Source: Bacteroidia bacterium (lineage in GTDB: Bacteria; Bacteroidota; Bacteroidia; B-17B0; Aurantibacillaceae). From it: a stretch of 64,000 nucleotides of DNA. The translations under genes and the position numbers were made by a program. The notes under the pieces were generated by a model. It saw only the letters and a list, made by a program, of their open reading frames with translations. It was not told the origin of the DNA and searched no databases. The stretch lies in NCBI GenBank assembly GCA_026414605.1, contig JAOAIP010000037.1:1-64000 (forward strand). The letters run 5' to 3'. Positions within the stretch are counted from its first letter, which is position 1. Each line of letters begins with the position of its first letter. Of this stretch, positions 1 through 64,000 are shown piece after piece.

Positions 1-322
1 CGTGCAGCGTGCCCCACACAAACAAAGCAGGAGGTGGGTCAGGCAGAACCTCCAGCGGGCGTGGATACTCCGAATCGCCCAGCACCACAAGGCGAACCTC
101 GCTAATCTCTAACGCCTTGGGAACGGTGATTGGCTCGCGCGCAGCGCGCTCAATGGCAACTATGTCTGCTTCACGGATGCCTGGTAGGGCGCGTAAATCG
201 TCGCGCGACGCGCTTAGCACGCCTTCAGGGTCGCCAAACCGCTCCAGCAGCGTGCGCAGTTTATTCGCCGAGAACTCCAAACTAAGTAGCTGCAGCCACG
301 CAACAAGCTCCTCGCGGGTCAT
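1..322 (-). CDS. dprA: DNA-processing protein DprA, N-terminal fragment (runs off the window)
   Basis: Reading the minus strand from an ATG at 322 gives an open frame of 107 codons to the window edge with no stop. It begins MTREELVAWLQLLSLEF and contains LLERFGDPEGVLSASRDDL, ALPGI and, near the edge, EYPRPLEVLPDPPPALF. A helix-hairpin-helix-like start followed by a yP..L....DPP..L..-G segment is characteristic of DprA/Smf, which binds incoming single-stranded DNA and loads RecA during natural transformation. The ATG overlaps the stop codon of the upstream permease gene (ATGA overlap), so the two genes form one transcript. Composition is GC-rich, unlike everything after position 1200. The Rossmann-fold catalytic half lies outside the window. 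Confidence 0.75.
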   Translation of the reverse strand, partial: MTREELVAWLQLLSLEFSANKLRTLLERFGDPEGVLSASRDDLRALPGIREADIVAIERAAREPITVPKALEISEVRLVVLGDSEYPRPLEVLPDPPPALFVWGTLH

Positions 323-1185
323 GGTCGCTCCACAAACTCCCATTCACGCTTGCGGAAATAGCTTAGCCCCGCCCACGCGACAGCAACCCCCATCAGCAGG
401 TTCACCCCCAGCAGCCAAAGGGGCAGTGGCATATCAGGAAACCGCGTCGCTTGCCCCAAGGCGCTTGGTTCCTGCACCACCGTGATCGGGGGCAAAATCG
501 CCTTGCGGTATGCCATCGCTATGGTCGCCATCGGGTTGAGCAAGTGGTACGCCCAAAAGACCCCCTCGCGGTAAGCTTCAGGCAACAGCGTCGTGTGGCG
601 CACTTGCTCCGAAAAGTAGATAATCGGGGTCAGAAAGAACAATAGCTGCAACCCCACGCTAACCAAATACTTCACATCCTCATAGAAGGCGTTCCAACAA
701 GAGACAAAAGCAGCCAGCCCAACCACCCACAGCAGCTGACTGAGCATAATCACAGGTAGCCAGACCAAGTTCAGTTGGGGAGGCGTGCCGACATACCCGT
801 ACAGGTACACAAACAGCACACCCATCGCCAGCAAAAAGTGTACGAAGTTAGCCAGCACGGCAGCCAGCGGCAGCAGCACGCGCGGGAAGTAGATTTTTTT
901 GATCACTTGCATGTACACCAAAATCGTTTGGCTGGCATCCAGCAGCGCAAACTGGAAGAAAGTCCAAGGCAGATAGGCGGCGAGGATGTAGGCGGAGTAG
1001 TTCGCGATGCGCATGCCCATCACGTACTTGAACACGACCGTCATTACCAGCACGGTAGCTAAGGGGTTTACCAACGACCAGAAGAAGCCGAGCAAGGAGT
1101 TTTTGTAGCGCACGCGCAGTTCGCGAATCACCAGCGTGCGCAGTAGTTCGCGATAGTGCCACAGCTCCGTAAGCAGTTCGCGCAC
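319..1185 (-). CDS. ABC-2 type polysaccharide/polyol-phosphate export permease (Wzm/TagG-like)
   Basis: This 288-residue protein has the ABC-2 permease pattern. An N-terminal amphipathic stretch (YRELLRTLVIRELRVRYKNS) is followed by LLGFFWSLVNPL and about six hydrophobic segments, with SCWNAFYEDVKYL and TPIIYFSEQ between the later ones. These features are typical of the Wzm/KpsM/TagG subunit that exports O-antigen, capsule or teichoic acid precursors together with a Wzt-type ATPase. No ATPase gene is visible here; it may lie on missing sequence. The gene overlaps dprA by 4 bp. Codon use is GC-rich, in contrast with the AT-rich remainder of the window. The start codon is only about 15 bases from where rRNA similarity begins, so the true upstream sequence of this gene is probably not represented. 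Confidence 0.85.
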   Translation of the reverse strand: MRELLTELWHYRELLRTLVIRELRVRYKNSLLGFFWSLVNPLATVLVMTVVFKYVMGMRIANYSAYILAAYLPWTFFQFALLDASQTILVYMQVIKKIYFPRVLLPLAAVLANFVHFLLAMGVLFVYLYGYVGTPPQLNLVWLPVIMLSQLLWVVGLAAFVSCWNAFYEDVKYLVSVGLQLLFFLTPIIYFSEQVRHTTLLPEAYREGVFWAYHLLNPMATIAMAYRKAILPPITVVQEPSALGQATRFPDMPLPLWLLGVNLLMGVAVAWAGLSYFRKREWEFVERP

Positions 1186-1199
1186 GGAAGAGGGGATTC

Positions 1200-1464
1200 G
1201 TGGTAGGCGTAAGTAAGTTGAGGGGATCTGACTCTAGTACGAGAGGACCGAGTTGGACGCACCGCTAGTGTATCTGTTGTTCCGCCAGGGGCACAGCAGA
1301 GTAGCTATGTGCGGACGGGATAAGCACTGAAAGCATCTAAGTGCGAAGCCCACCCCAAGATAAGCTTACTTTTAAGGGTCGTAGGAGACGACTACGTAGA
1401 TAGGCTACAGGTGTAAGTGCAGCAATGCATTGAGCCGAGTAGTACTAATTACCCGTAACTTCTT
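1200..1464 (+). rRNA. 23S ribosomal RNA, 3'-terminal ~265 nt only
   Basis: The segment contains the sarcin-ricin loop core AGTACGAGAGGACC near 1233-1250, then the conserved CTGAAAGCATCTAAG block near 1327 and the GCCGAGTAGTACTAAT 3'-terminal block near 1433-1450. The closing region is of Bacteroidota type (ACCCGTAAC). Only the last tenth of a normal ~2.9 kb 23S gene is present. Recognisable rRNA sequence stops at about 1200 and is replaced upstream by GC-rich protein-coding DNA on the other strand. The 3' boundary is estimated from the conserved end and may be off by several bases. Confidence 0.93.
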
Positions 1465-1521
1465 CTTGTGAGGATTACATCATTGCTACCCTAGAGATGT
1501 CAATAAAAGCGATAGAAGGTA

Positions 1522-1556
1522 TTAAAGGTATAAAAGATATAAAAGATATAAAAGAT
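1522..1556 (+). repeat. 9-bp tandem repeat in the 23S-5S spacer
   Basis: The spacer between 23S and 5S holds a short tandem array of ATAAAAGAT-like units: GGTATTAAA, GGTATAAAA, then GATATAAAA repeats. It ends immediately before the 5S sequence. It is too short for a gene. Confidence 0.7.
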
Positions 1557-1557
1557 A

Positions 1558-1668
1558 ATGGTGCTTAGAGCGGCGGGGATCACCTCTTCCCATCCCGAAC
1601 AGAGTCGTTAAGCCCGCCAGCACTGATGGTACTGGGACTAAATCCCGGGAGAGTAGGTCAGCACCAAC
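1558..1668 (+). rRNA. rrf: 5S ribosomal RNA
   Basis: The gene is about 110 nt long. The terminal stem is TGGTGC (1558-1563 region) against GCACCA (1662-1667 region). It carries the hallmark CACCTCTTCCCATCCCGAAC box and the later GGGAGAGTAGGTC segment. It follows the 23S 3' end by about 95 nt and is closed by an intrinsic terminator, as expected for the end of an rRNA operon. Confidence 0.95.
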
Positions 1669-1676
1669 TTTCAAAG

Positions 1677-1709
1677 CAAAAAAACCTCGGTTCAATCCGA
1701 GGTTTTTTT
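1677..1709 (+). terminator. Intrinsic terminator of the rRNA operon
   Basis: A perfect hairpin (AACCTCGG, loop TTCAAT, CCGAGGTT) with an A-tract on the left and a run of seven T on the right lies just downstream of 5S rRNA. Confidence 0.9.
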
Positions 1710-1719
1710 GTTTTAAATT

Positions 1720-2116
1720 CATTAATAGTGTTTTAAATCCATTGATTTTGATAATGAAGTGAATGAACTGAATAATAACTATTCGAAAAATAAAAAAGTT
1801 ATAAGCAGAATGAGAAAAGTGGTTGGTTTTGTTATTAAAACAATATTTAGTAGAAGAGATTTACTTTTTTACTTCTAAAAAACAAAACTCAATTCCGCCA
1901 ATAATTGAATTAAGTATAATTATTAAATTGAAACTATTCACGTACCTAAAAACTAAACTACAAAAAATCTACACAAAGCACACGATTAGTTTAAAGTAGA
2001 AAGTGTAAAGTGTGATATGTTCCGTAGAGACAAAATATAATCTATCAAAGATATTTTGTGAACTTTCTGCAAATCCTTTGTGTTCTTTGTAGTAAAATAT
2101 AAATGAACAGTAACAT
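1720..2116. other. Gene-free spacer with degenerate CTTTGTG-type repeat
   Basis: No credible coding region is seen. Around 1965-2100 the sequence carries ACACAAAGCACACG, an AAAGTAGAAAGTGTAAAG stretch, a CCGTAGAGACAAAATAT fragment and CTTTGTGTTCTTTGTAGTAAA. The same motifs recur in other spacers of this window (5090-5210, 10065-10260, 43355-43512, 49778-49990), so this is a decayed copy of a dispersed intergenic repeat family. Confidence 0.55.
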
Positions 2117-2121
2117 TAAAA

Positions 2122-2160
2122 CAAAAACACTTTGCTACAAAATGTAACAAAGTGTTTTTA
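2122..2160 (-). terminator. Intrinsic terminator of hppA
   Basis: An 11-bp stem pairs AAAACACTTTG (2124-2134) with CAAAGTGTTTT (2148-2158), with an extra TAC/GTA pairing inside. Read on the minus strand it is followed by TTTTTGTTTT and lies 27-65 bases after the hppA stop codon. Confidence 0.8.
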
Positions 2161-2186
2161 ATACATTCTCAGTAAAGTGTAAAATT

Positions 2187-4907
2187 TTATTTTATAGGTT
2201 GGAGGGCTTCACCAGAAAATTCAATGTCTACAATTTCGCCAATTGGTAAATTAGGTCCGATATTAAATCCTAATCTATTGATACTAGTTTTTCCTTCAAA
2301 GCCGATAATTAAAAACTTTTGTGACATCATTTCTGCAGTATCCTTAGCAGTGATATTAAATTTTAATTGAATATCGCGGGTAACATCTTTTAATGTTAAT
2401 TGTCCAATTCCAATATAAGCAAAATTTTTATCAGTAGTGTCTTTTTCTATTTTACTTATAGATAGCACAATAGATTTATATTTAGCAACATCAAAAAATT
2501 CGGGCTTTTCTTTTAAGTGTCCGTCTCTTGTGGCATTTTGAGTATTAATAGATGCGGGATTTAAAACTACAAAAATTTTTGTTTCTGCATTAAAATCAAC
2601 ATAACCACTATCTACATTGATAACACCGCTTGTTTTTGCAACTAAATGTTTTACAGAAAAACGAACAGAAGTATGAGTAGGATCTATATTGAATTTTCCT
2701 GTAATTTCTTCAATAGGAAGAGATGAGATGGATTTTTCAATACTTGTATTTTCTGTTTTTTCTTCTGATTTTGTAGTAGTATTTTTATTGACAGCAATGT
2801 AAGGAGCGATAATAAGTGATACGATGCTCATCAGTTTAATGAGGATATTCATTGAAGGACCAGAAGTGTCTTTGAATGGGTCTCCAACTGTATCGCCTGT
2901 AACGGATGCTTTATGTGGTTCGGATTTTTTGTAATACATTTGGCCGTTGATTTCAACGCCTTTTTCAAAAGATTTTTTAGCATTGTCCCAAGCACCACCA
3001 GCATTGTTTTGGAAAATACCAATAAGTACGCCAGAGACAGTTACACCGGCTAATAATCCACCTAATACTTCTGGACCAAAAGTAAATCCAATAATTACAG
3101 GGATAATAATGGCTAATGAACCAGGAAGAATCATTTCTCTAATAGATGCTTTGGTTGATATTTCTACACATTTTTCATATTCGGGTTGTGCTTTGTATTC
3201 CATAATACCGGGAATTTCTCTAAATTGTCTTCTTACTTCATTAACCATATCCATAGCGGCTCTACCTACTGCGGAAATGGCTAATGATGAAAACAAGTAA
3301 GGAATCATAGCACCGATTAATAATCCGCCTAAAACTTCTGCGTTGTAGATATTGATAGCATCAATACCTGCAACGCCAACGAAGGCAGCAAATAGTGCTA
3401 AAGAAGTTAGAGCAGCAGAAGCAATAGCAAATCCTTTTCCAGTAGCGGCAGTTGTATTTCCAACAGCGTCTAAGATATCAGTTCTGTGTCTTACTTCGGG
3501 GGGTAATTGGCTCATTTCTGCTATTCCTCCGGCATTGTCTGCTATTGGTCCAAAGGCGTCAATAGAAAGCTGCATAGCCGTGGTGGCCATCATACCGGCG
3601 GCAGCAATAGCCACGCCGTATAAGCCCGCAAAATAATAAGAGGTGATAATTCCTCCTGCTAAAATAATAGAGGGAAGGGCTGTAGATTCCATACCAACTG
3701 CAAGACCACCGATGATATTGGTAGCGTGTCCTGTTCCGGATTTTTGAACGATGGATAACACAGGTCTTTTACCCATTGCAGTATAATATTCAGTAATCCA
3801 ACTCATTAAAGCACCTACAATCAATCCGATGATAATAGAAATTAATACATCGTTGGCTGTAAATACAAAACCTCTTAAAGTCATAGTTTCAGGTAATAAC
3901 CATTTAACGATAAATACAGAGGCAATCATTGTAAAAATGATAGAAGTCCAGTTTCCTAAATTTAATGCTTTTTGAACAGCCGCAGTGTCTTCTTTTGTAG
4001 TTTTTACAAACCAAGTACCTACAATTGAAAATATCAAACCTACACCGGCTATGATCATCGGTAATAAAATAGGTGCTAAACCACCGAAATTATCTTTTGA
4101 ATCAATTTCTTGTCCTAATACCATTGTTGCTAAAATAGTTGCTACATAAGATCCAAAAAGGTCTGCTCCCATACCAGCCACATCACCTACATTATCACCC
4201 ACATTATCGGCAATAGTAGCAGGATTACGAACGTCATCTTCGGGGATACCTGCTTCTACTTTACCAACAAGGTCTGCACCTACATCTGCGGCTTTTGTAT
4301 AAATACCACCGCCTACACGTGCAAATAATGCAATGGACTCTGCACCCAATGAAAATCCTGTGAGCACTTCAATTGTTCTTTTCATCTCATCACCCGTTAC
4401 AGGCGTGCCTTTTGCAAATAAATAATAGAATACAATAAATAGTGATCCTAAACCAAATACTGCTAAACCAGCCACACCGAGCCCCATTACAGAGCCACCT
4501 GTAAAAGAAACTTTTAATGCTTGTGTTAAAGATGAACGAGCCGCTTGTGCTGTTCTTACGTTGGCTTTGGTGGCTATACTCATTCCAATAAATCCTGCAA
4601 ATGCAGAGGAAACAGCACCAATAATAAATGCTATTGCAATTAGCCAGTGAGAATGTATTTTGATTCCATTTACTTCATGAATAGTTCCACTATATGCTAA
4701 TAAGAGTGCAACTATAATAGCAAAGTAAGAAAGTATTTTCCACTCTGCTTTCAAAAAGGCCATTGCTCCTCTTGCAATGTATCCTGCTAATTCTTGCATT
4801 TTGGGTTCGCCTGCATCTTGTTTGGTTACCCACCAATATCTTATCATCATTACTAATAAGCCAATAAGGCCAAGTACTGGTACAACAAACATTACATTTT
4901 CATTCAT
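2187..4907 (-). CDS. hppA: K+-dependent membrane-bound pyrophosphatase with C-terminal YceI domain
   Basis: This protein (906 residues from the chosen start) couples pyrophosphate hydrolysis to cation pumping. Residues 1 to ~700 are a complete multi-pass membrane pyrophosphatase. They carry the loop [20 protein letters not shown], then [20 protein letters not shown], and later [12 protein letters not shown] and [14 protein letters not shown]. The [10 protein letters not shown] motif has Ala and Gly where K+-independent enzymes have Lys and Thr, so the K+-dependent class is expected. The pumped ion (H+ or Na+) is not decided. Residues ~738-906 are a YceI-like lipocalin-fold domain ([48 protein letters not shown]). 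Both termini of the pyrophosphatase fold are known to face away from the cytoplasm, so the YceI domain should sit in the periplasm. ATG 4907 is chosen because an upstream ATG (4940) overlaps or precedes the -7 element at 4927-4934. The gene is monocistronic, with its own terminator. Confidence 0.92.
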
Positions 4908-4926
4908 AGTTAAATTTTTAGGGGGG

Positions 4927-4934
4927 CAAATATA
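4927..4934 (-). promoter_or_regulatory. Bacteroidota -7 promoter element of hppA
   Basis: On the minus strand the sequence is TATATTTG followed by C, an exact match to the TAnnTTTG consensus of the Bacteroidota primary sigma factor. It lies 20 nt before ATG 4907, implying a very short leader. Confidence 0.6.
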
Positions 4935-4940
4935 GGTCAA

Positions 4941-5261
4941 TTTTTTTTAAATTGAACAAAATAATTTTGAGTAATGAGTAAGATAATGAAAAACAAAATG
5001 GAATGGATGAAGTTGATAGATTTATTTTTTATTTAGTTTCTTAAAGATTTTTTCTATTTAAATTACTTCAAAAAAATTAGATGGCACAAAGTAAAATTTA
5101 CACATAAGAATTAAAGACATAGAAAATATAGATAAAATACATACTAAGTTATATTTGTGAACTTTGTGTAAATCCTTTGTATTCTTAGTAGTAAAATAAT
5201 AATATGAATAGTTATGAGATTTGATGTTTTACACATTCAACTTTGTGTTGTATATTTTTAA
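4941..5261. other. Gene-free spacer with dispersed repeat remnant
   Basis: This is the divergent spacer between hppA and the LOG-family gene. No coding region is visible. Positions ~5090-5210 carry GGCACAAAGTAAAATTTACAC and TTGTGAACTTTGTGTAAATCC followed by TTTGTATTCTTAGTAG, a degenerate copy of the same repeat found at 2055-2100. Confidence 0.5.
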
Positions 5262-5269
5262 TACTTTTG
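5262..5269 (+). promoter_or_regulatory. -7 promoter element of the LOG-family gene
   Basis: TACTTTTG followed by C matches TAnnTTTG and lies 24 nt before the ATG at 5293. A TTTG (5242-5245) lies upstream as a possible -33 element, with somewhat short spacing. Confidence 0.55.
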
Positions 5270-5292
5270 CGGCAAATAATTAAATTAATTGT

Positions 5293-6015
5293 ATGACTGA
5301 AAAAGAAAGACAAGAAGAAGAAAAAATCCGCAAAGCATTAGCCCCTAAGGAATGGCACGAGATTAAGGCGTATGATAGTTGGCAAGTATTTAGAATAATG
5401 GGGGAGTTTGTCAATAGTTTTGAAAAAATGAGTAAAATAGGTCCTTGTGTATCTATTTTTGGATCTGCTCGTACAAAGCCCGATTCTAAGTATTATCAAT
5501 TGGCTGAAGAAATTGCTTATTTGCTAACACAAGAAGGATTTGGAATAATTACAGGGGGTGGTCCAGGAATTATGGAAGCCGCTAACAAAGGTGCACAAAG
5601 AGGCAATGGAAAGTCAGTAGGATTAAATATCGTATTGCCTTTTGAGCAAAAGCATAATGATTATGTAGATAGTGATAAAATACTCAATTTTGATTTCTTT
5701 TTTGTAAGAAAAACGATATTTTTGAAATATTCTCAGGGGTTTGTGGGATTACCAGGCGGTTTTGGTACTATGGATGAACTTTTTGAGTCATTAACTTTGA
5801 TTCAAACGAATAAAATTGCTCATTTTCCAATAGTATTAGTGGGTAGTGAATATTGGAATGGTTTGATAAATTGGATGCGTGAAGTAATGCTTGAAAAAGA
5901 ACATAATATATCTGAAAGTGATTTAGATTTGTTTGCAGTATTAGATGATCCAAAAGAAGTAGTTAAGTACATATCTGATTTCTACAAAAAATACACATTA
6001 AAACCGAATTTTTAA
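5293..6015 (+). CDS. LOG-family (TIGR00730) nucleotide 5'-monophosphate phosphoribohydrolase-like protein
   Basis: The 240-residue Rossmann-like protein contains both diagnostic LOG motifs: GGGPGIMEAANKGA around residues 97-110 and GLPGGFGTMDELFE around 152-165. The first half also shows VSIFGSART, the nucleotide-binding beta-alpha start. Family members hydrolyse N-glycosidic bonds of nucleotide 5'-monophosphates; in plants and some bacteria this releases cytokinins. Many bacterial members are of uncertain substrate and are often mislabelled lysine decarboxylases. It is cytoplasmic with no signal peptide. It stands alone behind its own promoter, and rpsU follows after ~60 bp with a separate promoter. 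The substrate is not predictable here. Confidence 0.85.
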   Translation: MTEKERQEEEKIRKALAPKEWHEIKAYDSWQVFRIMGEFVNSFEKMSKIGPCVSIFGSARTKPDSKYYQLAEEIAYLLTQEGFGIITGGGPGIMEAANKGAQRGNGKSVGLNIVLPFEQKHNDYVDSDKILNFDFFFVRKTIFLKYSQGFVGLPGGFGTMDELFESLTLIQTNKIAHFPIVLVGSEYWNGLINWMREVMLEKEHNISESDLDLFAVLDDPKEVVKYISDFYKKYTLKPNF

Positions 6016-6045
6016 TAAAAATTTGTTTGTAATCAAAATATCTCA

Positions 6046-6053
6046 TATATTTG
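6046..6053 (+). promoter_or_regulatory. -7 promoter element of rpsU
   Basis: TATATTTG followed by C is an exact TAnnTTTG match, 25 nt upstream of the rpsU ATG at 6078. Its position shows that the in-frame start at 6051 cannot be used from this promoter. Confidence 0.6.
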
Positions 6054-6077
6054 CGGGCTCAAAAATTTTATACGACT

Positions 6078-6275
6078 ATGTTAATAATTCCTATTAAAGA
6101 AGGTGATACTATTGAAAAAGCATTAAAAAAGTACAAGAAAAAATTTGAAAAAGTTGGCATTTTAAAGCAACTTAGAGATAGAATGTACTATAAAAAACCT
6201 TCTGAAAGAAAAAAAGAGATTATCAATAGAGCCATTATTAGAGAAAAGATTCGTAGAAGTGAATTAGAAGTATAA
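6078..6275 (+). CDS. rpsU: 30S ribosomal protein S21
   Basis: The 65-residue basic protein MLIIPIKEGDTIEKALKKYK continues with KFEKVGILKQLRDRMYYKKPS and a Lys/Arg-rich tail. This is the standard bS21 pattern and length. bS21 sits near the anti-Shine-Dalgarno end of 16S rRNA; in Bacteroidota it is known to help sequester that sequence. ATG 6078 is chosen because the -7 element lies directly upstream and homologues start with M-L/I-I-I. An intrinsic terminator follows at 6322-6349. Confidence 0.95.
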   Translation: MLIIPIKEGDTIEKALKKYKKKFEKVGILKQLRDRMYYKKPSERKKEIINRAIIREKIRRSELEV

Positions 6276-6321
6276 TTTTATTACGAATCTAAGTTATTGA
6301 GTGCTTTATTGCTGCACTATT

Positions 6322-6349
6322 AAACCTTTGCAATTTTGCAAAGGTTTTT
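6322..6349 (+). terminator. Intrinsic terminator of rpsU
   Basis: A perfect 12-bp inverted repeat pairs AAACCTTTGCAA (6322-6333) with TTGCAAAGGTTT (6336-6347). It is followed by T residues and lies 47 nt after the rpsU stop. Confidence 0.85.
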
Positions 6350-6477
6350 GTGTTTTAAATTTTTAAACATTAGTTTGTATTTATTTTTGTTTTTTGTAGT
6401 GTTGTAGTCATTTTTGTATCAAATGTAGTTTCAAAAATTTTTTTGCATAAAAATTTGTTGGTTTAAAATTTATCATC

Positions 6478-6485
6478 TATCTTTG
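6478..6485 (+). promoter_or_regulatory. -7 promoter element of the GAF histidine kinase gene
   Basis: TATCTTTG matches TAnnTTTG, with a TTTG at 6454-6457 about 20 nt upstream as a -33 candidate. It lies 43 nt before ATG 6528. Confidence 0.55.
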
Positions 6486-6527
6486 TACTAAAATTTAGAC
6501 GAAATTTACCTTTTATAATTTTAGTTG

Positions 6528-7670
6528 ATGAAGATATTAGACCAAATAGATAGTTTAAGCAAAATTGTTATTGATGATAATAATGAAGATGCGATATTAT
6601 CATTTATGTATGAATTTGCTTCAAAAGTTACAGATTTTTTGAGTATAGAAAGAATTAATATATGGTTGTTAAATAAAGAAAGAGATGCTATTTTTTCAAT
6701 AGCAGAATATGATAAAAGAACCGATGCCTTTTCTCATCATTCTGTCATATATCAAAAAGATGTTCCCACATATTTTCAGCATTTAATGGAAGATAAAATT
6801 ATCCTCGCACCTAATATTCATACACATCCTGCAACATTTGAATTTAGTAACAATTATGCCAAAGAATACGATGTTATTTCTCTAATGGATATACCTTTGC
6901 GATTAAATGGAAAATTAATAGGTGTAATGTGTTTTGAAAAAACAGGAATGATTCCGAGAGAATTTAATGAAATGGAACAAATTTTTGCTATGGCATTGTC
7001 TCAATTAGCTGTAGCATATATTGAAAATAACAAACGAAAGCAAATTCAGGAAAAACTACAAAACGCACTTAAAGAAAAGGAATTGCTCATTAAAGAATTA
7101 AACCATAGAGTAAAAAATAATTTTTCTGTATTAGTTAGTTTGTTGCGTTTGAGTAAAGAAAATTTGCAAAAAGAAAAAGAAAAAATACTTGAAGAATTTG
7201 AATACCAAGTGTTTTCTATATTGAAGGTTCACGAATTATTAATGGAATCAGAGAAGGGAACAACTATAAATGTATCGGAGTATTTGCAAAAATTAGCCGA
7301 TGAGTTTTTGGCAAGTTATGTAGATATAAAAGATAAATTACAATTTGATATTCCTAATGTGCATTTTGAAATATCATCCAAACAAGCAGTTCATTTGGGG
7401 TTAGTAGTTACAGAAATTTTCTTGAATAGTTTGAAATATGCTCTATTGCCTTTGGGTAAAAGATTTGAATTAAGTTTAAATCCCTTGAATGATAAAAGAA
7501 TAGAAATTATTGTTGGAGATGATGGAAATGCTTTTGATTTTGATGCGGTATTAGAAAAGACCAATTCTTTTGGACTAAGTATTATTAAAGATATGGCGGA
7601 TAGTTCCTCATTTGATATTATTTATCCTTCAAAAGGAGATAGTAAGTACAAGATTTTTATCAGTAAATAA
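6528..7670 (+). CDS. GAF-domain sensor histidine kinase, HisKA_2/HWE-like
   Basis: This protein (380 residues) has no transmembrane segment. Residues ~10-170 form a GAF domain (FLSIERINIWLLN, DIPLRLNGKLIGVMCFEKTG) that would sense a small molecule or redox state in the cytoplasm. A short coiled linker leads to the phospho-acceptor box KELNHRVKNNFSVLVSLLRL with His193, the form typical of the HisKA_2 family. The C-terminal ATPase domain shows LGLVVTEIFLNSLKYAL (N box) and VGDDGNAF (G1 box), followed by SFGLSII. No response regulator is adjacent, so the partner is encoded elsewhere. The ATG at 6528 is preferred over the TTG three bases upstream. Confidence 0.88.
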   Translation: MKILDQIDSLSKIVIDDNNEDAILSFMYEFASKVTDFLSIERINIWLLNKERDAIFSIAEYDKRTDAFSHHSVIYQKDVPTYFQHLMEDKIILAPNIHTHPATFEFSNNYAKEYDVISLMDIPLRLNGKLIGVMCFEKTGMIPREFNEMEQIFAMALSQLAVAYIENNKRKQIQEKLQNALKEKELLIKELNHRVKNNFSVLVSLLRLSKENLQKEKEKILEEFEYQVFSILKVHELLMESEKGTTINVSEYLQKLADEFLASYVDIKDKLQFDIPNVHFEISSKQAVHLGLVVTEIFLNSLKYALLPLGKRFELSLNPLNDKRIEIIVGDDGNAFDFDAVLEKTNSFGLSIIKDMADSSSFDIIYPSKGDSKYKIFISK

Positions 7671-7811
7671 TAGATATTAAATTGTTGTAAATACAATGTT
7701 TGTGTGCTCAATTGTCTAATATCTTCAAATCTCACAATCACTTTATTTCAAAAAAATTTGTTTAACTTACTTGAGTAGGTATAAGTTATACTTTCTATTT
7801 TTTGTAAATTG

Positions 7812-10010
7812 TTACTTTACATTTTTTTCTAAGAAATTAAACATTTTTGAATACAAATGAAAACGGGTATAGCCCCCATAAATACTATGGTTTTTATTGG
7901 GGTAAACAAAAAATTCAATATCTTTGTTTAATTCTACACATTGTTTGACAAATTCCATTGCGTTTTGAAGATGCACATTGTCATCTGCAGCCCCGTGAAT
8001 GAGTAAAAGTTTTCCTTTGATGTTTTTAATATCATTGATAGGTGAGAGTTGATTGTATCCATTCTGATTATCTTTTGGCAAACGCATATAGCGTTCGGTG
8101 TAGATATTGTCGTAGTATTTCCAATTACTTACAGGGGCTACGGAAATGGCGGCTTTAATTTCATCACTGGCTTTGGTAATCATATTGAGAGCCATAAATC
8201 CTCCGTAACTCCATCCCTGAAAAGCAATTTTGTTTTTATCTACATAAGGTTGTTTTTTGAGAAAACGAACAAATTCTATTTGATCTTGTGTTTCTAATTT
8301 TCCAAGTTGTAAATACGTGCAGTGTTGAAATGCTTTTCCTTTTCCAAAAGTTCCACGACCATCTACACAAGCCACAATGTAGCCCTGTTGCGTTAAAAAT
8401 TGATGAAACCAATATTCATACTCCCAAGCATTATTGACTTTATTTATCCCAGGACCATTATATGCAGTAATGAATACAGGATATTGTTGATTGGGGTTAA
8501 AATCAGCGGGCTTCATTATCCAGTAGTGAAGTTCTATGCCATCTGAAGTTTTGAATGAATAAAATTCTTTTTTACTAAGTTTGTAATTTTTTAGTTTCTC
8601 TTTTAAGGAAGCATTATCTTCTAATACTTGAATTAATTTGCCATCGGCACTATGAAGAGAATATACAGGCGGTTCATTAGCAGAATGATGAGAATAAATG
8701 TAATACTTATAACTTGGCGAAAATTCAATTTTATTAAATCCTTCAGCACTTGATACTAATTTTTTATCCTTTCCATTCCATTTAATTTTGAATACAGGAC
8801 GATGAATGACGCCATTTTCCGTAGATGTATAATAAATTTCCTTTTTTTGTTCATCAACGGCTAAAACATTTTCAACATCAAAATTTCCTTGCGTAATGGC
8901 ATTTACTAATTTGCCTTTAATATCATATAAATATAGATGTTGAAAACCATTTTGATTACTCATCCATATAAATTGCTGATCATTATTGATAAATTGCAAG
9001 ACATCATTGATTTCAATATAAGTATCTGATTTTTCTTCAAAAAATTTTTCATAAGTATTCTTTTGTGGATCAAACAAAAAAAGTTCTAAATGATTTTGAT
9101 ATCTGTTCAAAAGTGAGATACATAGTTTTTCAGTTTTTGAAAGCCAATTAATTCGCGGGATGTAAAGGTCTTGAAAATTGTTAGGTGTGGGGACTTTTAT
9201 AGTGTTTGAATTTTTTACATCGTATACATATAACGTAACTTCTGAATTATCTTCGCCTGCCTTGGGATACTTAAAAGTATATTTGTCAGGATATACATTG
9301 CCATTGTAGATATCCATTGTGTATTCTTTGACATTAGATTCATTAAACTTCAAATATGCAATATAATTTCCATTTGGACTCCAATCAAAAAAATCGGGCT
9401 TGCTAAATTCTTCTTCGTACACCCAATCTGCCCACCCATTTTTAATTTTATTCCATTCTCCATCTGTGGTGATGGCAGTTTCTTTTAATGTAGTCAAATC
9501 TGTAATGTAGATATTATTGTTTTTGACATAAGCGATTTTGGTTTCATCGGGAGAAAATTTTGGAAACATTATAGGATCGTTATTAGAAAGAGAAATGAGT
9601 TTTTTATTAGCAATATCCCATGAATAAGTAATAGATTTTGAAGAATGTCTATAAATGAGTTCTGTATTGGTAGAAATAAGCAAGTACTTTTCTTTATCAG
9701 AAAGCGAATAATCATTTAGTTTCAAATTCGGATTTTGTTGAATAATATCATTGTAAAGTACTAATGTTTGCGTAGTTTTTCCGGTAATTAGTTCTTTTTT
9801 AATAATGTTTTTTTGTTCATCTTCTGTAATGTAAAAGTCGCCTTGCTTTGTAAAAGTAAAATAAGGCGGTGGGGCAGTTCTAAAAGTATATTTAACCCAA
9901 ATATCTTCCAGGGAAATTTTATTTTGAGAAAATGTATATTTTGATGAATACAAAAAGAATACTGCAATAAGAATGAAATAAAAATTAAATAAACGGCTAT
10001 ACTTTGTCAT
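7812..10010 (-). CDS. Dipeptidyl peptidase IV-like serine peptidase (family S9)
   Basis: The 732-residue secreted enzyme would remove N-terminal dipeptides, classically X-Pro. It has an N-terminal hydrophobic signal (FILIAVFFLYSS). The eight-bladed propeller region includes DWVYEEEFSKPDFFDWSP, the double-Glu motif that anchors the substrate amino terminus in true DPP-IV enzymes. The C-terminal alpha/beta hydrolase domain supplies the triad: Ser601 in GWSYGGFM, Asp676/677 in HGAADDNVH and His708 in NKNHSIYGG. Length and order match bacterial DPP-IV, common in protein-degrading Bacteroidota. The gene is convergent with the histidine kinase gene and has no operon partner. Confidence 0.92.
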   Translation of the reverse strand: MTKYSRLFNFYFILIAVFFLYSSKYTFSQNKISLEDIWVKYTFRTAPPPYFTFTKQGDFYITEDEQKNIIKKELITGKTTQTLVLYNDIIQQNPNLKLNDYSLSDKEKYLLISTNTELIYRHSSKSITYSWDIANKKLISLSNNDPIMFPKFSPDETKIAYVKNNNIYITDLTTLKETAITTDGEWNKIKNGWADWVYEEEFSKPDFFDWSPNGNYIAYLKFNESNVKEYTMDIYNGNVYPDKYTFKYPKAGEDNSEVTLYVYDVKNSNTIKVPTPNNFQDLYIPRINWLSKTEKLCISLLNRYQNHLELFLFDPQKNTYEKFFEEKSDTYIEINDVLQFINNDQQFIWMSNQNGFQHLYLYDIKGKLVNAITQGNFDVENVLAVDEQKKEIYYTSTENGVIHRPVFKIKWNGKDKKLVSSAEGFNKIEFSPSYKYYIYSHHSANEPPVYSLHSADGKLIQVLEDNASLKEKLKNYKLSKKEFYSFKTSDGIELHYWIMKPADFNPNQQYPVFITAYNGPGINKVNNAWEYEYWFHQFLTQQGYIVACVDGRGTFGKGKAFQHCTYLQLGKLETQDQIEFVRFLKKQPYVDKNKIAFQGWSYGGFMALNMITKASDEIKAAISVAPVSNWKYYDNIYTERYMRLPKDNQNGYNQLSPINDIKNIKGKLLLIHGAADDNVHLQNAMEFVKQCVELNKDIEFFVYPNKNHSIYGGYTRFHLYSKMFNFLEKNVK

Positions 10011-10297
10011 AAGTTGTTTTTTAATGCTTGCAAGTTTAATGAATTTAATTCTTTACTTATTGAAATTATTCAACCACAAAAATTCAAAAAGCACATAGAT
10101 GATAAGGATTTTGCGGATTTAAATACGGTTTAATTATCTGTATGTTTTTATTTTAGGTATCTTAAAATTAAATACAAAACATCTAAAGATAAACATATCA
10201 TCAAAAAACACCTTTGTAAACATTGTACAAAATCTTGGCGTTCTTGTGGTAAAATATAAACTTAATAGCAACAAAACAATTGGTTAAATGGTAAATT
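10011..10297. other. Gene-free spacer with dispersed repeat remnant
   Basis: No gene is seen. From ~10065 the sequence reads ACCACAAAAATTCAAAAAGC with GGATTTTGCGGATTTAAAT, and at 10221-10260 CATTGTACAAAATCTTGGC and GTTCTTGTGGTAAAAT. The outer parts are complementary (ACCACAA against TTGTGGT), matching the inverted layout of the CTTTGTG repeat family seen elsewhere in this window. Confidence 0.5.
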
Positions 10298-10639
10298 CTA
10301 TTTTTTGAGGTGTTAATATCTATAATAAAGAAAAAGTGCCGTAGGCACGACTCCCTTTGTATTGTAAGGATGGACTTTAGTCCGTCCGAAATAAATCCAA
10401 ACCAAACAAAGAGCCATCGGATCGGTTCATATTTAATCCTAAAAAATGTATCGTTCCTACGGAACTCATTTTGTTTCTATCTTTTGGTCAATGGACTAAA
10501 GTCCATTGCTACAATATCTTTTGTTCCTACGGAACTGAAATTATGTAAATAAAAAAACAATTGCTAATCATTCTAAAAAAATCAATTGATACTCAAATTG
10601 TACTTAGTTAAATTCTATTCAGCACCTCAAAAAAAATAG
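10298..10639. repeat. Hairpin-rich MITE-like element with terminal inverted repeats, copy 1
   Basis: The left end CTATTTTTTGAGGTGTTAAT (10298 onward) and the complement of the right end (CTATTTTTTTTGAGGTGCTG, from 10639 backward) form terminal inverted repeats of ~20 bp. The interior contains several short palindromes: GTGCCGTAGGCAC, GGATGGACTTTAGTCCGTCC, AATGGACTAAAGTCCATT, and GTTCCTACGGAAC twice. A second copy with the same order of elements is at 48405-48742. An 80-codon open frame across it is a by-product. No transposase is present, so any mobility would be in trans. Confidence 0.8.
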
Positions 10640-10726
10640 CCGATTATCTGTCGCATATGTTTAATCCGTGTGTTCAATTAAAATCTCTCATCCCAATACC
10701 AAAATTAACACAATTTATTTTTTATC

Positions 10727-10748
10727 ATATACCTAAAAATAGGTATAT
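10727..10748. promoter_or_regulatory. Perfect palindrome overlapping the suf promoter, candidate operator
   Basis: ATATACCTA (10727-10735) and TAGGTATAT (10740-10748) are exact inverted repeats separated by AAAA. The right arm overlaps the -7 element TATATTTG at 10744-10751, so a bound regulator would block transcription of the suf operon. The layout resembles, but does not exactly match, the IscR type 2 consensus (AT-rich arm, CC..YA). No regulator gene is adjacent. Confidence 0.6.
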
Positions 10749-10751
10749 TTG
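10744..10751 (+). promoter_or_regulatory. -7 promoter element of the suf operon
   Basis: TATATTTG followed by CGGCA is an exact TAnnTTTG match 41 nt upstream of the sufA ATG. Confidence 0.65.
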
Positions 10752-10791
10752 CGGCAGATAATTATTTAGAATAAATCTAAACAATAAATAT

Positions 10792-11118
10792 ATGATAACA
10801 ATCACTGAAAGAGCCAAAGATAAAGCATTAGAATTGATGCAAAAAGAAAACAAAGGCAATGACTATTTTATCCGTGTAGCCGTTGAAGGTGGTGGATGTT
10901 CAGGACTTACTTATAAATTAGAATTTGACAATCAAATTAAAGAAACAGACAAAGTTTTTGAAGACAAAGGGATTAGAATAGTGGTAGATAAAAAAAGTTT
11001 TCTCTACTTAGTAGGTACAGAATTGGACTATACAGATGGCTTAAATGGCAAAGGTTTTGTTTTTAATAATCCTAATGCTACTCGTACTTGCGGATGTGGA
11101 GAAAGTTTTGCGGTTTAA
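10792..11118 (+). CDS. sufA: A-type Fe-S carrier protein SufA/IscA (HesB family)
   Basis: The 108-residue A-type carrier has the three conserved cysteines: Cys36 in GGGCSGLTY, and Cys100 and Cys102 in the C-terminal CGCGESF. It starts MITITERAKDKALELM and includes the usual FDNQI and LDYTDGLNGKGFVFNNPNA segments. It receives Fe-S clusters from the SufBCD scaffold and delivers them to apoproteins. It is the first gene of a seven-gene operon (sufA-B-C-D-S-E-T), with 27 bp to sufB. Confidence 0.93.
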   Translation: MITITERAKDKALELMQKENKGNDYFIRVAVEGGGCSGLTYKLEFDNQIKETDKVFEDKGIRIVVDKKSFLYLVGTELDYTDGLNGKGFVFNNPNATRTCGCGESFAV

Positions 11119-11145
11119 TTAAATATAGAGTGAAATAAAGAAATT

Positions 11146-12594
11146 ATGTCCAACGAAATAATAAAAGAAAAAATAAACAAAGATTACGAATGGGGATGGA
11201 GTTTTGATATTGAAGCAGAAACAGCCCCCAAGGGATTAAACGAAGAAATCATCCGATTTATATCATACAAGAAAAATGAACCTGATTGGTTGTTAGAATT
11301 TCGCTTAAAAGCATTTAGGTATTGGAAAGAAATGAAGCATCCTCATTGGGCTCATCTTAAATTTGATATTCCCGATTTTCAAGATATTATTTATTACGCC
11401 GCACCCAAAAAGAAATCTGTGAATAGTTTAGATGAAGTAGATCCTGAGATATTAAAAATGTTTGAACGTTTAGGAATTCCTTTGGAAGAACAAAAAGTGC
11501 TTGCAGGTGTAACGCCCAATGTGGCTATTGATGCAGTACTTGATAGTGTTTCTGTAAAAACAACCTTTAGAGAAGTATTAGCCGAAAAAGGAATTATATT
11601 TTGTTCTTTTAGTGAAGCCGTTCAAAATCATCCCGATTTGGTAAAAAAATACCTTGGTTCTGTTGTTCCTTATACAGATAATTTTTATGCTGCCTTAAAT
11701 TCGGCTGTATTTTCGGATGGATCATTTTGCTATATACCAAAAGGCGTTCGTTGTCCAATGGAATTATCTACGTATTTTAGAATTAATACCGCTGGTACAG
11801 GGCAGTTTGAACGGACTTTGATTATTGCAGACGAAGAAAGTTATGTAAGTTATTTAGAAGGATGTACTGCCCCACGCAGAGATGAAAATCAACTGCACGC
11901 TGCAGTGGTAGAGATTATTGCTCATAGAAATGCTGAAGTAAAATACAGTACTGTTCAAAATTGGTATCCAGGCGATAAAGAAGGCAAAGGAGGTGTATTT
12001 AATTTTGTTACAAAAAGAGGAATTTGTTTGGAAGAAAACTCAAAAATTAGTTGGACACAAGTAGAGACAGGATCTGCTATTACTTGGAAATATCCATCAG
12101 TAGTATTAAAAGGTGATAACAGTGTAGGAGAGTTTTATTCAATTGCTTTGACTAATAATTATCAGCAAGCAGATACGGGCACAAAGATGATTCATATTGG
12201 AAAAAATACCCGTTCAACAATTGTATCCAAAGGCATAGCGGCAGGATTTAGTGAAAACAATTATCGTGGATTAGTGCAAATTCGTAAAGGGGCAAAAAAT
12301 GCTCGTAATTTTTCACAATGTGATAGTTTGTTATTATCAGATACGTGTGGAGCACATACCTTTCCTTACATTGAAGTGAAAGATACAACGGCAATTGTAG
12401 AACATGAAGCCACTACGGGAAAAATTTCAGAAGAACAACTATTTTACTGTATGCAAAGAGGCATTGATAAAGAAAAAGCCGTTTCTATTATTGTAAATGG
12501 TTATTGCAAAGATATCTTAAACAAACTACCTATGGAATTTGCCGTCGAAGCCCAAAAACTTTTAGAAATTAGTTTAGAAGGTAGTGTGGGATGA
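11146..12594 (+). CDS. sufB: Fe-S cluster assembly scaffold protein SufB
   Basis: The 482-residue protein is full length for SufB. It shows [19 protein letters not shown] near residue 45, [32 protein letters not shown] and the C-terminal [14 protein letters not shown]. SufB forms the SufBC2D complex in the cytoplasm, where clusters are built from cysteine sulfur delivered by SufE and SufS. The stop is TGA. A 116-bp gap carrying a three-fold TTACCCA repeat separates it from sufC, longer than the other gaps in the operon. Confidence 0.96.
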
Positions 12595-12610
12595 GAAATA
12601 GGAGTAATCA

Positions 12611-12685
12611 TTACCCATCAACTTAAATTTTAATAAAAAATTACCCATATCAAAAATAACATAGGTAAGCGTTACCCACATCAAA
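12611..12685 (+). repeat. Threefold TTACCCA repeat between sufB and sufC
   Basis: Three similar units, ATTACCCATCAA, ATTACCCATATCAAA and GTTACCCACATCAAA, start near 12610, 12640 and 12671, about 30 bp apart. They fill the sufB-sufC spacer, which is otherwise AT-rich and non-coding. It may be a degenerate tandem duplication or a processing/attenuation site; nothing decides between these. Confidence 0.55.
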
Positions 12686-12710
12686 GAAAAATTAAATTAA
12701 AAAATAAATT

Positions 12711-13472
12711 ATGACACCATTATTAAGTATTAAAAATCTTCACGTTACTGTAGATGGTAATGAGATATTAAAAGGCATTGATTTAGAAATCAATAAAGGT
12801 GAAATACACGCTATAATGGGACCAAATGGTTCAGGAAAATCTACTCTTTCTTATGTCTTAGCAGGAAAAGATGGCTACGAAGTTACCGAAGGAGAAATCA
12901 TCTTTAACGGAAAAAACTTATTAGAACTTAGCCCCGAAGATAGAGCAAGAGAAGGTATCTTTTTGGCATTCCAATATCCGGTAGAAATTCCAGGTGTAAA
13001 TAACATTCAATTTTTACGTACAGCATTAAATAGCATTCGTCAATATAAAGGATTAGAACCAATAGATGCTTCAGAGTTTTTGAAGTTAGTCAAAGAAAAA
13101 CAAAAACTTTTAGACCTTCCTGCTAATCTTATCAATAGATCCTTGAACGATGGATTTAGCGGTGGAGAGAAAAAGAAAAACGAAATTTTTCAATTATCCA
13201 TACTAAATCCTTTGTTGGCAATTTTGGATGAGACCGATTCTGGATTAGATATTGATGCATTAAAAGTAGTAGCCAACGGTGTCAATCATTATCATAACAA
13301 AGAAAATGCTGTTTTGGTAATTACACACTATCAAAGATTATTGGACTATATAGTGCCTGATTTTGTGCATATTTTATACAAAGGGAAAATCATCAAAAGC
13401 GGTGATAAATCATTGGCATTAGAGTTAGAAAAATCTGGTTACGACGCATACAAAGTTGAAACAACAAATTAA
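12711..13472 (+). CDS. sufC: Fe-S cluster assembly ATPase SufC
   Basis: The 253-residue ABC ATPase shows Walker A GPNGSGKSTLSYVLAG, Q-loop FLAFQYPVEIPGV, signature FSGGEKKKNEIFQ and Walker B LLAILDETDSGLDIDAL. The EIPGV and KKKNE variants are specific to SufC rather than to transporters. It powers conformational change in the SufBC2D scaffold. It lies between sufB and sufD, 6 bp before sufD. Confidence 0.96.
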   Translation: MTPLLSIKNLHVTVDGNEILKGIDLEINKGEIHAIMGPNGSGKSTLSYVLAGKDGYEVTEGEIIFNGKNLLELSPEDRAREGIFLAFQYPVEIPGVNNIQFLRTALNSIRQYKGLEPIDASEFLKLVKEKQKLLDLPANLINRSLNDGFSGGEKKKNEIFQLSILNPLLAILDETDSGLDIDALKVVANGVNHYHNKENAVLVITHYQRLLDYIVPDFVHILYKGKIIKSGDKSLALELEKSGYDAYKVETTN

Positions 13473-13478
13473 AAAACA

Positions 13479-14723
13479 ATGGAATTGACAACGACACAAA
13501 GCAATGTATTTTTGAATGAATGGTTGCAACAAATACCTACAAAAGTTCAACACATACCTGATGAAGTTCTTGTAGATGCCTTAAAATATATTGAAGAACA
13601 AGGAATTCCTGATTTGAAAAACGAAGCGTACAGAGGCGTTCCCATTGAAAGTATTCTTAAACGGTACTTTAAAAAAATAGAAATTGCTTCAAAAAATGAA
13701 GTAGCAAATACTCAAGTAGTATTTAAAAATTTTATTGTAGTAGGAGATGCATATAGTGCTTTATCTATTGAAAAAGGCATAAGAGTTTTTACTTCTGCTG
13801 ATAATATCCCACAAGAATACCTGAATTGGATAGGTCATTTTAAATTACATCAAAAAGATTTTTTTGCGGCATTAAATACAGGATATTGTGATAAATTAAT
13901 CATTATTCATATTACAGAAACACTTGATCAACCTTTGCACTTAATTCATTTTATTTCTAATCAAGGCAATTTTAATCAACAGAGAGTACTTGTTATCGTT
14001 GATGAACAAGTGAAAGCCACAGTATTAGAATCCTATCATTTTACTTGTCAACAATCTTATTTCTATAATACTTTATCAGAAATTATTCAAAAAGAGCATT
14101 CTCAATTACATTGGATCAATGTGCAAAATAATCCAACGAATACTATCTATTCTATCAACAATGTCTCTTTTTCTCTTGAAAAATCTGCTATCTTAAAGCA
14201 TCATCAAATTTCTTTGAAAGGATCATTGTGGAGAAATAATATAGAGGTTCATATTCAACAACCAGATGTAAATGCTGAAATGAAAGGTTTATCTATTGGA
14301 AAAAATCAATCTATCATTAGTCAATATACTTCTATTTTGCATCATTCAGGACATTCGCATTCTTATCAACTTTACAAAAATATCGCCGATGACAAAAGTA
14401 CTGTGTTATTCAATGGATTTATTTTAGTAGATAAAAATGCTCAAAAGACCGATGCGTATCAAAATAGTAAAAACATTTTACTCAATGATAATGCTACTTT
14501 ATTTGCTCGTCCACAATTGGAAATTTATGCTGATGATGTAAGATGCTCTCACGGTTCTACCACAGGTTCACTTAATGAAGACGCTTTGTTTTACCTAAAA
14601 ACCAGAGGTATAGAAGAAAAAGACGCTCAACGATTGTTATTACAAGCATTTTTTAATGACATTATTGAAGAGATTGATAATGCTGACATTCGTGAGTTTA
14701 TTATCCAGCAAATTGAATTATGA
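13479..14723 (+). CDS. sufD: Fe-S cluster assembly protein SufD
   Basis: The 414-residue paralogue of SufB is predicted to be all-beta. The C-terminal part holds KTDAYQNSKNILLNDNA, LEIYADDVRCSHGSTTG and LFYLKTRGIEEKDAQRLLLQ, the conserved SufD core including the His of CSHG. The N-terminal half (LKNEAYRGVPIESI) is more divergent, as usual in Bacteroidota. It pairs with SufB in the scaffold. It starts 6 bp after sufC and ends 3 bp before sufS, so translation is probably coupled. Confidence 0.94.
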   Translation: MELTTTQSNVFLNEWLQQIPTKVQHIPDEVLVDALKYIEEQGIPDLKNEAYRGVPIESILKRYFKKIEIASKNEVANTQVVFKNFIVVGDAYSALSIEKGIRVFTSADNIPQEYLNWIGHFKLHQKDFFAALNTGYCDKLIIIHITETLDQPLHLIHFISNQGNFNQQRVLVIVDEQVKATVLESYHFTCQQSYFYNTLSEIIQKEHSQLHWINVQNNPTNTIYSINNVSFSLEKSAILKHHQISLKGSLWRNNIEVHIQQPDVNAEMKGLSIGKNQSIISQYTSILHHSGHSHSYQLYKNIADDKSTVLFNGFILVDKNAQKTDAYQNSKNILLNDNATLFARPQLEIYADDVRCSHGSTTGSLNEDALFYLKTRGIEEKDAQRLLLQAFFNDIIEEIDNADIREFIIQQIEL

Positions 14724-14726
14724 TTT

Positions 14727-15947
14727 ATGAATGAAAATATACAAAAGATAAGAGAACAATTTCCCTTTATTGTTCAACATCCACAAAGTATTTATTTTGA
14801 TAATGCGGCCACTACTCAAAAGCCAATAGAGGTTTTACAATCTATTCAAAACTATTACAAAAACATCAATGCGAATATCCATCGTGGTGTTCATAAGTGG
14901 AGCATATTAGCCACTGAAGCATACGAAGCAGCACGAAAGACGGTGGCTCAATTTATTAATGCACAAGATCCAACAGAAATTATTTTTACTTCTGGTACTA
15001 CGCACAGTGTAAATCTTTTAGCCGATTGTTTATTCAATACTTATTTTCAATCAGGTGATGAAATTGTTTTATCTATTGCCGAACATCATTCTAATATCCT
15101 TCCTTGGCAAAATCGTGCTAATAAATTCGGCGTTCATTTAAAATACGCAACGCTGAATCATCTTTATCAAGTAGATGTTAATCACTTAAAATCATTGGTT
15201 ACAGAAAAAACAAAACTCATTGCCATCACTTATGTATCCAATACATTAGGAACTATCAATGAGGTCAAAGAAATCATTCAATTTGCCCACCAACACAATA
15301 TACCAGTATTAGTAGATGCCGCACAGTCCATTGCTCATTTGAAAACAGATGTGCAACAACTCAATACAGATTTTTTAGTATTTAGTGGACATAAAATGTA
15401 TGCACCTACTGGTGTGGGCGTATTGTATGCTCAAAAAAAATACCATTCGTATTTGTATCCATTGAGTAGTGGAGGAGGGGCTATTATTGATGTAGATTTG
15501 CATAAAACAGAATTTGCCGATGTCCCACTGCGATTAGAAGCAGGAACACCAAACATTGAAGCCGTTATTGGATTAGCCGATGCTATCCATTTTATCAATA
15601 AAAATGGCGGTATCCATCAATTTTATTTATTAGAAGAACATTTAAAAAATTATCTTTACCAACGATTATTTGAATTACAAGATCAACTGGATATTTACAC
15701 AACATTACAAAGCCCTTCTGTATCGGTTATTTCATTTAATGTCAAAAATCAACATCCTTTTGATGTAGGAACATTATTGAATAATTATGGTATTGCCGTT
15801 CGTACAGGACATCATTGTACGCAACCTTTAATGAAGCACTTAAAAATTCAAGGAACGGTAAGAGTATCTTTAGCCGCTTATAATACGATTGAAGAAATTG
15901 ATCGTTTTATTCAAGCATTACACAAAACCATCAAAATGCTTTTATGA
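14727..15947 (+). CDS. sufS: Cysteine desulfurase SufS
   Basis: The 406-residue PLP enzyme removes sulfur from cysteine as an enzyme persulfide. The PLP-binding Lys is K223 in FSGHKMYAPTGVGVLY. The nucleophile is Cys364 in VRTGHHCTQPLMKH, the short-loop form of group II (SufS-type) desulfurases. The substrate-binding region YFDNAATTQKP starts near residue 23. The stop codon overlaps the sufE start (ATGA at 15944), consistent with the SufS-SufE pair being made together. Confidence 0.96.
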   Translation: MNENIQKIREQFPFIVQHPQSIYFDNAATTQKPIEVLQSIQNYYKNINANIHRGVHKWSILATEAYEAARKTVAQFINAQDPTEIIFTSGTTHSVNLLADCLFNTYFQSGDEIVLSIAEHHSNILPWQNRANKFGVHLKYATLNHLYQVDVNHLKSLVTEKTKLIAITYVSNTLGTINEVKEIIQFAHQHNIPVLVDAAQSIAHLKTDVQQLNTDFLVFSGHKMYAPTGVGVLYAQKKYHSYLYPLSSGGGAIIDVDLHKTEFADVPLRLEAGTPNIEAVIGLADAIHFINKNGGIHQFYLLEEHLKNYLYQRLFELQDQLDIYTTLQSPSVSVISFNVKNQHPFDVGTLLNNYGIAVRTGHHCTQPLMKHLKIQGTVRVSLAAYNTIEEIDRFIQALHKTIKMLL

Positions 15948-16363
15948 GTCAAAATAAAATTTTAAAAATAGAAAAAGAATTGTTGGATGAATTTGAATTA
16001 TTTGGAGATGATTGGGAAGCAAAATATAATTACATCATTGAATTAGGAAAAACTTTGCCTGCTATGCCCAATCAATACAAAACAGACGATTATCTTATCA
16101 AAGGATGTCAAAGCAGAGTGTGGCTAAAAGCCGATAAAGAAAATAATCTATTGCATTTTATGGCGGATAGTGATGCTTTGATACCAAAAGGAATTATTGC
16201 TTTGCTATTGAAATTAGTGAATCATCAATCTGCCGATGAGATTTTGAATTACGATTTTGGGATTATCAATAAAATTGGCTTACAGCAACATTTATCACCA
16301 ACAAGAGCAAATGGATTGGTGAGTATGATCAATTCTATTAAACAATACGCAAAAGCACAATAA
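15944..16363 (+). CDS. sufE: Sulfur acceptor protein SufE
   Basis: The 139-residue protein accepts persulfide sulfur from SufS on Cys55 in LIKGCQSRVWL, the hallmark SufE site. It also has the usual DDWEAKYNYIIELGKTLP start and ISPTRANGL-like end (HLSPTRANGLVSMI). It overlaps sufS by 4 bp and precedes sufT by 14 bp. Confidence 0.95.
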   Translation: MSQNKILKIEKELLDEFELFGDDWEAKYNYIIELGKTLPAMPNQYKTDDYLIKGCQSRVWLKADKENNLLHFMADSDALIPKGIIALLLKLVNHQSADEILNYDFGIINKIGLQQHLSPTRANGLVSMINSIKQYAKAQ

Positions 16364-16377
16364 AAAATTTTTATATT

Positions 16378-16707
16378 ATGCCTGCTCTCATTTATACAAA
16401 TAACACAGAGTTAATGCAGAAGGTGATAGATACTTTGAAAACTTGTTATGATCCTGAAATACCTGTAGATATTTGGGAATTAGGGCTTATATACGAATTG
16501 CACTTGAACGATCAGAATGAACTCAAAGTAGTGATGACTTTGACTTCACCAAATTGTCCTGCGGCAGAGCACTTGCCATTAGAAGTAGAAAACAAACTCA
16601 AAGAATTACCTGAATTAAAAAAAGTAGAAATTCAACTGACCTTTGAACCGCCTTGGGACAAAAGCCGAATGAGTGAAATCGCTCAATTAGAGTTAGGATT
16701 TTTATAA
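16378..16707 (+). CDS. sufT: MIP18/DUF59-family Fe-S assembly factor SufT
   Basis: The 109-residue protein has the DUF59 pattern: CYDPEIPVDIWELGLIY followed by VVMTLTSPNCPAAEHLP. The Asp-Pro-Glu motif and the Cys in SPNCPA are conserved in SufT and PaaD-like proteins, which help mature Fe-S proteins. As the last gene of the suf operon it fits the SufT role. The convergent rlmD stop is only 12 bp away with no clear terminator between. Confidence 0.9.
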   Translation: MPALIYTNNTELMQKVIDTLKTCYDPEIPVDIWELGLIYELHLNDQNELKVVMTLTSPNCPAAEHLPLEVENKLKELPELKKVEIQLTFEPPWDKSRMSEIAQLELGFL

Positions 16708-16719
16708 GAATCTGTTCTC

Positions 16720-18138
16720 TTATTTTCTCTCCATCATCACGATATTTTCAATATGCGTAGTGTGTGGGAACATATCTACGGGCTGTACAAATTGAATGGT
16801 ATACAAATCCGATAGAAAACTTAAATCACGGGCTTGAGAAGGCGGACTGCAACTTACATACACTATTCGTTTAGGTAGAATCTTTCGTATTTGTTGAATA
16901 ACTTTTTTGTCCATACCTGCACGTGGAGGGTCGGTAATGAGCACATCAGGCGTTTGATGTTGTGCAACAAATTCATCGTTCAACAAATCTTTCATATCCC
17001 CTGCAAAAAACGTTGCATTTTGGATGTTATTGAGTAGTGCATTTTCTTTGGCGTCTTCTACTGCTGCAGAAACATATTCTATGCCAATCACTTTCTTTGC
17101 TTGATGGGCGAGGTACAAGCCAATTGTTCCTGTTCCGCAATACAAGTCGTACACAATTTCATTGCCTGTCAAACCTGCTAATGACAATACTTTGTCATAT
17201 AATTGTTTAGTTTGTAAAGAATTTGTTTGAAAAAAAGATCGGGCACTAATTTTGAATTTCAAATGTCCTAATTGTTCTGTGATAAAATCTTTTCCTTTGT
17301 ATACATACAAATGTCCATTGCTTAAACTTTCATTAGCCATAAACAAATGTGCATACTGCAATGATGTGATAAAAGGGAATTTTTCATAAATCGCATCTAA
17401 TAGCGGAAATAGTATACTTTCATCTATTTTATACACACCAAGGATAACCATCCATTCATCTAAGGTTGTATTGCGAATGGTTAAGGTGCGTAGCAATCCT
17501 TGATGATGGCGAATGTCAAAAAATGGTATTTGATGTTCAATGGCGTAAGTTCTTACAAAATTTCGGATTTCATTAGATCTATTGTCTTGCAAATAACATT
17601 GTTGAATATCCAATACTTTGTCGTACGCCGAGGACTTGTGAAATCCTAATGCGGGCAATACTTCTTTTTTATCTTTTGAAAAATATTCGGGTTCAATCCA
17701 ACGATTATTTGAAAATGTAAATTCTAATTTGTTGCGGTAGTATTGGGTTAGAGGGCTTTTCAAAGGATCTTGTAGAGTAGGAAAATTTAAATTACCAATT
17801 CTTGTAAGTGCATCATTGACAAATTTTTTCTTGAATCGTATTTGAGCATCATAAGATAAATGTTGCCATTTACATCCACCGCAGTAGCCAAAGTGCTTAC
17901 AAAAAGGAGTTGTGCGGTATGGAGAATACTGTGTGATGTTTTCAATATCTGCAAGTATATAACTTCCTTTGACTTTTTTTACTTTGACAGTAGCAATGTC
18001 TTCGGGTACAAGTCCATCTACAAAAACAACAATGTTGTCGGGTGTTCTACAAATACCACTGCCTTCTGCTGAAATGTCAAAGCACTTGACATTTTCAAGG
18101 ATTTGGTCTTTTTTTATTTTTTCTTTTAAGTGAGCCAT
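16720..18138 (-). CDS. rlmD: 23S rRNA (uracil-C5)-methyltransferase, RlmD/RumA-type
   Basis: The 472-residue SAM-dependent RNA methyltransferase begins with a TRAM domain (residues ~10-70). It carries the Fe-S cysteine cluster FCKHFGYCGGCKWQHLSYD near 80-98. The SAM site is VYDLYCGTGTIGLYLA, the catalytic segment ITDPPRAGMDKKVIQQI, and the nucleophile YVSCSPPSQARDL. It methylates U1939 or a related uridine of 23S rRNA; members can also act on U747 or tRNA, so the exact target is inferred. The Fe-S requirement fits, but does not prove, a link to the neighbouring suf operon. Confidence 0.88.
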   Translation of the reverse strand: MAHLKEKIKKDQILENVKCFDISAEGSGICRTPDNIVVFVDGLVPEDIATVKVKKVKGSYILADIENITQYSPYRTTPFCKHFGYCGGCKWQHLSYDAQIRFKKKFVNDALTRIGNLNFPTLQDPLKSPLTQYYRNKLEFTFSNNRWIEPEYFSKDKKEVLPALGFHKSSAYDKVLDIQQCYLQDNRSNEIRNFVRTYAIEHQIPFFDIRHHQGLLRTLTIRNTTLDEWMVILGVYKIDESILFPLLDAIYEKFPFITSLQYAHLFMANESLSNGHLYVYKGKDFITEQLGHLKFKISARSFFQTNSLQTKQLYDKVLSLAGLTGNEIVYDLYCGTGTIGLYLAHQAKKVIGIEYVSAAVEDAKENALLNNIQNATFFAGDMKDLLNDEFVAQHQTPDVLITDPPRAGMDKKVIQQIRKILPKRIVYVSCSPPSQARDLSFLSDLYTIQFVQPVDMFPHTTHIENIVMMERK

Positions 18139-18242
18139 CTATTGGTAATGGTTGGTGGTTTAATGGTTAATGGTGAGAGTTGATTTATTATATTGTAGGA
18201 TGGTTGTTATTCAGGTTATATTTAATCACAAAGAACACAAAA

Positions 18243-19289
18243 TTAAAAATGTTTCCAACCTTGGGCGGTTATGGGATGAACAGTGCCTGATTTGGTAATG
18301 AGATGGCATTTTTTGGCAGGTTCGGTAATATAGCCAATTACTGTAAAATCAGGATGATTTTTGATTTTGTCATAGTCCTTTAATGGTAATGTAAATAACA
18401 ACTCATAATCTTCCCCACCATTCATTGCACAGGTTGTAGGATCTATAATGAATTGCCTTGCACGATCATAAGTTTGTGGATCTATTGGAATTTTTTCTTC
18501 ATAGATTTCACAACCTACATTGGATTGCTTACATATATGCAAGATTTCTGATGCTAAACCGTCGCTAATATCAATCATTGAAGAGGGTTGTATTTCTAAT
18601 CTACGAAATTCTTCTATGATGTCTTTTCTTGCTTCGGGTTTAAGTTGTCTTTCTAAAATATAATCATTCCCTTCTAAATCGGGCTGAATCTTTGGATTTT
18701 CAAGGAAGACGGCTTTTTCTCGTTCTAAAATTTGTAAGCCCATATAGGCACCACCAAGATCGCCCGTTACTACGATTAAGTCCTTTTCTTTTGCACCATT
18801 GCGGTAAACAATTTTTTCTTTTTCCACTTCACCAATAGCAGTTACACTAATGACCATTCCTTTGTGAATAGTAGAAGTATCGCCACCTACAAGGTCAACT
18901 TTATATTTATCGCACGCTAATAAAATCCCTTTGTATAATTCTTCAATGGCTTCTACTGTAAATCTATTAGACACAGCAATAGATACTAATATCTGTTTTG
19001 GAAAACCATTCATTGCACAAATATCACTCAAATTTACAGCCACTGCTTTGTATCCTAAATGTTTTAATGGGGTGTAAATCAAATCAAAATGAATGCCTTC
19101 AATGAGAATATCGGTACTAACTAATGTATAGTAAGTATCATTTTTTTCAATGACAGCGGCATCGTCGCCAATGCCTTTGATAGTTTCGGAATTATAGATT
19201 TGTACAGAAGATTGAATTTTTTCTATTAATCCAAATTCACCTAACTCTGATAGTGGTGTAAAATTTTTATTTTGAAATAAATCGGACAT
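18243..19289 (-). CDS. thiL: Thiamine-monophosphate kinase
   Basis: The 348-residue enzyme makes thiamine diphosphate from thiamine monophosphate and ATP. It has all ThiL signatures: IKGIGDDAAVIE, VSTDILIEGIHFDL, CAMNGFPKQILVSIAV, VGGDTST, VTGDLGGAYMGLQIL, IDISDGLASEILHI and NGGEDYELLFTLP. It stands alone, not in a thi cluster. Its leader on the minus strand runs from a -7 element at 19463-19470 to ATG 19289 and carries eleven 7-bp repeats that start six bases from the start codon. Confidence 0.95.
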   Translation of the reverse strand: MSDLFQNKNFTPLSELGEFGLIEKIQSSVQIYNSETIKGIGDDAAVIEKNDTYYTLVSTDILIEGIHFDLIYTPLKHLGYKAVAVNLSDICAMNGFPKQILVSIAVSNRFTVEAIEELYKGILLACDKYKVDLVGGDTSTIHKGMVISVTAIGEVEKEKIVYRNGAKEKDLIVVTGDLGGAYMGLQILEREKAVFLENPKIQPDLEGNDYILERQLKPEARKDIIEEFRRLEIQPSSMIDISDGLASEILHICKQSNVGCEIYEEKIPIDPQTYDRARQFIIDPTTCAMNGGEDYELLFTLPLKDYDKIKNHPDFTVIGYITEPAKKCHLITKSGTVHPITAQGWKHF

Positions 19290-19295
19290 AGTTTT

Positions 19296-19372
19296 TAAAG
19301 TTGAAAGTTAAAAGTTGAAAGTTAAAAGTTGAAAGTTAAAAGTTAAAAGTTAAAAGTTAAAAGTATAAAGTT
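19296..19372 (-). repeat. Heptanucleotide tandem array (AAAGTTR) in the thiL leader
   Basis: On the plus strand about eleven head-to-tail 7-bp units alternate between AAAGTTG and AAAGTTA, ending with two variants (AAAGTAT, AAAGTTT). The array sits between the predicted thiL promoter and its ATG and includes the position where a ribosome binding site would lie. Because 7 is not a multiple of 3 but the array is non-coding, copy changes would alter only leader length and spacing. Confidence 0.8.
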
Positions 19373-19462
19373 TAATAAGGATAAGATGTAATTATTAGTA
19401 AAAAACAAATGCAGTCCCTTCATAGAGATTTAATATTTGTAGCAGTGCTTAAGTTTTTGGGG

Positions 19463-19470
19463 CAAATATA
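19463..19470 (-). promoter_or_regulatory. -7 promoter element of thiL
   Basis: The minus strand reads TATATTTG followed by CCCC, an exact TAnnTTTG match 174 nt upstream of the thiL ATG. Beyond it, 19500-19600 is a degenerate inverted repeat (AACACAGATGACACGAG facing TGTGTCATCCGTGTG), a widespread-looking intergenic element rather than a gene. Confidence 0.5.
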
Positions 19471-19622
19471 ATTCTTTTGATTTTGGAATTAGATGTTAGA
19501 AAAATAATAAAACACAGATGACACGAGTAAAACGGATTTTCTGACAGAACTTAATCTTTGCAAATATCACATTTGTGTCATCCGTGTGTTTCTCTCTAAT
19601 AATTATTTATTTTGTATAAAGA

Positions 19623-22600
19623 TTAAACTTCTACTTCTGTAACAATACTTGGGAATATTCTCACTGTACCGTCGTCTTCTTTTTTGAATTGATAGGTGTA
19701 TTTGTAATGGCTTTCTAAACCGCTTTTGTTGGGCAATCCATTGATCATCACAATATCTCTTGATTTAGCAAAGCGTAAGAGTTCTTTTAAATAATGAGCA
19801 GAAATTTGTCCTACTTCATCAATGATACAATGCACTTTGAATTTTTTATTGGTTTTCACAGAACTTTCTTTGATGAATACATTGAGAAGTGTAATGTAAA
19901 TGATTGCTTTTACTAAAATGTCTGTTCCTGTAGATCCAATGCTATCTATACGATGTGTCCATCCTGTTTCATTAAGTCCTTCTTTGATGTTGAATTTGAG
20001 TTCAAAGAGATCTTGTAGGCGGATTTCTTGTTGTTCTTGTTCTTTGATGGCACTGCGAAGTTGATCTAATAAACGGATAATTTGTAGAGATATAGATTTT
20101 TTGGGCGTTGCAGAGTTTGTATTGAATAATCCTTCGTTAAATACAATGCCGTGTTCATCTCTAAATTCTTGAATTTTTTTCAATAGTTTGTATATCTTGT
20201 TATCGGATTCTTCTAAGCGTATTTTAATGTATTCAATGAGTTTGGACTCTTCAAATTCTGCTTTTTTGAAGTCGGCGGCTAAGAGTTCTACAATGTGATA
20301 TATTTTTTCTTTTTGTCCTGATAGTTCTTTTACTTTAATAGCGATGCTATCAATAATCATTGTGGCCAATGCCGTAGTTTCAGTGATGGATACATCAATG
20401 CGATTTTCGTTGATGAAGTTTCGTAAGTTTTGTGCAAATTTTTCGTATTCTTGAAATGAAGCATTGTGATTGATGACAAATCCAAAGTGATTGTCTATAC
20501 GGAATTTTCCTGCAAATTCATTAATGTATCTTTGAAAATGTGTATATTCTTCATTAAAGTAGGACTCATTTTTGAGTAGTTGGGTGCAAAGGTCAGTAAT
20601 GTTATAATTAGATGGCTTTGGTTCAGCATTTTCTATAATAGAGGAATAATGCTTGTATACGGGCGTTTCTTTGAAGTTGTTTTCAAAGAATAAAATACCT
20701 TGATTGAATTGATAGAGAGCGTCTTCTAATTCTTTTTTTTGTTTAGAAATTTCTAATCTTTGAAGATTGTATTTTTTATTTTCTTCTTCTAATTCTTGAA
20801 TGATGTTTTTATTTTCTGTAACTAATTCTTCTTTCTTTTGCTTGTAAATAGGAATGTTGTCAAAGAGGTCGCGTTTGTCTTTTAAGTAATCACTGATGAG
20901 GGATTGATATTGTTGTAGTTCGTTTAATTGTTCTTGAAGTTGAGATATTTGTTTTTGAATTTCTTGAATACGTTTATTATCAACGCCTTTGTTTTGGAAG
21001 ATATTTTGTTTTTCAGCGATTAAACTTTCTTCTTTTTCTTTAAGTTCTTTGATGGTATTTTTTCTTTGTACTTCTAATTGTTCAATTTCTTTTTGTTGTT
21101 GTTGTTTGAGATGTTGAATTTGTTGTTGAGCCCTTGCGATGGCGTTTTGTATTTGGGTTTCAAATTCTGTTTCTGTGATTTTTTTTCTTTTACGTAGAAT
21201 AGAAAGTTCTTCTTCAATCATTGCAATTTTTTCACGAATAGATTGTAATGAAGCATCGGTTTCTTTGGCGGCTTTGGTTTTCCATTCTTCTAATTCTATG
21301 AGGAGTTTGCGTTCTTTTTTTTCTGCAAGTTCTATGGCGTATTGAGTTACTTTGATGTCTTCTTTAATTTCGGCTATTTGTTTTCCGTATTTGTCTGCGT
21401 TTAATAATTTTTCATTTTGGATGTTTTGTTGTTCTTGTAAGAATAAATTTTCAAGTTCTTTGATTTTATTAAGTTTTTCTATTTTTTCAGTTTGGTATTG
21501 TTCTATAGATTTGGATACAATTTGCAATTTATCTAAGTCAATTTGAACGCCAAAAATGGTATTATCATTAGGATTGATGAGTTGAGGATTTAAGTCGTTT
21601 TTAAATAGAATGTCTTCATTTAATATCTTTCCAAAACTGAGATGCCAATTAGGGATATTTTTTTCAAGGAAACCATAAAACGCATTTTCTTGAATATTTA
21701 ATTTTTCATCAATTTGATTGATTTCTTTTTTAAGTTGTTCAATTTGTTGTTGAATGGTTTGAGTGAGGTGTTCAAATTTTTGTTGGAGTTGTTTTTCAAT
21801 ATTTTGCCATTCTTTTTGGAGGGCTTCTACTTTGCTTTGTTGAATGGCCATTTCGCTTTTGCCTGTATAGATTTTGGTTTTAAGTTCGGTGATTTCTAAT
21901 TCTAATTGTTTAATTTCTTTATCATAAGGTTGAATACTTGATGCAATTTTTTCTTCGGATTTTAATTGACCGAGTTCAATTTGTTTTTCGTTAATATCAT
22001 TGTCAATGGAGGCAATAGCCGATTGTAATTGTTGTTTTAGTTCGCTTTCTCTTTTGCTTTGTTCTTCTTTTTGCAATAAAATAAGTTCGTTGTAATGATT
22101 GACAATTTCTGTAATTTCAGCATTGATTTTGTTTGTTACGGCTTGGATTTCGTTGCGGATATTGTTGAGTAAGGATTGGTATTGTACTTCTATGTTTTGA
22201 ACATCGGCGGTAAGGGTATCATATTCTTTTTGGAGTACTTGTAGGCGGGATTCTAATTGTTGTTTTTCTTGATATTTTTCTAATATCTCATCAATGTTTT
22301 TTTCTTTGTAGAGGTCTAATTTTCTTTGTGCTGTTCTTAGCATTCCATCGTAGTATCCGATTTGTTCTCTTAAATCTTTTTGTTTTTCTTCAAGGGAATA
22401 TTTGAGGGCTTCAAATTCATCTTTTAATTGTTGAATTTTTTGGTCTTTTTCTTGAATGGCGGTGAATAAAATTTTGTGTTGAGTGTCGGCATAACGAAGG
22501 GTAGAACCGAGTTTTTCAGCATTTTCTAATTGTGCTGTACGTAACAATTGTACTTGGTCGTATTTTTGTTCTGCTAATTCAATAAGTTGTTGAGTTTCTT

Positions 22601-23306
22601 TTTTCAAAAAGGTTTCAATATCTTGGTATTTTTCAGAAAATTGTCTTAATTGTCTTTCAATGTTTTCTAATACAATAACATCGCTTTCATTGGAAATAGC
22701 ACTTGCTATAAAATCTTTAATAAAACGAGAGTCAATACTATTTTTGGAACTTAAAAATACATTAGTGATAGATTTTGGAATGTTTTGATATTTTTCATTT
22801 CCACGGAGTAAGAAAAATTTATTGAGTTTAGGATCTGTTTCTGTGCCATATAAGATGTTTCTATAACGTTCAAAGGTATCTATTTGATTGCTATAAAAAA
22901 TACCTTGCTTGTCTAAATTTACTAATACTTCTCTAAATTTGAGGGCTTCGTTATTTTCATTAAAGAAAAATTCGGGACGATATTCACTATCTACAAAGCG
23001 AAATACTAATTTGTTATGACGATAAACCATTACAAAAAATGGTGTAGTTTCGGTAGCCACTTCGTAAATGATGTAAGAATTATCATAGCGGAAGTAGTGT
23101 TCTTCAAAGGGTTTTTGAGAAGAACTAATACCTAAGGCACGAGAGTTGGCACTATAAAAAAACAGGATGGCTCTTTGCAAAGAGGTCTTACCATAATTAT
23201 TTGCACCAACAAAACAAGTATTTCCGTTAAGTTCAATGTCTGCATATTTTACATTGGCGATATTGATTTCTACAATTCTGTTGAGTATTCTATATCCGTT
23301 ATTCAT
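19623..23306 (-). CDS. SMC-like condensin ATPase, MksB / Wadjet JetC type
   Basis: The 1227-residue ABC-type ATPase has split-head SMC architecture. Walker A is GANNYGKT (residues 34-41). A very long coiled coil (roughly 230-540 and 620-930, Gln/Glu/Lys-rich) is interrupted by a globular hinge-like stretch (NAFYGFLEKNIPNWHLSFG, then GVQIDLDKL, ~545-605). A Ser/Gly-rich signature region (DSIGSTGTDILVKAI, ~1122) is followed by Walker B CIIDEVGQIS (~1160). This matches MukB/MksB/JetC, which extrude DNA loops. It is the third gene of a co-directional operon with MksE-like and MksF-like genes. No JetD nuclease gene follows; thiL is next. A DUF3584-type relative is an alternative label. Composition matches its neighbours. 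Confidence 0.8.
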   Translation of the reverse strand: MNNGYRILNRIVEINIANVKYADIELNGNTCFVGANNYGKTSLQRAILFFYSANSRALGISSSQKPFEEHYFRYDNSYIIYEVATETTPFFVMVYRHNKLVFRFVDSEYRPEFFFNENNEALKFREVLVNLDKQGIFYSNQIDTFERYRNILYGTETDPKLNKFFLLRGNEKYQNIPKSITNVFLSSKNSIDSRFIKDFIASAISNESDVIVLENIERQLRQFSEKYQDIETFLKKETQQLIELAEQKYDQVQLLRTAQLENAEKLGSTLRYADTQHKILFTAIQEKDQKIQQLKDEFEALKYSLEEKQKDLREQIGYYDGMLRTAQRKLDLYKEKNIDEILEKYQEKQQLESRLQVLQKEYDTLTADVQNIEVQYQSLLNNIRNEIQAVTNKINAEITEIVNHYNELILLQKEEQSKRESELKQQLQSAIASIDNDINEKQIELGQLKSEEKIASSIQPYDKEIKQLELEITELKTKIYTGKSEMAIQQSKVEALQKEWQNIEKQLQQKFEHLTQTIQQQIEQLKKEINQIDEKLNIQENAFYGFLEKNIPNWHLSFGKILNEDILFKNDLNPQLINPNDNTIFGVQIDLDKLQIVSKSIEQYQTEKIEKLNKIKELENLFLQEQQNIQNEKLLNADKYGKQIAEIKEDIKVTQYAIELAEKKERKLLIELEEWKTKAAKETDASLQSIREKIAMIEEELSILRKRKKITETEFETQIQNAIARAQQQIQHLKQQQQKEIEQLEVQRKNTIKELKEKEESLIAEKQNIFQNKGVDNKRIQEIQKQISQLQEQLNELQQYQSLISDYLKDKRDLFDNIPIYKQKKEELVTENKNIIQELEEENKKYNLQRLEISKQKKELEDALYQFNQGILFFENNFKETPVYKHYSSIIENAEPKPSNYNITDLCTQLLKNESYFNEEYTHFQRYINEFAGKFRIDNHFGFVINHNASFQEYEKFAQNLRNFINENRIDVSITETTALATMIIDSIAIKVKELSGQKEKIYHIVELLAADFKKAEFEESKLIEYIKIRLEESDNKIYKLLKKIQEFRDEHGIVFNEGLFNTNSATPKKSISLQIIRLLDQLRSAIKEQEQQEIRLQDLFELKFNIKEGLNETGWTHRIDSIGSTGTDILVKAIIYITLLNVFIKESSVKTNKKFKVHCIIDEVGQISAHYLKELLRFAKSRDIVMINGLPNKSGLESHYKYTYQFKKEDDGTVRIFPSIVTEVEV

Positions 23307-23368
23307 AGTTTGTTTATTTAATTTTTGTAACGCAGTGTGAAGGATTTTTTATTAAAATAATAGGAAAT

Positions 23369-23998
23369 TTAATTTGGATTAATATCTATGTCAATATCTG
23401 GTGGATTCGTAATAGTGTGTTCGGGTGATGGGGGTTGTCCAAAGATGGTAATAGCATTAATAACTTCTAATAAATAGCCATAAGCATCAAGTACTTTGTA
23501 GGTTTCACTGGCTTCATCTTCTAATTCAAAAAATGAATCGCGATCCAGCATTTGACAAATCTCACGAATTTTATTCAAAAAGTTTTCAGATCTATACAGA
23601 GGAATTTTGGCTAATTTTTGTTTTAAGCGAACGTTAGCGTTGCATTCTTCGGCTATTTCGGATGGGCGTACTCTTGCACCTATGGTTATTTTATTGTCTA
23701 AACTGGCAAAGAGATCTATGATGTCAATATATTTTTCAAATGTTTCTAATTTTTTTTCTGTGATGCTTGGGGGTTCATTGACTTTTGAAAAATAAAAGTA
23801 ATTATTGCCTCTTTCAATTTTATATCTTAAAACACTAAAGTAAGATTGAAGTTTTTCAAAATTTTGAGGATCGTTTAACACATCATAAAGACGCGACATT
23901 CCATCTTTTGTTCCATTGCTGGAAATAAATTGACCACGAGCAAGGATATTAAATATCTCGTGAGTTTGTCTTGGTAATTCTAAATCTTCTGTGTTCAT
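23369..23998 (-). CDS. Condensin accessory subunit, MksE / JetB-like (DUF4194-like)
   Basis: The 209-residue acidic protein is the middle gene of the condensin-like operon, in the position and size of MksE/JetB. Visible features are an N-terminal FNILARGQFISS segment and YDVLNDPQNFEKLQSYFSVL, then NYFYFSKV (a winged-helix wing-like strand). A second helical domain follows (PSEIAEECNANVRLKQKL), and the C-terminus is disordered and Asp/Pro-rich. In the family it binds the kleisin-like subunit and regulates the ATPase. Sequence identity to characterised members cannot be judged by eye; the assignment rests on size, predicted fold and gene order. Confidence 0.68.
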   Translation of the reverse strand: MNTEDLELPRQTHEIFNILARGQFISSNGTKDGMSRLYDVLNDPQNFEKLQSYFSVLRYKIERGNNYFYFSKVNEPPSITEKKLETFEKYIDIIDLFASLDNKITIGARVRPSEIAEECNANVRLKQKLAKIPLYRSENFLNKIREICQMLDRDSFFELEDEASETYKVLDAYGYLLEVINAITIFGQPPSPEHTITNPPDIDIDINPN

Positions 23999-24009
23999 AA
24001 TTCAATTTT

Positions 24010-25236
24010 TTAAGAGGATTGTTTGATTTTTTCTTTTTTGGGAGGGATGATAGTATATCCTATTTTTCTTGTTCGGTTTTCTTCATCGGTAACAGTAATG
24101 TAGTTGATTCTATAAGAGAAATGAAGTTGTTTTTCATATTGTACTAAAATTTCAACGAAGAGAGAAAGTTTTTGATCTAAGGTCAATGTGCCTACTTCTT
24201 TTGGGAATTTGTAATCTAAAATGAATTGAAACAGATCTTTTTCTTTTTGTTGTAAAAATTTTTCTACTAATTTTTGATTGTCTATAAGTATTTGATGATC
24301 TAAAAGTTTTTCATTGATATTAAAGGATAATTGTCCTGCGGATGTTCTATAGCGAAGTTGAGATACTTTGTATTTTTCAGCAATTTTTTGACAGAGTTGT
24401 TGTCCAATATCTGTATAGAGTGTATCAATAGCAATTTTTGTTCGGGGTGATTTATGACCATTAAAGCGAATAGGATTTAAATTTGCAACGACTTCATTAA
24501 AGTTTGTAGAAAAATGTAACAACCCTTGATCTTTTAATTCTTTGATTTGTTGTGCTTTTTGATAAATATCAAGTTGGTATTGAATTTTGTTAATGTAATC
24601 AGTAATGTCTGTTTGTATTTCAATGAGGTAATCCAGATTTTCTAATAAATTTTGTCGTAATGTTTGAATGATTTGATACAGTTGTGCATCGCCGCTAATG
24701 GATAATGTAGAACGATTTTGAGATAAAAGATCTTGAAGGGTATAAATACTGCTAATGAGGGTATCTCTTTTTTCACGATATTCTTCTAATCGGCGTAATT
24801 TGATTCTGTAATTACTTTCATTTTTGTAGGTATCGTCAATGCTTTTTTGGAGTTTAATAATTTCTCGGGTAATGGCTTTGTCTAACCTGCGAAGGTATTT
24901 TTTGATGGGACTAATAAATCTATAATGATGGGTTTCTTGATAAAATGAAATGTAACGTTTTACTTCTAAAATATAATCTGCAATAACGCCAGGAGTAACT
25001 TCACCAATTTGTAATATATCTTCAAATAAAGCAATAACGGAGTCATTGAGTACGACTGTATTTTCGTATTCGTATACAATTTCAAGAGATTTAAGGCGAT
25101 GATACATTTCTTCGCTTAGTTGCGTTTCACTTTTCAATTGGCTAATGCTGACATTATCCTTTTTGGCGAAAAGGTATTCAATGGCTTCACGAGAATAGTA
25201 AAGTGTAGAAAGGATATCGTTAATGCTAATTTGCAT
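24010..25236 (-). CDS. Condensin kleisin-like subunit, MksF / JetA-like
   Basis: The 408-residue, strongly helical protein is the first gene of the operon. The N-terminus (DILSTLYYSREAIEYLFAKK, SISQLKSETQLSEEMYHRLK) looks like a winged helix. Residues ~120-235 form a helical bundle or coiled coil (LRRLDKAITREIIKLQKSI). The C-terminal third (KLSLFVEILVQYEKQL, INYITVTDEENRTRKIGY) resembles a second winged helix. In MukF/MksF/JetA these ends bind the two heads of the SMC dimer. The gene order MksF-MksE-MksB agrees with known systems. The spacing to the next gene is 11 bp. The family label is inferred from architecture and context. Confidence 0.68.
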   Translation of the reverse strand: MQISINDILSTLYYSREAIEYLFAKKDNVSISQLKSETQLSEEMYHRLKSLEIVYEYENTVVLNDSVIALFEDILQIGEVTPGVIADYILEVKRYISFYQETHHYRFISPIKKYLRRLDKAITREIIKLQKSIDDTYKNESNYRIKLRRLEEYREKRDTLISSIYTLQDLLSQNRSTLSISGDAQLYQIIQTLRQNLLENLDYLIEIQTDITDYINKIQYQLDIYQKAQQIKELKDQGLLHFSTNFNEVVANLNPIRFNGHKSPRTKIAIDTLYTDIGQQLCQKIAEKYKVSQLRYRTSAGQLSFNINEKLLDHQILIDNQKLVEKFLQQKEKDLFQFILDYKFPKEVGTLTLDQKLSLFVEILVQYEKQLHFSYRINYITVTDEENRTRKIGYTIIPPKKEKIKQSS

Positions 25237-25535
25237 AGGCGGTTGTATAGATATTTATTTTGCGGTTGTAAAAATAGGAACAAGTTGGGGCACCGAGAAA
25301 ATCATAATATCCACAAAAGAAACAAATAATCAACAATTTGAGAGGAAGGGCGGCATTTATAGCCATTCGGAATTTAAGATGTTTAATAGAACGGATTGAA
25401 TAATAAAGTAAAATCCGAAAAATATAGATATTGGTGGGCTGTTTTTTTAGTAATAGCCATTTATTTTTTCTTATCAATTTTGTTTTTGTCTAATCAAGAA
25501 TTTTTCCACAATTTTACACGGCTATTTTTTTAGGT
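25237..25535. other. Divergent spacer between the condensin operon and panD
   Basis: About 300 bp with no supported gene. An 83-codon open frame on the minus strand (25226-25477) has low-complexity, unlikely composition and overlaps the start of the MksF-like gene. I see no clear TAnnTTTG element for either operon and no structured RNA. Confidence 0.5.
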
Positions 25536-25892
25536 ATGCTAATAGGAATGATGAAATCAAAAATTCATTGTGTAACGGTTACACAAGCCGAGCTGGACTA
25601 CATTGGAAGTATCACTATTGATGAGGATTTAATGGATGCAGCAGATTTGGTGGAAAATGAACAAGTGCACGTGCTTAATAAAAGAAATGGTGAGCGGATT
25701 GTTACCTATGTAATAAAAGGTGAGAGGGGCAGTGGTATCATTTGCTTAAATGGACCGGCTGCTTTAAAATTTAATGTCGGCGATGTTGTTATTATTATTT
25801 CTTATACATGGATGACAAGAGAGGAAGCGAAAAATTTTCGTCCTAAAATTATATTCCCTGATACTCAAACCAATAAATTACTAACAAAATAA
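25536..25892 (+). CDS. panD: Aspartate 1-decarboxylase (pyruvoyl-dependent)
   Basis: The 118-residue proenzyme makes beta-alanine for pantothenate and CoA. It shows [19 protein letters not shown], with the Gly-Ser self-cleavage site whose Ser becomes the pyruvoyl group, then [33 protein letters not shown] and the C-terminal [11 protein letters not shown] plus GDVVIIISY. Start 25536 is chosen because homologues begin M-x-I-x-x-(L/M)-KSKIH. It is followed after 4 bp by the membrane protein gene, so the two are probably co-transcribed. Confidence 0.94.
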
Positions 25893-25896
25893 TCCC

Positions 25897-26889
25897 GTGT
25901 CGGCTTCTTTCAAAAAAACACTACAATACATTGTTCTACTTCTTATAGGTTCTTTATTGATTTATTTATCTATTCAAAAAGCCGATGTTTCTTTAAGCGA
26001 ACTTCAAAATGTTTTTCAAAACACAAATTTAATTTGGGTCTTTGTTTCTATTGTTATTAGTTTTTTAAGTCATTTTGCAAGGGCATATAGATGGAATTAT
26101 TTGTTGGAAAATTATAATTACAAAACAGATCTATTGACTTCTAATGCTTCGGTATTTATTGGCTATTTGGCTAATTATGGCCTGCCCCGAATGGGCGAAA
26201 TATCCCGCTGTGCAGTTGTTTCAAAATACAATAATATCCCACTTGATATAGCATTGGGAACGGTATTGGCTGAAAGAGTAGTGGATGTTTTATTAATGTT
26301 TGTATTATTTATTTTAGTAGTAATTTTTCAATATGATGATTTACAAGAGTTATTGAATAAATACATTTTACAACCTTTTTCAGAAAAACTTTCAGGAACC
26401 AATCTAATTTTAATTTTAGCACTACTAATCATTGGAGGGATATTACTTTATATCTTAAATCAAAGAAAAACAAATAAAAATTCTACTTCTTTATGGGATA
26501 AAATTTTTCAAGTGATTCAAAATTTGACAAAGCCCTTGTTAAGTATTCATAAAATAAAGCGTCCAATTCAATTTTGGGGATTAAGCATTGGTATATGGTT
26601 AATGTATTTTTTATCAATGTATTTTTGTGCTTGGGCTTTACCATCTACCGAAGGTATTAGTTTTTTGAAAATAATGGTTTTGTTTCTCTTTGGAACAATA
26701 GGCGTAATTGTTACCCCAGGGGGTATAGGGGCGTATCACTTTTTAATTACCGAACTTTTATTGTTTTACCACGTAGATAAAGCATCGGCAGTGGCTTTTC
26801 CGTGGTTAGTGTGGGGAACTCAATTTTTAATGGTTTTAATTTTAGGAGGATTATCCTTTATTTTACTGCCCATTATTCATAAAAAGTAA
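25897..26889 (+). CDS. Lysylphosphatidylglycerol synthase TM-like / flippase-like integral membrane protein
   Basis: The 330-residue protein has about eight hydrophobic segments and belongs to the LPG_synthase_TM (UPF0104) group. Recognisable family parts are FLSHFARAYRWNYLL near residue 58, GYLANYGLPRMGEISRCAVV near 88-107, LGTVLAERVVDVLLM, and late GTIGVIVTPGGIGAYHFLI. There is no aminoacyl-transferase domain, so it is not a full MprF. Stand-alone members are proposed lipid or polyprenyl-phosphate-sugar flippases, unproven here. It starts with GTG, 4 bp after panD, and is followed 6 bp later by rfaE2. Confidence 0.82.
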   Translation: MSASFKKTLQYIVLLLIGSLLIYLSIQKADVSLSELQNVFQNTNLIWVFVSIVISFLSHFARAYRWNYLLENYNYKTDLLTSNASVFIGYLANYGLPRMGEISRCAVVSKYNNIPLDIALGTVLAERVVDVLLMFVLFILVVIFQYDDLQELLNKYILQPFSEKLSGTNLILILALLIIGGILLYILNQRKTNKNSTSLWDKIFQVIQNLTKPLLSIHKIKRPIQFWGLSIGIWLMYFLSMYFCAWALPSTEGISFLKIMVLFLFGTIGVIVTPGGIGAYHFLITELLLFYHVDKASAVAFPWLVWGTQFLMVLILGGLSFILLPIIHKK

Positions 26890-26895
26890 AAAACA

Positions 26896-27390
26896 ATGTC
26901 AGATTTTAATGCTATTTTAAAAAAGAAAATTTTGAGTCAAGAAGAACTTGTGAGAATTGTCAATACACATCGCTTTTTCAAGAAAAAAATTGTATTTACA
27001 AACGGGTGTTTTGATATTTTACATCCGGGGCACGTTTATTACTTAAATCAAGCAAGAAGTTTGGGCGATGTTTTAGTAGTAGGACTAAATTCTGATGATT
27101 CTGTAAAAAGATTAAATAAAGGTGCAGAACGACCTATTCATCCACAAGATAAACGTGCTGATGTCTTGGCAGCTTTGTTATGTGTAGATTACATTAGTAT
27201 TTTTGATGAAGACACACCATTAGAACTGATTCAAAAAATAAAGCCCGACGTTTTAGTCAAAGGGGGAGATTATACAATAGATAAAATAGTAGGGGCGGAC
27301 TTTGTTCAATCTTATGGAGGAAGTGTAAAAATCATTCCTTTGTTAGAGGGATATTCTACTACTGATATTGTGAATAAGTTAAAGAAATAA
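26896..27390 (+). CDS. rfaE2: D-glycero-beta-D-manno-heptose 1-phosphate adenylyltransferase
   Basis: The 164-residue nucleotidyltransferase activates heptose phosphate for lipopolysaccharide core synthesis. It shows [20 protein letters not shown] (with the HPGH nucleotide-binding motif), [38 protein letters not shown] and a terminal [12 protein letters not shown]. It corresponds to the C-terminal half of E. coli HldE as a separate protein. It is last in the panD - membrane protein - rfaE2 run, and the restriction gene begins 2 bp later. Confidence 0.94.
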
Positions 27391-27392
27391 GT

Positions 27393-28094
27393 ATGAATAA
27401 AGAGTTAGAAGAATGTATCAAGAAATACTGTGTAGAGTCACATAAAGAGTTGAATAATTATCTTCTTGGAAAGTCAAAAGACACTTTAATTTCAATCATC
27501 AATGATTTATTGACAATGTATATCAACGATAAAAATTCTTCAACCATAAGAGAATTTTTGACCGTAACATTAGCAGGATATACTCATCAGAGTGAAAAAA
27601 TCGGTTATAATGGCTTTAAGCAAGAAGTACCAGGAAAAATTGTTCATTGTGAAGTAAAACCAAAAAACATATCTACACATGAGTGGGAAAAGTATCGCAA
27701 TAAAGAGAGAAAATCCAGACCTGCGCTATTAGACGGTGGGGGAAACTTTACTGATTATACAAGATTAAGATTAGAGAAAGATTATGAAGCAAATCCCAAT
27801 ATGCTCATTAGTGGCTTTATTGATGGAAAATTAATTTACATATTAGAATTTCCTTTCAGAACAAAAGAGTTTTATGAAAATTTATTAAAAAAGATTGAAA
27901 AGTGGGAAAATAAATTAAAAGGGAGTCGAACTACAAAAGGGCAATTTTTAAGAAGTGCAGATTTTAATTACAAAGATTATATTTCTTCTAAGGATTTAAA
28001 AGTAGTATATTTGCTCAATAAATCAGAGTTAGAGAAATACAAATCTTATATTTCATCTAAATTTTATGAGTTTTTATGCGAAAAAGCGAGATAA
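27393..28094 (+). CDS. Putative type II restriction endonuclease
   Basis: The 233-residue protein is not recognised by name. It overlaps the downstream DNA methyltransferase gene by 19 bp, the classic layout of a restriction-modification pair. A candidate PD-(D/E)xK core is GYNGFKQEVPGKIVHCEVKP, with Glu87-x-Lys89 (EVK) on a strand and an upstream acidic residue (Glu78). A charged Gly-rich loop follows (LLDGGGNFTDYTRLRLEKD). No signal peptide or membrane segment is seen. The recognition sequence cannot be predicted. A solitary methyltransferase with an unrelated neighbour is the alternative. Confidence 0.62.
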   Translation: MNKELEECIKKYCVESHKELNNYLLGKSKDTLISIINDLLTMYINDKNSSTIREFLTVTLAGYTHQSEKIGYNGFKQEVPGKIVHCEVKPKNISTHEWEKYRNKERKSRPALLDGGGNFTDYTRLRLEKDYEANPNMLISGFIDGKLIYILEFPFRTKEFYENLLKKIEKWENKLKGSRTTKGQFLRSADFNYKDYISSKDLKVVYLLNKSELEKYKSYISSKFYEFLCEKAR

Positions 28095-28951
28095 CATATT
28101 GGTTAAATAAAATAATAGAAGGCGATTGCTTAGCGACTTTGAAGGAAATACCTTCAGATAGTGTTGATGTAGGTGTTACCTCGCCACCCTATAATAAAGG
28201 TGAAAATAAAAAAGGTTGGTTAGTGAAAAATGTTAAGTATGTAAATTCATCTGATAAGTTACCCGAAGATGTTTATCAACAAAATCAAATTCAAGTATTA
28301 AATGAATTATACCGTATCATAAAGCCCGGAGGTTCGTTTTTTTATAATCATAAAATTCGTTGGGAAAAAGGAACACTTTTGCATCCAATGGATTGGCTCA
28401 GGAAAACACAATGGACAATACGTCAGGAAATCATTTGGGACAGAATGATTGCGGCAAATATCAGAGGTTGGAGATTCTGGCAAGTAGATGAAAGAATTTA
28501 CTGGCTTTACAAACCTATTAATAATAATCTGATTGGTGAAGAGTTGGATGCTTCTCATGCATTGCTTACCTCAATATGGCGTTTTTCACCTGAAAGAGAA
28601 AATCCACATCCAGCCCCTTTTCCCTTGTCTTTACCTATCCGTTGCATTTATTCCATTTTAGGAGAACAAAAAGATAAAGTGATTATTGACCCTTATTGTG
28701 GAAGTGGTACAACACTCGTTGCCGCAAAACTTTTAGGACATAATTACATTGGAATAGAAATCGCAGAACCATATATTCAAATGGCAACTGAACGATTAAA
28801 AAACGTGATAAACGAAAAAAATATTTTTCAACAAGAAATTCAAAAACATATTGTAACCAAGACCTTCAAAGACAGAAAAAAGAATGGAGAATATACCGGA
28901 AAATTCAAACCATCATCAAACACTACCTTATCGTTATTTGATGATGTATAA
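28076..28951 (+). CDS. Type II site-specific DNA methyltransferase (N6-A/N4-C, beta class)
   Basis: The 291-residue enzyme has the motif order of beta-class amino-methyltransferases. Catalytic motif IV TSPPYN (residues 35-40) comes before the SAM motif I DPYCGSGTTLVAAKLL (205-220), and IGIEIAEPYIQMATERL closes motif II. The LNELYRIIKPGGSFFYNHKI segment is typical. SPPY is seen in both N4-cytosine and N6-adenine enzymes, so the base is undecided. It would protect the host from the overlapping upstream nuclease. The gene pair interrupts housekeeping genes (rfaE2 and carA) without a composition change. Confidence 0.88.
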   Translation: MRKSEITYWLNKIIEGDCLATLKEIPSDSVDVGVTSPPYNKGENKKGWLVKNVKYVNSSDKLPEDVYQQNQIQVLNELYRIIKPGGSFFYNHKIRWEKGTLLHPMDWLRKTQWTIRQEIIWDRMIAANIRGWRFWQVDERIYWLYKPINNNLIGEELDASHALLTSIWRFSPERENPHPAPFPLSLPIRCIYSILGEQKDKVIIDPYCGSGTTLVAAKLLGHNYIGIEIAEPYIQMATERLKNVINEKNIFQQEIQKHIVTKTFKDRKKNGEYTGKFKPSSNTTLSLFDDV

Positions 28952-28991
28952 TAAATCTATCATAAGTAAATTAATCTTTTAATTCATCCTT

Positions 28992-30107
28992 ATGCATCTT
29001 AAATATCAAAAAAAGTCCAAAGCCATTGTTTTGTTAGAAGATGGGACAGTGTATGAAGGATATGCAGCAGGATTTATTGGAACAGCCAGTGGAGAAATTT
29101 GTTTCAATACAGGAATGACAGGATATCAAGAAGTATTTACAGACCCATCGTATTATGGACAAATTGTAGTAATGACAAATGCACACATCGGAAATTATGG
29201 CGTTTTAGAAAAAGAAAGCGAAAGTAATGGTGTAAAAATATCAGGATTGATTTGTAAAAACTTTAGTTCCATTTATAGTCGTCCTGCGGCAGATTATTCT
29301 TTGAATGAGTTTTTTATCAAGAATAAAATTGTAGCAGTAAGTGATGTAGATACTCGGTCATTAGTAAGGCATATTCGTAATAAAGGTGCAATGAATGTGA
29401 TTATTTCTTCAGAGATTTTAAATATTGCTGAGTTGAAAAACTTATTAAGCCAAACACCCAAAATGGAAGGATTAGAACTTTCTTCAAAAGTATCTACAAA
29501 AACAGCATACGAACTTCCTTGCGAAAATGCTCAATATAAAGTAAGTGTATTGGACTTTGGAATAAAACAAAACATTCTTCGTCATTTATCATCAAGAAAT
29601 TGTTACTTAAAAGTTTTCCCACATAACGCATCTCTTGATGAAATACTTTCATTTCAACCCGATGGTATAATGTTATCTAATGGGCCCGGAGACCCTGCTA
29701 CTATGAAGTATCAAGTAGCCCTTATTCAACAATTACTTGAAAAAAATATCCCTTTATTTGGAATTTGTTTAGGACATCAATTACTTTCACAGGCAGTAGG
29801 CATTTCTACTTACAAAATGCATCATGGACACAGAGGACTAAATCATCCTGTAAAAAATTTGATCACGGGGCGTTGTGAAATTACTTCTCAAAATCACGGA
29901 TTTTCTATAAAAGAACAAGATGCCAAAAATCATCCTGATGTAATTGTTACGCATATCAATTTAAATGACCAAACGATTGAAGGCATTCAACTCAAACATA
30001 AGCCCGCTTTTAGTGTTCAATATCATCCCGAAGCCGCACCAGGTCCGCACGATAGCCATTATCTGTTTGATCAATTTATTCAACTAATGAGTGCCAAATC
30101 ATCATAG
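28992..30107 (+). CDS. carA: Carbamoyl-phosphate synthase small (glutaminase) subunit
   Basis: The 371-residue subunit supplies ammonia from glutamine to CarB for arginine and pyrimidine synthesis. The N-terminal CPSase domain shows LEDGTVYEGYAAGFIG and GEICFNTGMTGYQEVFTDPS. The class I glutamine amidotransferase half shows SNGPGDPA, the nucleophile Cys in FGICLGHQLLSQA, SQNHGFSI and the His-Glu pair in QYHPEAAPGPHDS. carB is not adjacent. folD follows closely. Confidence 0.95.
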   Translation: MHLKYQKKSKAIVLLEDGTVYEGYAAGFIGTASGEICFNTGMTGYQEVFTDPSYYGQIVVMTNAHIGNYGVLEKESESNGVKISGLICKNFSSIYSRPAADYSLNEFFIKNKIVAVSDVDTRSLVRHIRNKGAMNVIISSEILNIAELKNLLSQTPKMEGLELSSKVSTKTAYELPCENAQYKVSVLDFGIKQNILRHLSSRNCYLKVFPHNASLDEILSFQPDGIMLSNGPGDPATMKYQVALIQQLLEKNIPLFGICLGHQLLSQAVGISTYKMHHGHRGLNHPVKNLITGRCEITSQNHGFSIKEQDAKNHPDVIVTHINLNDQTIEGIQLKHKPAFSVQYHPEAAPGPHDSHYLFDQFIQLMSAKSS

Positions 30108-30201
30108 GTTTTAAATGAGTGATTGGGTTTCGATTATACATAAATTGAGATTAAAACAATTCCGTAAGAGAACAAAATTTCAATTAATATTTATTCAAAA
30201 T

Positions 30202-31089
30202 ATGGGATATCAAATAATAGATGGCAAAAAAGTAGCCAAAGAAATTCAAGAACAGATAAAGAAAGAAGTAGAACATCTTAAACAATTAGGCCAAAAAGTG
30301 CCCCATATTGCTGCTGTTTTAGTAGGAAATGATGGTGCATCCGAAACCTATGTTAATAACAAAATTAAAGCATGTAATAGCGTTGGATTTCAATCTACAC
30401 TTGTAAGGTTACCAGAATATGTAACTGAAAACAAACTATTAGAAGAAGTAGAAAAACTTAATCAAAATGAAGATATTGATGGTTTTATAGTTCAACTGCC
30501 CTTGCCACGGCACATTAATGAACAAAAAGTCATTGAGGCGATAGTACCATCCAAAGATATAGATGGATTTCACCCTATCAATGTTGGGCGAATGGTATTA
30601 AATTTACCTTGCTATGTGAGTGCTACGCCTTATGGAATTGTTCAATTGTTGGAATATTACAAAATAGAAACATCGGGAAAGCATTGTGTAGTCATAGGAA
30701 GAAGCCACATTGTGGGGTCGCCTATGAGTATTTTAATGGCTAAAAATACACCCATTGGAAATGCTACAGTTACACTGTGTCATAGTAAAACAAAAGATTT
30801 GAAACAATATACATTACAGGCAGATATTATTATTTGTGCTATTGGAAGTCCGCATTTTTTGACAGCAGATATGGTAAAAGAGGGTGTCGTAGTGATAGAT
30901 GTAGGAATTACTCGTATTGAAAGTAAAGATAGTCCAACAGGATACAAACTATTAGGCGATGTAAAATTTGATGAAGTAGCACCAAAATGTTCTTATATTA
31001 CACCCGTACCTGGAGGTGTAGGTCCAATGACTATTGCTTCTTTACTCAAAAATGGGCTTTTAGCAGCAAAGAAAGAAATTTATAGATAA
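30202..31089 (+). CDS. folD: Bifunctional methylenetetrahydrofolate dehydrogenase/cyclohydrolase FolD
   Basis: The 295-residue cytoplasmic enzyme interconverts methylene- and formyl-tetrahydrofolate. It carries [14 protein letters not shown] with the catalytic Lys, [33 protein letters not shown], the NADP motif [18 protein letters not shown] and [22 protein letters not shown] 30202 ([18 protein letters not shown]) is chosen because homologues start here. An in-frame ATG at 30115 would add 29 residues without family support. Confidence 0.94.
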
Positions 31090-31179
<90 letters not shown>

Positions 31180-31282
31180 AAAAATTTGGCGGGCAATTAT
31201 ACAAACAATAATTCTATTTGCCAATGTTTAATTTTGTACCAAAACTACAATCATTGTAAACTGTTTGCTAATCCTTTGATTT

Positions 31283-32053
31283 TTATTGTGCATTCCATCC
31301 GCCATCTACCGGAATGGCAGTTCCTGTTATTGTTGTAGCGGCTTCTGATGCTAAAAATAAAGCCAATTGTCCCAATACTTCTACGGGAATAAACTCTTTG
31401 ACGGCTTGTTTATACAACATCACTTTACTAATCACTTCTTCTTTTGAAATACCGTGGGCTTTTGCTTGGTCATCAATTTGTTTTTCAACCAATGGTGTTT
31501 TGACATAGCCAGGACATATAGCATTAGCGGTGATATTGAAAGGAGCGCCTTCTAATGCAATGGTTTTAGTAAATCCGATAATGCCGTGTTTACTTGCTAC
31601 ATAAGCCGATTTGAATTCTGATGCCACTAATCCGTGTGCAGAAGCAATGTTTATAATACGACCAAATTTTTGTGTTTTCATTACTGGCCAAACTGCTTTG
31701 GTCAAATAGAAAGCAGAGGACAAATTGATAGCAATAATGGCTTGCCATTTTTCATCAGGGAAATTTTCAACAGGCGATACGTGCTGTATTCCTGCGTTAT
31801 TGATGAGAACATCTATTTTGCCGAATGTTTGAATGGCTGTATTTGCTAAATCGTAAATTTCATTAGGATAAAGTAAGTTTGCTCCGTGAAAGATTGTAGG
31901 TATGTTATAGGTCTTACCGATTTCAGCAGCGATTTCTGCACCATTAGGTTCTAACCCATTAAATACGATTTGATATTGTTGAGTTTTAGCAAATTCTTGG
32001 GCAATGCCTAAGCCGATACCACTTGTACTTCCTGTTATTAGAACTGTTTTCAT
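31283..32053 (-). CDS. 3-hydroxybutyrate dehydrogenase (SDR family)
   Basis: The 256-residue short-chain dehydrogenase has the TGSTSGIG cofactor motif, NNAGIQHVSPVENFPDEKW, IINIASAHGLVASEFKSAY with catalytic Ser, YVASKHG with Tyr-x-x-x-Lys, CPGYVKTPLVEKQI and a terminal VDGGWNAQ. The IQHV, SAHGLVAS and C-terminal WxAQ features are specific to D-3-hydroxybutyrate dehydrogenase, which interconverts acetoacetate and 3-hydroxybutyrate. A TACTTTCG -7-like sequence lies upstream on the minus strand. It is a single gene convergent with folD across the tRNA. Confidence 0.92.
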   Translation of the reverse strand: MKTVLITGSTSGIGLGIAQEFAKTQQYQIVFNGLEPNGAEIAAEIGKTYNIPTIFHGANLLYPNEIYDLANTAIQTFGKIDVLINNAGIQHVSPVENFPDEKWQAIIAINLSSAFYLTKAVWPVMKTQKFGRIINIASAHGLVASEFKSAYVASKHGIIGFTKTIALEGAPFNITANAICPGYVKTPLVEKQIDDQAKAHGISKEEVISKVMLYKQAVKEFIPVEVLGQLALFLASEAATTITGTAIPVDGGWNAQ

Positions 32054-32126
32054 AAAATTATTTTTTGATGCGAAAGTAGATAATTATTAAGGAAAAGACA
32101 AAGAGAGACAGTAAACTACTATTGAT

Positions 32127-32304
32127 TAAGATGTTTTTTGAAATGATATGAAAAAAATCAATAGTAACAATGAAAAGTAGAGATGAAAAAAAGAGAGAAG
32201 AGTGCTTTTTCAAACTATCAAATTTTAAAATTTAATTTATTGACAATCAATTTTGTAATTTTTTATTAACAGTTATCTTCCACAATAGTTAAAAAAATGT
32301 TACT
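32127..32304 (+). repeat. Duplicated leader region, copy A
   Basis: Blocks AGATGTTTTTTGA, AATGAAAAGTAGAGATGAAA, GAGAG, AATTTATTGACAATCAATTTT, TATTAACAGTTAT and CACAATAGTT occur in the same order at 34438-34600, where they precede the copper monooxygenase gene. This copy precedes the cytochrome-like T9SS gene at 32337. The two leaders appear to derive from one duplication. Confidence 0.65.
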
Positions 32305-32312
32305 TATTTTTG
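32305..32312 (+). promoter_or_regulatory. -7 promoter element of the 32337 gene
   Basis: TATTTTTG matches TAnnTTTG and lies 25 nt before ATG 32337. It contains the TTG that would otherwise extend the reading frame to 32310. Confidence 0.6.
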
Positions 32313-32336
32313 GCCGAGAACAAAATTTTAAACCTG

Positions 32337-33176
32337 ATGAAAAAAGAATTATTAGTAAGTGGTACAATTTTGATTACAAGTGTTTTAACCACTTCTTTTA
32401 TAGTAAAATTGTCATCTGGCATTCCTGAAAGAACAGGTAGCCCAGGAGAAACCACTTGTTCTGCTTGTCATAGTGGAGGAACTGGAACTACTGTGGTGAA
32501 TATCTCTGCTACGCCCGCTTTTACGAACAATGAATATGTGCCAGGAACTACCTATACCGTGAATGTTACTGTAACTAATAATTCGTATTCAAATTTTGGA
32601 TTTGGCTGTGAAATTTTGGATGCAAATTCTAATACAGATGCGGGTACTATGACCACTCCATTAACGGGCGTTCAATTCTTAACCGCAAGTAATGGTCGTA
32701 AAAATGCAGTTCATACTTCTCCTAAATCAGAGACAGGAAGTGCTACCTTTTCTTTTGTATGGACAGCACCTACGGGTACCAATAATATCGTCATTTATGC
32801 AGCAGGAAATGCCGTAAATGGCAATGGAACAAATTCGGGCGATGCAGTTGGTTCTACGTCATTATCCCTTTCTGCTAATGCAAATGGTATTAAGAAAATT
32901 ACTAATAGTGTAAAAATAAATGTTTATCCTAATCCTGCATCCGATTTTATTTCTATTCAAGTTGAAAATATTTCAGAAACAAGAAACGTAAATATAGAAT
33001 TATGGGATTTGAAAGGCAACAAAGTGGCTCATTTAAATGCTTCTCAATTAAATGTAGGAACTCAAAATATCCGTGTGTTCTTACCTGATAATATAAATAA
33101 TGGCTTGTATATCTTAAAACTCCAATCTGCAAATAATCAAACCATTGCTTCAAAAATGATTATAGTTAAGAAATAA
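32337..33176 (+). CDS. Secreted choice-of-anchor V (Reeler-like) protein with CxxCH motif and T9SS sorting tail
   Basis: The 279-residue protein has an N-terminal signal/membrane segment (MKKELLVSGTILITSVLTTS). GSPGETTCSACHSGG (one CxxCH, a possible heme c site, within the first ~55 residues) is followed by a beta-sandwich (YVPGTTYTVNVTVTN, FGFGCEILD, SATFSFVWTAP) of the Reeler/choice-of-anchor V kind. A type A T9SS tail closes it (VYPNPASDF, NGLYILKLQ, IIVKK). It is therefore predicted to be secreted and surface-anchored through type IX secretion. It is the first gene of a run with two more redox-type proteins. Whether heme is bound is unknown. Confidence 0.82.
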   Translation: MKKELLVSGTILITSVLTTSFIVKLSSGIPERTGSPGETTCSACHSGGTGTTVVNISATPAFTNNEYVPGTTYTVNVTVTNNSYSNFGFGCEILDANSNTDAGTMTTPLTGVQFLTASNGRKNAVHTSPKSETGSATFSFVWTAPTGTNNIVIYAAGNAVNGNGTNSGDAVGSTSLSLSANANGIKKITNSVKINVYPNPASDFISIQVENISETRNVNIELWDLKGNKVAHLNASQLNVGTQNIRVFLPDNINNGLYILKLQSANNQTIASKMIIVKK

Positions 33177-33180
33177 TATT

Positions 33181-33828
33181 ATGTTTCATTTTCTACAAAA
33201 TCAAAAATCAAGAATACTTGTAGCAATACTGATAATAATTAGTGTTATTACAAGTTACGAATGTAGAAAGGATAAGTATGTTGTTCCCGTATGTTATGAT
33301 ACCGATGTACAGCCCATTTTAACTAATAAGTGTTCAATGAGCGGTTGTCATAATTCTGTTGATAAGGCAGCAGGGCTTGATTTATCGTCCTATGCGGGAG
33401 TTCAAGCAAGTTTTAAAAAAGATGAGATATTAGAATCTATAAATAAAGGTAAAATGCATCCTGCTGGTTATCAATCATTAACTTCTAATGAAAAGCAAAT
33501 TTTGGCTCGCTGGGCAGCACAAGGATATACCAAAGGGGAATGTTCATTAAATAGTGTAGCATGTGATACAACAAATGTTACTTATACCAATTCCATTAAG
33601 GTGATATTTGATAATAATTGTACAGGTTGTCATAATGCTTCTAATCCATCAGGTGGTTGGGCTTTAGATACTTATAATTCTTCCAAAACCTGTGCTCAAA
33701 GTGGTCGTTTGTTGGGTGCTGTTAAATGGTTAAGTGGGTATTCTGCAATGCCAAAAGGAGGAAATAAACTTTCTGATTGCGATATAGCAAAGATTCAAAA
33801 ATGGATTAATGTAGGGATGCCTAATTAA
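33181..33828 (+). CDS. Cytochrome c-like lipoprotein with two heme-binding motifs
   Basis: The 215-residue protein starts with a transmembrane or signal segment ending ITSYEC, a possible lipobox. It has two cytochrome-like modules. The first has CYDTDVQPILTNKCSMSGCH (a CX4CH variant) followed by LDLSSYAGV and KGKMHPAG, where Met may be the distal ligand. The second has IFDNNCTGCHNAS (normal CxxCH) and SAMPKGGNKLSDCDIAKI. The repeated helix-CH-...-MP layout is that of periplasmic c-type cytochromes or their relatives. It begins 4 bp after the upstream gene, so the two are one transcript. It probably acts in electron transfer at the envelope. Confidence 0.78.
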   Translation: MFHFLQNQKSRILVAILIIISVITSYECRKDKYVVPVCYDTDVQPILTNKCSMSGCHNSVDKAAGLDLSSYAGVQASFKKDEILESINKGKMHPAGYQSLTSNEKQILARWAAQGYTKGECSLNSVACDTTNVTYTNSIKVIFDNNCTGCHNASNPSGGWALDTYNSSKTCAQSGRLLGAVKWLSGYSAMPKGGNKLSDCDIAKIQKWINVGMPN

Positions 33829-33847
33829 TACTAATAAAACAGAGTAA

Positions 33848-34417
33848 ATGAGAAAATATAAGTTGGGTTTAAAATTTTTTTCACTTTTTTTAATTTGTGG
33901 AAATTTTTTATCAAATGCTCAAAGCGTTTATATTGGAAAAGAAAAATCAACAAGCATTGTTTTTTATTCGGATGCACCGTTAGAAAAAATTGAAGCTAAA
34001 AACACTTCTGCTACTCCTGTGTTTAATTTATCTACAGGAGATTTTCAAATTCGTGTTCAAATGCAAGCATTTCAATTTAAAAACGATTTAATGAAAGAAC
34101 ATTTTAATGAAAATTATGTAGAAAGTGATAAGTATCCATACTGCACATTTAAGGGGAAATGTAATGTAACGAATTTTGAAGAAGGAAAAGAACAAGATGT
34201 AATTATGACGGGTACTATGTATTTACATGGTGTAAGCAAACTTATTTCTGTAAAAGGTAAAATAAAAAAACAAAACAATGAATTAATTTTATTCTCTGAA
34301 TTTTTCATCAGACCTGCTGATTATAACATCAAAATTCCAACAATGCTTACTAAAAAAATTGCAGAAGAAATAAAAGTAACTTTTAAAAGTACTTTAAACG
34401 AATACAAAAAAAATTAA
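33848..34417 (+). CDS. Secreted YceI-like protein (paralogue 1)
   Basis: The 189-residue protein has a signal peptide (FSLFLICGNFLSNAQ). A YceI-type domain follows, with STSIVFYSDAPLEKIEAKN near the start, MKEHFNENYVESDKYPYCTF (the [12 protein letters not shown]-like loop), VTNFEEGKEQDVIMTGTMYL, HGVSKLISVKGKI and a closing EEIKVTF strand. YceI proteins are periplasmic lipocalin-fold carriers of isoprenoid-type lipids; this branch has no known ligand. It follows the cytochrome-like gene by 20 bp. It is clearly related to the protein at 37288-37854 (shared FNEN.VES.KYPYC.FKGK.NVTNFEEGKE pattern). Confidence 0.82.
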   Translation: MRKYKLGLKFFSLFLICGNFLSNAQSVYIGKEKSTSIVFYSDAPLEKIEAKNTSATPVFNLSTGDFQIRVQMQAFQFKNDLMKEHFNENYVESDKYPYCTFKGKCNVTNFEEGKEQDVIMTGTMYLHGVSKLISVKGKIKKQNNELILFSEFFIRPADYNIKIPTMLTKKIAEEIKVTFKSTLNEYKKN

Positions 34418-34437
34418 TCTTTTTTTCGCTATTGTCC

Positions 34438-34606
34438 CAGATGTTTTTTGATACCATCAAAATAATAGCAATGAAAAATGGAGATAAAAAAAGAGAGTGA
34501 ATATTTTTTTAAATCCTCAAAATTGAATTTATTGATAATCAATTTTTTATTTTATTTTATTAACAATTATTAACACTTTTTTTGCACAATAGTTTAAAAT
34601 TGTGAG
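34438..34606 (+). repeat. Duplicated leader region, copy B
   Basis: AGATGTTTTTTGA, AATGAAAAATGGAGATAAA, GAGAG, GAATTTATTGATAATCAATT, TATTAACAATTATTAAC and GCACAATAGTTT correspond block for block to 32127-32304. The copy ends at the promoter of the copper monooxygenase gene. Confidence 0.65.
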
Positions 34607-34614
34607 TACATTTG
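34607..34614 (+). promoter_or_regulatory. -7 promoter element of the copper monooxygenase gene
   Basis: TACATTTG followed by C is an exact TAnnTTTG match 20 nt before ATG 34635. A TTTG at 34581-34584 is a possible -33 element. Confidence 0.6.
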
Positions 34615-34634
34615 CATCAACAAATTAATTTTTT

Positions 34635-36245
34635 ATGAGAAAGAAAATTTTATTTTTATTATTTAAGACATGTATAGTGGGTATAAATTTCTTTTTTTTA
34701 ATGAATGCTCAAAATTCTGTATTAACTTACACTCCTACTTGGGCGGATGATATTGCTCCTATTTTTTACAATCATTGTACTACTTGTCATCATACAGGAG
34801 GGATAGCTCCCTTTTCATTAATTGATTACAATTCGGCATTCATATATAGAAACAGTATAAAATATGATGTATTAAATGGTAAGATGCCTCCTTGGCCACC
34901 TGATACTTCTTATACTCGTTTCATTGGTGAAAGAATTTTAAGTCAACAAGAAATTCAAAAAATAGTAGATTGGGTTAATGGTGGTGCTCCTCAAGGTAAT
35001 ATCAATAATGCTCCCCCTGCACCTACATATACTAATACCTATCATTTACCAGGTACTCCTGATTTAGAAATTAAAATTCCTCAGTATACCAGTAAAGCCA
35101 CCACATACGATGAATATGTTTGTTTTTCAATACCATTAAATAATTCTAATTTAAGATACATTAAAGCGGTAGAAATTGTGCCGGGGAACCAATCTATTGT
35201 TCATCACGTAATACTTACAGCAGATACAAGTAGTTCTAAGCCATCTTCTGTTACCATTGATACTAATTGTTATTCTATTCCTAATCCTAACTCTCAAATT
35301 GGAATAGCTGGATATGATCCTGGGGCAGGACCGGTTGTGTTACCATCTATCTCGCCTTATAAATTTGGTATTCCGCTTTATCCTAATTCTAACTTAGTAT
35401 TTCAAATACATTATCCTAAAGGGTCGGTAGGCAAATTAGATAGTACAAAAGTAAGATTGTATTTCTATCCTATCAATGAAACAGGCATTAGAACCGTTTA
35501 TACACTTCCAGCATTATACAATGGAAATTTAGTCATACCTCCTAATACAATTCAAACCTTCACTAATGAGTGTCCTTCTTCGGGTAGTTATTCTAATTGC
35601 ATTATTCCATTTGATTTTACCTTTTTGGCTAGCAATCCACATCAACATCTTATTGGAAAAAGTATAGTCAATTTTGCTGTCTCACCTAATTTACAGGATA
35701 CTATCAAACTTATACGAATTAATAATTGGAATTTTAAGTGGCAAGGTTATTATTGGTATAAAAAACCTATTAAAGTTCCTGCGGGATACAAATTAGTTGG
35801 TTTTCATACTTATGATAATACTTCATCTAACCCCAATAATCCATATAATCCACCTGATACTATTAAGGTAGGATATCAAACAACCGACGAGATGTTCTTT
35901 GATTCATTTGTACTTACTTATTATTTACCTGGAGATGAAAATATTAATATGGATAGTTTAATGACTGTTTCTGTAAAAGAATTTTATGAAAAACAAACTT
36001 TGAAAGGAGAATTAATAATTTATCCAAATCCTTGTGAAAATTATGTTTATGTTGAAATAAACAGAAATAAAGTATTTTCAGTTAGAATTAGAGATTTATC
36101 CGGAAAAGTTTTAAAAGATGAAAAAGTTTTTAATGGTCATAATTTAATAAATCTTTCTGAATTGAGTAATGGCTTGTATTTTGTTGAACTATGGAATGGT
36201 AGTTATTTGGAAGATATTAAAAAAGTGGTTGTTTTAAAAAAGTAA
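34635..36245 (+). CDS. Cytochrome c / copper type II monooxygenase-like fusion with T9SS sorting tail
   Basis: The 536-residue secreted protein has a signal peptide (residues 1-25). A cytochrome c module follows, with CTTCHH at 48-53 and a Met in GKMPPWPPD. Next is a two-domain region like PHM/DBH copper monooxygenases. All six expected copper ligands can be placed: His190, His191 (SIVHHVILT) and His259 (QIHYP) for CuH, and His336, His338 (NPHQHLIGKS) and Met420 (TTDEMFFDSF) for CuM. Spacings agree with peptidylglycine hydroxylating monooxygenase. A T9SS type A tail follows (IIYPNPCENYVYVEI, NGLYFVEL). The heme could deliver electrons to the copper centre in place of ascorbate. The substrate is unknown. 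Confidence 0.85.
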   Translation: MRKKILFLLFKTCIVGINFFFLMNAQNSVLTYTPTWADDIAPIFYNHCTTCHHTGGIAPFSLIDYNSAFIYRNSIKYDVLNGKMPPWPPDTSYTRFIGERILSQQEIQKIVDWVNGGAPQGNINNAPPAPTYTNTYHLPGTPDLEIKIPQYTSKATTYDEYVCFSIPLNNSNLRYIKAVEIVPGNQSIVHHVILTADTSSSKPSSVTIDTNCYSIPNPNSQIGIAGYDPGAGPVVLPSISPYKFGIPLYPNSNLVFQIHYPKGSVGKLDSTKVRLYFYPINETGIRTVYTLPALYNGNLVIPPNTIQTFTNECPSSGSYSNCIIPFDFTFLASNPHQHLIGKSIVNFAVSPNLQDTIKLIRINNWNFKWQGYYWYKKPIKVPAGYKLVGFHTYDNTSSNPNNPYNPPDTIKVGYQTTDEMFFDSFVLTYYLPGDENINMDSLMTVSVKEFYEKQTLKGELIIYPNPCENYVYVEINRNKVFSVRIRDLSGKVLKDEKVFNGHNLINLSELSNGLYFVELWNGSYLEDIKKVVVLKK

Positions 36246-36273
36246 ATTTTTCTTGTATTAAAATGTATCATTT

Positions 36274-37251
36274 ATGAATATCATTAGTAAATTTAAATTA
36301 TTCGCAAGTGTAGGAGTGGGAATTACTTTTTCATTATTAAATTTTAATTGCTCATCCAACTCTAATAATGAGAGTTCAAGTTCTGACACATCAAAGTTAT
36401 CACCGCACATTTTTGTTTTTGGCGGTAAAGATAAAAGGAATATGGTAAGCTCTACGGATGGTTATAATCCTGAAACAAATACTTGGACTTCTTTTAGACG
36501 AATGCCAGAACCAAGAGTAGGTTCTTGTGCTGTTTCATACAAAAATAAAATTTTTGTTATCGGTGGATGGAAAGGAAATGTTACGAATAATAATGACGTG
36601 TTTTATCCAGAGAAAAATTCATGGGAAACAAAAGCCCCAATGATTACGCCAAGAATAAGTTTTGGGGCAACATGCTTTAATGACAAGATTTATGTTATTG
36701 GAGGATGGAGAAACAATAGTTCAGGTGTTAACGAAGAATATGACATTATTCAAGATAAATGGACGGCTAAAACCCCAATGCCCACTTTTAGAGAAGCATT
36801 AGGTGTAGCTGTTGCTGATAGTTTAATTTTTGCTATCGGAGGCATAAACAAAGATTCAGTATTGAATGTCAATGAAGCTTATAATCCCCTAACAGATAAA
36901 TGGGAACAAAAAGCCCCTATGCCTACCCCAAGATTTGGTGTGGGAATAGCTACGGTTAATAATCTTATTTATGTAATAGGAGGTTCAAACTCAAAAAAAT
37001 CATTAAATATAGTAGAAATGTATGATCCAAAATTAAATAAATGGACAACCAAATCCCCTATGCTTACTGCAAGACAAGGGATGGCAGTAGCAGTATTAAA
37101 TGATTTAATTTACGTGATAGGGGGGCAAATTAATGATACAACTATTACTGATATAGTAGAGGTATATGATCCTATTCAAGATAAATGGCAAAGTAAAGCC
37201 CCTATACCTACCAAACGTTCTGATGCCTGTGCTGCTTCCTATAATCCTTAA
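36274..37251 (+). CDS. Kelch-repeat beta-propeller lipoprotein
   Basis: The 325-residue protein has a signal peptide ending FNCSS, a lipobox, so it is probably lipid-anchored. About six Kelch repeats follow, each with a Gly-Gly strand and a spaced Tyr/Trp pair: IFVIGGWKG, IYVIGGWRNN, IFAIGGINK, IYVIGGSN, IYVIGGQIN, alternating with YNPETNTW, YDPKLNKW and YDPIQDKW. Six such repeats make a closed propeller that usually binds protein or sugar ligands. It lies 28 bp after the copper monooxygenase gene, which suggests a partner role in the same complex. No catalytic residues are recognised. Confidence 0.9.
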   Translation: MNIISKFKLFASVGVGITFSLLNFNCSSNSNNESSSSDTSKLSPHIFVFGGKDKRNMVSSTDGYNPETNTWTSFRRMPEPRVGSCAVSYKNKIFVIGGWKGNVTNNNDVFYPEKNSWETKAPMITPRISFGATCFNDKIYVIGGWRNNSSGVNEEYDIIQDKWTAKTPMPTFREALGVAVADSLIFAIGGINKDSVLNVNEAYNPLTDKWEQKAPMPTPRFGVGIATVNNLIYVIGGSNSKKSLNIVEMYDPKLNKWTTKSPMLTARQGMAVAVLNDLIYVIGGQINDTTITDIVEVYDPIQDKWQSKAPIPTKRSDACAASYNP

Positions 37252-37287
37252 GTTTTTAAGAATAAATTATTTCAAATCAAGAAATAT

Positions 37288-37854
37288 ATGATAAAAAAAA
37301 CATTGCTTTTATTTGTTAGTTTTACATTTCATTTAATTTCATTTAAATCATTCTCACAAGATATTTATGTGGGAAAAGAAAAATCAACAACTATTACTTT
37401 TTTATCTGTAGCCCCTTTAGAAAAAATTACATCTACCAATAAAGCCGCTATTCCTGTTTTTAACTCATCTACGGGAGATTTTCAAATACGAATACCAATG
37501 CGTCAATTTGAATTTCAAAATCAACAAATGAAAGAGCATTTTAATGAAAATTTTGTAGAAAGTGAAAAGTATCCATATTGTGTCTTTAAAGGAAAATCTA
37601 ATGTTACTAATTTTGAAGAAGGTAAAGAATATACTGTAACAATATCTGGAATTATTGAGTTACATGGTGTTAAAAAAGAATTAAGTGTAACAGGACAAGT
37701 CAAAAAACAAAATAATTCACTTTTTATGAATGCAAGTTTTGATATTGTTCTTGCTGATTTTAATATTGAGATTCCAAAATTACTTTCTGATAACATTGCC
37801 AAGCAAGTCAAAGTAACTTTTAATAGTGAACTCGTAGAATACAAGAAAAAATAA
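37288..37854 (+). CDS. Secreted YceI-like protein (paralogue 2)
   Basis: The 188-residue protein has a signal peptide (LLLFVSFTFHLISFKSFSQ) and a YceI-like beta-barrel. STTITFLSVAPLEKITSTN, MKEHFNENFVESEKYPYCVF, VTNFEEGKEYTVTISGIIEL, HGVKKELSVTGQVKK and ADFNIEIPKLL can be read in order. It is a close paralogue of the protein at 33848-34417. It ends 4 bp before the DUF5777 beta-barrel gene, the partner commonly found beside such YceI proteins in Bacteroidota. A lipid or quinone-like ligand is plausible but unproven. Confidence 0.83.
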   Translation: MIKKTLLLFVSFTFHLISFKSFSQDIYVGKEKSTTITFLSVAPLEKITSTNKAAIPVFNSSTGDFQIRIPMRQFEFQNQQMKEHFNENFVESEKYPYCVFKGKSNVTNFEEGKEYTVTISGIIELHGVKKELSVTGQVKKQNNSLFMNASFDIVLADFNIEIPKLLSDNIAKQVKVTFNSELVEYKKK

Positions 37855-37858
37855 TTAG

Positions 37859-38824
37859 ATGATGAATAGAAAAGTATTTTCTTTGTTCCTAATAATTTTA
37901 ATTTTTCTTTCACAACTATTTTCTCAAGAAGATGATTTGCTAAAACTTGTTGAAGATATTGAAAAATCAGGGAAAAATAGAGAGTATGTCTTTGCTACTT
38001 GGAAAGCATATCGTTTAGGAAATGCTCAAACCACTGAAACCGTCAAAAAAAATCATTTGGAATATCGCATCTTGCACCGCTTTGGAAATGTAGCAGATGC
38101 AAATAAAACACTCAATCAGATTGCTCACACTGCTTTTGGGCTTGACGCGGCTAATGATATTAGAATGTCTTTGGAATATGGTATCACTAATGATATTACA
38201 ATAGCGTTAGGAAGAAGTCGTGTCAATGAATTGGTAGATTTATCGGCTAAATGGCGTTTTTTGAAACAAACTACGGACTTCAAAATCCCCGTGAGTATTG
38301 CTTTATTTTCAAGTATGGGTTATACGACAATGAGTCCCGACCGTTTGTATGCGAATGTCGCTGTAAAAAACTTTCCAACAAGAGAAGCACATCGTATCAA
38401 TTATGTAACTCAACTCATTATTGCCAGTAAATTAAATTCTTGGTTGTCATTAGAACTCTTGCCTACTTGGTTGCATAGAAATTTTATCGTGCAAACATTT
38501 AATCCGAATACAGGGCGAGAAGATGGTAATGATTATCCTATTTTAGGAATAGCAGGACGTATTAAGTTAAGCCATCGTGTTACATTTTTCGCAGATTATT
38601 TTTACAACTTTCATCCTTATTTCAAAGATAATCCAAATGTTTTTATGCCTTTATCTGTTGGATTTGAAATAGAAACGGGCGGACACGTTTTTACTTTGTT
38701 TTTTGCTAATAATTCTGCTATTGTAGAAAATAATTTTTTAGTTAGTACAACAGATACTTGGAGTAAAGCACAAATTAAATTTAGTTTTTGCATCTCTCGT
38801 ACTTTTTCGTTGAAAAAAGAGTAA
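37859..38824 (+). CDS. DUF5777-family outer-membrane beta-barrel protein
   Basis: The protein is 321 residues with a signal peptide (FSLFLIILIFLSQLFSQ). Family traits are FATWKAYRLGNAQTTET, LEYRILHRFGNV, FGLDAANDIRMSLEYGI, LGRSRVNELVDLSAKWRFL and a C-terminal FSFCISRTF with aromatic barrel-closing character. DUF5777 proteins are predicted transmembrane beta-barrels, regularly encoded beside cytochromes and YceI proteins. It is the last gene of the envelope redox locus, and it overlaps no other gene. It could link surface-exposed redox proteins with periplasmic ones; this is inference from context. Confidence 0.83.
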   Translation: MMNRKVFSLFLIILIFLSQLFSQEDDLLKLVEDIEKSGKNREYVFATWKAYRLGNAQTTETVKKNHLEYRILHRFGNVADANKTLNQIAHTAFGLDAANDIRMSLEYGITNDITIALGRSRVNELVDLSAKWRFLKQTTDFKIPVSIALFSSMGYTTMSPDRLYANVAVKNFPTREAHRINYVTQLIIASKLNSWLSLELLPTWLHRNFIVQTFNPNTGREDGNDYPILGIAGRIKLSHRVTFFADYFYNFHPYFKDNPNVFMPLSVGFEIETGGHVFTLFFANNSAIVENNFLVSTTDTWSKAQIKFSFCISRTFSLKKE

Positions 38825-38903
38825 GACGGTTATTGCTCATCTTTATTAGAAAATAGATTAGAAGTTAGCCACATCCTTTTTCTGTAGAATAATTGCGTAA
38901 ATT

Positions 38904-38927
38904 AGCCCCTTTGTATAATTCGGGGCT
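38904..38927 (+). promoter_or_regulatory. GC hairpin directly against the nnrD start codon
   Basis: AGCCCC (38904-38909) and GGGGCT (38922-38927) can pair around a 12-nt loop, and the right arm ends at the base before ATG 38928. In such AT-rich DNA a six-pair stem (five of them G-C) covering the ribosome-landing region is unusual and could limit translation. Confidence 0.4.
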
Positions 38928-40442
38928 ATGAAATTACTGAGTGCTTCGCAAATTAAAGAAGTGGATAAATGTTCTATATTAAAGCAAGGTATAACATCCT
39001 TGGAGTTGATGGAAAGGGCGGCTTCAATGTTTGTTCAAGAATCTTTGAAACACATTCATCCAAATAATAAAATTCATATCTATTGTGGCAAAGGCAATAA
39101 TGGTGGAGATGGTTTAGTAGCAGCGAGAAAATTAAATCAACTTGGTTTTGAAGTAATTGTTTTTATTGTTCAACATTCTCCAAACGCATCAGAAGATTTT
39201 CAAAAAAATTTTGATAGATTAAAAACAACGAATGTTCAATTGATTGATGTTTTTAGTGAAAATGACTTTATAGATATTGACGATAAAAGCAACATTATAT
39301 GCATTGATGCCATACTTGGAAGTGGCGTTAATAAGCCGAGTTCAGGAATTATCAAGCAAGTGATTGATTTTATCAATCAAAATTATTCTACTATCATTAG
39401 CATAGATGTACCATCAGGTCTCTTTTTAGATTCGCTTAATCATCCCAATGATAGTATTATAAAAGCCCATTATACTTTTACTTTTCAATTACCTAAATTA
39501 AGTTTTTTCCTTCCTGAAAATCAGCAATTTGTTGGAAATTGGACGGTGGTAGATATTGGATTATCACAAGAATGTATTGATGCACAAGATACTTTTTATT
39601 ACACCATAGATGATTCATTGATTAAGTCCATTTATATTCCAAGAGAAAATTATAAGGCAAAATGGGATTATGGTCATTGTTTGATTATTGCGGGTTCAAT
39701 GAATATGCCAGGTGCAGCAATGCTTTGTTCTGCTGCTGCATTAAGAAGTGGCTGTGGTTTAGTAAGCATTCATAGCGTAGAGTCGGTAGTTAATAAAGTT
39801 GTATCAAAGTTTCCTGAATGCATCATTAGTATTGATAATGGAACAGAATACATTAGTAAAATACCAAGTGATTTAAGAAGATATTCAGCCATTGCTTTTG
39901 GTTGTGGCATTGGCAGTTCTTTTGATTTTCCGGACTGTTTACTTAATTTATTTCAATCGGTAGACCAACAAAAATTGGTGATAGATGCAGATGGATTGAA
40001 TGCTCTTGCAAAGAAACCACAGTATTTGAATTTTTTACCAAAGAATCAAGTGATACTCACACCACATATTAAGGAGTTTGACCGAATTTTTAGGTTGCAC
40101 GAAAATCATTATGAACGTTTGAAAACTGCTATACAACAAGCCACATCACTGCAATGTGTCATTGTTTTGAAATCGCATCATACGGCAGTGATTACTCCAT
40201 CAGGAAAAGTTTATTTTAATACTATTGTCAATAGCGGATTAGCAAAAGGCGGCAGTGGTGATGTATTAACAGGATTAATAGCAGGATTATGTGCCCGAGG
40301 GTATTCTATTGAAAACGCAGCGATATTGGGTGTTTATATTCATTCATTGGCGGCACAATTGGCAATAAAGGATATTCATCCTGAATGTTTATTGCCCGAA
40401 GATGTATTAAACTATTTTTCAAAAGCATTCTTTGAGATTTAA
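38928..40442 (+). CDS. nnrD: Bifunctional NAD(P)HX epimerase / ADP-dependent NAD(P)HX dehydratase
   Basis: The 504-residue metabolite-repair enzyme restores hydrated, damaged NADH and NADPH. The N-terminal YjeF_N epimerase (residues ~1-215) shows IYCGKGNNGGDGLVAARKL and ISIDVPSGL with the catalytic Asp. The C-terminal ribokinase-like dehydratase shows GHCLIIAGSMNMPGAAMLCS, VIDADGLNAL, ILTPHIKEF and NSGLAKGGSGDVLTGLIAGL, which holds the catalytic Asp. The fused form is the usual bacterial arrangement. It is separated from the upstream locus by ~100 bp and followed by the WG-repeat gene after 20 bp. Confidence 0.94.
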   Translation: MKLLSASQIKEVDKCSILKQGITSLELMERAASMFVQESLKHIHPNNKIHIYCGKGNNGGDGLVAARKLNQLGFEVIVFIVQHSPNASEDFQKNFDRLKTTNVQLIDVFSENDFIDIDDKSNIICIDAILGSGVNKPSSGIIKQVIDFINQNYSTIISIDVPSGLFLDSLNHPNDSIIKAHYTFTFQLPKLSFFLPENQQFVGNWTVVDIGLSQECIDAQDTFYYTIDDSLIKSIYIPRENYKAKWDYGHCLIIAGSMNMPGAAMLCSAAALRSGCGLVSIHSVESVVNKVVSKFPECIISIDNGTEYISKIPSDLRRYSAIAFGCGIGSSFDFPDCLLNLFQSVDQQKLVIDADGLNALAKKPQYLNFLPKNQVILTPHIKEFDRIFRLHENHYERLKTAIQQATSLQCVIVLKSHHTAVITPSGKVYFNTIVNSGLAKGGSGDVLTGLIAGLCARGYSIENAAILGVYIHSLAAQLAIKDIHPECLLPEDVLNYFSKAFFEI

Positions 40443-40462
40443 GATATTTAATTGAAATTAAA

Positions 40463-42544
40463 ATGAAAAACTGTAAAATTCTATATGCTATTTTTTTGTT
40501 TCTTACTTTAATAAGCGAATCTATTTTTTCACAATCTTTGAATAAACTTACTGAATCCATTGTCAATTATGATTATTATCATACATTGCTGTATTCAAGG
40601 AAGTTGCTAAAAAACAAAAAGAAACTTTCTGCAGCAAGTTATGCTATAGCGTATGTGTATTATCAAAAATTTCAACCATTTCATCATCTTGATAGTGCGG
40701 ATAAATACATTCATTTATCAATTATTAATTATCCCCAAAAACCGTACATTACAAAATATCTTGTTATAGATAGTGCTGCCATTTATACATTGTATGATAG
40801 CATCACTCATGCCCAATTTCAAAAAATAAGATACAATATTCAACCTTATGTTTATGACCAATTTATTAGTCAACATCCTTTTGTGCGAAAAGAAGTAAAA
40901 GACATTATTAGAAAACATCAATATCAAAAGATAATTGAATATGCACAAACTATCAATAAAAGTGATACTACCTTTTATTTAATCACTCAATATCCGCAGC
41001 ATCCATCTATAAATTATTTGCATCAATTGTTGGACAAACAAATCTATCTTGAGTCAACACAACATCATACGGCTGCTGAATATCTCTTGTTTTTAAGACA
41101 ATATCCAAAAAGTTCTTATAGAGAAATGGCATTGCAAAATTTATTGGACATTTATATCAAAGAAAAAAATACGGCAGGGTTATTATCGTATGCAAGAGAA
41201 TTTTCAAAAGATAAATTCTATTCTGAACAAGCGTGGAAATGGCTATTTGCTTACACTGTCAAACGGTTTAATACAGAAGAATTGGAAAAGTTTATGCAAG
41301 AATATCCTGATTTTCCTTTCAAGCAAGAAGTGATTGAAGAAATGGAAATGGCTTCACAAATTTTAATTCCATTAACAGATACTACGGGAATGGTTGGATT
41401 TATTGACACTTCGGGAAGATTTATTATACCGCCAATTTATGATGCTGTTACTTCTTTCAAAGAAAATGTAGCAGTTGTTTTTTTGAATGATACAGCGTAT
41501 TTTATCAATAAGAAAAATCAAAAAATTTTTCAAAAAGGATTTCAAGATGCATATCCTTTTTTTAATGGCTATGCCCCTGTGTATGATGGGAATCATTGGT
41601 ATTTTGTAAATAGATTAGGCGTAAAGCAATCTGAAGAATTTGAATGGTTAAGTGAATTATCGCCTGATAATAATTATTTATTCAAGCAAAATGGAAAATA
41701 TGGTTTGTGCGACTATAAGGGACAAATTATTTTGAATGCTCAATTTGAAAAATTAGGTGATTTTGAAAATCATTTAGCGTATTATGTAGAAAATAACTTT
41801 TATGGATTAGTGAAAGATAATGGTAAAGTATATCCTGCAAAATATCAGTGGATTTCGGCATTTTACAGAGAGGTAGCCATAGTAAAGCAAAACAATTTTT
41901 ATGGGTTAATAAACTCAAGTGATGAGATAGTATTGCCGATAGATTATGATTTGATATTTCATTGTGTAGATGATATTTATTTTGTAGTTAAAAATAAAAA
42001 ATATGGATATTACAGTGTTTCTGAAAAGTGCTTTATTTATGACATAAAATGGGATTATATTAAAAATACGGATACAAAAAATTTTACGAATGGAAATTAT
42101 TTTAAATTGATTCAGCAAAATAAAGTATTTGTTGGAAGTAGAAATGGTGTGTTGATAAATAAAAAGCCCTTTCAAGATGCTTTAATTGCAAATGCTTTTG
42201 TTTTGGTAAAGGATAAAAACAAATGGGCGATGCTTACAAATCTTGATAAAATAAATGCTTTACAGTTTATTTATTCTAATGTTGTTGTATGTGCCAATCA
42301 AACACTCATAGCAGAATTTCAAAACAAATTTATAATATTGGATAATAAAGGGAATAAACGCTATGAGACAATTTATCCATTAAAATATATTCAAAAGAAT
42401 TTTTATTTTGAAGAAATGGATGAAGATGGAAAAATTATTGATGATAAGGGACAGTCCATCATTGGTAATGTTGAAAATTATTCTACTTTTGATAAGTATA
42501 TCATTGTTACATTAAAAGATAAAAAGATAAAAGTTATACATTAA
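40463..42544 (+). CDS. Secreted WG-repeat protein
   Basis: The 693-residue protein has a signal peptide (ILYAIFLFLTLISESIFSQ). The N-terminal ~280 residues are helical with repeat-like pairs (IINYPQKPYITKYL, FLRQYPKSSYREMALQNLL), resembling TPR/Sel1-type solenoids. The C-terminal part contains WG (KWG) beta-repeats: TGMVGFIDTSGRFIIPPIYD, KYGLCDYKGQIILNAQFEKL, FYGLVKDNGKVYPAKY and FYGLINSSDEIVLPIDYD. WG repeats are widespread in Bacteroidota surface proteins and of unknown biochemical role. It is co-directional with nnrD, but no functional link is evident. Confidence 0.82.
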   Translation: MKNCKILYAIFLFLTLISESIFSQSLNKLTESIVNYDYYHTLLYSRKLLKNKKKLSAASYAIAYVYYQKFQPFHHLDSADKYIHLSIINYPQKPYITKYLVIDSAAIYTLYDSITHAQFQKIRYNIQPYVYDQFISQHPFVRKEVKDIIRKHQYQKIIEYAQTINKSDTTFYLITQYPQHPSINYLHQLLDKQIYLESTQHHTAAEYLLFLRQYPKSSYREMALQNLLDIYIKEKNTAGLLSYAREFSKDKFYSEQAWKWLFAYTVKRFNTEELEKFMQEYPDFPFKQEVIEEMEMASQILIPLTDTTGMVGFIDTSGRFIIPPIYDAVTSFKENVAVVFLNDTAYFINKKNQKIFQKGFQDAYPFFNGYAPVYDGNHWYFVNRLGVKQSEEFEWLSELSPDNNYLFKQNGKYGLCDYKGQIILNAQFEKLGDFENHLAYYVENNFYGLVKDNGKVYPAKYQWISAFYREVAIVKQNNFYGLINSSDEIVLPIDYDLIFHCVDDIYFVVKNKKYGYYSVSEKCFIYDIKWDYIKNTDTKNFTNGNYFKLIQQNKVFVGSRNGVLINKKPFQDALIANAFVLVKDKNKWAMLTNLDKINALQFIYSNVVVCANQTLIAEFQNKFIILDNKGNKRYETIYPLKYIQKNFYFEEMDEDGKIIDDKGQSIIGNVENYSTFDKYIIVTLKDKKIKVIH

Positions 42545-42607
42545 TTACAATTGGGTTAAACCAACAGTTACAATTAAAAAACTCTTTTGTTTTTAATCGA
42601 TTGACCA

Positions 42608-43258
42608 TTAAGGAATATGAATATACTTGTGAGTTTGAATACTTAATCGCCACTCTGTATGTGCCTGAATGTATTCTATAATTTTTGGTAATAACTCATC
42701 TTTTTTGCTCCATTCAGGTTGAAGAAATAAATGACAATGTGCAGAAACATATTGTCGCATTTCTTCTGCAAAAACAAAATCGTGATGATTATAAACGATT
42801 ACTTTCAATTCATTGGCTTTAAGAAAATTTTCTAATAATGGTCTTTGTTTTTTTTTAGGGGAAAGACAAATCCAATCAAACTCTCCTTTAATAGGATACG
42901 CACCTGATGTTTCAAGAAAAATACTGATTTGATGGGCTTTTAATTTTTGTGTCAATGGTAAAAGATTGTATTGTGTGGGCTCTCCACCTGTAATTACTAC
43001 GGCATTTGCTTTAATGTTTAAAACATTTTGAACAATAGAATCTACATCTACAATTGGATGCTTTTCTGCATCCCAACTTTCTTTGACATCACACCAATGG
43101 CAGCCAATATCACATCCGCCAATGCGAATAAAATAAGCGGCTTTCCCTGTATTATATCCTTCTCCTTGTAAAGAATAAAATTCTTCCATTACAGGCAAAT
43201 GCGTTCCTGCTTCTACTAATTTTATTTTGGTTTTTGTATCCAATGTTTTTGCTGACAA
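42608..43258 (-). CDS. queE: 7-carboxy-7-deazaguanine synthase
   Basis: The radical SAM enzyme (up to 216 residues) forms the 7-deazapurine ring on the way to queuosine. It has the CxxxCxxC-type cluster in RIGGCDIGCHWCDVKESWD, with MEEFYSLQGEGYNTG before it and VVITGGEPTQYNLLPL after it. The C-terminal ELKVIVYNHHDF and LFLQPEWSKKDELL match the short Bacteroidota form. The start is uncertain. The frame opens at a TTG (43258) that is itself inside a TACATTTG -7-like sequence (43256-43263), so a downstream codon such as TTG 43243 or ATG 43189 may be used. Confidence 0.9.
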   Translation of the reverse strand: MSAKTLDTKTKIKLVEAGTHLPVMEEFYSLQGEGYNTGKAAYFIRIGGCDIGCHWCDVKESWDAEKHPIVDVDSIVQNVLNIKANAVVITGGEPTQYNLLPLTQKLKAHQISIFLETSGAYPIKGEFDWICLSPKKKQRPLLENFLKANELKVIVYNHHDFVFAEEMRQYVSAHCHLFLQPEWSKKDELLPKIIEYIQAHTEWRLSIQTHKYIHIP

Positions 43259-43263
43259 ATGTA

Positions 43264-43575
43264 AGGAAATGATAGTATTTTAGATGAAATCATTTTTTTA
43301 GTGGAATGAATATGTAATGTTTAATATCAAATTGAAATTACTTATGTTATTTTTACCACAAAGAACACATTAGTAAAAAAGTGGAAAGTAGAAAGTGAAA
43401 AGTTACAAGTTTGAAAGTAAAAGGAAATATTTTTCAATATAATGATGTAGCATTTTAATACTTTTCACTTTCAATTTTCAACGAATTATTTTCTTTGTGA
43501 TTAAATTTGTGGTATTTAGGCATTTACAAAATTTTATAATTAAAAATTGTAGTTGTTATACAATATCAAATGTTG
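43264..43575. repeat. Spacer with inverted dispersed repeat
   Basis: No gene is seen. The block from ~43355 to 43515 starts with TTACCACAAAGAACACATT and ends with CTTTGTGATTAAATTTGTGG. Inside, GTAGAAAGTGAAAAGTT faces ACTTTTCACTTTC, giving a nested inverted repeat able to fold as a long hairpin. The same word families occur in several other spacers of this window. Confidence 0.55.
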
Positions 43576-43583
43576 TATTTTTG
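43576..43583 (+). promoter_or_regulatory. -7 promoter element of the TPR protein gene
   Basis: TATTTTTG matches TAnnTTTG, 17 nt before ATG 43601. Confidence 0.5.
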
Positions 43584-43600
43584 GGCAAAATTGAATCAAA

Positions 43601-44848
43601 ATGAAAAAAGAAATAATAATTAGTTGTTATATTTTTATAGGTCTTTTAAGTTTTGGACAAAAAAAGAATGTAAATGCTGCGTGGCGTGCATTAACGGACT
43701 ATCAAAGCACGTTGAATGATAAGCCCAATATCAATTATTTATTAAAAGCCAAAGAATTTATTGATCAAGCCATTCAAAATCCTGAAACCAAAGACGATGC
43801 TAAAACATTGACTTATTATTCTCAAATTTATTTTGAATTATATAAGTATTATCAACAATATCCTGATAACTCTGTTCAACCGCATAGTTATTTGAATTCA
43901 GCCATTGAGACATTTAAGTTATTAAAAGAAAAACATCCCAAAGTGGCGGCTACAACTGAAATTCAAAATCACGGAATTTCACTACTAAATACATCAAACC
44001 AAGAAGCAGTAAAACTATTCAATGAAAAAAAATATGCCGATGCCTGTATATTTTTTGAACAACATAGCATTTTACAAAATAAACTTTTCAACACTATTGA
44101 TTCTTCAGGGCTTTTCAATGCTTTTGTTAGTGCTTACAAAGCCCATCTTTCTGATAAAATTGAAGAATTAGGTCAATCTTTAATGCAACATCAACTTGAT
44201 AATATAAAAGTGTATCAATTATTACATGCTTATTATCAAAAAGATAATCCTGAAAAGGCCTATGACATCATTCAAAAGGGAAGAAAGAAATTTCCTAATG
44301 ATGTCAATTTACTCAATTTAGAAACAGATTATTACATTCAAACAAAACAATATCCAAAAGCCATAGTGAATTTAGAAGAAATGGTGAAAAACGACAGTAC
44401 AAGTGCCATTCACGCTCTTACATTAGGAAATTTATACGATAATATCGCTAATCAAAAGATGGCTAATAAAGAATACACGGATAGTACAGATTATTACTTT
44501 CAAAAAGCAATCAGTCATTATTTAAGAAGTTATAGATACAAAAATCAATTAGATGCGGAAAATCTTTTTACACTCGCTTACAATATCGGTGCTTATTATA
44601 CTAACTATGGCTTGTTTTATTTTAATAGAAAGATGAAGGAATTTAAGATTACGGATTTATCGCAAAAACAAAAAGCCGTTGAAGATAAACGAAAAGAATA
44701 TACCTTAATGGGCTTGCCCTATTTGAAAGAAGCAGAAAGTATTAAACCCAATGATAAGTCAGTCATTACAGCATTATACAAGGTCTATGCATTGATTGGC
44801 GATACTAAAAATGCAGAAGAGTATAAAAATAAAATGTTGGTGAAATAA
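43601..44848 (+). CDS. Secreted TPR-repeat protein of unknown role
   Basis: The 415-residue protein has a short signal sequence (IIISCYIFIGLLSFGQ). It is helical throughout with tetratricopeptide-like pairs: AAWRALTDYQSTLNDKPN, AVKLFNEKKYADACIFFEQ, QTKQYPKAIVNLEEMVKND and LKEAESIKPNDKSVITALYK. Such proteins usually scaffold envelope complexes. No other domain is visible and the neighbours give no further hint; it lies between queE (divergent) and the FkbM gene (convergent). Confidence 0.8.
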   Translation: MKKEIIISCYIFIGLLSFGQKKNVNAAWRALTDYQSTLNDKPNINYLLKAKEFIDQAIQNPETKDDAKTLTYYSQIYFELYKYYQQYPDNSVQPHSYLNSAIETFKLLKEKHPKVAATTEIQNHGISLLNTSNQEAVKLFNEKKYADACIFFEQHSILQNKLFNTIDSSGLFNAFVSAYKAHLSDKIEELGQSLMQHQLDNIKVYQLLHAYYQKDNPEKAYDIIQKGRKKFPNDVNLLNLETDYYIQTKQYPKAIVNLEEMVKNDSTSAIHALTLGNLYDNIANQKMANKEYTDSTDYYFQKAISHYLRSYRYKNQLDAENLFTLAYNIGAYYTNYGLFYFNRKMKEFKITDLSQKQKAVEDKRKEYTLMGLPYLKEAESIKPNDKSVITALYKVYALIGDTKNAEEYKNKMLVK

Positions 44849-44952
44849 TTCTAATGATTAGTTAAAAGTGTAAAGTTGAAGTTTAAAAGTAGAAGGTGTA
44901 ATAAGAAGAGAAGAAGAATTGTGTTTAAAATAGAAGTGGGGTAGAGGTGTTT

Positions 44953-45801
44953 TTAAATGGCAATGATGTTACAAAATTCGGGTAATTCAGAATGAGATTC
45001 TATTTTTTTAAGTACTCCTCTTACTTTAATGAGGTATATAGTATATTGATGTTGTTTTAAGAAATCTATTAAAGCTTTTGTTGTGTAACCTGCGGCAGCA
45101 AAATTTTTACTACTTATCTCAATCATCAATTTAGGATGATATGTAGATAGAATTTGTTCGGCAGATTGCAATACAAATAGTTCATTACCTTCTACATCTA
45201 TTTTTATTAAATCTACTCTTGGAATTTTATTTTCATTAAATAGAGTATCTAATCTCTCAATTTCTACTTCTTCAATTTTTTTAGAATGTTGAAAATTAGT
45301 TGGGTGTAAAGAATAAACACCTTCATTGCTATTTGATACCTCATCATAGATAGGAAGAGTGGCTTTTTGAATCCCTATGGCTTTTTTAATTGTATTTATT
45401 TTATTCTTTAAATGCGGATTGAGGTGGATGTTTTCTTGTAAGATTTGATACATTTTTTCAACGGGTTCAAATGCCCATACTCTACCTTTATCCGAAAGCA
45501 TAGATGCGGCAAACAATGTGTATTCTCCGATATTAGCCCCAATATCAAACACCACATCATCAGGGCGAATAATTTTTTTTAAGGCCAATATCGTATTCCA
45601 ATCATGAGCCCCTCGCCAATATATTTTGTTGCCAAGATATTTTGAAGTATCTACTTTAATTTTAAAACCAAAAGGCGTAGTGATTATCCTTATTGAAGAA
45701 TTTTTGTTTATGGGAAATATGGATGAAAAAAATTTGTACAAATAATAAGTTCCCGGAATAAAATACAATTGTCGTGTGATGGCGGCTAAAAAATCTTTCA
45801 T
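44953..45801 (-). CDS. FkbM-family SAM-dependent methyltransferase
   Basis: The 282-residue protein has the FkbM core: DDVVFDIGANIGEYTLFAAS (SAM motif I), VWAFEPVEKMYQILQENIHL, VEIERLDTLFNENKIPRVD and LIKIDVEGNELFVLQSAEQI. These enzymes usually O-methylate sugars or other hydroxyls of glycans and natural products. It overlaps the upstream glycosyltransferase gene by 4 bp, so it probably modifies the glycan that enzyme builds. There is no signal peptide, and the N-terminus is slightly hydrophobic (LYFIPGTYYLYKFFSS). Confidence 0.88.
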   Translation of the reverse strand: MKDFLAAITRQLYFIPGTYYLYKFFSSIFPINKNSSIRIITTPFGFKIKVDTSKYLGNKIYWRGAHDWNTILALKKIIRPDDVVFDIGANIGEYTLFAASMLSDKGRVWAFEPVEKMYQILQENIHLNPHLKNKINTIKKAIGIQKATLPIYDEVSNSNEGVYSLHPTNFQHSKKIEEVEIERLDTLFNENKIPRVDLIKIDVEGNELFVLQSAEQILSTYHPKLMIEISSKNFAAAGYTTKALIDFLKQHQYTIYLIKVRGVLKKIESHSELPEFCNIIAI

Positions 45802-46940
45802 AAAAGCAATTGTTTAAATTGTTGAAGAATTTGTTGTTTATCAAATTTATTGAGAATAGTGGATTGTACTTTTTGAGGTGGAAATAAATGATAGTTTTGG
45901 TATAAATGAATAATGGCTTGCACTGTAGCGTGTAAATCGTTAATAGGCAATAAATATCCATTTTGATTATTTACATATTCTTCGGGTCCTCCACATTTGC
46001 TCACAATAACAGGCAAACCATGGGCAATGGCTTCTGCCGTTACCACTGAAAAGGTTTCAAATCGGCTTAATAAGATAAAAGCATGGTGTTGAGTATAAAC
46101 TTCCGAAATATCTTCGTTTTTTATTTTCCCTTTGTAGAAAATATGCGTATTCATTAACCCTAATTTTTGGGCTTCTTGAAGAAATAACTCTTTGTCTTTT
46201 CCATCTCCATAAACATACAATTGAATATTGGGAATATCCTTTGAAACTTCTTTAATTACATTCAGTAAAAATAAAATGTTTTTAGGATAAATGACAAGAT
46301 TAGAAATACTTAATAATTTAAAGTTATTTTGAATATCGGATAATCTTTTAAGTTCATTAGGATAGGATATTGGATTAGAACATATTTGTATTTTATTTTT
46401 TAAAAATGGGAAGCGTTCTGTCAATTGATTTTTTAAGAATTCGGATACTACTGAAATGTTATCAAATCGCTTCAATCTTCTCTTTATTAAAAAACGAATT
46501 AAAAAATTTAGTTTATCAAAACTATTGTCAAAATTCGTATAGCCCGACCAATGTTCTGTCAAAACCCACTTTTTGATTTTAAATAATTCTATTAAATAGG
46601 TAAATGCAGCAAAAGGATAGGAAACATGCAGATGAAACACATCAATTTGTTTAAATTTTTTCTTTGCTTTGTATGCTTCCAAAAAAGGTATAAATAAATA
46701 TCCTATTTGTTTTAATGGAAAAAATGAAGGTATTTGATAAATTGTAATATCACCAAAACTTTCATTTAATACATATTTTTTGAACCAAAATAAATTTTTT
46801 TTATGAATGATATGAAAACAATGTAATTGAGCAAATTCAGAAATAATATCAAGATGTTTTTTAATAAAAATGGCTTTATAATCATCCTTTGATTCTCTAT
46901 ACCATCCCGCCCAGCATAGTATATTTATTGAATAAGACAT
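45798..46940 (-). CDS. Glycosyltransferase family 4 (GT-B fold)
   Basis: The 380-residue enzyme has a GT-B architecture. The acceptor domain holds FHLHVSYPFAAFTYLIEL and LTEHWSGYTNF. The donor domain holds LLSISNLVIYPKNILFLLNV, IQLYVYGDGKDKELF and the nucleotide-sugar motif AEAIAHGLPVIVSKCGGPEE. ATG 46940 (MSYSINILCWAGWYRESKD) is chosen because homologues begin with this strand; the open frame extends nine codons further upstream. With the overlapping FkbM gene it forms a two-gene surface-glycan operon. The sugar and acceptor are not predictable. Confidence 0.87.
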   Translation of the reverse strand: MSYSINILCWAGWYRESKDDYKAIFIKKHLDIISEFAQLHCFHIIHKKNLFWFKKYVLNESFGDITIYQIPSFFPLKQIGYLFIPFLEAYKAKKKFKQIDVFHLHVSYPFAAFTYLIELFKIKKWVLTEHWSGYTNFDNSFDKLNFLIRFLIKRRLKRFDNISVVSEFLKNQLTERFPFLKNKIQICSNPISYPNELKRLSDIQNNFKLLSISNLVIYPKNILFLLNVIKEVSKDIPNIQLYVYGDGKDKELFLQEAQKLGLMNTHIFYKGKIKNEDISEVYTQHHAFILLSRFETFSVVTAEAIAHGLPVIVSKCGGPEEYVNNQNGYLLPINDLHATVQAIIHLYQNYHLFPPQKVQSTILNKFDKQQILQQFKQLLL

Positions 46941-47023
46941 TTTTGATATTATGCCGCAAATTAACAAAATTATCTTTTTATTAAATCTTTTAATTCACCT
47001 ACTTTTATTCTATTTATTTTGCT

Positions 47024-47031
47024 TACATTTG
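47024..47031 (+). promoter_or_regulatory. -7 promoter element of the DUF5689 lipoprotein gene
   Basis: TACATTTG followed by CGGCAAA is an exact TAnnTTTG match, 16 nt before ATG 47048. Confidence 0.58.
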
Positions 47032-47047
47032 CGGCAAAATAATTGTT

Positions 47048-48331
47048 ATGAATAAAAAGTTTTTGTTTTTGGGAAATGCAGTTGTATTAGCAACTACTAT
47101 AAGTGTACTTACATTTTCTTGTAAAAAGAAATACGACGAACCACCTCCACAAGTTATCCCATCAGGAAATCCAATTACTATTGCTGCATTAAAATCAATG
47201 TATTCAGGACACGATACTACTTTTAAACAAGATGTCAATCTTTATTGTACTGTTATTGCAGACGAAACATCAGGAAATTTATACAAAGAAAGTTATGTTC
47301 GTGATGCTACTGGGGCTATACACCTTAAATTATTAGCATCAGGTGGGTTATATGTTGGCGATTCTATTCGCATTAATTTAAAAGGTGCCACACTTACTCA
47401 ATATCAAGGCGTGTTACAACTGGACTCTATCAATGTTGATAAAATGATTGCTAAGCAAAAAACGGGTTTGAATTCATCTCCTATTACACTTAATATCACA
47501 CAGATTAATGATAATTATTTAAGTCAACTAATAAAATTAAATAATGTTGAATTTATATGTGCCGATAAAAATCAATATTTTGCAGATGCTACAAATCAAC
47601 AATCATTAAATAGAACATTAAAAGATTGTAATGGAAATCAAATTTTAGTAAGAACAAGTGGATATGCTAATTTTGCTAATCAAAAAACACCTACAGGCAA
47701 CGGTTCAATAATTGCTGTTGTCGGCAAATATGGTGGACAATATCAATTGTATATCAGAAACTATAACGAAGTACAAATGAATGGAACAGGATGTAATATC
47801 GCTCCTACTCCTACTTTATCTGAAACATTCTCATCTATTACAACGGCAAGTGTTCCAATTTCTCTTCCAGGTTGGGTAAATACAAGCGTCAATAATGTTA
47901 TGCTTTGGAAGTCAGATAATGTATTTGTTACAAGCAATATGACGGCTTTGGCGAGTTTGTATGGTGCATCTACCACTGGAGCCCAAGATACTCTTTGGCT
48001 TATTTCGCCACCAATACAAGCAACAGGTTCTGCTCAAAATCTTTCCTTCCAAGTAGGTGTTAAGTATTATGATGCAGGGCATCCTAACTTACTTTCTGTA
48101 ATGATTACTACTAACTATGCAGATTGTTCTTCTTCTACAACTTGGACAACAGTGCCAGGATTTACAATCCCTTCTGGTAATACAACCGGTATGGTACCTG
48201 CGGGAACGGTTAACTTAACTCCACTTTTACCACCAGGTTATACAGGTACTTTTAGAATTGGATTCAAACATTATGGTAAAAAAGGCACTTACGATTCAAA
48301 TGTTTATATTGATAATATTACCATAAATTAA
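47048..48331 (+). CDS. DUF5689 / choice-of-anchor J surface lipoprotein
   Basis: The 427-residue protein has a lipobox (LTFSCKKKYDE). A DUF5689 domain (~residues 30-245) follows, with ALKSMYSGHDTTFKQDV, YCTVIADETSGNLYKESYVR, GAIHLKLLASGGLYVGDSI and YIRNYNEVQMNG; it has an OB-fold-like, nucleic-acid- or ligand-binding look. A C-terminal choice-of-anchor J jelly roll follows (LSETFSSITTASVPISLPGW, DTLWLISPPIQATG, FRIGFKHYG, NVYIDNITIN). The combination is common in Bacteroidota surface proteins of unknown ligand. It is monocistronic with its own terminator. Confidence 0.85.
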   Translation: MNKKFLFLGNAVVLATTISVLTFSCKKKYDEPPPQVIPSGNPITIAALKSMYSGHDTTFKQDVNLYCTVIADETSGNLYKESYVRDATGAIHLKLLASGGLYVGDSIRINLKGATLTQYQGVLQLDSINVDKMIAKQKTGLNSSPITLNITQINDNYLSQLIKLNNVEFICADKNQYFADATNQQSLNRTLKDCNGNQILVRTSGYANFANQKTPTGNGSIIAVVGKYGGQYQLYIRNYNEVQMNGTGCNIAPTPTLSETFSSITTASVPISLPGWVNTSVNNVMLWKSDNVFVTSNMTALASLYGASTTGAQDTLWLISPPIQATGSAQNLSFQVGVKYYDAGHPNLLSVMITTNYADCSSSTTWTTVPGFTIPSGNTTGMVPAGTVNLTPLLPPGYTGTFRIGFKHYGKKGTYDSNVYIDNITIN

Positions 48332-48354
48332 AATAAAGTTTATCTTACAGTATT

Positions 48355-48389
48355 CCCCACTTTAATATCCAATTAAAGTGGGGTTTTTT
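48355..48389 (+). terminator. Intrinsic terminator of the DUF5689 gene
   Basis: CCCCACTTTAAT (48355-48366) pairs perfectly with ATTAAAGTGGGG (48372-48383) and is followed by six T. Confidence 0.9.
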
Positions 48390-48404
48390 ATGTTCAAAAA
48401 TTTG

Positions 48405-48742
48405 GGCAAATTCTTTTTTTAGGAGTTAGTATCTATAATAAAGAAAAAGTGCCCGTAGGCACGATTCTCTTTTGTATTGTAAGGATGGACTTTAGTCCAT
48501 CCAAAATAAATCCAACTCAAACAAAGAGCCATCGGCTCGATTCATATTTATTCATCAAAAATAGGTCGTTCCTACGGAACTCATTTTATTCCTACCTTTT
48601 GGTCAATGGACTAAAGTCCATTGCTACAATATCTTTTGTTCCTACGAAACTAAATTTATTTAGATAACCAAAACAATTGCTTATTATTCTAAAAAATATA
48701 CTCAATTAAATCTTATTCAGCATCTCAAAAAAAGAATTTGCC
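48405..48742. repeat. Hairpin-rich MITE-like element with terminal inverted repeats, copy 2
   Basis: GGCAAATTCTTTTTTT (48405-48420) reappears inverted at the right end (48727-48742). Interior hairpins match copy 1 (10298-10639) in order: GTGCCCGTAGGCAC, GGATGGACTTTAGTCCATCC, AATGGACTAAAGTCCATT and GTTCCTACGGAAC. Where copy 1 has a G-U wobble in the second hairpin, this copy has a perfect pair, so structure is kept. The 72-codon open frame inside is incidental. Confidence 0.8.
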
Positions 48743-48822
48743 AAAATTTATACTTATGTAAGATATTCAATTTCATTTAAATATAGAATTGGATATTTAA
48801 GGATATTTTAATTACTTTTGCA

Positions 48823-48830
48823 AAATCAAA
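48823..48830 (+). promoter_or_regulatory. -7 promoter element of the coiled-coil lipoprotein gene
   Basis: TACTTTTG followed by C matches TAnnTTTG, 12 nt before ATG 48843. Confidence 0.55.
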
Positions 48831-48842
48831 AAATAAATAATT

Positions 48843-49700
48843 ATGAAAAAAATCAGTATTGTAGTATCAGCAGCATTATTAACTTTATTTGCTTGTCAAT
48901 CTAAGCAAGAAGAAGCAGAAAAAAATCCATTAGCAGATAGTTTATCAAATGTAAATGCTCAACTAAATACGCAATTATCCCAAAAAGAAGCGGCTTTACA
49001 AGAGTTCATTGAAGCATTTAACGAAATTCAAGATAATTTAAATCAAATCAAAGAAAAGGAAAAAATAGTAAGTTCTAATACACAAAGTGGCGATGTGAAA
49101 AGTAAAGAAGAAAACATTAAAGAAGATATTCAAGCCATTTATGATTTATTGAATAAAAATAAAATGAAAGTGGCATCTTTAAGTAAAAAATTAAAGGATG
49201 CTAATATAAAAATGGAAAGTTTAGAAAAAATGATTGCTAACCTGCAAAGTATGATAGATGAAAAAGATAAAGAAATAGAATCATTAAAAAACAAAATAGA
49301 GTCATTGAATATTGAACTTTCTAATTTGCAAACATCTTATCAAGAATTAGCACAAGAAAATGAAGTTAAAACAGAAAAACTTTATACTGCCTATTATGCT
49401 ATTGGAACCTCTAAAGAATTAAAAGAAAAAGGTGTAATTACAAAAGAAGGCGGATTTATTGGAATTGGTAAAGCCACAAAATTAAAAGAAGATTTTAATA
49501 AAGATTATTTTACCAAAATTGATATAACAAAAGTTACTTCTATTCCAATTGGTGCAAAATCGGCTAAACTACTTACAACCCATCCAAGTAATTCTTACAA
49601 AATTATTGGTGATAAAAAACGTGTAGATAGAATTGAAATTACCAATCCTGATGAGTTTTGGAATGCATCAAAGTTTTTGGTGATAATAATAGAGCAGTAG
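48843..49700 (+). CDS. Coiled-coil lipoprotein of unknown function
   Basis: The 285-residue protein has a signal peptide ending LLTLFACQS, a lipobox. Residues ~25-180 are a long coiled coil (SLSNVNAQLNTQLSQKEAAL, KNKIESLNIELSNLQTSYQ). A C-terminal small domain of ~100 residues follows (YYAIGTSKELKEKGVITKEG, FIGIGKATKLKEDFNKDYFT, NSYKIIGDKKRVDRIEI). This layout, with YAIGT.KEL...G.I.KEGGF.GIG, is familiar in Bacteroidota lipoproteins but has no assigned function. The stop codon lies inside a nested inverted repeat (49696-49763). Confidence 0.78.
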   Translation: MKKISIVVSAALLTLFACQSKQEEAEKNPLADSLSNVNAQLNTQLSQKEAALQEFIEAFNEIQDNLNQIKEKEKIVSSNTQSGDVKSKEENIKEDIQAIYDLLNKNKMKVASLSKKLKDANIKMESLEKMIANLQSMIDEKDKEIESLKNKIESLNIELSNLQTSYQELAQENEVKTEKLYTAYYAIGTSKELKEKGVITKEGGFIGIGKATKLKEDFNKDYFTKIDITKVTSIPIGAKSAKLLTTHPSNSYKIIGDKKRVDRIEITNPDEFWNASKFLVIIIEQ

Positions 49701-49763
49701 TAACGCAGAAATTGGGTAGAACAATAAAAAAGCCCTTTTCTAAATGAAAAGGGCGTTACTACT
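49696..49763. terminator. Nested inverted repeat around the lipoprotein stop codon
   Basis: An inner stem pairs GCCCTTTTC (49732-49740) with GAAAAGGGC (49746-49754). An outer stem pairs AGTAGTAACGC (49696-49706) with GCGTTACTACT (49753-49763) and includes the stop codon. No T-run follows on the plus strand, but A6 precedes the inner stem, so in the minus direction it has the form of a terminator. An inverted near-copy of the inner hairpin is at 51247-51269. Confidence 0.6.
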
Positions 49764-49769
49764 CAGCAC

Positions 49770-50040
49770 TTCAAAGTTCACCACAAAGGGCACAAAGAAA
49801 AATTCGCACAAAGCACACAATTAGTTGAAAGCAGAAAGTTAAAAGTAAAAAGTCCGTCCCGTAGGAATTTAATATGAGTAGCACAAATGATAGCAAAAAT
49901 CATATTGTCCTGTAGGGATAAAATATGGGTAGCCCCGAAGGAGCGAAATACCATAGTACAGGGCGAAGCCCTGTGATGAACCACCACCGGCCATTTCTTC
50001 TACAAGTAAACTCTCTCTGCTTGTAGGAGGTGGAGAAAAC
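49770..50040. repeat. Cluster of dispersed intergenic repeats and hairpins
   Basis: The spacer holds ACCACAAAGGGCACAAAG, GCACAAAGCACACAATTAG, an AAAGCAGAAAGTTAAAAG run, CCGTCCCGTAGGAATTTAAT, TCCTGTAGGGATAAAATATG and GTAGCCCCGAAGGAGCG. A perfect hairpin pairs ACAGGGC with GCCCTGT around GAA (49958-49974). These short CCGTAGG-type and GGGCGAAGCCC-type units are non-coding. No gene is seen. Confidence 0.6.
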
Positions 50041-50075
50041 AAATAAGTGAGAGAGAAAATTAAAACTAAAAAACT

Positions 50076-51230
50076 ATGAAAAACAAAATCATTCAACTCA
50101 ATCAATTTGCCGCCCTTTTAACGGCTGCACTGATTGGGGTAATGAGCCCAACCAACGCCCAAAATTTGGGCATTAGTGCGACAGGTGTAGCTCCAGATCC
50201 TTCTGCTGGGCTCGATGTGAATTTTACAGATAGAGGAGTGTTGATACCGCGATTAACGACTGCTCAGCGGAATGCTATTTCAAGCCCTGCAAATTCTCTA
50301 TTGATTTTTAATACTGATTGTAATGTTTTTCAGGTTTATCAAACCTCTACTGGTAAATGGCACGATATAGTTATGGACCCTCCGTTACCTGCTCCTACTT
50401 CTTTTGCCAATAGTGTAACATTCAATTACACGGGTGCTGTTCAATCATGGACAGTACCTAATGGTGTTTGTTGAATAAAAATTAAAGCATGGGGTGCAGG
50501 TGGTGGAGGAGGATCAGCAACAGATGCTGGTGCAGGGAGAGGGGGAAATGGAGGTGGTGGTGGGTATGTTGAAAAAATCTTAAAAGTAACCGGGGGTGAT
50601 GTTATTCAAATTTATGTGGGAAGTGGAGGACAAGGAGGACCTTGTGGAGGAGGGGCAATAGGTGGTAATGGTGGATGGGGATATGGAAATGGAGGAAAAG
50701 GTGGTAATAGTGGTTCTACCGGTTGGAGTGGGGCAGGTGGTGGCGGTGGTGGTTCATCAGCCATAATAGTTAATGGTAATTTGATTTTAGTAGCGGCAGG
50801 GGGAGGAGGTGGTGGTGGTAATGGACCTTGTGGAGGAAGTGCTGTTGGTGATGGAGGAGCAGCAGGAAATAATGGAACTAACGGTAGTGCTACGGGCGGT
50901 GTTGCAGGATCAAGTTCTAATATAAATGGAACTCCAGGTGGAGATAAAGGAGGTGGTGATGGGGGTGCAGGAGGAGGAGGTGGTGGTGGTTATAATGGAG
51001 GAACAGGAGGAACGGCCCCTTCTTGTGATTGTGGCGGTGGCGGCGGCGGAGGAAACTATTGTGGTTTAGGAACTTGTACTATAAATAATGGAAGTGGACA
51101 AACACCAGGTAATTCATCAGATCCTGATTTATGCTCGGGTTGTGCAGTAGGAGGTAATGGTGCAACAAAGCCATCTGGATTAACAAATCAGACCCCTGGC
51201 GGCAATGGTTTTGTGAAGATATATTACTAA
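50076..51230 (+). pseudogene. Glycine-rich secreted surface protein interrupted by one in-frame TGA
   Basis: One reading frame of 385 codons runs through here apart from a single TGA at 50472-50474 (codon 133). Before it lie a signal peptide (FAALLTAALIGVMSPTNAQ), a Bacteroidota surface-protein motif (DPSAGLDVNFTDRGVLIPRL, LTTAQRNAISSPANSLLIF) and SVTFNYTGAVQSWTVPNGVC. After it the same frame continues IKIKAWGAGGGGGSATDAG and then a ~200-residue Gly-rich domain with repeated GGGGGG clusters. Related proteins read VP.GV.SI.IKAWGAGGG without a break, so a TCA-to-TGA change is likely. A restart at 50616 has no good leader. It could be a real nonsense mutation or an assembly error. Genes elsewhere in the window use TGA as a stop. 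Confidence 0.8.
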
Positions 51231-51240
51231 TAAGAAAAAT

Positions 51241-51275
51241 AAAAAAGCCCTTTTCATTTAGAAAAGGGCTTTTTT
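51241..51275. terminator. Bidirectional intrinsic terminator
   Basis: A6, then GCCCTTTTC (51247-51255), loop ATTTA, GAAAAGGGC (51261-51269) and T6. It works in both directions and lies between the convergent Gly-rich gene and the DksA-like gene. Confidence 0.9.
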
Positions 51276-51303
51276 GTTGAATAAGTAAAGAGTTTTGTTT
51301 TTC

Positions 51304-52329
51304 TTAATCTCTATTGATTTTGGCTTCAATGCTCTTGGTAGCGTGAGGCACGCTTCTTAACCGTTCTTTAGGGATTAGTTTTCCTGTTACGGTACATATA
51401 CCGTACGTTTTGTTTTCTATTCTCAATAAGGCATTTTGCAAGTCAATCATATATTTTTCAAGGCGGGCTAATTGTTGTTCAATTTCTTCTTTGGTCATTA
51501 CTTCTGAACCATCTTCAATCATTTTGAAAGTAGGAGAGGTGTCGTCGGTGCCGTGGTCGTCTTGATGGGTAAAATATTTTTTTAATTGTTCGTAATTCTC
51601 ACGAGTTTCATGGAGCTTTTGTAATATTATTTCTTTGAATTCTTGTAGTTCTTTATCTGAATATCTTTCTTTAGTAGTTTTTTCGGGGGCTACGTAAGGT
51701 TTGGGTTCATCTTCTTTTTTAGTTACGTATACTTTTTGAGTAGGGTCTATTTGTAAGGGTCTATTTCGAATAATTTCTTCCATTGTCAGTTGATGATGCT
51801 GTTCAGGTTGGGCTTGTTTTTTTCTTCCACGGGTTTTGGGTACATATTCTTCTTCTTCATCTTCATCCTCTAAAACAGGGTCAATGACAGGTTCTATATT
51901 ACTTAAATCAATTTCTTCTACTTCAGCAACTTCCTCATCTTCTATTTCTTCTTCAAATTCATCTTGATTATCATCTTCATCATCCAATTCTTCTTCGTCT
52001 AATAATTCATCATCTTCCTCATAGTCCTTTTTAGTTTTGGGTTTATTCGTTGGTTTTATCTTTTTATTTTTTTTCTTTGATGAATCTTTTTCAGCAGTAG
52101 TTTTAGAATTTTTATCCGATTTGGATTTTTTATCGGATGATTTGTTTGAACTTGCTTGTGTCGTTTGCGTTTTTTTCTTTTTATCTTTTTCTTTTTCAGA
52201 TTGTTTTTTGTTTTTTTTCGTTTCTGTTTTTTTCATAGAAGTTCCCGATTTTTGGGTTGTATTGCTTGTTTTTGAAGTTGCTTTTTTCTTATCTTTATTG
52301 TCTTTTTTCTTTTCTACTTTTTTAGCCAT
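51304..52329 (-). CDS. TraR/DksA-like protein with long charged N-terminal extension
   Basis: The protein is 341 residues. The C-terminal ~120 match Bacteroidota DksA/TraR-like regulators: ELQEFKEIILQKLHETRENY, IEQQLARLEKYMIDLQNALL, ENKTYGICTVTGKLIPKERL and RSVPHATKSIEAK. Only one of the four zinc-binding cysteines is kept, as in relatives, so the zinc finger is degenerate. Residues 1-105 are a Lys/Ser/Thr-rich low-complexity tract. Residues ~105-160 are dominated by Asp and Glu (LLDEEELDDEDD). Together these make a long disordered polyampholyte that could bind nucleic acid or RNA polymerase. The minus-strand gene ends at the shared terminator. Its start is ~40 bp from the ileS stop. Confidence 0.85.
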   Translation of the reverse strand: MAKKVEKKKDNKDKKKATSKTSNTTQKSGTSMKKTETKKNKKQSEKEKDKKKKTQTTQASSNKSSDKKSKSDKNSKTTAEKDSSKKKNKKIKPTNKPKTKKDYEEDDELLDEEELDDEDDNQDEFEEEIEDEEVAEVEEIDLSNIEPVIDPVLEDEDEEEEYVPKTRGRKKQAQPEQHHQLTMEEIIRNRPLQIDPTQKVYVTKKEDEPKPYVAPEKTTKERYSDKELQEFKEIILQKLHETRENYEQLKKYFTHQDDHGTDDTSPTFKMIEDGSEVMTKEEIEQQLARLEKYMIDLQNALLRIENKTYGICTVTGKLIPKERLRSVPHATKSIEAKINRD

Positions 52330-52368
52330 AATTCTAATTTTTAATTGGTTAATGATAGGATTGTAGGT

Positions 52369-55300
52369 CTAAATTTGAACGGGATTATTGACAGAAGAGG
52401 TCTTTTTTTGAATATCAATTTTAATTAAGATATTATCTTCTAATTCTTCAAAATCATTGGTTGATGAAGTAATGGATACATCTATTTTATCGCATAATGT
52501 TTCAGTGCAAATATAGTTTTTAAATTGATTTGTAACGTCCGAAATAAGTTCATTATTGGTGGCAATGTTTACAATAATTCTATCTGTAATGTCTAAATCC
52601 TTTTCTTTTCTTTGATTTTGAATACGATTGACAATTTCTCGGGCTAATCCTTCTTTGAATAAATCGTCCGTGATATTAATATCTAATGCCACTGTAATGC
52701 CGTTTTTACTGGCGACTTTCCATCCTGGAACATCTACGGGAATTATCTCTACATCTTCGGGAAGTAAAATCAAAGTTTCATTTTCGTATGGAATTTCTAA
52801 TTTTCCATTGTTTTCAATAGAATGAATGGCAGTGTCTGCATTTTCAGCAAGATATTGTTGTAAAAACTTTGTGTATTTAGGATATTTTTTTCCTATTGAC
52901 TTGAAGTTTAACTTGATATTTTTGACTATTTTAATTTTAGTTTCATCTACTACTTCTAAATTTTTGACATTTACTTCATTGAGTATAACATCTTTTACAC
53001 TTAATATCTTTTCTTTGATATCTTTGTTCAATACGGGAATTTGAACTAATTGTAATGGCAGACGAACTTTGATATTTTCTTTTTTGCGAATGGAAAGTAT
53101 GAGTGAAGAAATAGTTTGAGCCAAATACATTCTTTCTTCTAATTCTAAATTAATATCTGATGCATTGGATTTTGGAAAATCAGAAAGATGAATGGATTCG
53201 GCTTGGAATAAGGGATTTTTTTCAACACCTTGCTTTAAATTTTGATACAGCCATTCTGCAAAGAATGGAGCAATAGGTGCTATCAAATGATCAATAGTAT
53301 AAAGGTTGTAATGAAGAATTTCATAAGCAGAAAGTTTGTCTTCGCTTTGAGCGTTTTTCCAAAATCTTCTACGAGACAAACGAACATACCAGTTACTTAA
53401 ATGTTCATCCACAAATTCTTCAATAGCACGAGCGGCTTTGTGTGGTTCAAAATCGTCGTAATACTTGGTAACTTCGGTTATTAAACTATTGAGTTTTGAT
53501 AATATCCAATTATCCAGTTCGTGTCTTTGATGAGCAGGAATCTGAAAAGAATCAGAAGGTGTGAAGTTATCTACATTGGCATACATTGCGTAGAACTGGT
53601 AAGTATTATAGAGTGTAGAGAAAAATTGTCTTTGACTTTCAATAATACCATTAATGTCAAATTTTAAGTTATCCCAAGGAGCGGCATTGCTCACCATATA
53701 CCAACGAGTAGCGTCAGAACTGTATTTTTCAAGGGTATCAAAAGGATCTACCACGTTGCCCAAGCGTTTACTCATTTTGTTTCCATTCTTATCTAAAACT
53801 AAACCATTGCTTACTACATTTTTGTAAGCCACACTATCAAAAACAATCGTAGCAATAGCGTGCAATGTATAAAACCAACCTCTTGTTTGATCAACCCCTT
53901 CGGCAATGAAATCGGCGGGAAATAATCCTGTCAAGTCCTTTGTTTCAAAAGGATAATGATGTTGTGCATAAGGCATAGCCCCACTATCAAACCATACATC
54001 TATCAAGTCGCTTTCTCTTTTGAGGGTTATAGTTTCATTCTTGTCGTTTTCAAATTCAAAGAAAATATTGTCAATATAGGGTTTGTGCAAATCTAATTGT
54101 TTAATCAATGCGTCGTCAATGGCTTTTTTAGTATCGTTTTCTACATAATATCCTTTGGCAATAAATTCTTTTTTATCTGAAAGGCGAATAGCAGTGCATT
54201 GCTTTAAATCTTCTCTACAAGATACTACTAATTCGTATTGAACATCTTTATCTCTCCATACAGGCAATGGAATGCCCCAATAACGAGATCTTGATAAATT
54301 CCAATCGTTTAAGTTTTCCAACCAATTTCCAAATCTTCCTGTTCCTGTGCTTTCGGGCTTCCAATTAATAGTTTTATTGAGTTCAATTAGTCGGTCTTTG
54401 ACGGCTGTTACTTTGATGAACCAAGAATCAAGAGGATAATACAAAACGGGCTTATCTGTTCTCCAACAATGCGGATAATTGTGTTCGTAAAGTTCTTTTT
54501 TGAAAAGTTTACCTTCTGTTTGTAGTTTTAAAATAATTCGTTCATCAACGCTTAAATAACTTAATTTGGAAGTATCGGAAATAACGGATTTTAATTTTTC
54601 TTTTTGGATAGATGTCCAATATTGTTTTTCTTCTTCTGTCAAATATGCTTCTTTGACAGGCTCTTCGCCATACAAAAACACATCGTCTTTGACTTCTTTG
54701 ACAAATCTACCTTTGAGGTCTACTAATGTCAATGCAGGTAAATGATGTTCTTTGGCTACTTTGAAGTCGTCTTCGCCAAAACTTGGTGCAATATGCACGA
54801 TACCTGTTCCATCTTCGGTGGTTACAAATTTTCCTGTAACAATTCTAAATGCTTTGCCTTCGGGCTTTACAAAAGGTAATAATTGTTCATAACGAACATC
54901 CAATAATTGTTGTCCTTTGAATTCTGCAATTATTTGATAAGGAATTTTCTTTTTAGCAATATCTACATCATTAAAATTTAAATTTTCATTTTCTTTTGGG
55001 AAATACTTGTGTAATAAGGGTTTTGCTAATATAACAATGATTTTTTCATTTTCGGTTTTGGATTTTGGATAGGGATGATAAGTTTTTACAGCCACATAAT
55101 CGATATCAGGGTGCACGGCTAATCCTGTATTAGAAGGCAATGTCCAAGGGGTAGTCGTCCAAGCCAAGGCGTATACAGGAAGGTTGTGTTGAAACAATGC
55201 AGTAACATTAGAATAACACAAGCCACCGCAGTTGTCTTCTGCAAGCGGCGGAATGAGTTTGAACATAGCAATAGCCGTTCTATCTTTGACGGGCTTATAG

Positions 55301-55899
55301 CATCCGGGTTGATTTAATTCGTGAGAAGATAAGCCCGTTCCTGCTGCAGGAGAGTAGGGTTGAATAGTGTATCCTTTGTAAAGCAAGCCCTTGTTGTATA
55401 TTTGTTTTAATAACCACCATACGCTTTCAATATAATTGTTATCGTAGGTAACATAGGGATGCTTCATATCTACCCAATAGCCCATCCATTCGGTGAGTTG
55501 TTCCCATTTGTCGGTATAACGCATCACCGCTTCACGGCATTTTTTGTTGTATTCTTCTATAGAAATTTTTTTGCCAATATCTTCTTTGGTAATGCCAAGT
55601 TCTTTTTCAACGCCTAATTCTACGGGCAATCCATGCGTATCCCATCCGGCTTTGCGATGCACTTGATACCCTTGCATTGTTTTGTAGCGACAAAAGATGT
55701 CTTTAATAGTACGAGACATTACGTGATGGATGCCAGGCAAACCATTAGCACTGGGTGGTCCTTCATAAAATATCCATTTTGGCTTACCTTCTCTGTTTTG
55801 AATGGACTTTTCAAAACATTGATGTTCTTTCCAAAATTGTAAAATTTGTTTGTTGATTTCAGGTAATTGTAATTGTTTGTATTCAGGATATTTTTTCAT
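52369..55899 (-). CDS. ileS: Isoleucine-tRNA ligase
   Basis: The 1176-residue class I synthetase shows FYEGPPSANGLPGIHHVMSR (HIGH motif variant, ~residues 45-65), the CP1 editing-domain signature AWTTTPWTLPSNTGLAV, SRYWGIPLPVWR, LIDVWFDSGAMPYAQ, DQTRGWFYTLH and KNGNKMSKRLGNVVDP (KMSKR). The anticodon-binding domain and a C-terminal extension follow, as in the long Bacteroidota form. ATG 55899 (MKKYPEYKQLQLPEINKQ) is chosen because a TATTTTCG -7-like element lies between it and the further upstream ATG at 55953. Confidence 0.96.
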   Translation of the reverse strand: MKKYPEYKQLQLPEINKQILQFWKEHQCFEKSIQNREGKPKWIFYEGPPSANGLPGIHHVMSRTIKDIFCRYKTMQGYQVHRKAGWDTHGLPVELGVEKELGITKEDIGKKISIEEYNKKCREAVMRYTDKWEQLTEWMGYWVDMKHPYVTYDNNYIESVWWLLKQIYNKGLLYKGYTIQPYSPAAGTGLSSHELNQPGCYKPVKDRTAIAMFKLIPPLAEDNCGGLCYSNVTALFQHNLPVYALAWTTTPWTLPSNTGLAVHPDIDYVAVKTYHPYPKSKTENEKIIVILAKPLLHKYFPKENENLNFNDVDIAKKKIPYQIIAEFKGQQLLDVRYEQLLPFVKPEGKAFRIVTGKFVTTEDGTGIVHIAPSFGEDDFKVAKEHHLPALTLVDLKGRFVKEVKDDVFLYGEEPVKEAYLTEEEKQYWTSIQKEKLKSVISDTSKLSYLSVDERIILKLQTEGKLFKKELYEHNYPHCWRTDKPVLYYPLDSWFIKVTAVKDRLIELNKTINWKPESTGTGRFGNWLENLNDWNLSRSRYWGIPLPVWRDKDVQYELVVSCREDLKQCTAIRLSDKKEFIAKGYYVENDTKKAIDDALIKQLDLHKPYIDNIFFEFENDKNETITLKRESDLIDVWFDSGAMPYAQHHYPFETKDLTGLFPADFIAEGVDQTRGWFYTLHAIATIVFDSVAYKNVVSNGLVLDKNGNKMSKRLGNVVDPFDTLEKYSSDATRWYMVSNAAPWDNLKFDINGIIESQRQFFSTLYNTYQFYAMYANVDNFTPSDSFQIPAHQRHELDNWILSKLNSLITEVTKYYDDFEPHKAARAIEEFVDEHLSNWYVRLSRRRFWKNAQSEDKLSAYEILHYNLYTIDHLIAPIAPFFAEWLYQNLKQGVEKNPLFQAESIHLSDFPKSNASDINLELEERMYLAQTISSLILSIRKKENIKVRLPLQLVQIPVLNKDIKEKILSVKDVILNEVNVKNLEVVDETKIKIVKNIKLNFKSIGKKYPKYTKFLQQYLAENADTAIHSIENNGKLEIPYENETLILLPEDVEIIPVDVPGWKVASKNGITVALDINITDDLFKEGLAREIVNRIQNQRKEKDLDITDRIIVNIATNNELISDVTNQFKNYICTETLCDKIDVSITSSTNDFEELEDNILIKIDIQKKTSSVNNPVQI

Positions 55900-56024
55900 A
55901 GTTCTTAAAAAAGGAGTTGCGAAAATAAGCAATTTATTTTGAATAACATTCAAAAAAATAATGGATCAGGAATGATACAGTCAGTGGCATTTATACAATA
56001 AATTTTTTTAAATAATTGTTCATC

Positions 56025-58343
56025 TTACCTTTTCACCTTTTTACAATATACCACATTTTGTTTTGCATAAATGACAAAGTCCTGTTCGTCATTAAAAAGA
56101 GAAAAAATTTTGGGAGTTACAGTGCTTTCTACATTTTGCAAAATGGTATGGATATTATTATTTAAATCTATTTGAAAAATAGAATAATGATGTTGTTTTT
56201 TTAGCACCACATAAATGTTGGTAGGAGTTTGAGATATATTCATTGATTCATAAGTAGTGTCTAATTTTATTTGAGTTTGTTTTTCGGCTTTTAAGTTGTA
56301 CATTTTCAAATAAGCAGTATCCAGTGTAAGTATAAACACATTTTTGATAAGTGGCGGATGAATAAATTGTGCATCTTTGATGGGATTCGTCCATTGAATA
56401 ATATCTTTCTTTTGGTCATTTAAGGATATTCTATAAAGACCATCATTTGTGCAGTAATAAATGTAGGAATTACTTAATGTATTGGATATGTCAAATTGAT
56501 ATGCGAGTGTATTGGCAGGCAGACGATTTTTAAATTTGATTCTTCCTTCCCCTTTTCTACTAATTCCAATAATTTCGCCATTTTGACTAATTAAAAAAAT
56601 ATAATCGGATAATCCAATAGAAGCATAAAATACGGGCTGGGTGATAATTTCTTCATAATAAAATGGATGAAATTGTGAAGCAAGTTTAGCATCCAATGTG
56701 TAACTATAGGTGTAATGTTTTTTGGTAGAAAACCAAAGGCGATAATTTTTATTGTGTTCGTAATCTATAACTTGTAAAGGATTGGATAGTTCTGATGCAA
56801 AATGAATAGGAAATAATCCTACATTTTTTCCATTTCTATCTATAAGATAAATATCATTAGGGGTATTAAATACGATTTGATGTTTGTTGTTTTTTATTAT
56901 ATCTACTAAGAAAATATCAGATTTTACAGGACTTTTCAAAGGATACGTCCATTCTAATTTTCCTTCTTTGTTAATGGCTAATAATTGTTGTGAAGAATCT
57001 TGAACTAATATAAATTGGGATTTTGTTTTATGATCATCAAAAGAACCTACAATGTTTTGGATGGCGATAGAATGCTGAAATGCCCATAAATAGGGTGTAT
57101 TGAGCGTTTCTTTTTTTATATCTAAGGTAAATGAAAAATAATTTTTATTGATAGAAGAAAAAATATCTGCATAAATTGTATAATGGCTGGTATCATTTGA
57201 AAATTCTAATGGTATAAGAAGATACTTTGAAAGAGATGATGACTGAATGTCTTTTGATGATGTATAAAAAAGATGGGTCTTATAGAAACTACTTTTTGAA
57301 AAATCTTTAGTTAGTAATTGTTGATGGATATTTATGGTTTCAATAGAATGTGCTATTGCAAGATTATTTTCTGTAATAGTAATGTAAAAAACACTGTCTT
57401 TTGTAGATAAAGAGAATAAATGGCTGTATCTTGATGGTATTTTATAAATGTCTAATCCATTAATGTTCGTTACAGAATTAGCAATGTTTTTGAGGGTTTC
57501 AGAAATGATGTCTGAATTCATTATAGGAATTAATTGAAGGTCATTTGTTTTTATAATTTTTGAATAGATATTATTTTTTAATGCTGTATAAAACTCTGCA
57601 AAAGTTTCTTCGGCAGTATCTGGAATTGATGGCAGAGCAAGAGGTTCAATGATAGTATTAGTTGTAAATGTAAATTGATTGGCAGGATAATCTGTGTATT
57701 TTGAAAATTTTGAATAATGCAAAAAGCCATTAAATATTATTTGCTGTGCTTTGAATTGAACTTGATATGCTGTTTCAATTGTATCTTGCTTTTGATAGAT
57801 ACACAATGGAGAAGGATTTTTAGTGAAGATATTCAACCACTCTTGTAAAAATGAAAATGTAGATGTGTTTTTAGAAATAATAGATTTATTGGATACTAAA
57901 AAGTTGCCATCGTGTTCATTAAAAGATAAATGTTGTTGTTCAAGAAAATGTTTGATTTTAGTTATATCTTTTTGAAAACGAGGTGTAAAGCCCATTATCC
58001 ATTGATGATTAGGATACAAAGCAAAATAAAAACTATATTCTTGAAATTCTATTTCTTTGTTTACGGCGATTTCATAAAGCGAATCAAGATGCTTAGCAAA
58101 GACAATAAATTTTTGTAATTGAGAAGAACTTAATTCTTTTAATAATGAATATTGTGAGAGATATTTATTATACAATTCATCGGGATTTTTAAACTGCACA
58201 ACAATGTTTGGATGATTGGGTAAGAGTTCTAAAATTTTATTTGCTACAAGATTATGTTGATTAAAATAACGAATACTAAAAAAAAGAATAATTGCAGAAA
58301 TTAAAATAAAAGCACTACTTAAGTATAATCCCCTCTTTTTCAT
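56025..58343 (-). CDS. Membrane-anchored protein with C-terminal beta-propeller-like repeats
   Basis: The protein is 772 residues and its function is not recognised. One N-terminal transmembrane segment (YLSSAFILISAIILFFSIRY) is followed by a large extracytoplasmic region. Residues ~30-420 resemble the DUF3352-like envelope proteins (LLPNHPNIVVQFKNPDELYN, ALPSIPDTAEETFAEFYTAL). Residues ~430-770 contain PQQ-propeller-like strands: SQQLLAINKEGKLEWTYPLK, IYLIDRNGKNVGLFPI, IFLISQNGEIIGISRKGEG. It overlaps rnhB by 4 bp (ATGA), so the two are translationally coupled even though no functional link is obvious. It may be a scaffold in the cell envelope. Confidence 0.72.
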   Translation of the reverse strand: MKKRGLYLSSAFILISAIILFFSIRYFNQHNLVANKILELLPNHPNIVVQFKNPDELYNKYLSQYSLLKELSSSQLQKFIVFAKHLDSLYEIAVNKEIEFQEYSFYFALYPNHQWIMGFTPRFQKDITKIKHFLEQQHLSFNEHDGNFLVSNKSIISKNTSTFSFLQEWLNIFTKNPSPLCIYQKQDTIETAYQVQFKAQQIIFNGFLHYSKFSKYTDYPANQFTFTTNTIIEPLALPSIPDTAEETFAEFYTALKNNIYSKIIKTNDLQLIPIMNSDIISETLKNIANSVTNINGLDIYKIPSRYSHLFSLSTKDSVFYITITENNLAIAHSIETINIHQQLLTKDFSKSSFYKTHLFYTSSKDIQSSSLSKYLLIPLEFSNDTSHYTIYADIFSSINKNYFSFTLDIKKETLNTPYLWAFQHSIAIQNIVGSFDDHKTKSQFILVQDSSQQLLAINKEGKLEWTYPLKSPVKSDIFLVDIIKNNKHQIVFNTPNDIYLIDRNGKNVGLFPIHFASELSNPLQVIDYEHNKNYRLWFSTKKHYTYSYTLDAKLASQFHPFYYEEIITQPVFYASIGLSDYIFLISQNGEIIGISRKGEGRIKFKNRLPANTLAYQFDISNTLSNSYIYYCTNDGLYRISLNDQKKDIIQWTNPIKDAQFIHPPLIKNVFILTLDTAYLKMYNLKAEKQTQIKLDTTYESMNISQTPTNIYVVLKKQHHYSIFQIDLNNNIHTILQNVESTVTPKIFSLFNDEQDFVIYAKQNVVYCKKVKR

Positions 58344-58948
58344 AGTTCGTCAAATAATTTGGGCTGAATAGCGTTTTGACAAATTCCAAAACTTTTCCGA
58401 TGGTATTTTGAAATGCCGAATTTTTCAATGGCTAAACGATGGTCTTTGGTAGGATAACCTTTGTTTTTGTTCCAATGATAGTGTGGAAATTCTTTGTGGA
58501 TATTCAACATATACAAGTCCCTTTCTGTTTTGGCTAAAATAGAGGCAGCCGCAATGGATAAGTAGAGACCATCGCCTTTTACAATACAATGATATGGAAT
58601 TTTTTTATAGGGTTTAAATCGGTTACCATCTACAATGATAGTATCAAATTTTTCTTTTAATGTGTCAAGGGCTTTATGCATTGCAAGAATAGAAGCATTT
58701 AAGATATTCAAGGTGTCAATTTCTTCGGGTGTGCAGTAAGCAATGGCATAGTCAATAGCATTATAGATGATAATATCTCTGGCATGCATTCTTTGTTCAA
58801 AAGATAATTGCTTAGAATCTTTGATAAGTGGGTGCGAAAAATCATTCGGTAAAATGACAGCCGCCGCAAAAACAGAACCTGCCAAACAACCACGTCCTGC
58901 TTCATCACATCCTACTACTATTTTAGTATTGTCAAAATGTTTTAGCAT
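58340..58948 (-). CDS. rnhB: Ribonuclease HII
   Basis: The 202-residue enzyme removes RNA primers and single misincorporated ribonucleotides from DNA. The catalytic Asp15-Glu16 lie in VVGCDEAGRGCLAGSVFAAA. Further acidic residues are in IIVDGNRFKPY and KTERDLYMLNI, and NKGYPTKDHRLAIEKFG with YHRKSFG closes the RNase HII C-terminal part. It overlaps the start of the downstream envelope gene by 4 bp. Confidence 0.95.
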   Translation of the reverse strand: MLKHFDNTKIVVGCDEAGRGCLAGSVFAAAVILPNDFSHPLIKDSKQLSFEQRMHARDIIIYNAIDYAIAYCTPEEIDTLNILNASILAMHKALDTLKEKFDTIIVDGNRFKPYKKIPYHCIVKGDGLYLSIAAASILAKTERDLYMLNIHKEFPHYHWNKNKGYPTKDHRLAIEKFGISKYHRKSFGICQNAIQPKLFDEL

Positions 58949-59234
58949 CTTTTTTACGAGTTATGTGATATTACTTACTATTTGGGAATAACACGAGAAT
59001 TACAAGGATTTTTTAATTATCTTTTTTATCAGTATTGTTTGTGTTCTATTACCAACTCTAATTATTAAATGAATTCCGCACGTTCAGGTCTCAATACTTA
59101 AAAACTTTTTCATTATTGTTTCGCTTCTCTTTTTGAAAAAGATAGAGGAACGATTTGAAAAAATATCTACTTTAAGTATTCCCTCTTTCTAATTTGATTA
59201 GAGAGAGAGAATTAAAAGGGGGTGAGTCAAATTA

Positions 59235-60065
59235 TCAAAAGTATTTTTTACTGACTTCATAAATATCCAAAAGCGGTAATAGAAAACTTTCTAAGTCATA
59301 TACACACATTTGAGAGGCGGCATCACACAATGCATTTTCAGGTTCTGGATGGGTTTCAATAAATAATCCATCTACGCCTGCACCAATAGCGGCTTTGGCT
59401 AATGTAAACGCATATTCACGTGCACCGCCTTTTGCATCAGCACTTGGAATGCCATATTTTCTAATAGAATGCGTAACATCAAAAACAACAGGATAACCTA
59501 ATTGTTGCATATGATAAAAACTTCTTGGATCTACAACTAAATCATTATAACCAAAAGTATAACCACGTTCTGTCAATATCAATTGATCATTACCACTATC
59601 AAGACATTTTTGAACGGGGTATTTCATATTTTCGGGAGCAAGAAATTGTCCGTGTTTGATATTGACAATTTTTCCTGTTTTTGCAGCAGCAACGAGCAAT
59701 GCTGTTTGCATACACAAATAAGCAGGTATTTGAATAACGTCTACAACTTCTGCCACTGCGGCTGCGTGACTCGGCTCGTGAATGTCGGTAAGTATTGGAA
59801 AACCAAAGTCCTTTTTGATTTTTGATAATACTTCTAAACCTTTTTCTAACCCAGGACCATCATAGTATTTTAAACTACTTCTATTGTCTTTCTTAAAAGA
59901 AGATTTATAAATAACAGGGATTTTTAATCGTTCGGATACATCTTTTAGTTTTTCAGCCGTTTTATACATTATTGATTCGTCTTCAATCACACAAGGACCT
60001 GAAATTAAAAACAATTGTTTACTTCCACATTCTATGTTTTTTACTTTCACAATTTTTTTAGCCAT
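59235..60065 (-). CDS. kdsA: 3-deoxy-8-phosphooctulonate (KDO-8-P) synthase, metal-dependent type
   Basis: The 276-residue TIM-barrel enzyme joins phosphoenolpyruvate and arabinose 5-phosphate for the KDO part of lipopolysaccharide. It shows YKSSFKKDNRSSL, TDIHEPSHAAAVAEVVDVIQ, IKHGQFLAPENMKYPV, LTERGYTFGYNDLVVD and ETHPEPENALCDAASQ. Cys25 in LISGPCVIEDE occupies the position of the metal-binding Cys of the Aquifex enzyme, where E. coli KdsA has Asn. The other ligands are expected in VTHSIRK, ETHPEPE and CDAAS. A metal-dependent enzyme is therefore expected. Together with rfaE2 it supports a Gram-negative envelope with LPS. Confidence 0.94.
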   Translation of the reverse strand: MAKKIVKVKNIECGSKQLFLISGPCVIEDESIMYKTAEKLKDVSERLKIPVIYKSSFKKDNRSSLKYYDGPGLEKGLEVLSKIKKDFGFPILTDIHEPSHAAAVAEVVDVIQIPAYLCMQTALLVAAAKTGKIVNIKHGQFLAPENMKYPVQKCLDSGNDQLILTERGYTFGYNDLVVDPRSFYHMQQLGYPVVFDVTHSIRKYGIPSADAKGGAREYAFTLAKAAIGAGVDGLFIETHPEPENALCDAASQMCVYDLESFLLPLLDIYEVSKKYF

Positions 60066-60301
60066 AATTTTTTAGCACAATGTTACGCAGTAATTTAAGA
60101 TTGAGCAAATTATTTTTTTAAAAGGAGTTTTTCAATAATTCACTCTTGTATTTATTTTACCGTATTTCTACATCTATTGCCATTTATCAAATTTTTTAAT
60201 AAATAGGTTGTGTCTATTCGTATAAAGTTTAGAAAAACAAAGAATAATGAAATCATCAACCAAATATTCAAATAGTATGAATAACATTAAAATTTACTAC
60301 T

Positions 60302-63300
60302 ATGAGAACAAATTTAATCGCCCTATTACTTATGGCTGTGATTTCAGCCAATGGGCAAAGGGAATCACTCATCACCAATATGGATAATACAAAAGGTGTT
60401 GAGTATTGGATGTCTTTGGCTCGTGAAAGACATTTACTACCTGCTGAAGCACAGGAGTTTGTCCAATCTCATTTAAATGATACGGTTCAAGTATTCAAGT
60501 ATAGCACAAATACTTTTCCCTCTACACAACAATTCTGTACCAATATGGATTTTGAAACGGGTGATTTATCAGGATGGGTCGCCACCAGTGGATATCACCC
60601 ACTTTATAATTCTACAGGGTGTTGTCCCTTTTCAGGTGGGGCTCAAGCAATTATGAGTGGTGCAGGAAATGATGTTTGTGGAGGTTTTCCTGTTGTGTGT
60701 CCGGGTGGAAATTTTTCATTGAAATTAGGTGATAATCAAGTGGGAGGAAGAGCAGATAGAATTGAACAAACATTTTTGGTAACCGCTGCCAATGCGTATT
60801 TTACTTACAAATACGCAGTAGTTCTTCAAGATCCCGGACATTCACCGGCAAATCAGCCCAAATTTGAAATTGAAATGTTTGATCAACAAGGCAACTCAAT
60901 ACCTTGTACTTATTATAGTGTAACGGCGGGGCAAGGAATTCCTGGATTTTTTAACTCTACTACTTGTACTGGTGTGATATACAAGCCGTGGTCAAGTGTA
61001 TCTGTTGATTTGACTGCTTACATTGGTCAAAATGTAACTATTCGTTTTACTACTTATGATTGTGCATTGGGTGGTCATTATGCTTATGCCTACATTGATG
61101 GGGATTGTCTCTCATTTCCACAAACTCAACCAGATACCATTTGTGTAGGACAAACTAAAACACTTTGTGCCCCTTCCGGTTTTGCTGCTTATCAATGGAG
61201 TGGAGTAGGTGTGAATGGTAACACCAATCAATGCGTTACTATATCTAATCCTGGTAATTATGCCGTACAAACAACAATGTTTACAGGATGTCCAGGACCT
61301 ACTTTTTATTTTCCTGTTTTCAATAGACCTATGCCAAATGCTAACTTTAATATAGGTAATAGCAATACAATTTGTGGATTAACCGTCAACTTTCATAACA
61401 CATCCAGTAATGCAGGGGGTACTACTTATTGGTATTGGGATTTTGGAGATGGTAGCACTTCTAATGTTCAAAATCCTGTACATACTTATAGTGCAACGGG
61501 TCAATATAGTGTTACACTCATTGTTGGAAATTCTTATGGTTGCTATGATACAACAGGAATGATGGTAGATGTCAATAATCCTTTGGTGGCAAATTTTAAT
61601 GCCCCTGATGTTTGTTTGGGTGCAGTTACAAATTTTACCAATACAAGTTCTATTTCGCAAGGAGCAATCACCAGTTCTCAATGGTCTTTTGGTGATGGTT
61701 CAACATCCAATCAAATGAATCCATCGTATATTTATACAACAGCAGGTACTTATTCAGTAATGTTAGTCGCTACATCTAATAAGGGTTGTAAAGATACTGT
61801 GGTTAAAACAGTCAATGTCTATTCATTGCCCAATGTAACATTTACAGCCACTAATGTGTGTTATGGAAATTCTATTCAATTTACTTCAAATGCAAATGTT
61901 AGTGGAGGAAGTATTGTGATGTATCAATGGAATTTTGGAAACGGTCAAACATCCAATCAAATCCATCCAACTTATACGTATCCAATGGCTGGCAATTACA
62001 CAGTGTCTCTGACAGTGAGTTCTAATAATAATTGCATCAATACTTATTCATTACCTATCACAGTTTATCCTTTGCCACAAGTCAACTTTTCAGCATCTAA
62101 TGTTTGTTATGGTACTGCTGTTACATTTAATAATCAATCCAGTATTGCTACAGGAAGTATTGTCAATTATCTTTGGTCATTTGGCAATGGTCAGACATCT
62201 ACACTTGTTAATCCTCAATGTGCATATACATCGCCAGGCGTTTATACAGTTCATTTAACAGCCATTAGTGATAATAATTGTTCTTCTACCATCTCTCACA
62301 CTGTGGAAGTATATCCATTACCACAAGTGTTATTTACTGCTCAAAATAATTGTGCGAATGCTTCTATTGTTTTCAATAATCAAAGTAATGTTCCGAATGG
62401 ACAAATTATACAATACCAATGGAATTTTAGTAATGGATTCAGTTCTACTTTAGCACAACCCCAATTTAGTTTTTCAACACCTGGAATTTACACAGCGACA
62501 TTAACAGTAATTAGTAACCATAATTGCATTGCGGCTTCTACCAGTACATTTGAGGTATATCCTCTACCGAATGTTTCTTTTAATTTTAATAATGTATGCG
62601 AAGGCAATCCAGTGTATTTTGTGAATAATTCTAACATTTCATATGGAAATATCGCTTCTTATCAATGGCAATTTGGAAATGGTTGGGTCTCTTCACAGGT
62701 CAATCCAAATGTGTTATATTCTTCTGCAGGAAATTATGTAGTTACATTAACAGCAACATCAGATAAGTCCTGTGTGGCATCTGCAAGCAATACCGTTTCT
62801 GTATTTCCAACGCCCTATACACAATTTTCTGTAACTACTGCTTGTTTTAATCATCCTAATCAATTTACTAATTTAAGCACTATTTCTTTTGGAAGTATTA
62901 CTAAATTCAAATGGGATTTTGAAAACGATGGAGTTTGGGATGATACATTAAATCTCAATCCTTTGCATGTATATCCCTCTGCAGGAATATTTAAAGCCAA
63001 ATTATTAACTGTTAGTAATAATGGATGTTCTAATCAAACAATGAACAATGTCGTAGTTCATCAAAATCCAGTGGCTAATTTTTCAATGAATAAAACATGT
63101 TTGGGAGATATTACACAATTTACTAATCTTTCTTATTCTAATGATGGCATAATCACTGCTTACTATTGGGACTTAAACGCAGATGGTTATTATGACAATG
63201 TGAGTAATCAGCCAACATTTCAATATCCTTCGCATGGAAGTTATTTGATAACATTAGAAGTTCAAACCGAACATGGCTGTATTTCTACAATAAAGAAGCC

Positions 63301-64000
63301 CGTGTATGTAAATCCTAATCCTAATCCGATATTTTCTATAGATAATCCAAAAGGTTGCCCAAAACATTGTGTAAGTTTTCAAAATCTTTCAACGATTGTT
63401 AGTGGAAATATCCAATCTTATCAATGGAATTTTGGTGATGGTTCTATAAGTACTACTTTTAACCCCGTTCATTGTTATGAAAACAGTGGGGTATATTCTG
63501 TGATATTAAAAGCCATTTCTGACAGTGGATGCGTGGGAAGTTTTATTTTGCCAAATAGCATTCAAGTTTATCCACAGCCCATTGCCGGATTTGCAATGCA
63601 GCCAGAAAGAGTAGTAGATGAAATGGAGTCAATAGAAGTAACAAACGCATCACAAGGGGCTTCAGTTATTACATACACATTAAGCGACGGAACTATTTAT
63701 CATACACCTAATTTTGTTCATAATATTACACAAGAAAATCTCAATCAACTTATCATTTATCAATCTGTGATGAATTACTATGGTTGTAAGGACTCTGTGT
63801 TTAAGATATTTGAAATTATTCCTGGATTTGCGATTTATTTTCCTAATGCATTTACGCCCAATGATGACAACTTAAATGATGGATTTACAGGGAAAGGATA
63901 TGGTATTAAAGAATTTAAGATGTATGTTTTTGATAGATGGGGACATATTATTTATGAAACAGATGATATTAATAAACCTTGGGATGGAAAAGACAAAAAC
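60302..64000 (+). CDS. Very large PKD-repeat T9SS type B sorted surface protein (3' end cut by the window)
   Basis: From ATG 60302 the frame is open for 1233 codons to the last base. A signal peptide (LIALLLMAVISANGQ) is followed by a lectin/MAM-like beta-sandwich with several cysteines (FCTNMDFETGDLSGWVATS, residues ~75-280). An Ig-like segment (QPDTICVGQTKTL) follows. About nine PKD domains of ~80 residues run from ~61330 to ~63580, each with W.FG.G..S....P.H.Y...G.Y.V.L and often preceded by a YPLPQVNFSASNVCYG-like link. The end reads FPNAFTPNDDNLNDGF and MYVFDRWGHIIYET, then PWDG. This is the gliding-motility-type C-terminal domain used for type IX secretion. Only the last ~25-30 residues are missing. 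It is probably an adhesin. Confidence 0.92.
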   Translation, partial: MRTNLIALLLMAVISANGQRESLITNMDNTKGVEYWMSLARERHLLPAEAQEFVQSHLNDTVQVFKYSTNTFPSTQQFCTNMDFETGDLSGWVATSGYHPLYNSTGCCPFSGGAQAIMSGAGNDVCGGFPVVCPGGNFSLKLGDNQVGGRADRIEQTFLVTAANAYFTYKYAVVLQDPGHSPANQPKFEIEMFDQQGNSIPCTYYSVTAGQGIPGFFNSTTCTGVIYKPWSSVSVDLTAYIGQNVTIRFTTYDCALGGHYAYAYIDGDCLSFPQTQPDTICVGQTKTLCAPSGFAAYQWSGVGVNGNTNQCVTISNPGNYAVQTTMFTGCPGPTFYFPVFNRPMPNANFNIGNSNTICGLTVNFHNTSSNAGGTTYWYWDFGDGSTSNVQNPVHTYSATGQYSVTLIVGNSYGCYDTTGMMVDVNNPLVANFNAPDVCLGAVTNFTNTSSISQGAITSSQWSFGDGSTSNQMNPSYIYTTAGTYSVMLVATSNKGCKDTVVKTVNVYSLPNVTFTATNVCYGNSIQFTSNANVSGGSIVMYQWNFGNGQTSNQIHPTYTYPMAGNYTVSLTVSSNNNCINTYSLPITVYPLPQVNFSASNVCYGTAVTFNNQSSIATGSIVNYLWSFGNGQTSTLVNPQCAYTSPGVYTVHLTAISDNNCSSTISHTVEVYPLPQVLFTAQNNCANASIVFNNQSNVPNGQIIQYQWNFSNGFSSTLAQPQFSFSTPGIYTATLTVISNHNCIAASTSTFEVYPLPNVSFNFNNVCEGNPVYFVNNSNISYGNIASYQWQFGNGWVSSQVNPNVLYSSAGNYVVTLTATSDKSCVASASNTVSVFPTPYTQFSVTTACFNHPNQFTNLSTISFGSITKFKWDFENDGVWDDTLNLNPLHVYPSAGIFKAKLLTVSNNGCSNQTMNNVVVHQNPVANFSMNKTCLGDITQFTNLSYSNDGIITAYYWDLNADGYYDNVSNQPTFQYPSHGSYLITLEVQTEHGCISTIKKPVYVNPNPNPIFSIDNPKGCPKHCVSFQNLSTIVSGNIQSYQWNFGDGSISTTFNPVHCYENSGVYSVILKAISDSGCVGSFILPNSIQVYPQPIAGFAMQPERVVDEMESIEVTNASQGASVITYTLSDGTIYHTPNFVHNITQENLNQLIIYQSVMNYYGCKDSVFKIFEIIPGFAIYFPNAFTPNDDNLNDGFTGKGYGIKEFKMYVFDRWGHIIYETDDINKPWDGKDKN

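Follow-up and report, generated by a model that had tools for sequence, protein, structure and literature searches.

We find that the perfect palindrome on the suf promoter of this Bacteroidia bacterium (hereafter 'site A') is a conserved dyad which occurs in two fixed registers, precedes a characteristic set of iron genes and has Fur boxes in its neighbourhood. As judged from sequence comparison, site A is a real, conserved candidate protein-binding site with a reader that is not of the IscR type. What is new here is a regulon motif whose reader is an orphan, and not a kind of system.

The palindrome on the suf promoter and its conservation

The features of the suf promoter and operon in the window (that is, the whole stretch of 64,000 nucleotides that was analysed) are as follows:

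10721-10723, + strand: weak -33 position of the suf promoter, TTT, 20 bp before the -7 element
10727-10748, no strand: site A, perfect palindrome ATATACCTA-AAAA-TAGGTATAT (from sequence, conservation and regulon)
10727-10735 and 10740-10748: arms of site A, enclosing a 4-nt loop
10730-10745: conserved core of site A, TACC-N8-GGTA
10744-10751, + strand: suf -7 element TATATTTG (TAnnTTTG), into which the right arm of site A extends
10765-10781, no strand: site B, TTTAGAATAAATCTAAA, a Fur-box-like palindrome in the predicted 5' leader
10792-11118, + strand: sufA-type carrier gene (PF01521)
11146-12594, + strand: sufB (PF01458)
12711-13472, + strand: sufC, ABC ATPase (PF00005)
13479-14723, + strand: sufD (PF01458)
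14727-15947, + strand: sufS, cysteine desulfurase (aminotransferase V; PF00266)
15944-16363, + strand: sufE (PF02657)
16378-16707, + strand: sufT-type / DUF59 protein (PF01883)

An earlier note on this DNA had described a perfect 9-bp palindrome with its right arm on the -7 element, followed by a complete suf set. All of this was borne out: the coordinates 10727-10748 are exact, the arm does overlap TATATTTG, and Pfam recognizes the downstream proteins as SufA-type, SufB, SufC, SufD, SufS, SufE and SufT-type/DUF59. The -7 consensus is TAnnTTTG, with the -7 box counted as -12 to -5 (PMC9723704). At the -33 position, nine bases before TACC, most relatives have TTG (T in 42, T in 41 and G in 37 of 45 aligned upstream regions). 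Site A is located upstream of the predicted transcript start, and no Rfam match at gathering score was found across 10300-11200. Pairs of GGACTAAAGTCC copies, ∼121 bases apart, occur twice in the window (10372-10504 and 48487-48619; four matches vs 0.08 expected). The first of these pairs, immediately upstream of the suf promoter, resembles Acido-Lenti-1 in Rfam but stays below threshold (28.1 bits vs 37).

The full site A pattern occurs once in the window and in 0 of 100 shuffles. Since perfect 9-bp inverted repeats are not unusual in the window (20 start positions for arms of 9 and loops of 0-8, vs a mean of 6 and a range of 2-12 in 20 Markov shuffles), the repeat per se constitutes weak evidence, and the strong evidence for site A is its conservation beyond chance rather than the palindrome itself. 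Orthologues of sufA were identified in 74 of 80 related genomes, and their 200-bp upstream regions were searched, the six genomes without a sufA match being left out; in G015, which is outside the 74, sites A and B precede sufB, and in G079 both sites precede a further sufA copy located at a contig end, while the other copy was counted. The core TACC-N8-GGTA, with TACC and GGTA invariant by design of the search, was found in 54 of the 74 upstream regions (0.04 expected from dinucleotide shuffles), the same family contributing 45 (of 47 genomes) and other families of the class 9 (of 27), and is absent from the other 20. The earlier note had taken loss of the palindrome with retention of the -7 element as evidence against its proposal: the palindrome is retained in nearly the entire family (45 of 47), but such losses do occur in other genomes (e.g., G005, G047, G051 and G072). 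In all 54 copies TTTG follows exactly 2 nt past GGTA, and hence site A at suf always covers the -7 element. The wider core is the 18-bp, even-centred ATACC-N8-GGTAT; its middle is not strictly symmetric, and preferences are apparent for flanking A/T and for an A-rich centre. Moreover, eight of 80 named loci obtained from a scan of public genomes are suf promoters with site A (L147, L151, L168, L184, L194, L198, L203 and L208), and belong to Bacteroidetes/Bacteroidia, Flavobacteriales and Chitinophaga records.

A second placement at iron-uptake genes

The check proposed along with the palindrome, that is, a search for the pattern upstream of suf and of other iron genes in relatives, returned site A at both. 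A suf motif is thus too narrow a description, since iron-uptake genes have the site as well. The suggestion of an uncharacterised regulator motif stands for the Bacteroidia: our literature search, largely of freely available papers, found no earlier description of site A or of any Bacteroidetes suf regulator. In the genome of origin, ATACC-N8-GGTAT has ten matches (vs two for a reversed-pattern control), six of which are inside coding sequence. The four intergenic copies all read ATACCTA-N4-TAGGTAT and precede suf, feoAB, a TonB receptor gene and the gene of an HmuY-like secreted protein. Of the ten matches, the one on C3 was judged by the near-identity of its context to that of the C2 copy. 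Because a looser search allowing up to two mismatches yields background (14 matches vs 15 for the control), the count for this genome was restricted to the four perfect sites.

Among the relatives, site A is found before feoAB (G002, G007, G014, G068), TonB receptors (G002, G003, G052, G066, G067, G068), HmuY-like genes (G002, G052), imelysin (G036, G059), DUF4856 (G036, G059, G077) and, once, before aconitase (G014), where a clear -7 element is missing. The G036 genes form a row of DUF4856, an imelysin-like lipoprotein (by eye), a further membrane protein and a TonB receptor. In Riemerella anatipestifer, a Fur-controlled cluster with consecutive locus numbers comprises a TonB receptor, a vitamin K-dependent carboxylase-type protein and an imelysin lipoprotein (PMC5609570). 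Furthermore, at L412 (4892-10004) an HmuY-like gene with sites A and B leads what is, by eye, a likely haem-uptake row containing a chelatase-like protein, a membrane protein and a large receptor-like protein.

The placement relative to the promoter was assessed for 24 non-suf sites, i.e., those among the matches listed which are intergenic and either precede iron-type genes or are promoter-like (L291, L303); matches within genes or next to unrelated ones were excluded. Without selection for register, 18 of these 24 among the matches listed have a -7-like box 21-23 nt after GGTAT, with an exact TAnnTTTG at that distance in 14, and six are off the -33 register. GGTAT is followed by TG in 13 of the 24 listed matches, so that the arm of site A merges with the -33 TTG. 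With the -7 box counted as -12 to -5, site A is centred at ∼-43.5 at uptake genes (-42.5 to -44.5 in 18 of the 24 among the matches listed), as compared with ∼-18.5 at suf.

This second placement extends through the class. In a search of 395 genomes drawn from the class, the pattern ATACC-N8-GGTATTG-N20/21-TAnnTTTG was detected at 121 places, which fall in 93 genomes and 56 of the 197 genera; the reversed control gave none. Of these places 92 were read, and exclusion of the 15 inside a gene or lacking a downstream ORF of 100 aa left 77 downstream proteins for a Pfam scan, which assigned DUF4856 (20), TonB plug (17), HmuY (4), FeoB (3), imelysin (2) and FTR1 permease (2); about 29 of the 77 are without a plain iron link. 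No paper linking DUF4856 to iron was found in our literature search. Fur boxes lie beside or within many of these promoters. The -33-type sites differ from one another at N8, and six in G348 as well as several of genus g19 resemble binding sites of other proteins, with only the outer bases in common. The six ATACC-N8-GGTATTG promoters of G348 (L344, L354-L357), some of them centred on GATC, are not upstream of iron genes as far as they were read, and probably represent another operator family with identical outer bases and an identical position at -33.

Several further loci were noted. At L341 (genome G268), the gene after a -33-type site A encodes a protein with a hemerythrin domain. TACCTA-N4-TAGGTAT over the -7 element, with no Fur box, heads a gene which by eye resembles TrmH/SpoU-type RNA methyltransferases, mostly in Polaribacter (L135, L138, L145, L150, L163, L164, L167, L172, L179, L185, L200, L211, L212); at L163, fur- and purA-like genes are located ∼5 kb downstream on the same strand. 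In three genomes of genus g4 (L133, L134, L284) a site like A covers the -7 element of a DAHP synthase-like gene. Finally, TetR-like genes at L140 and L199 have ACCTACTAGTAGGT over their own -7 elements, which probably is an operator of these genes themselves, without relation to site A.

The neighbouring candidate Fur box

The earlier account of the motif was also incomplete in that it overlooked a Fur box 16 nt past site A, and in that the motif marks an iron regulon and is not suf-specific. Site B matches the TTTAGA-N5-TCTAAA palindrome of the published flavobacterial Fur box, and its core begins, in this genome, 36 bases after the start of TACC. This core, TTAGA-N5-TCTAA, is present in 62 of the 74 sufA upstream regions, 52 of which also have site A. 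The starts of A and B are 25-41 bases apart (mode, 30), which implies that the two sites are not fixed in one helical phase. The genome has three perfect TTTAGA-N5-TCTAAA sites, each of which adjoins a site A.

The flavobacterial iron-gene literature that we drew on comprises PMC11967795, PMC5609570, PMC10434265, PMC9723704 and PMC9331221. The Fur box of R. anatipestifer, ATTTAGAATTATTCTAAAT, is a prediction based on promoters, with gel-shift support obtained on four other promoters (PMC5609570). Site B has in common with it (i) the TTTAGA-N5-TCTAAA symmetry, (ii) a size of 17-19 bp and (iii) a location less than 100 bp from the start codon, and the genes with R. anatipestifer Fur boxes include classes encountered here, namely HmuR, an Fe-dicitrate receptor and an imelysin lipoprotein (PMC5609570). 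Site A, in contrast, differs from that Fur box in sequence, size and its fixed placements. We consider site B a candidate Fur box. Site A is the less widespread of the two and looks like the later addition.

The genome encodes a single Fur-family protein (PF01475, 166 aa), and a search with PF01475 found no second one in it. Fur was found in 75 of the 80 genomes. No Fur was found in G077, which is 99% complete and keeps both A and B at suf; hence, lone absences from draft genomes may mislead.

Candidate readers and a possible mechanism

To explain these observations we tentatively favour, at somewhat less than even confidence, the view that a dimeric, iron-linked factor (termed X), distinct from Fur, Rrf2, DtxR and Crp/Fnr, has site A as its operator and would block the -7 element at suf and touch the -33 element at uptake genes. 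At suf, X would cover the spacer and the -7 element, and since X bound there must exclude RNA polymerase, Fe-S cluster building would be repressed. At the uptake promoters (feoAB, TonB receptors, HmuY-like haem binders, imelysin, DUF4856, FTR1) site A ends exactly at -33. A placement at ∼-43.5 abutting -33 is typical of activators touching sigma, and the tight register relative to -33 argues for activation of these genes. It is then conceivable that, upon iron shortage, Fur would leave site B while X would turn uptake on and restrain suf, which would amount to an iron-sparing response. A common reader for the two placements, its response to iron status and its sign at the uptake genes are all inferred from the sequences; as a counterpoint, the two placements might have different readers, and a second repressor acting with Fur at uptake genes is nearly as likely as an activator. 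Rather doubtful, if still possible, is the wider proposal that one undescribed regulator (other than Fur, Rrf2, DtxR or Crp/Fnr) runs a class-wide Bacteroidia iron regulon, off at the suf -7 and on at the uptake -33, thereby trading Fe-S building against iron import. For R. anatipestifer, suf genes appear with slight positive changes in a table that belongs to the section on iron-dependent upregulation; the direction is not settled in the parts considered, and the table is therefore of no help on the sign of X (PMC5609570). Peroxide induces Fe-S assembly genes in F. psychrophilum, and the published transcriptomes, in the parts considered, leave the sign of X undecided.

Quite possibly, if short of probably, X could instead be a repressor everywhere, which in the presence of iron or Fe-S would cover both the suf -7 and the uptake -33 and so act as an additional lock next to Fur. 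In favour of this, site A lies over or against a core promoter element in either placement and accompanies Fur boxes, which are repressor sites; moreover, feoAB and aconitase have site A with no clear site B. Yet the register at uptake genes is kept within 1-2 bp across distant families, as is needed by activators but usually not by repressors, and site A abuts the -33 element and does not cover it. It is less likely by far, although worth considering, that site A represents a second binding mode of Fur, e.g., of apo-Fur, in addition to the classical box B. In Helicobacter, Fur reportedly has operators of two kinds, A and B are 2-4 nt apart at several promoters, and among the four regulator families searched only the spread of Fur fits that of site A. 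When 21 Fur sequences (not all of those found) were compared, the recognition helix YRVSRAT was present in 14 of 14 genomes with site A and differed in three of six without site A at suf. However, the other three of these six do have YRVSRAT, which is thus no marker of site-A genomes, and a changed Fur specificity was rejected as an explanation on this ground; G071, in turn, combines a differing helix with two -33-type sites. In addition, A and B have no half-site in common, and A has been lost where B and Fur stay.

The IscR/Rrf2-type reader of the earlier note has in its favour that suf is the classical IscR target and that the outer ATACC/GGTAT resembles the outer bases of the IscR type 1 site, but with no Rrf2 protein and the wrong core geometry it is now hardly credible. 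The search for Rrf2 gave no match in this genome (barring the missing 4%) and was positive in 13 of 14 control genomes; Rrf2 is likewise missing from 18 further genomes that are at least 90% complete and have site A at suf (G008, G012, G014, G017, G019, G025, G032, G036, G037, G040, G041, G043, G044, G046, G067, G068, G077, G078). A DtxR/IdeR or a Crp/Fnr operator is very improbable. The genome has one DtxR-family protein with an FeoA domain and two matches to the cNMP-binding domain, and the -43.5 placement is class II-like. Nonetheless, DtxR was not found in eight genomes that are at least 90% complete and have site A at suf (G011, G017, G023, G024, G033, G036, G043, G067), nor was PF00027 in G036 and G068, two genomes of 99% completeness in which both suf and uptake genes have site A. 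Class II Crp/Fnr sites are centred near -41.5 at activated promoters; site A is centred at -42.5 to -44.5 at 18 of the 24 non-suf sites among the matches listed. In G036 Rrf2, DtxR and PF00027 are all absent, in G067 Rrf2 and DtxR, and in G068 Rrf2 and PF00027; all three families were rejected as readers because of such absences from near-complete genomes with site A. A chance palindrome, or a by-product of promoter sequence, has next to no probability left. Repeats of this type are not rare in the window, and the right arm and the -7 element have TA in common, but the occurrence of both arms, in one register, in 54 of the 74 sufA upstream regions rules it out, and at uptake genes site A is clear of the -7 element.

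A reader encoded next to its own site was rejected, too, since across 20 neighbourhoods of site A no recurrent regulator gene was seen; among the loci retrieved, an ArsR-type gene accompanies those of G014 and G066 only, with neighbours that by eye are of arsenic type.

Returning to X as the tentatively favoured reader of site A, its comparison with known systems is as follows. The IscR type 1 site is 25 bp long and odd-centred. Site A resembles the control of suf by IscR/Rrf2 in being a palindrome on the suf promoter with ATA-C-C outer bases, but differs from it by its even 18-bp core, the lack of Rrf2 in the genome and a regulon that concerns iron uptake as much as Fe-S clusters. SufR is an ArsR-like repressor of suf in cyanobacteria and actinobacteria; site A likewise occupies a repressor position on the suf promoter, but the operator sequence differs. 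In rhizobia, the Fur-family protein Irr responds to iron shortage by turning uptake on and restraining iron-using pathways, depending on operator position. If activation at uptake genes is the right reading, X would resemble Irr in its position-dependent action, with import up and Fe-S building down. Site A, however, is not the TTTAGAA box of Irr, which resembles site B, and a single Fur-family protein is found here.

Site A bears on how Bacteroidota lacking IscR set suf to the iron supply, of which we found no account in the literature. With its two fixed registers, site A provides a ready bait for its regulator and would join suf, feoAB, haem uptake and families that have not been studied (e.g., DUF4856) in a single regulon. 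It also suggests that Fur is not the sole iron input in Bacteroidia.

Follow-up and report, generated by a model that had tools for sequence, protein, structure and literature searches.

Gene content and layout of the locus

The locus described here lies in a Bacteroidota genome of 2.48 Mb, assembled in 76 contigs, and by the window we mean the whole stretch of 64,000 nucleotides that was analysed. Its list of ORFs contains seven that follow one another on the + strand between positions 32337 and 38824, with intergenic gaps measuring, in gene order, 4, 19, 217, 28, 36 and 4 bp. Pfam and NCBIfam searches bore out an earlier sequence-only reading of the same DNA in the description of seven adjacent, co-directional genes and of their families. 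The genes, together with two copies of a dispersed repeat identified by genome search and alignment, are the following:

32117..32297, + strand: MITE-like repeat copy of ~175 bp, ahead of the choice-of-anchor V gene
32337..33176, + strand: choice-of-anchor V / Reeler protein with one CxxCH motif (CSACH) and a T9SS type A tail (Pfam/NCBIfam)
33181..33828, + strand: c-type cytochrome with one CxxxxCH (CSMSGCH) and one CxxCH (CTGCH) motif, probably a lipoprotein (SYEC) (Pfam/NCBIfam)
33848..34417, + strand: YceI1, a lipocalin-like protein; the sister species have one YceI, its orthologue (Pfam YceI)
34428..34605, + strand: second, more diverged repeat copy, in the 217-bp gap ahead of the copper enzyme
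34635..36245, + strand: copper fusion, namely a mono-heme c domain, a PHM/DBH-type two-copper monooxygenase core and a T9SS tail
36274..37251, + strand: Kelch propeller of six repeats, probably a lipoprotein (Pfam Kelch)
37288..37854, + strand: YceI2, a diverged extra YceI copy (Pfam YceI)
37859..38824, + strand: DUF5777 protein, predicted outer-membrane barrel (Pfam, E 1.9e-76)

YceI1 and YceI2 are tandem paralogues, 59% identical in one search, and the DUF5777 gene is the last member of a conserved YceI-DUF5777 pair; the structure predicted for its product by AlphaFold2, from two sequences only, has a pLDDT of 40 and was set aside. Elsewhere in the window, residues 25-711 of a single ORF of 917 aa (2187-4940, - strand) match a membrane pyrophosphatase (H_PPase), to which a YceI domain is fused at the C-terminus (750-912). 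Two relatives, G030 and G007, have weak YceI matches within ORFs of 1009 aa and 941 aa, respectively, which may represent the same H_PPase-YceI fusion.

Because YceI1 and the copper gene are 217 bp apart, the seven-gene run is probably made of two transcription units, and each of the two halves is preceded by a copy of the repeat. These two copies are 70% identical over 189 bp and belong to a set of about 23 in the genome, about 21 of which lie beyond the window pair (L225-L244), while none was found in three sister genomes. In the aligned copies the ends of the repeat form a 15-bp terminal inverted repeat, CACTATTGTCCAAAA...TTTTGGACAATAGTG, which is typical of a MITE. A promoter-like TTTG-N22-TACATTTG is present before the copper gene at 34581-34614, and the right end of the repeat may supply its -33 element at 34581. 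Duplication of the operon promoter alone was rejected as the source of the two similar leaders, since the leader is itself the repeat with its ~23 genomic copies.

Architecture and ligands of the copper fusion

The fusion protein is 536 aa long and consists of a signal region, a c-heme domain (~38-115), the N (~146-261) and C (~288-439) domains of a PHM-type core and a T9SS tail (462-533). The corresponding Pfam matches are Cytochrome_CBB3-like, Cu2_monooxygen, Cu2_monoox_C and the T9SS tail; the CBB3 and Cu2_monooxygen N-domain matches fall under the curated Pfam cut-offs and were accepted because the ligands are conserved and the predicted structure matches PHM in Foldseek. The heme motif is formed by C48, C51 and H52, with a conserved M84 as the likely axial ligand, as expected of a c-type cytochrome. 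In an alignment of 62 homologues, comprising 40 T9SS-type and 22 lipoprotein-type proteins, C51, H52, M84, H190, H191, H259, H336, H338 and M420 are identical in every sequence and C48 is present in all but one gapped row; a second alignment, made from 37 proteins, shows no variation at any of the ten heme and copper ligands. The adjacent histidines H190 and H191 with the third histidine H259 correspond to the CuH site of peptidylglycine alpha-hydroxylating monooxygenase (PHM), and the HxH pair H336/H338 with the distal M420, which falls inside the Cu2_monoox_C match (288-439), to the CuM site. The histidine and methionine residues proposed as copper ligands in the sequence-only reading are thus invariant and of PHM type, and the union of a c-heme domain with a PHM-like copper core is equally real, the two domains remaining joined in the aligned homologues.

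Comparisons with solved structures point in the same direction. The HH, HY and HxH motifs of the family profile align with those of DBH and PHM, and the closest solved relative is human dopamine beta-hydroxylase, both by sequence (E 5e-7) and by profile (E 4.5e-13). An AlphaFold2 model of the fusion, built from the 37-protein alignment, reached a pLDDT of 87.4 and a pTM of 0.73; the first 30 Foldseek matches to it are all PHM/DBH entries (E 1e-14, probability 1.0), and the two-domain beta-sandwich fold of PHM is recovered with TM-scores of 0.54-0.70, normalised to the PHM chains. On motif homology to PHM, the copper ligands of the fusion would cluster as they do in that enzyme.

At the C-terminus, a T9SS type A sorting domain scores above cut-off with both PF18962 (46.3 bits) and TIGR04183 (38.8 bits). 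The tail is present in 36 of the 37 close homologues, and export of the fusion to the cell surface is therefore likely, in agreement with the extracellular location first proposed from the tail.

Distribution, neighbourhood and history of the operon

Of 100 relatives, 81 gave a match to the fusion, frequently in the form of two paralogues. The PF03712 model under-detects the family (35 of 396 genomes matched) and an alignment was therefore used as query; among the 396 genomes sampled across Bacteroidota about 25 carry a full-length fusion, a figure read from a table of 75 listed matches, many of which span the cytochrome part only. A scan of species genomes gave at least 589 matching coding stretches, and the 80 matches kept from it are nearly all labelled Bacteroidota, with the cultured Crocinitomix catalasitica ATCC 23190 among them; no plasmid-borne copies were found. 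The fusion is widespread and strictly conserved in Bacteroidota. Tandem duplicates of the fusion occur at L136 (3204-6331), L165 (10028-13463) and L184.

The source genome itself carries a second paralogue (C4; L009, 9288-10688) of 466 aa, with a lipobox-like start in place of the tail and a DUF420 gene (8723-9298) directly upstream. DUF420 lies one or two genes upstream of the lipoprotein-type paralogue in 11 of 21 loci, and we take it to resemble CtaM, an oxidase assembly factor; this arrangement suggests a link between the lipoprotein-type paralogue and cytochrome oxidase assembly. It also lends some weight to a different view of the copper core, which would act as a surface oxidase or peroxidase, or as a copper handler, with the heme as electron sink or sensor, and whose lipoprotein paralogue may serve copper assembly of the oxidase. 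We consider this unlikely, however, as complete CuH and CuM sets, the CuM methionine included, are kept in both paralogues, and a PHM catalytic mechanism therefore fits better than simple copper storage.

The surroundings of the fusion bear on the broader claim that all seven genes constitute one envelope redox system. In such a system the other two cytochromes would feed the fusion, the YceI proteins would either ferry an isoprenoid quinone or present a lipid as substrate, and DUF5777 would pass the same molecule through the outer membrane. The shared direction of the genes, the short gaps of 4-36 bp (with the one exception of 217 bp) and the presence of heme motifs in three of the proteins speak in its favour, as does one further genome (L114), in which the copper enzyme lies near a cytochrome-DUF5777-YceI-choice-of-anchor V set. 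However, L114 is the only one of ~120 fusion loci (40 from relatives and 80 from named species records, some genomes being in both sets) in which more sensitive searches placed DUF5777 near a T9SS-type fusion; YceI was near it in four of these loci and a Kelch protein in none. Conversely, no copper core was found near DUF5777 in any of 39 DUF5777 loci, picked by hand from the match list and therefore giving indicative fractions. Furthermore, the one wide gap contains the mobile-element-like repeat, and the sister species keep a four-gene operon without the fusion (see below). On these neighbourhood surveys the seven-gene system was rejected as a candidate, and a single redox system built around the fusion, as the sequence-only reading had proposed, is distinctly unlikely: its combination with YceI, DUF5777 and Kelch genes is not repeated in other genomes, and the grouping with the six other envelope genes is peculiar to the source genome.

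Among 141 fusion loci, a CxxCH gene lies within two genes of the fusion in 7, and no conserved redox partner gene was found beside it. In 13 loci the fusion is immediately preceded by an alpha/beta-hydrolase-like gene and in 7 immediately followed by a small cytochrome, and none of the loci read revealed a general neighbour. In one lineage (L126, L132, L150, L158, L101 and L123) a T9SS-type alpha/beta-hydrolase-like gene is followed by the fusion and then by an ExbB/ExbD/TonB-like cluster.

The operon without the copper enzyme is, by comparison, widespread. DUF5777 is present in 91 of 100 relatives; in the same 39 loci YceI lies within two genes of it on the same strand in 36 and a CxxCH-motif protein within four genes in 18. 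The operon of two congeneric species (L185 and L186) reads choice-of-anchor V, cytochrome, YceI, DUF5777, with orthologues of our choice-of-anchor V gene at the equal position, and in L186 a divergent SDR gene stands upstream, as in the window. Identities to the L186 operon are 64% for choice-of-anchor V, 73% for the cytochrome (second half only), 74% for YceI1 and 77% for DUF5777. More generally, orthologues of the cytochrome that are 64-73% identical adjoin YceI-DUF5777 in the sister species, YceI1 is 73.6% identical to its counterpart in G002 and 66.3% to that in G001, and DUF5777 77% and 71%, respectively. YceI2 is the odd one: its identity to the sister YceI proteins, as to YceI1, is 55.7-57.5% in this comparison, with 56% to the L186 protein, and no counterpart of the Kelch gene was found beside the operon in relatives. 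The 71% identical orthologue of the copper enzyme in G002 is on another contig among other neighbours. Since the sister species keep the four-gene operon and the fusion orthologue is elsewhere, the block formed by the copper enzyme, Kelch and YceI2 genes either was inserted into a pre-existing operon or built up inside it, and the locus is an ordinary operon interrupted by this block between YceI1 and DUF5777. The repeat marks one edge of the block, and a repeat-mediated rearrangement is therefore a plausible way in which it was placed there.

The likely function of the operon itself would lie in the outer envelope, in handling a redox-active isoprenoid or lipid. No paper on DUF5777 was found in open-access text, and cytochrome-YceI-DUF5777 is a conserved envelope module worth study by itself.

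Proposed electron path and comparison with known systems

In PHM and DBH, CuH relays single electrons to CuM, the site at which O2 and substrate react. By analogy, the attached c-heme would be a natural donor to CuH, and the reading that we hold to be, on balance, somewhat probable is that of a surface two-copper monooxygenase reduced by its own c-heme, whose gene was placed, with the Kelch gene and the second YceI gene, inside the unrelated, widespread operon. Electrons from another cytochrome would enter the c-heme (C48/C51/H52, M84), pass to the relay copper CuH (H190/H191/H259) and from there to the oxygen-activating CuM (H336/H338/M420), which with O2 would hydroxylate a C-H bond in an exported or environmental substrate. 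If electrons do reach the coppers in this way, the heme would replace or supplement diffusible ascorbate. The main difficulty of this mechanism is electron supply to a surface protein, as T9SS export would carry it beyond the outer membrane. More tentatively, and with less confidence, the family may be seen as a phylum-wide branch of PHM/DBH with a covalent c-heme donor, acting in C-H hydroxylation at the surface, and with a lipoprotein paralogue that would be linked to respiration or to the assembly of the terminal oxidase.

Alternatively, the heme domain might only anchor or stabilise the protein, while a small reductant such as ascorbate reduces the coppers directly, in the manner of animal PHM. 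That enzyme needs no heme domain for its activity, and the DOMON domain of DBH is not known to bind heme. The two heme cysteines, the proximal histidine and the methionine are, however, retained in the T9SS-type and lipoprotein-type families alike, which points to a functional heme and leaves this alternative highly improbable.

Donation by a heme has a bacterial precedent: in vitro, bacterial copper monooxygenases of the LPMO type can be reduced by a c-type cytochrome, namely the CjX183 domain of Cbp2D from Cellvibrio japonicus (PMC8981238). The likeness to the c-heme reading lies in a c-type cytochrome as donor to an extracellular copper monooxygenase; the LPMO, however, is a separate protein with a one-copper histidine brace, whereas the fusion combines heme and a two-copper core in one chain. 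No LPMO family is found among its Pfam matches, and its copper ligands are internal, with no N-terminal histidine brace.

For the host operon, and not for the fusion, a better parallel is that of the YceI lipocalin BcnA and the cytochrome b561 LcoA, which protect against lipid peroxyl radicals; most YceI structures named in the same work hold an isoprenoid, such as ubiquinone-8 (PMC9113575). In both cases a YceI-family protein is genetically linked to a cytochrome, and cytochrome-YceI-DUF5777 may have a similar redox role in the envelope. The operon differs in having c-type cytochromes and the DUF5777 barrel, and neither the seven genes nor those directly flanking them gave a Pfam match to cytochrome b561. 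An outer-membrane barrel with adjacent c-type cytochromes also recalls the porin-cytochrome conduits of MtrAB type; the cytochromes here, however, have one or two heme motifs per protein and not the ten of a decaheme cytochrome, the barrel is of about 250 aa in a DUF5777 protein of 321 aa, and neither a periplasmic multiheme protein with a large barrel nor a large surface multiheme protein is present.

The fusion itself is, on well-supported sequence grounds, a conserved variant of the PHM/DBH superfamily, with which it shares the two-domain fold and the HH...H and HxH...M ligand sets, whose order and context also agree. It differs in its N-terminal c-heme domain and T9SS tail, in being bacterial and in an identity of ~18%, and neither a DOMON nor a lyase domain was found in it; no paper describing a PHM-cytochrome fusion was found in open-access text, subscription papers and preprints lying outside the search. 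If the proposed mechanism is true, a protein family that is conserved in environmental Bacteroidota and poorly annotated would gain a function. PHM and DBH have been studied as ascorbate-fed animal enzymes of hormone synthesis, in which the route of single electrons to CuH is a classic question, and a natural heme-c/PHM fusion with its ligands intact would offer a tractable bacterial model, with the heme as an optical reporter on the electron path.
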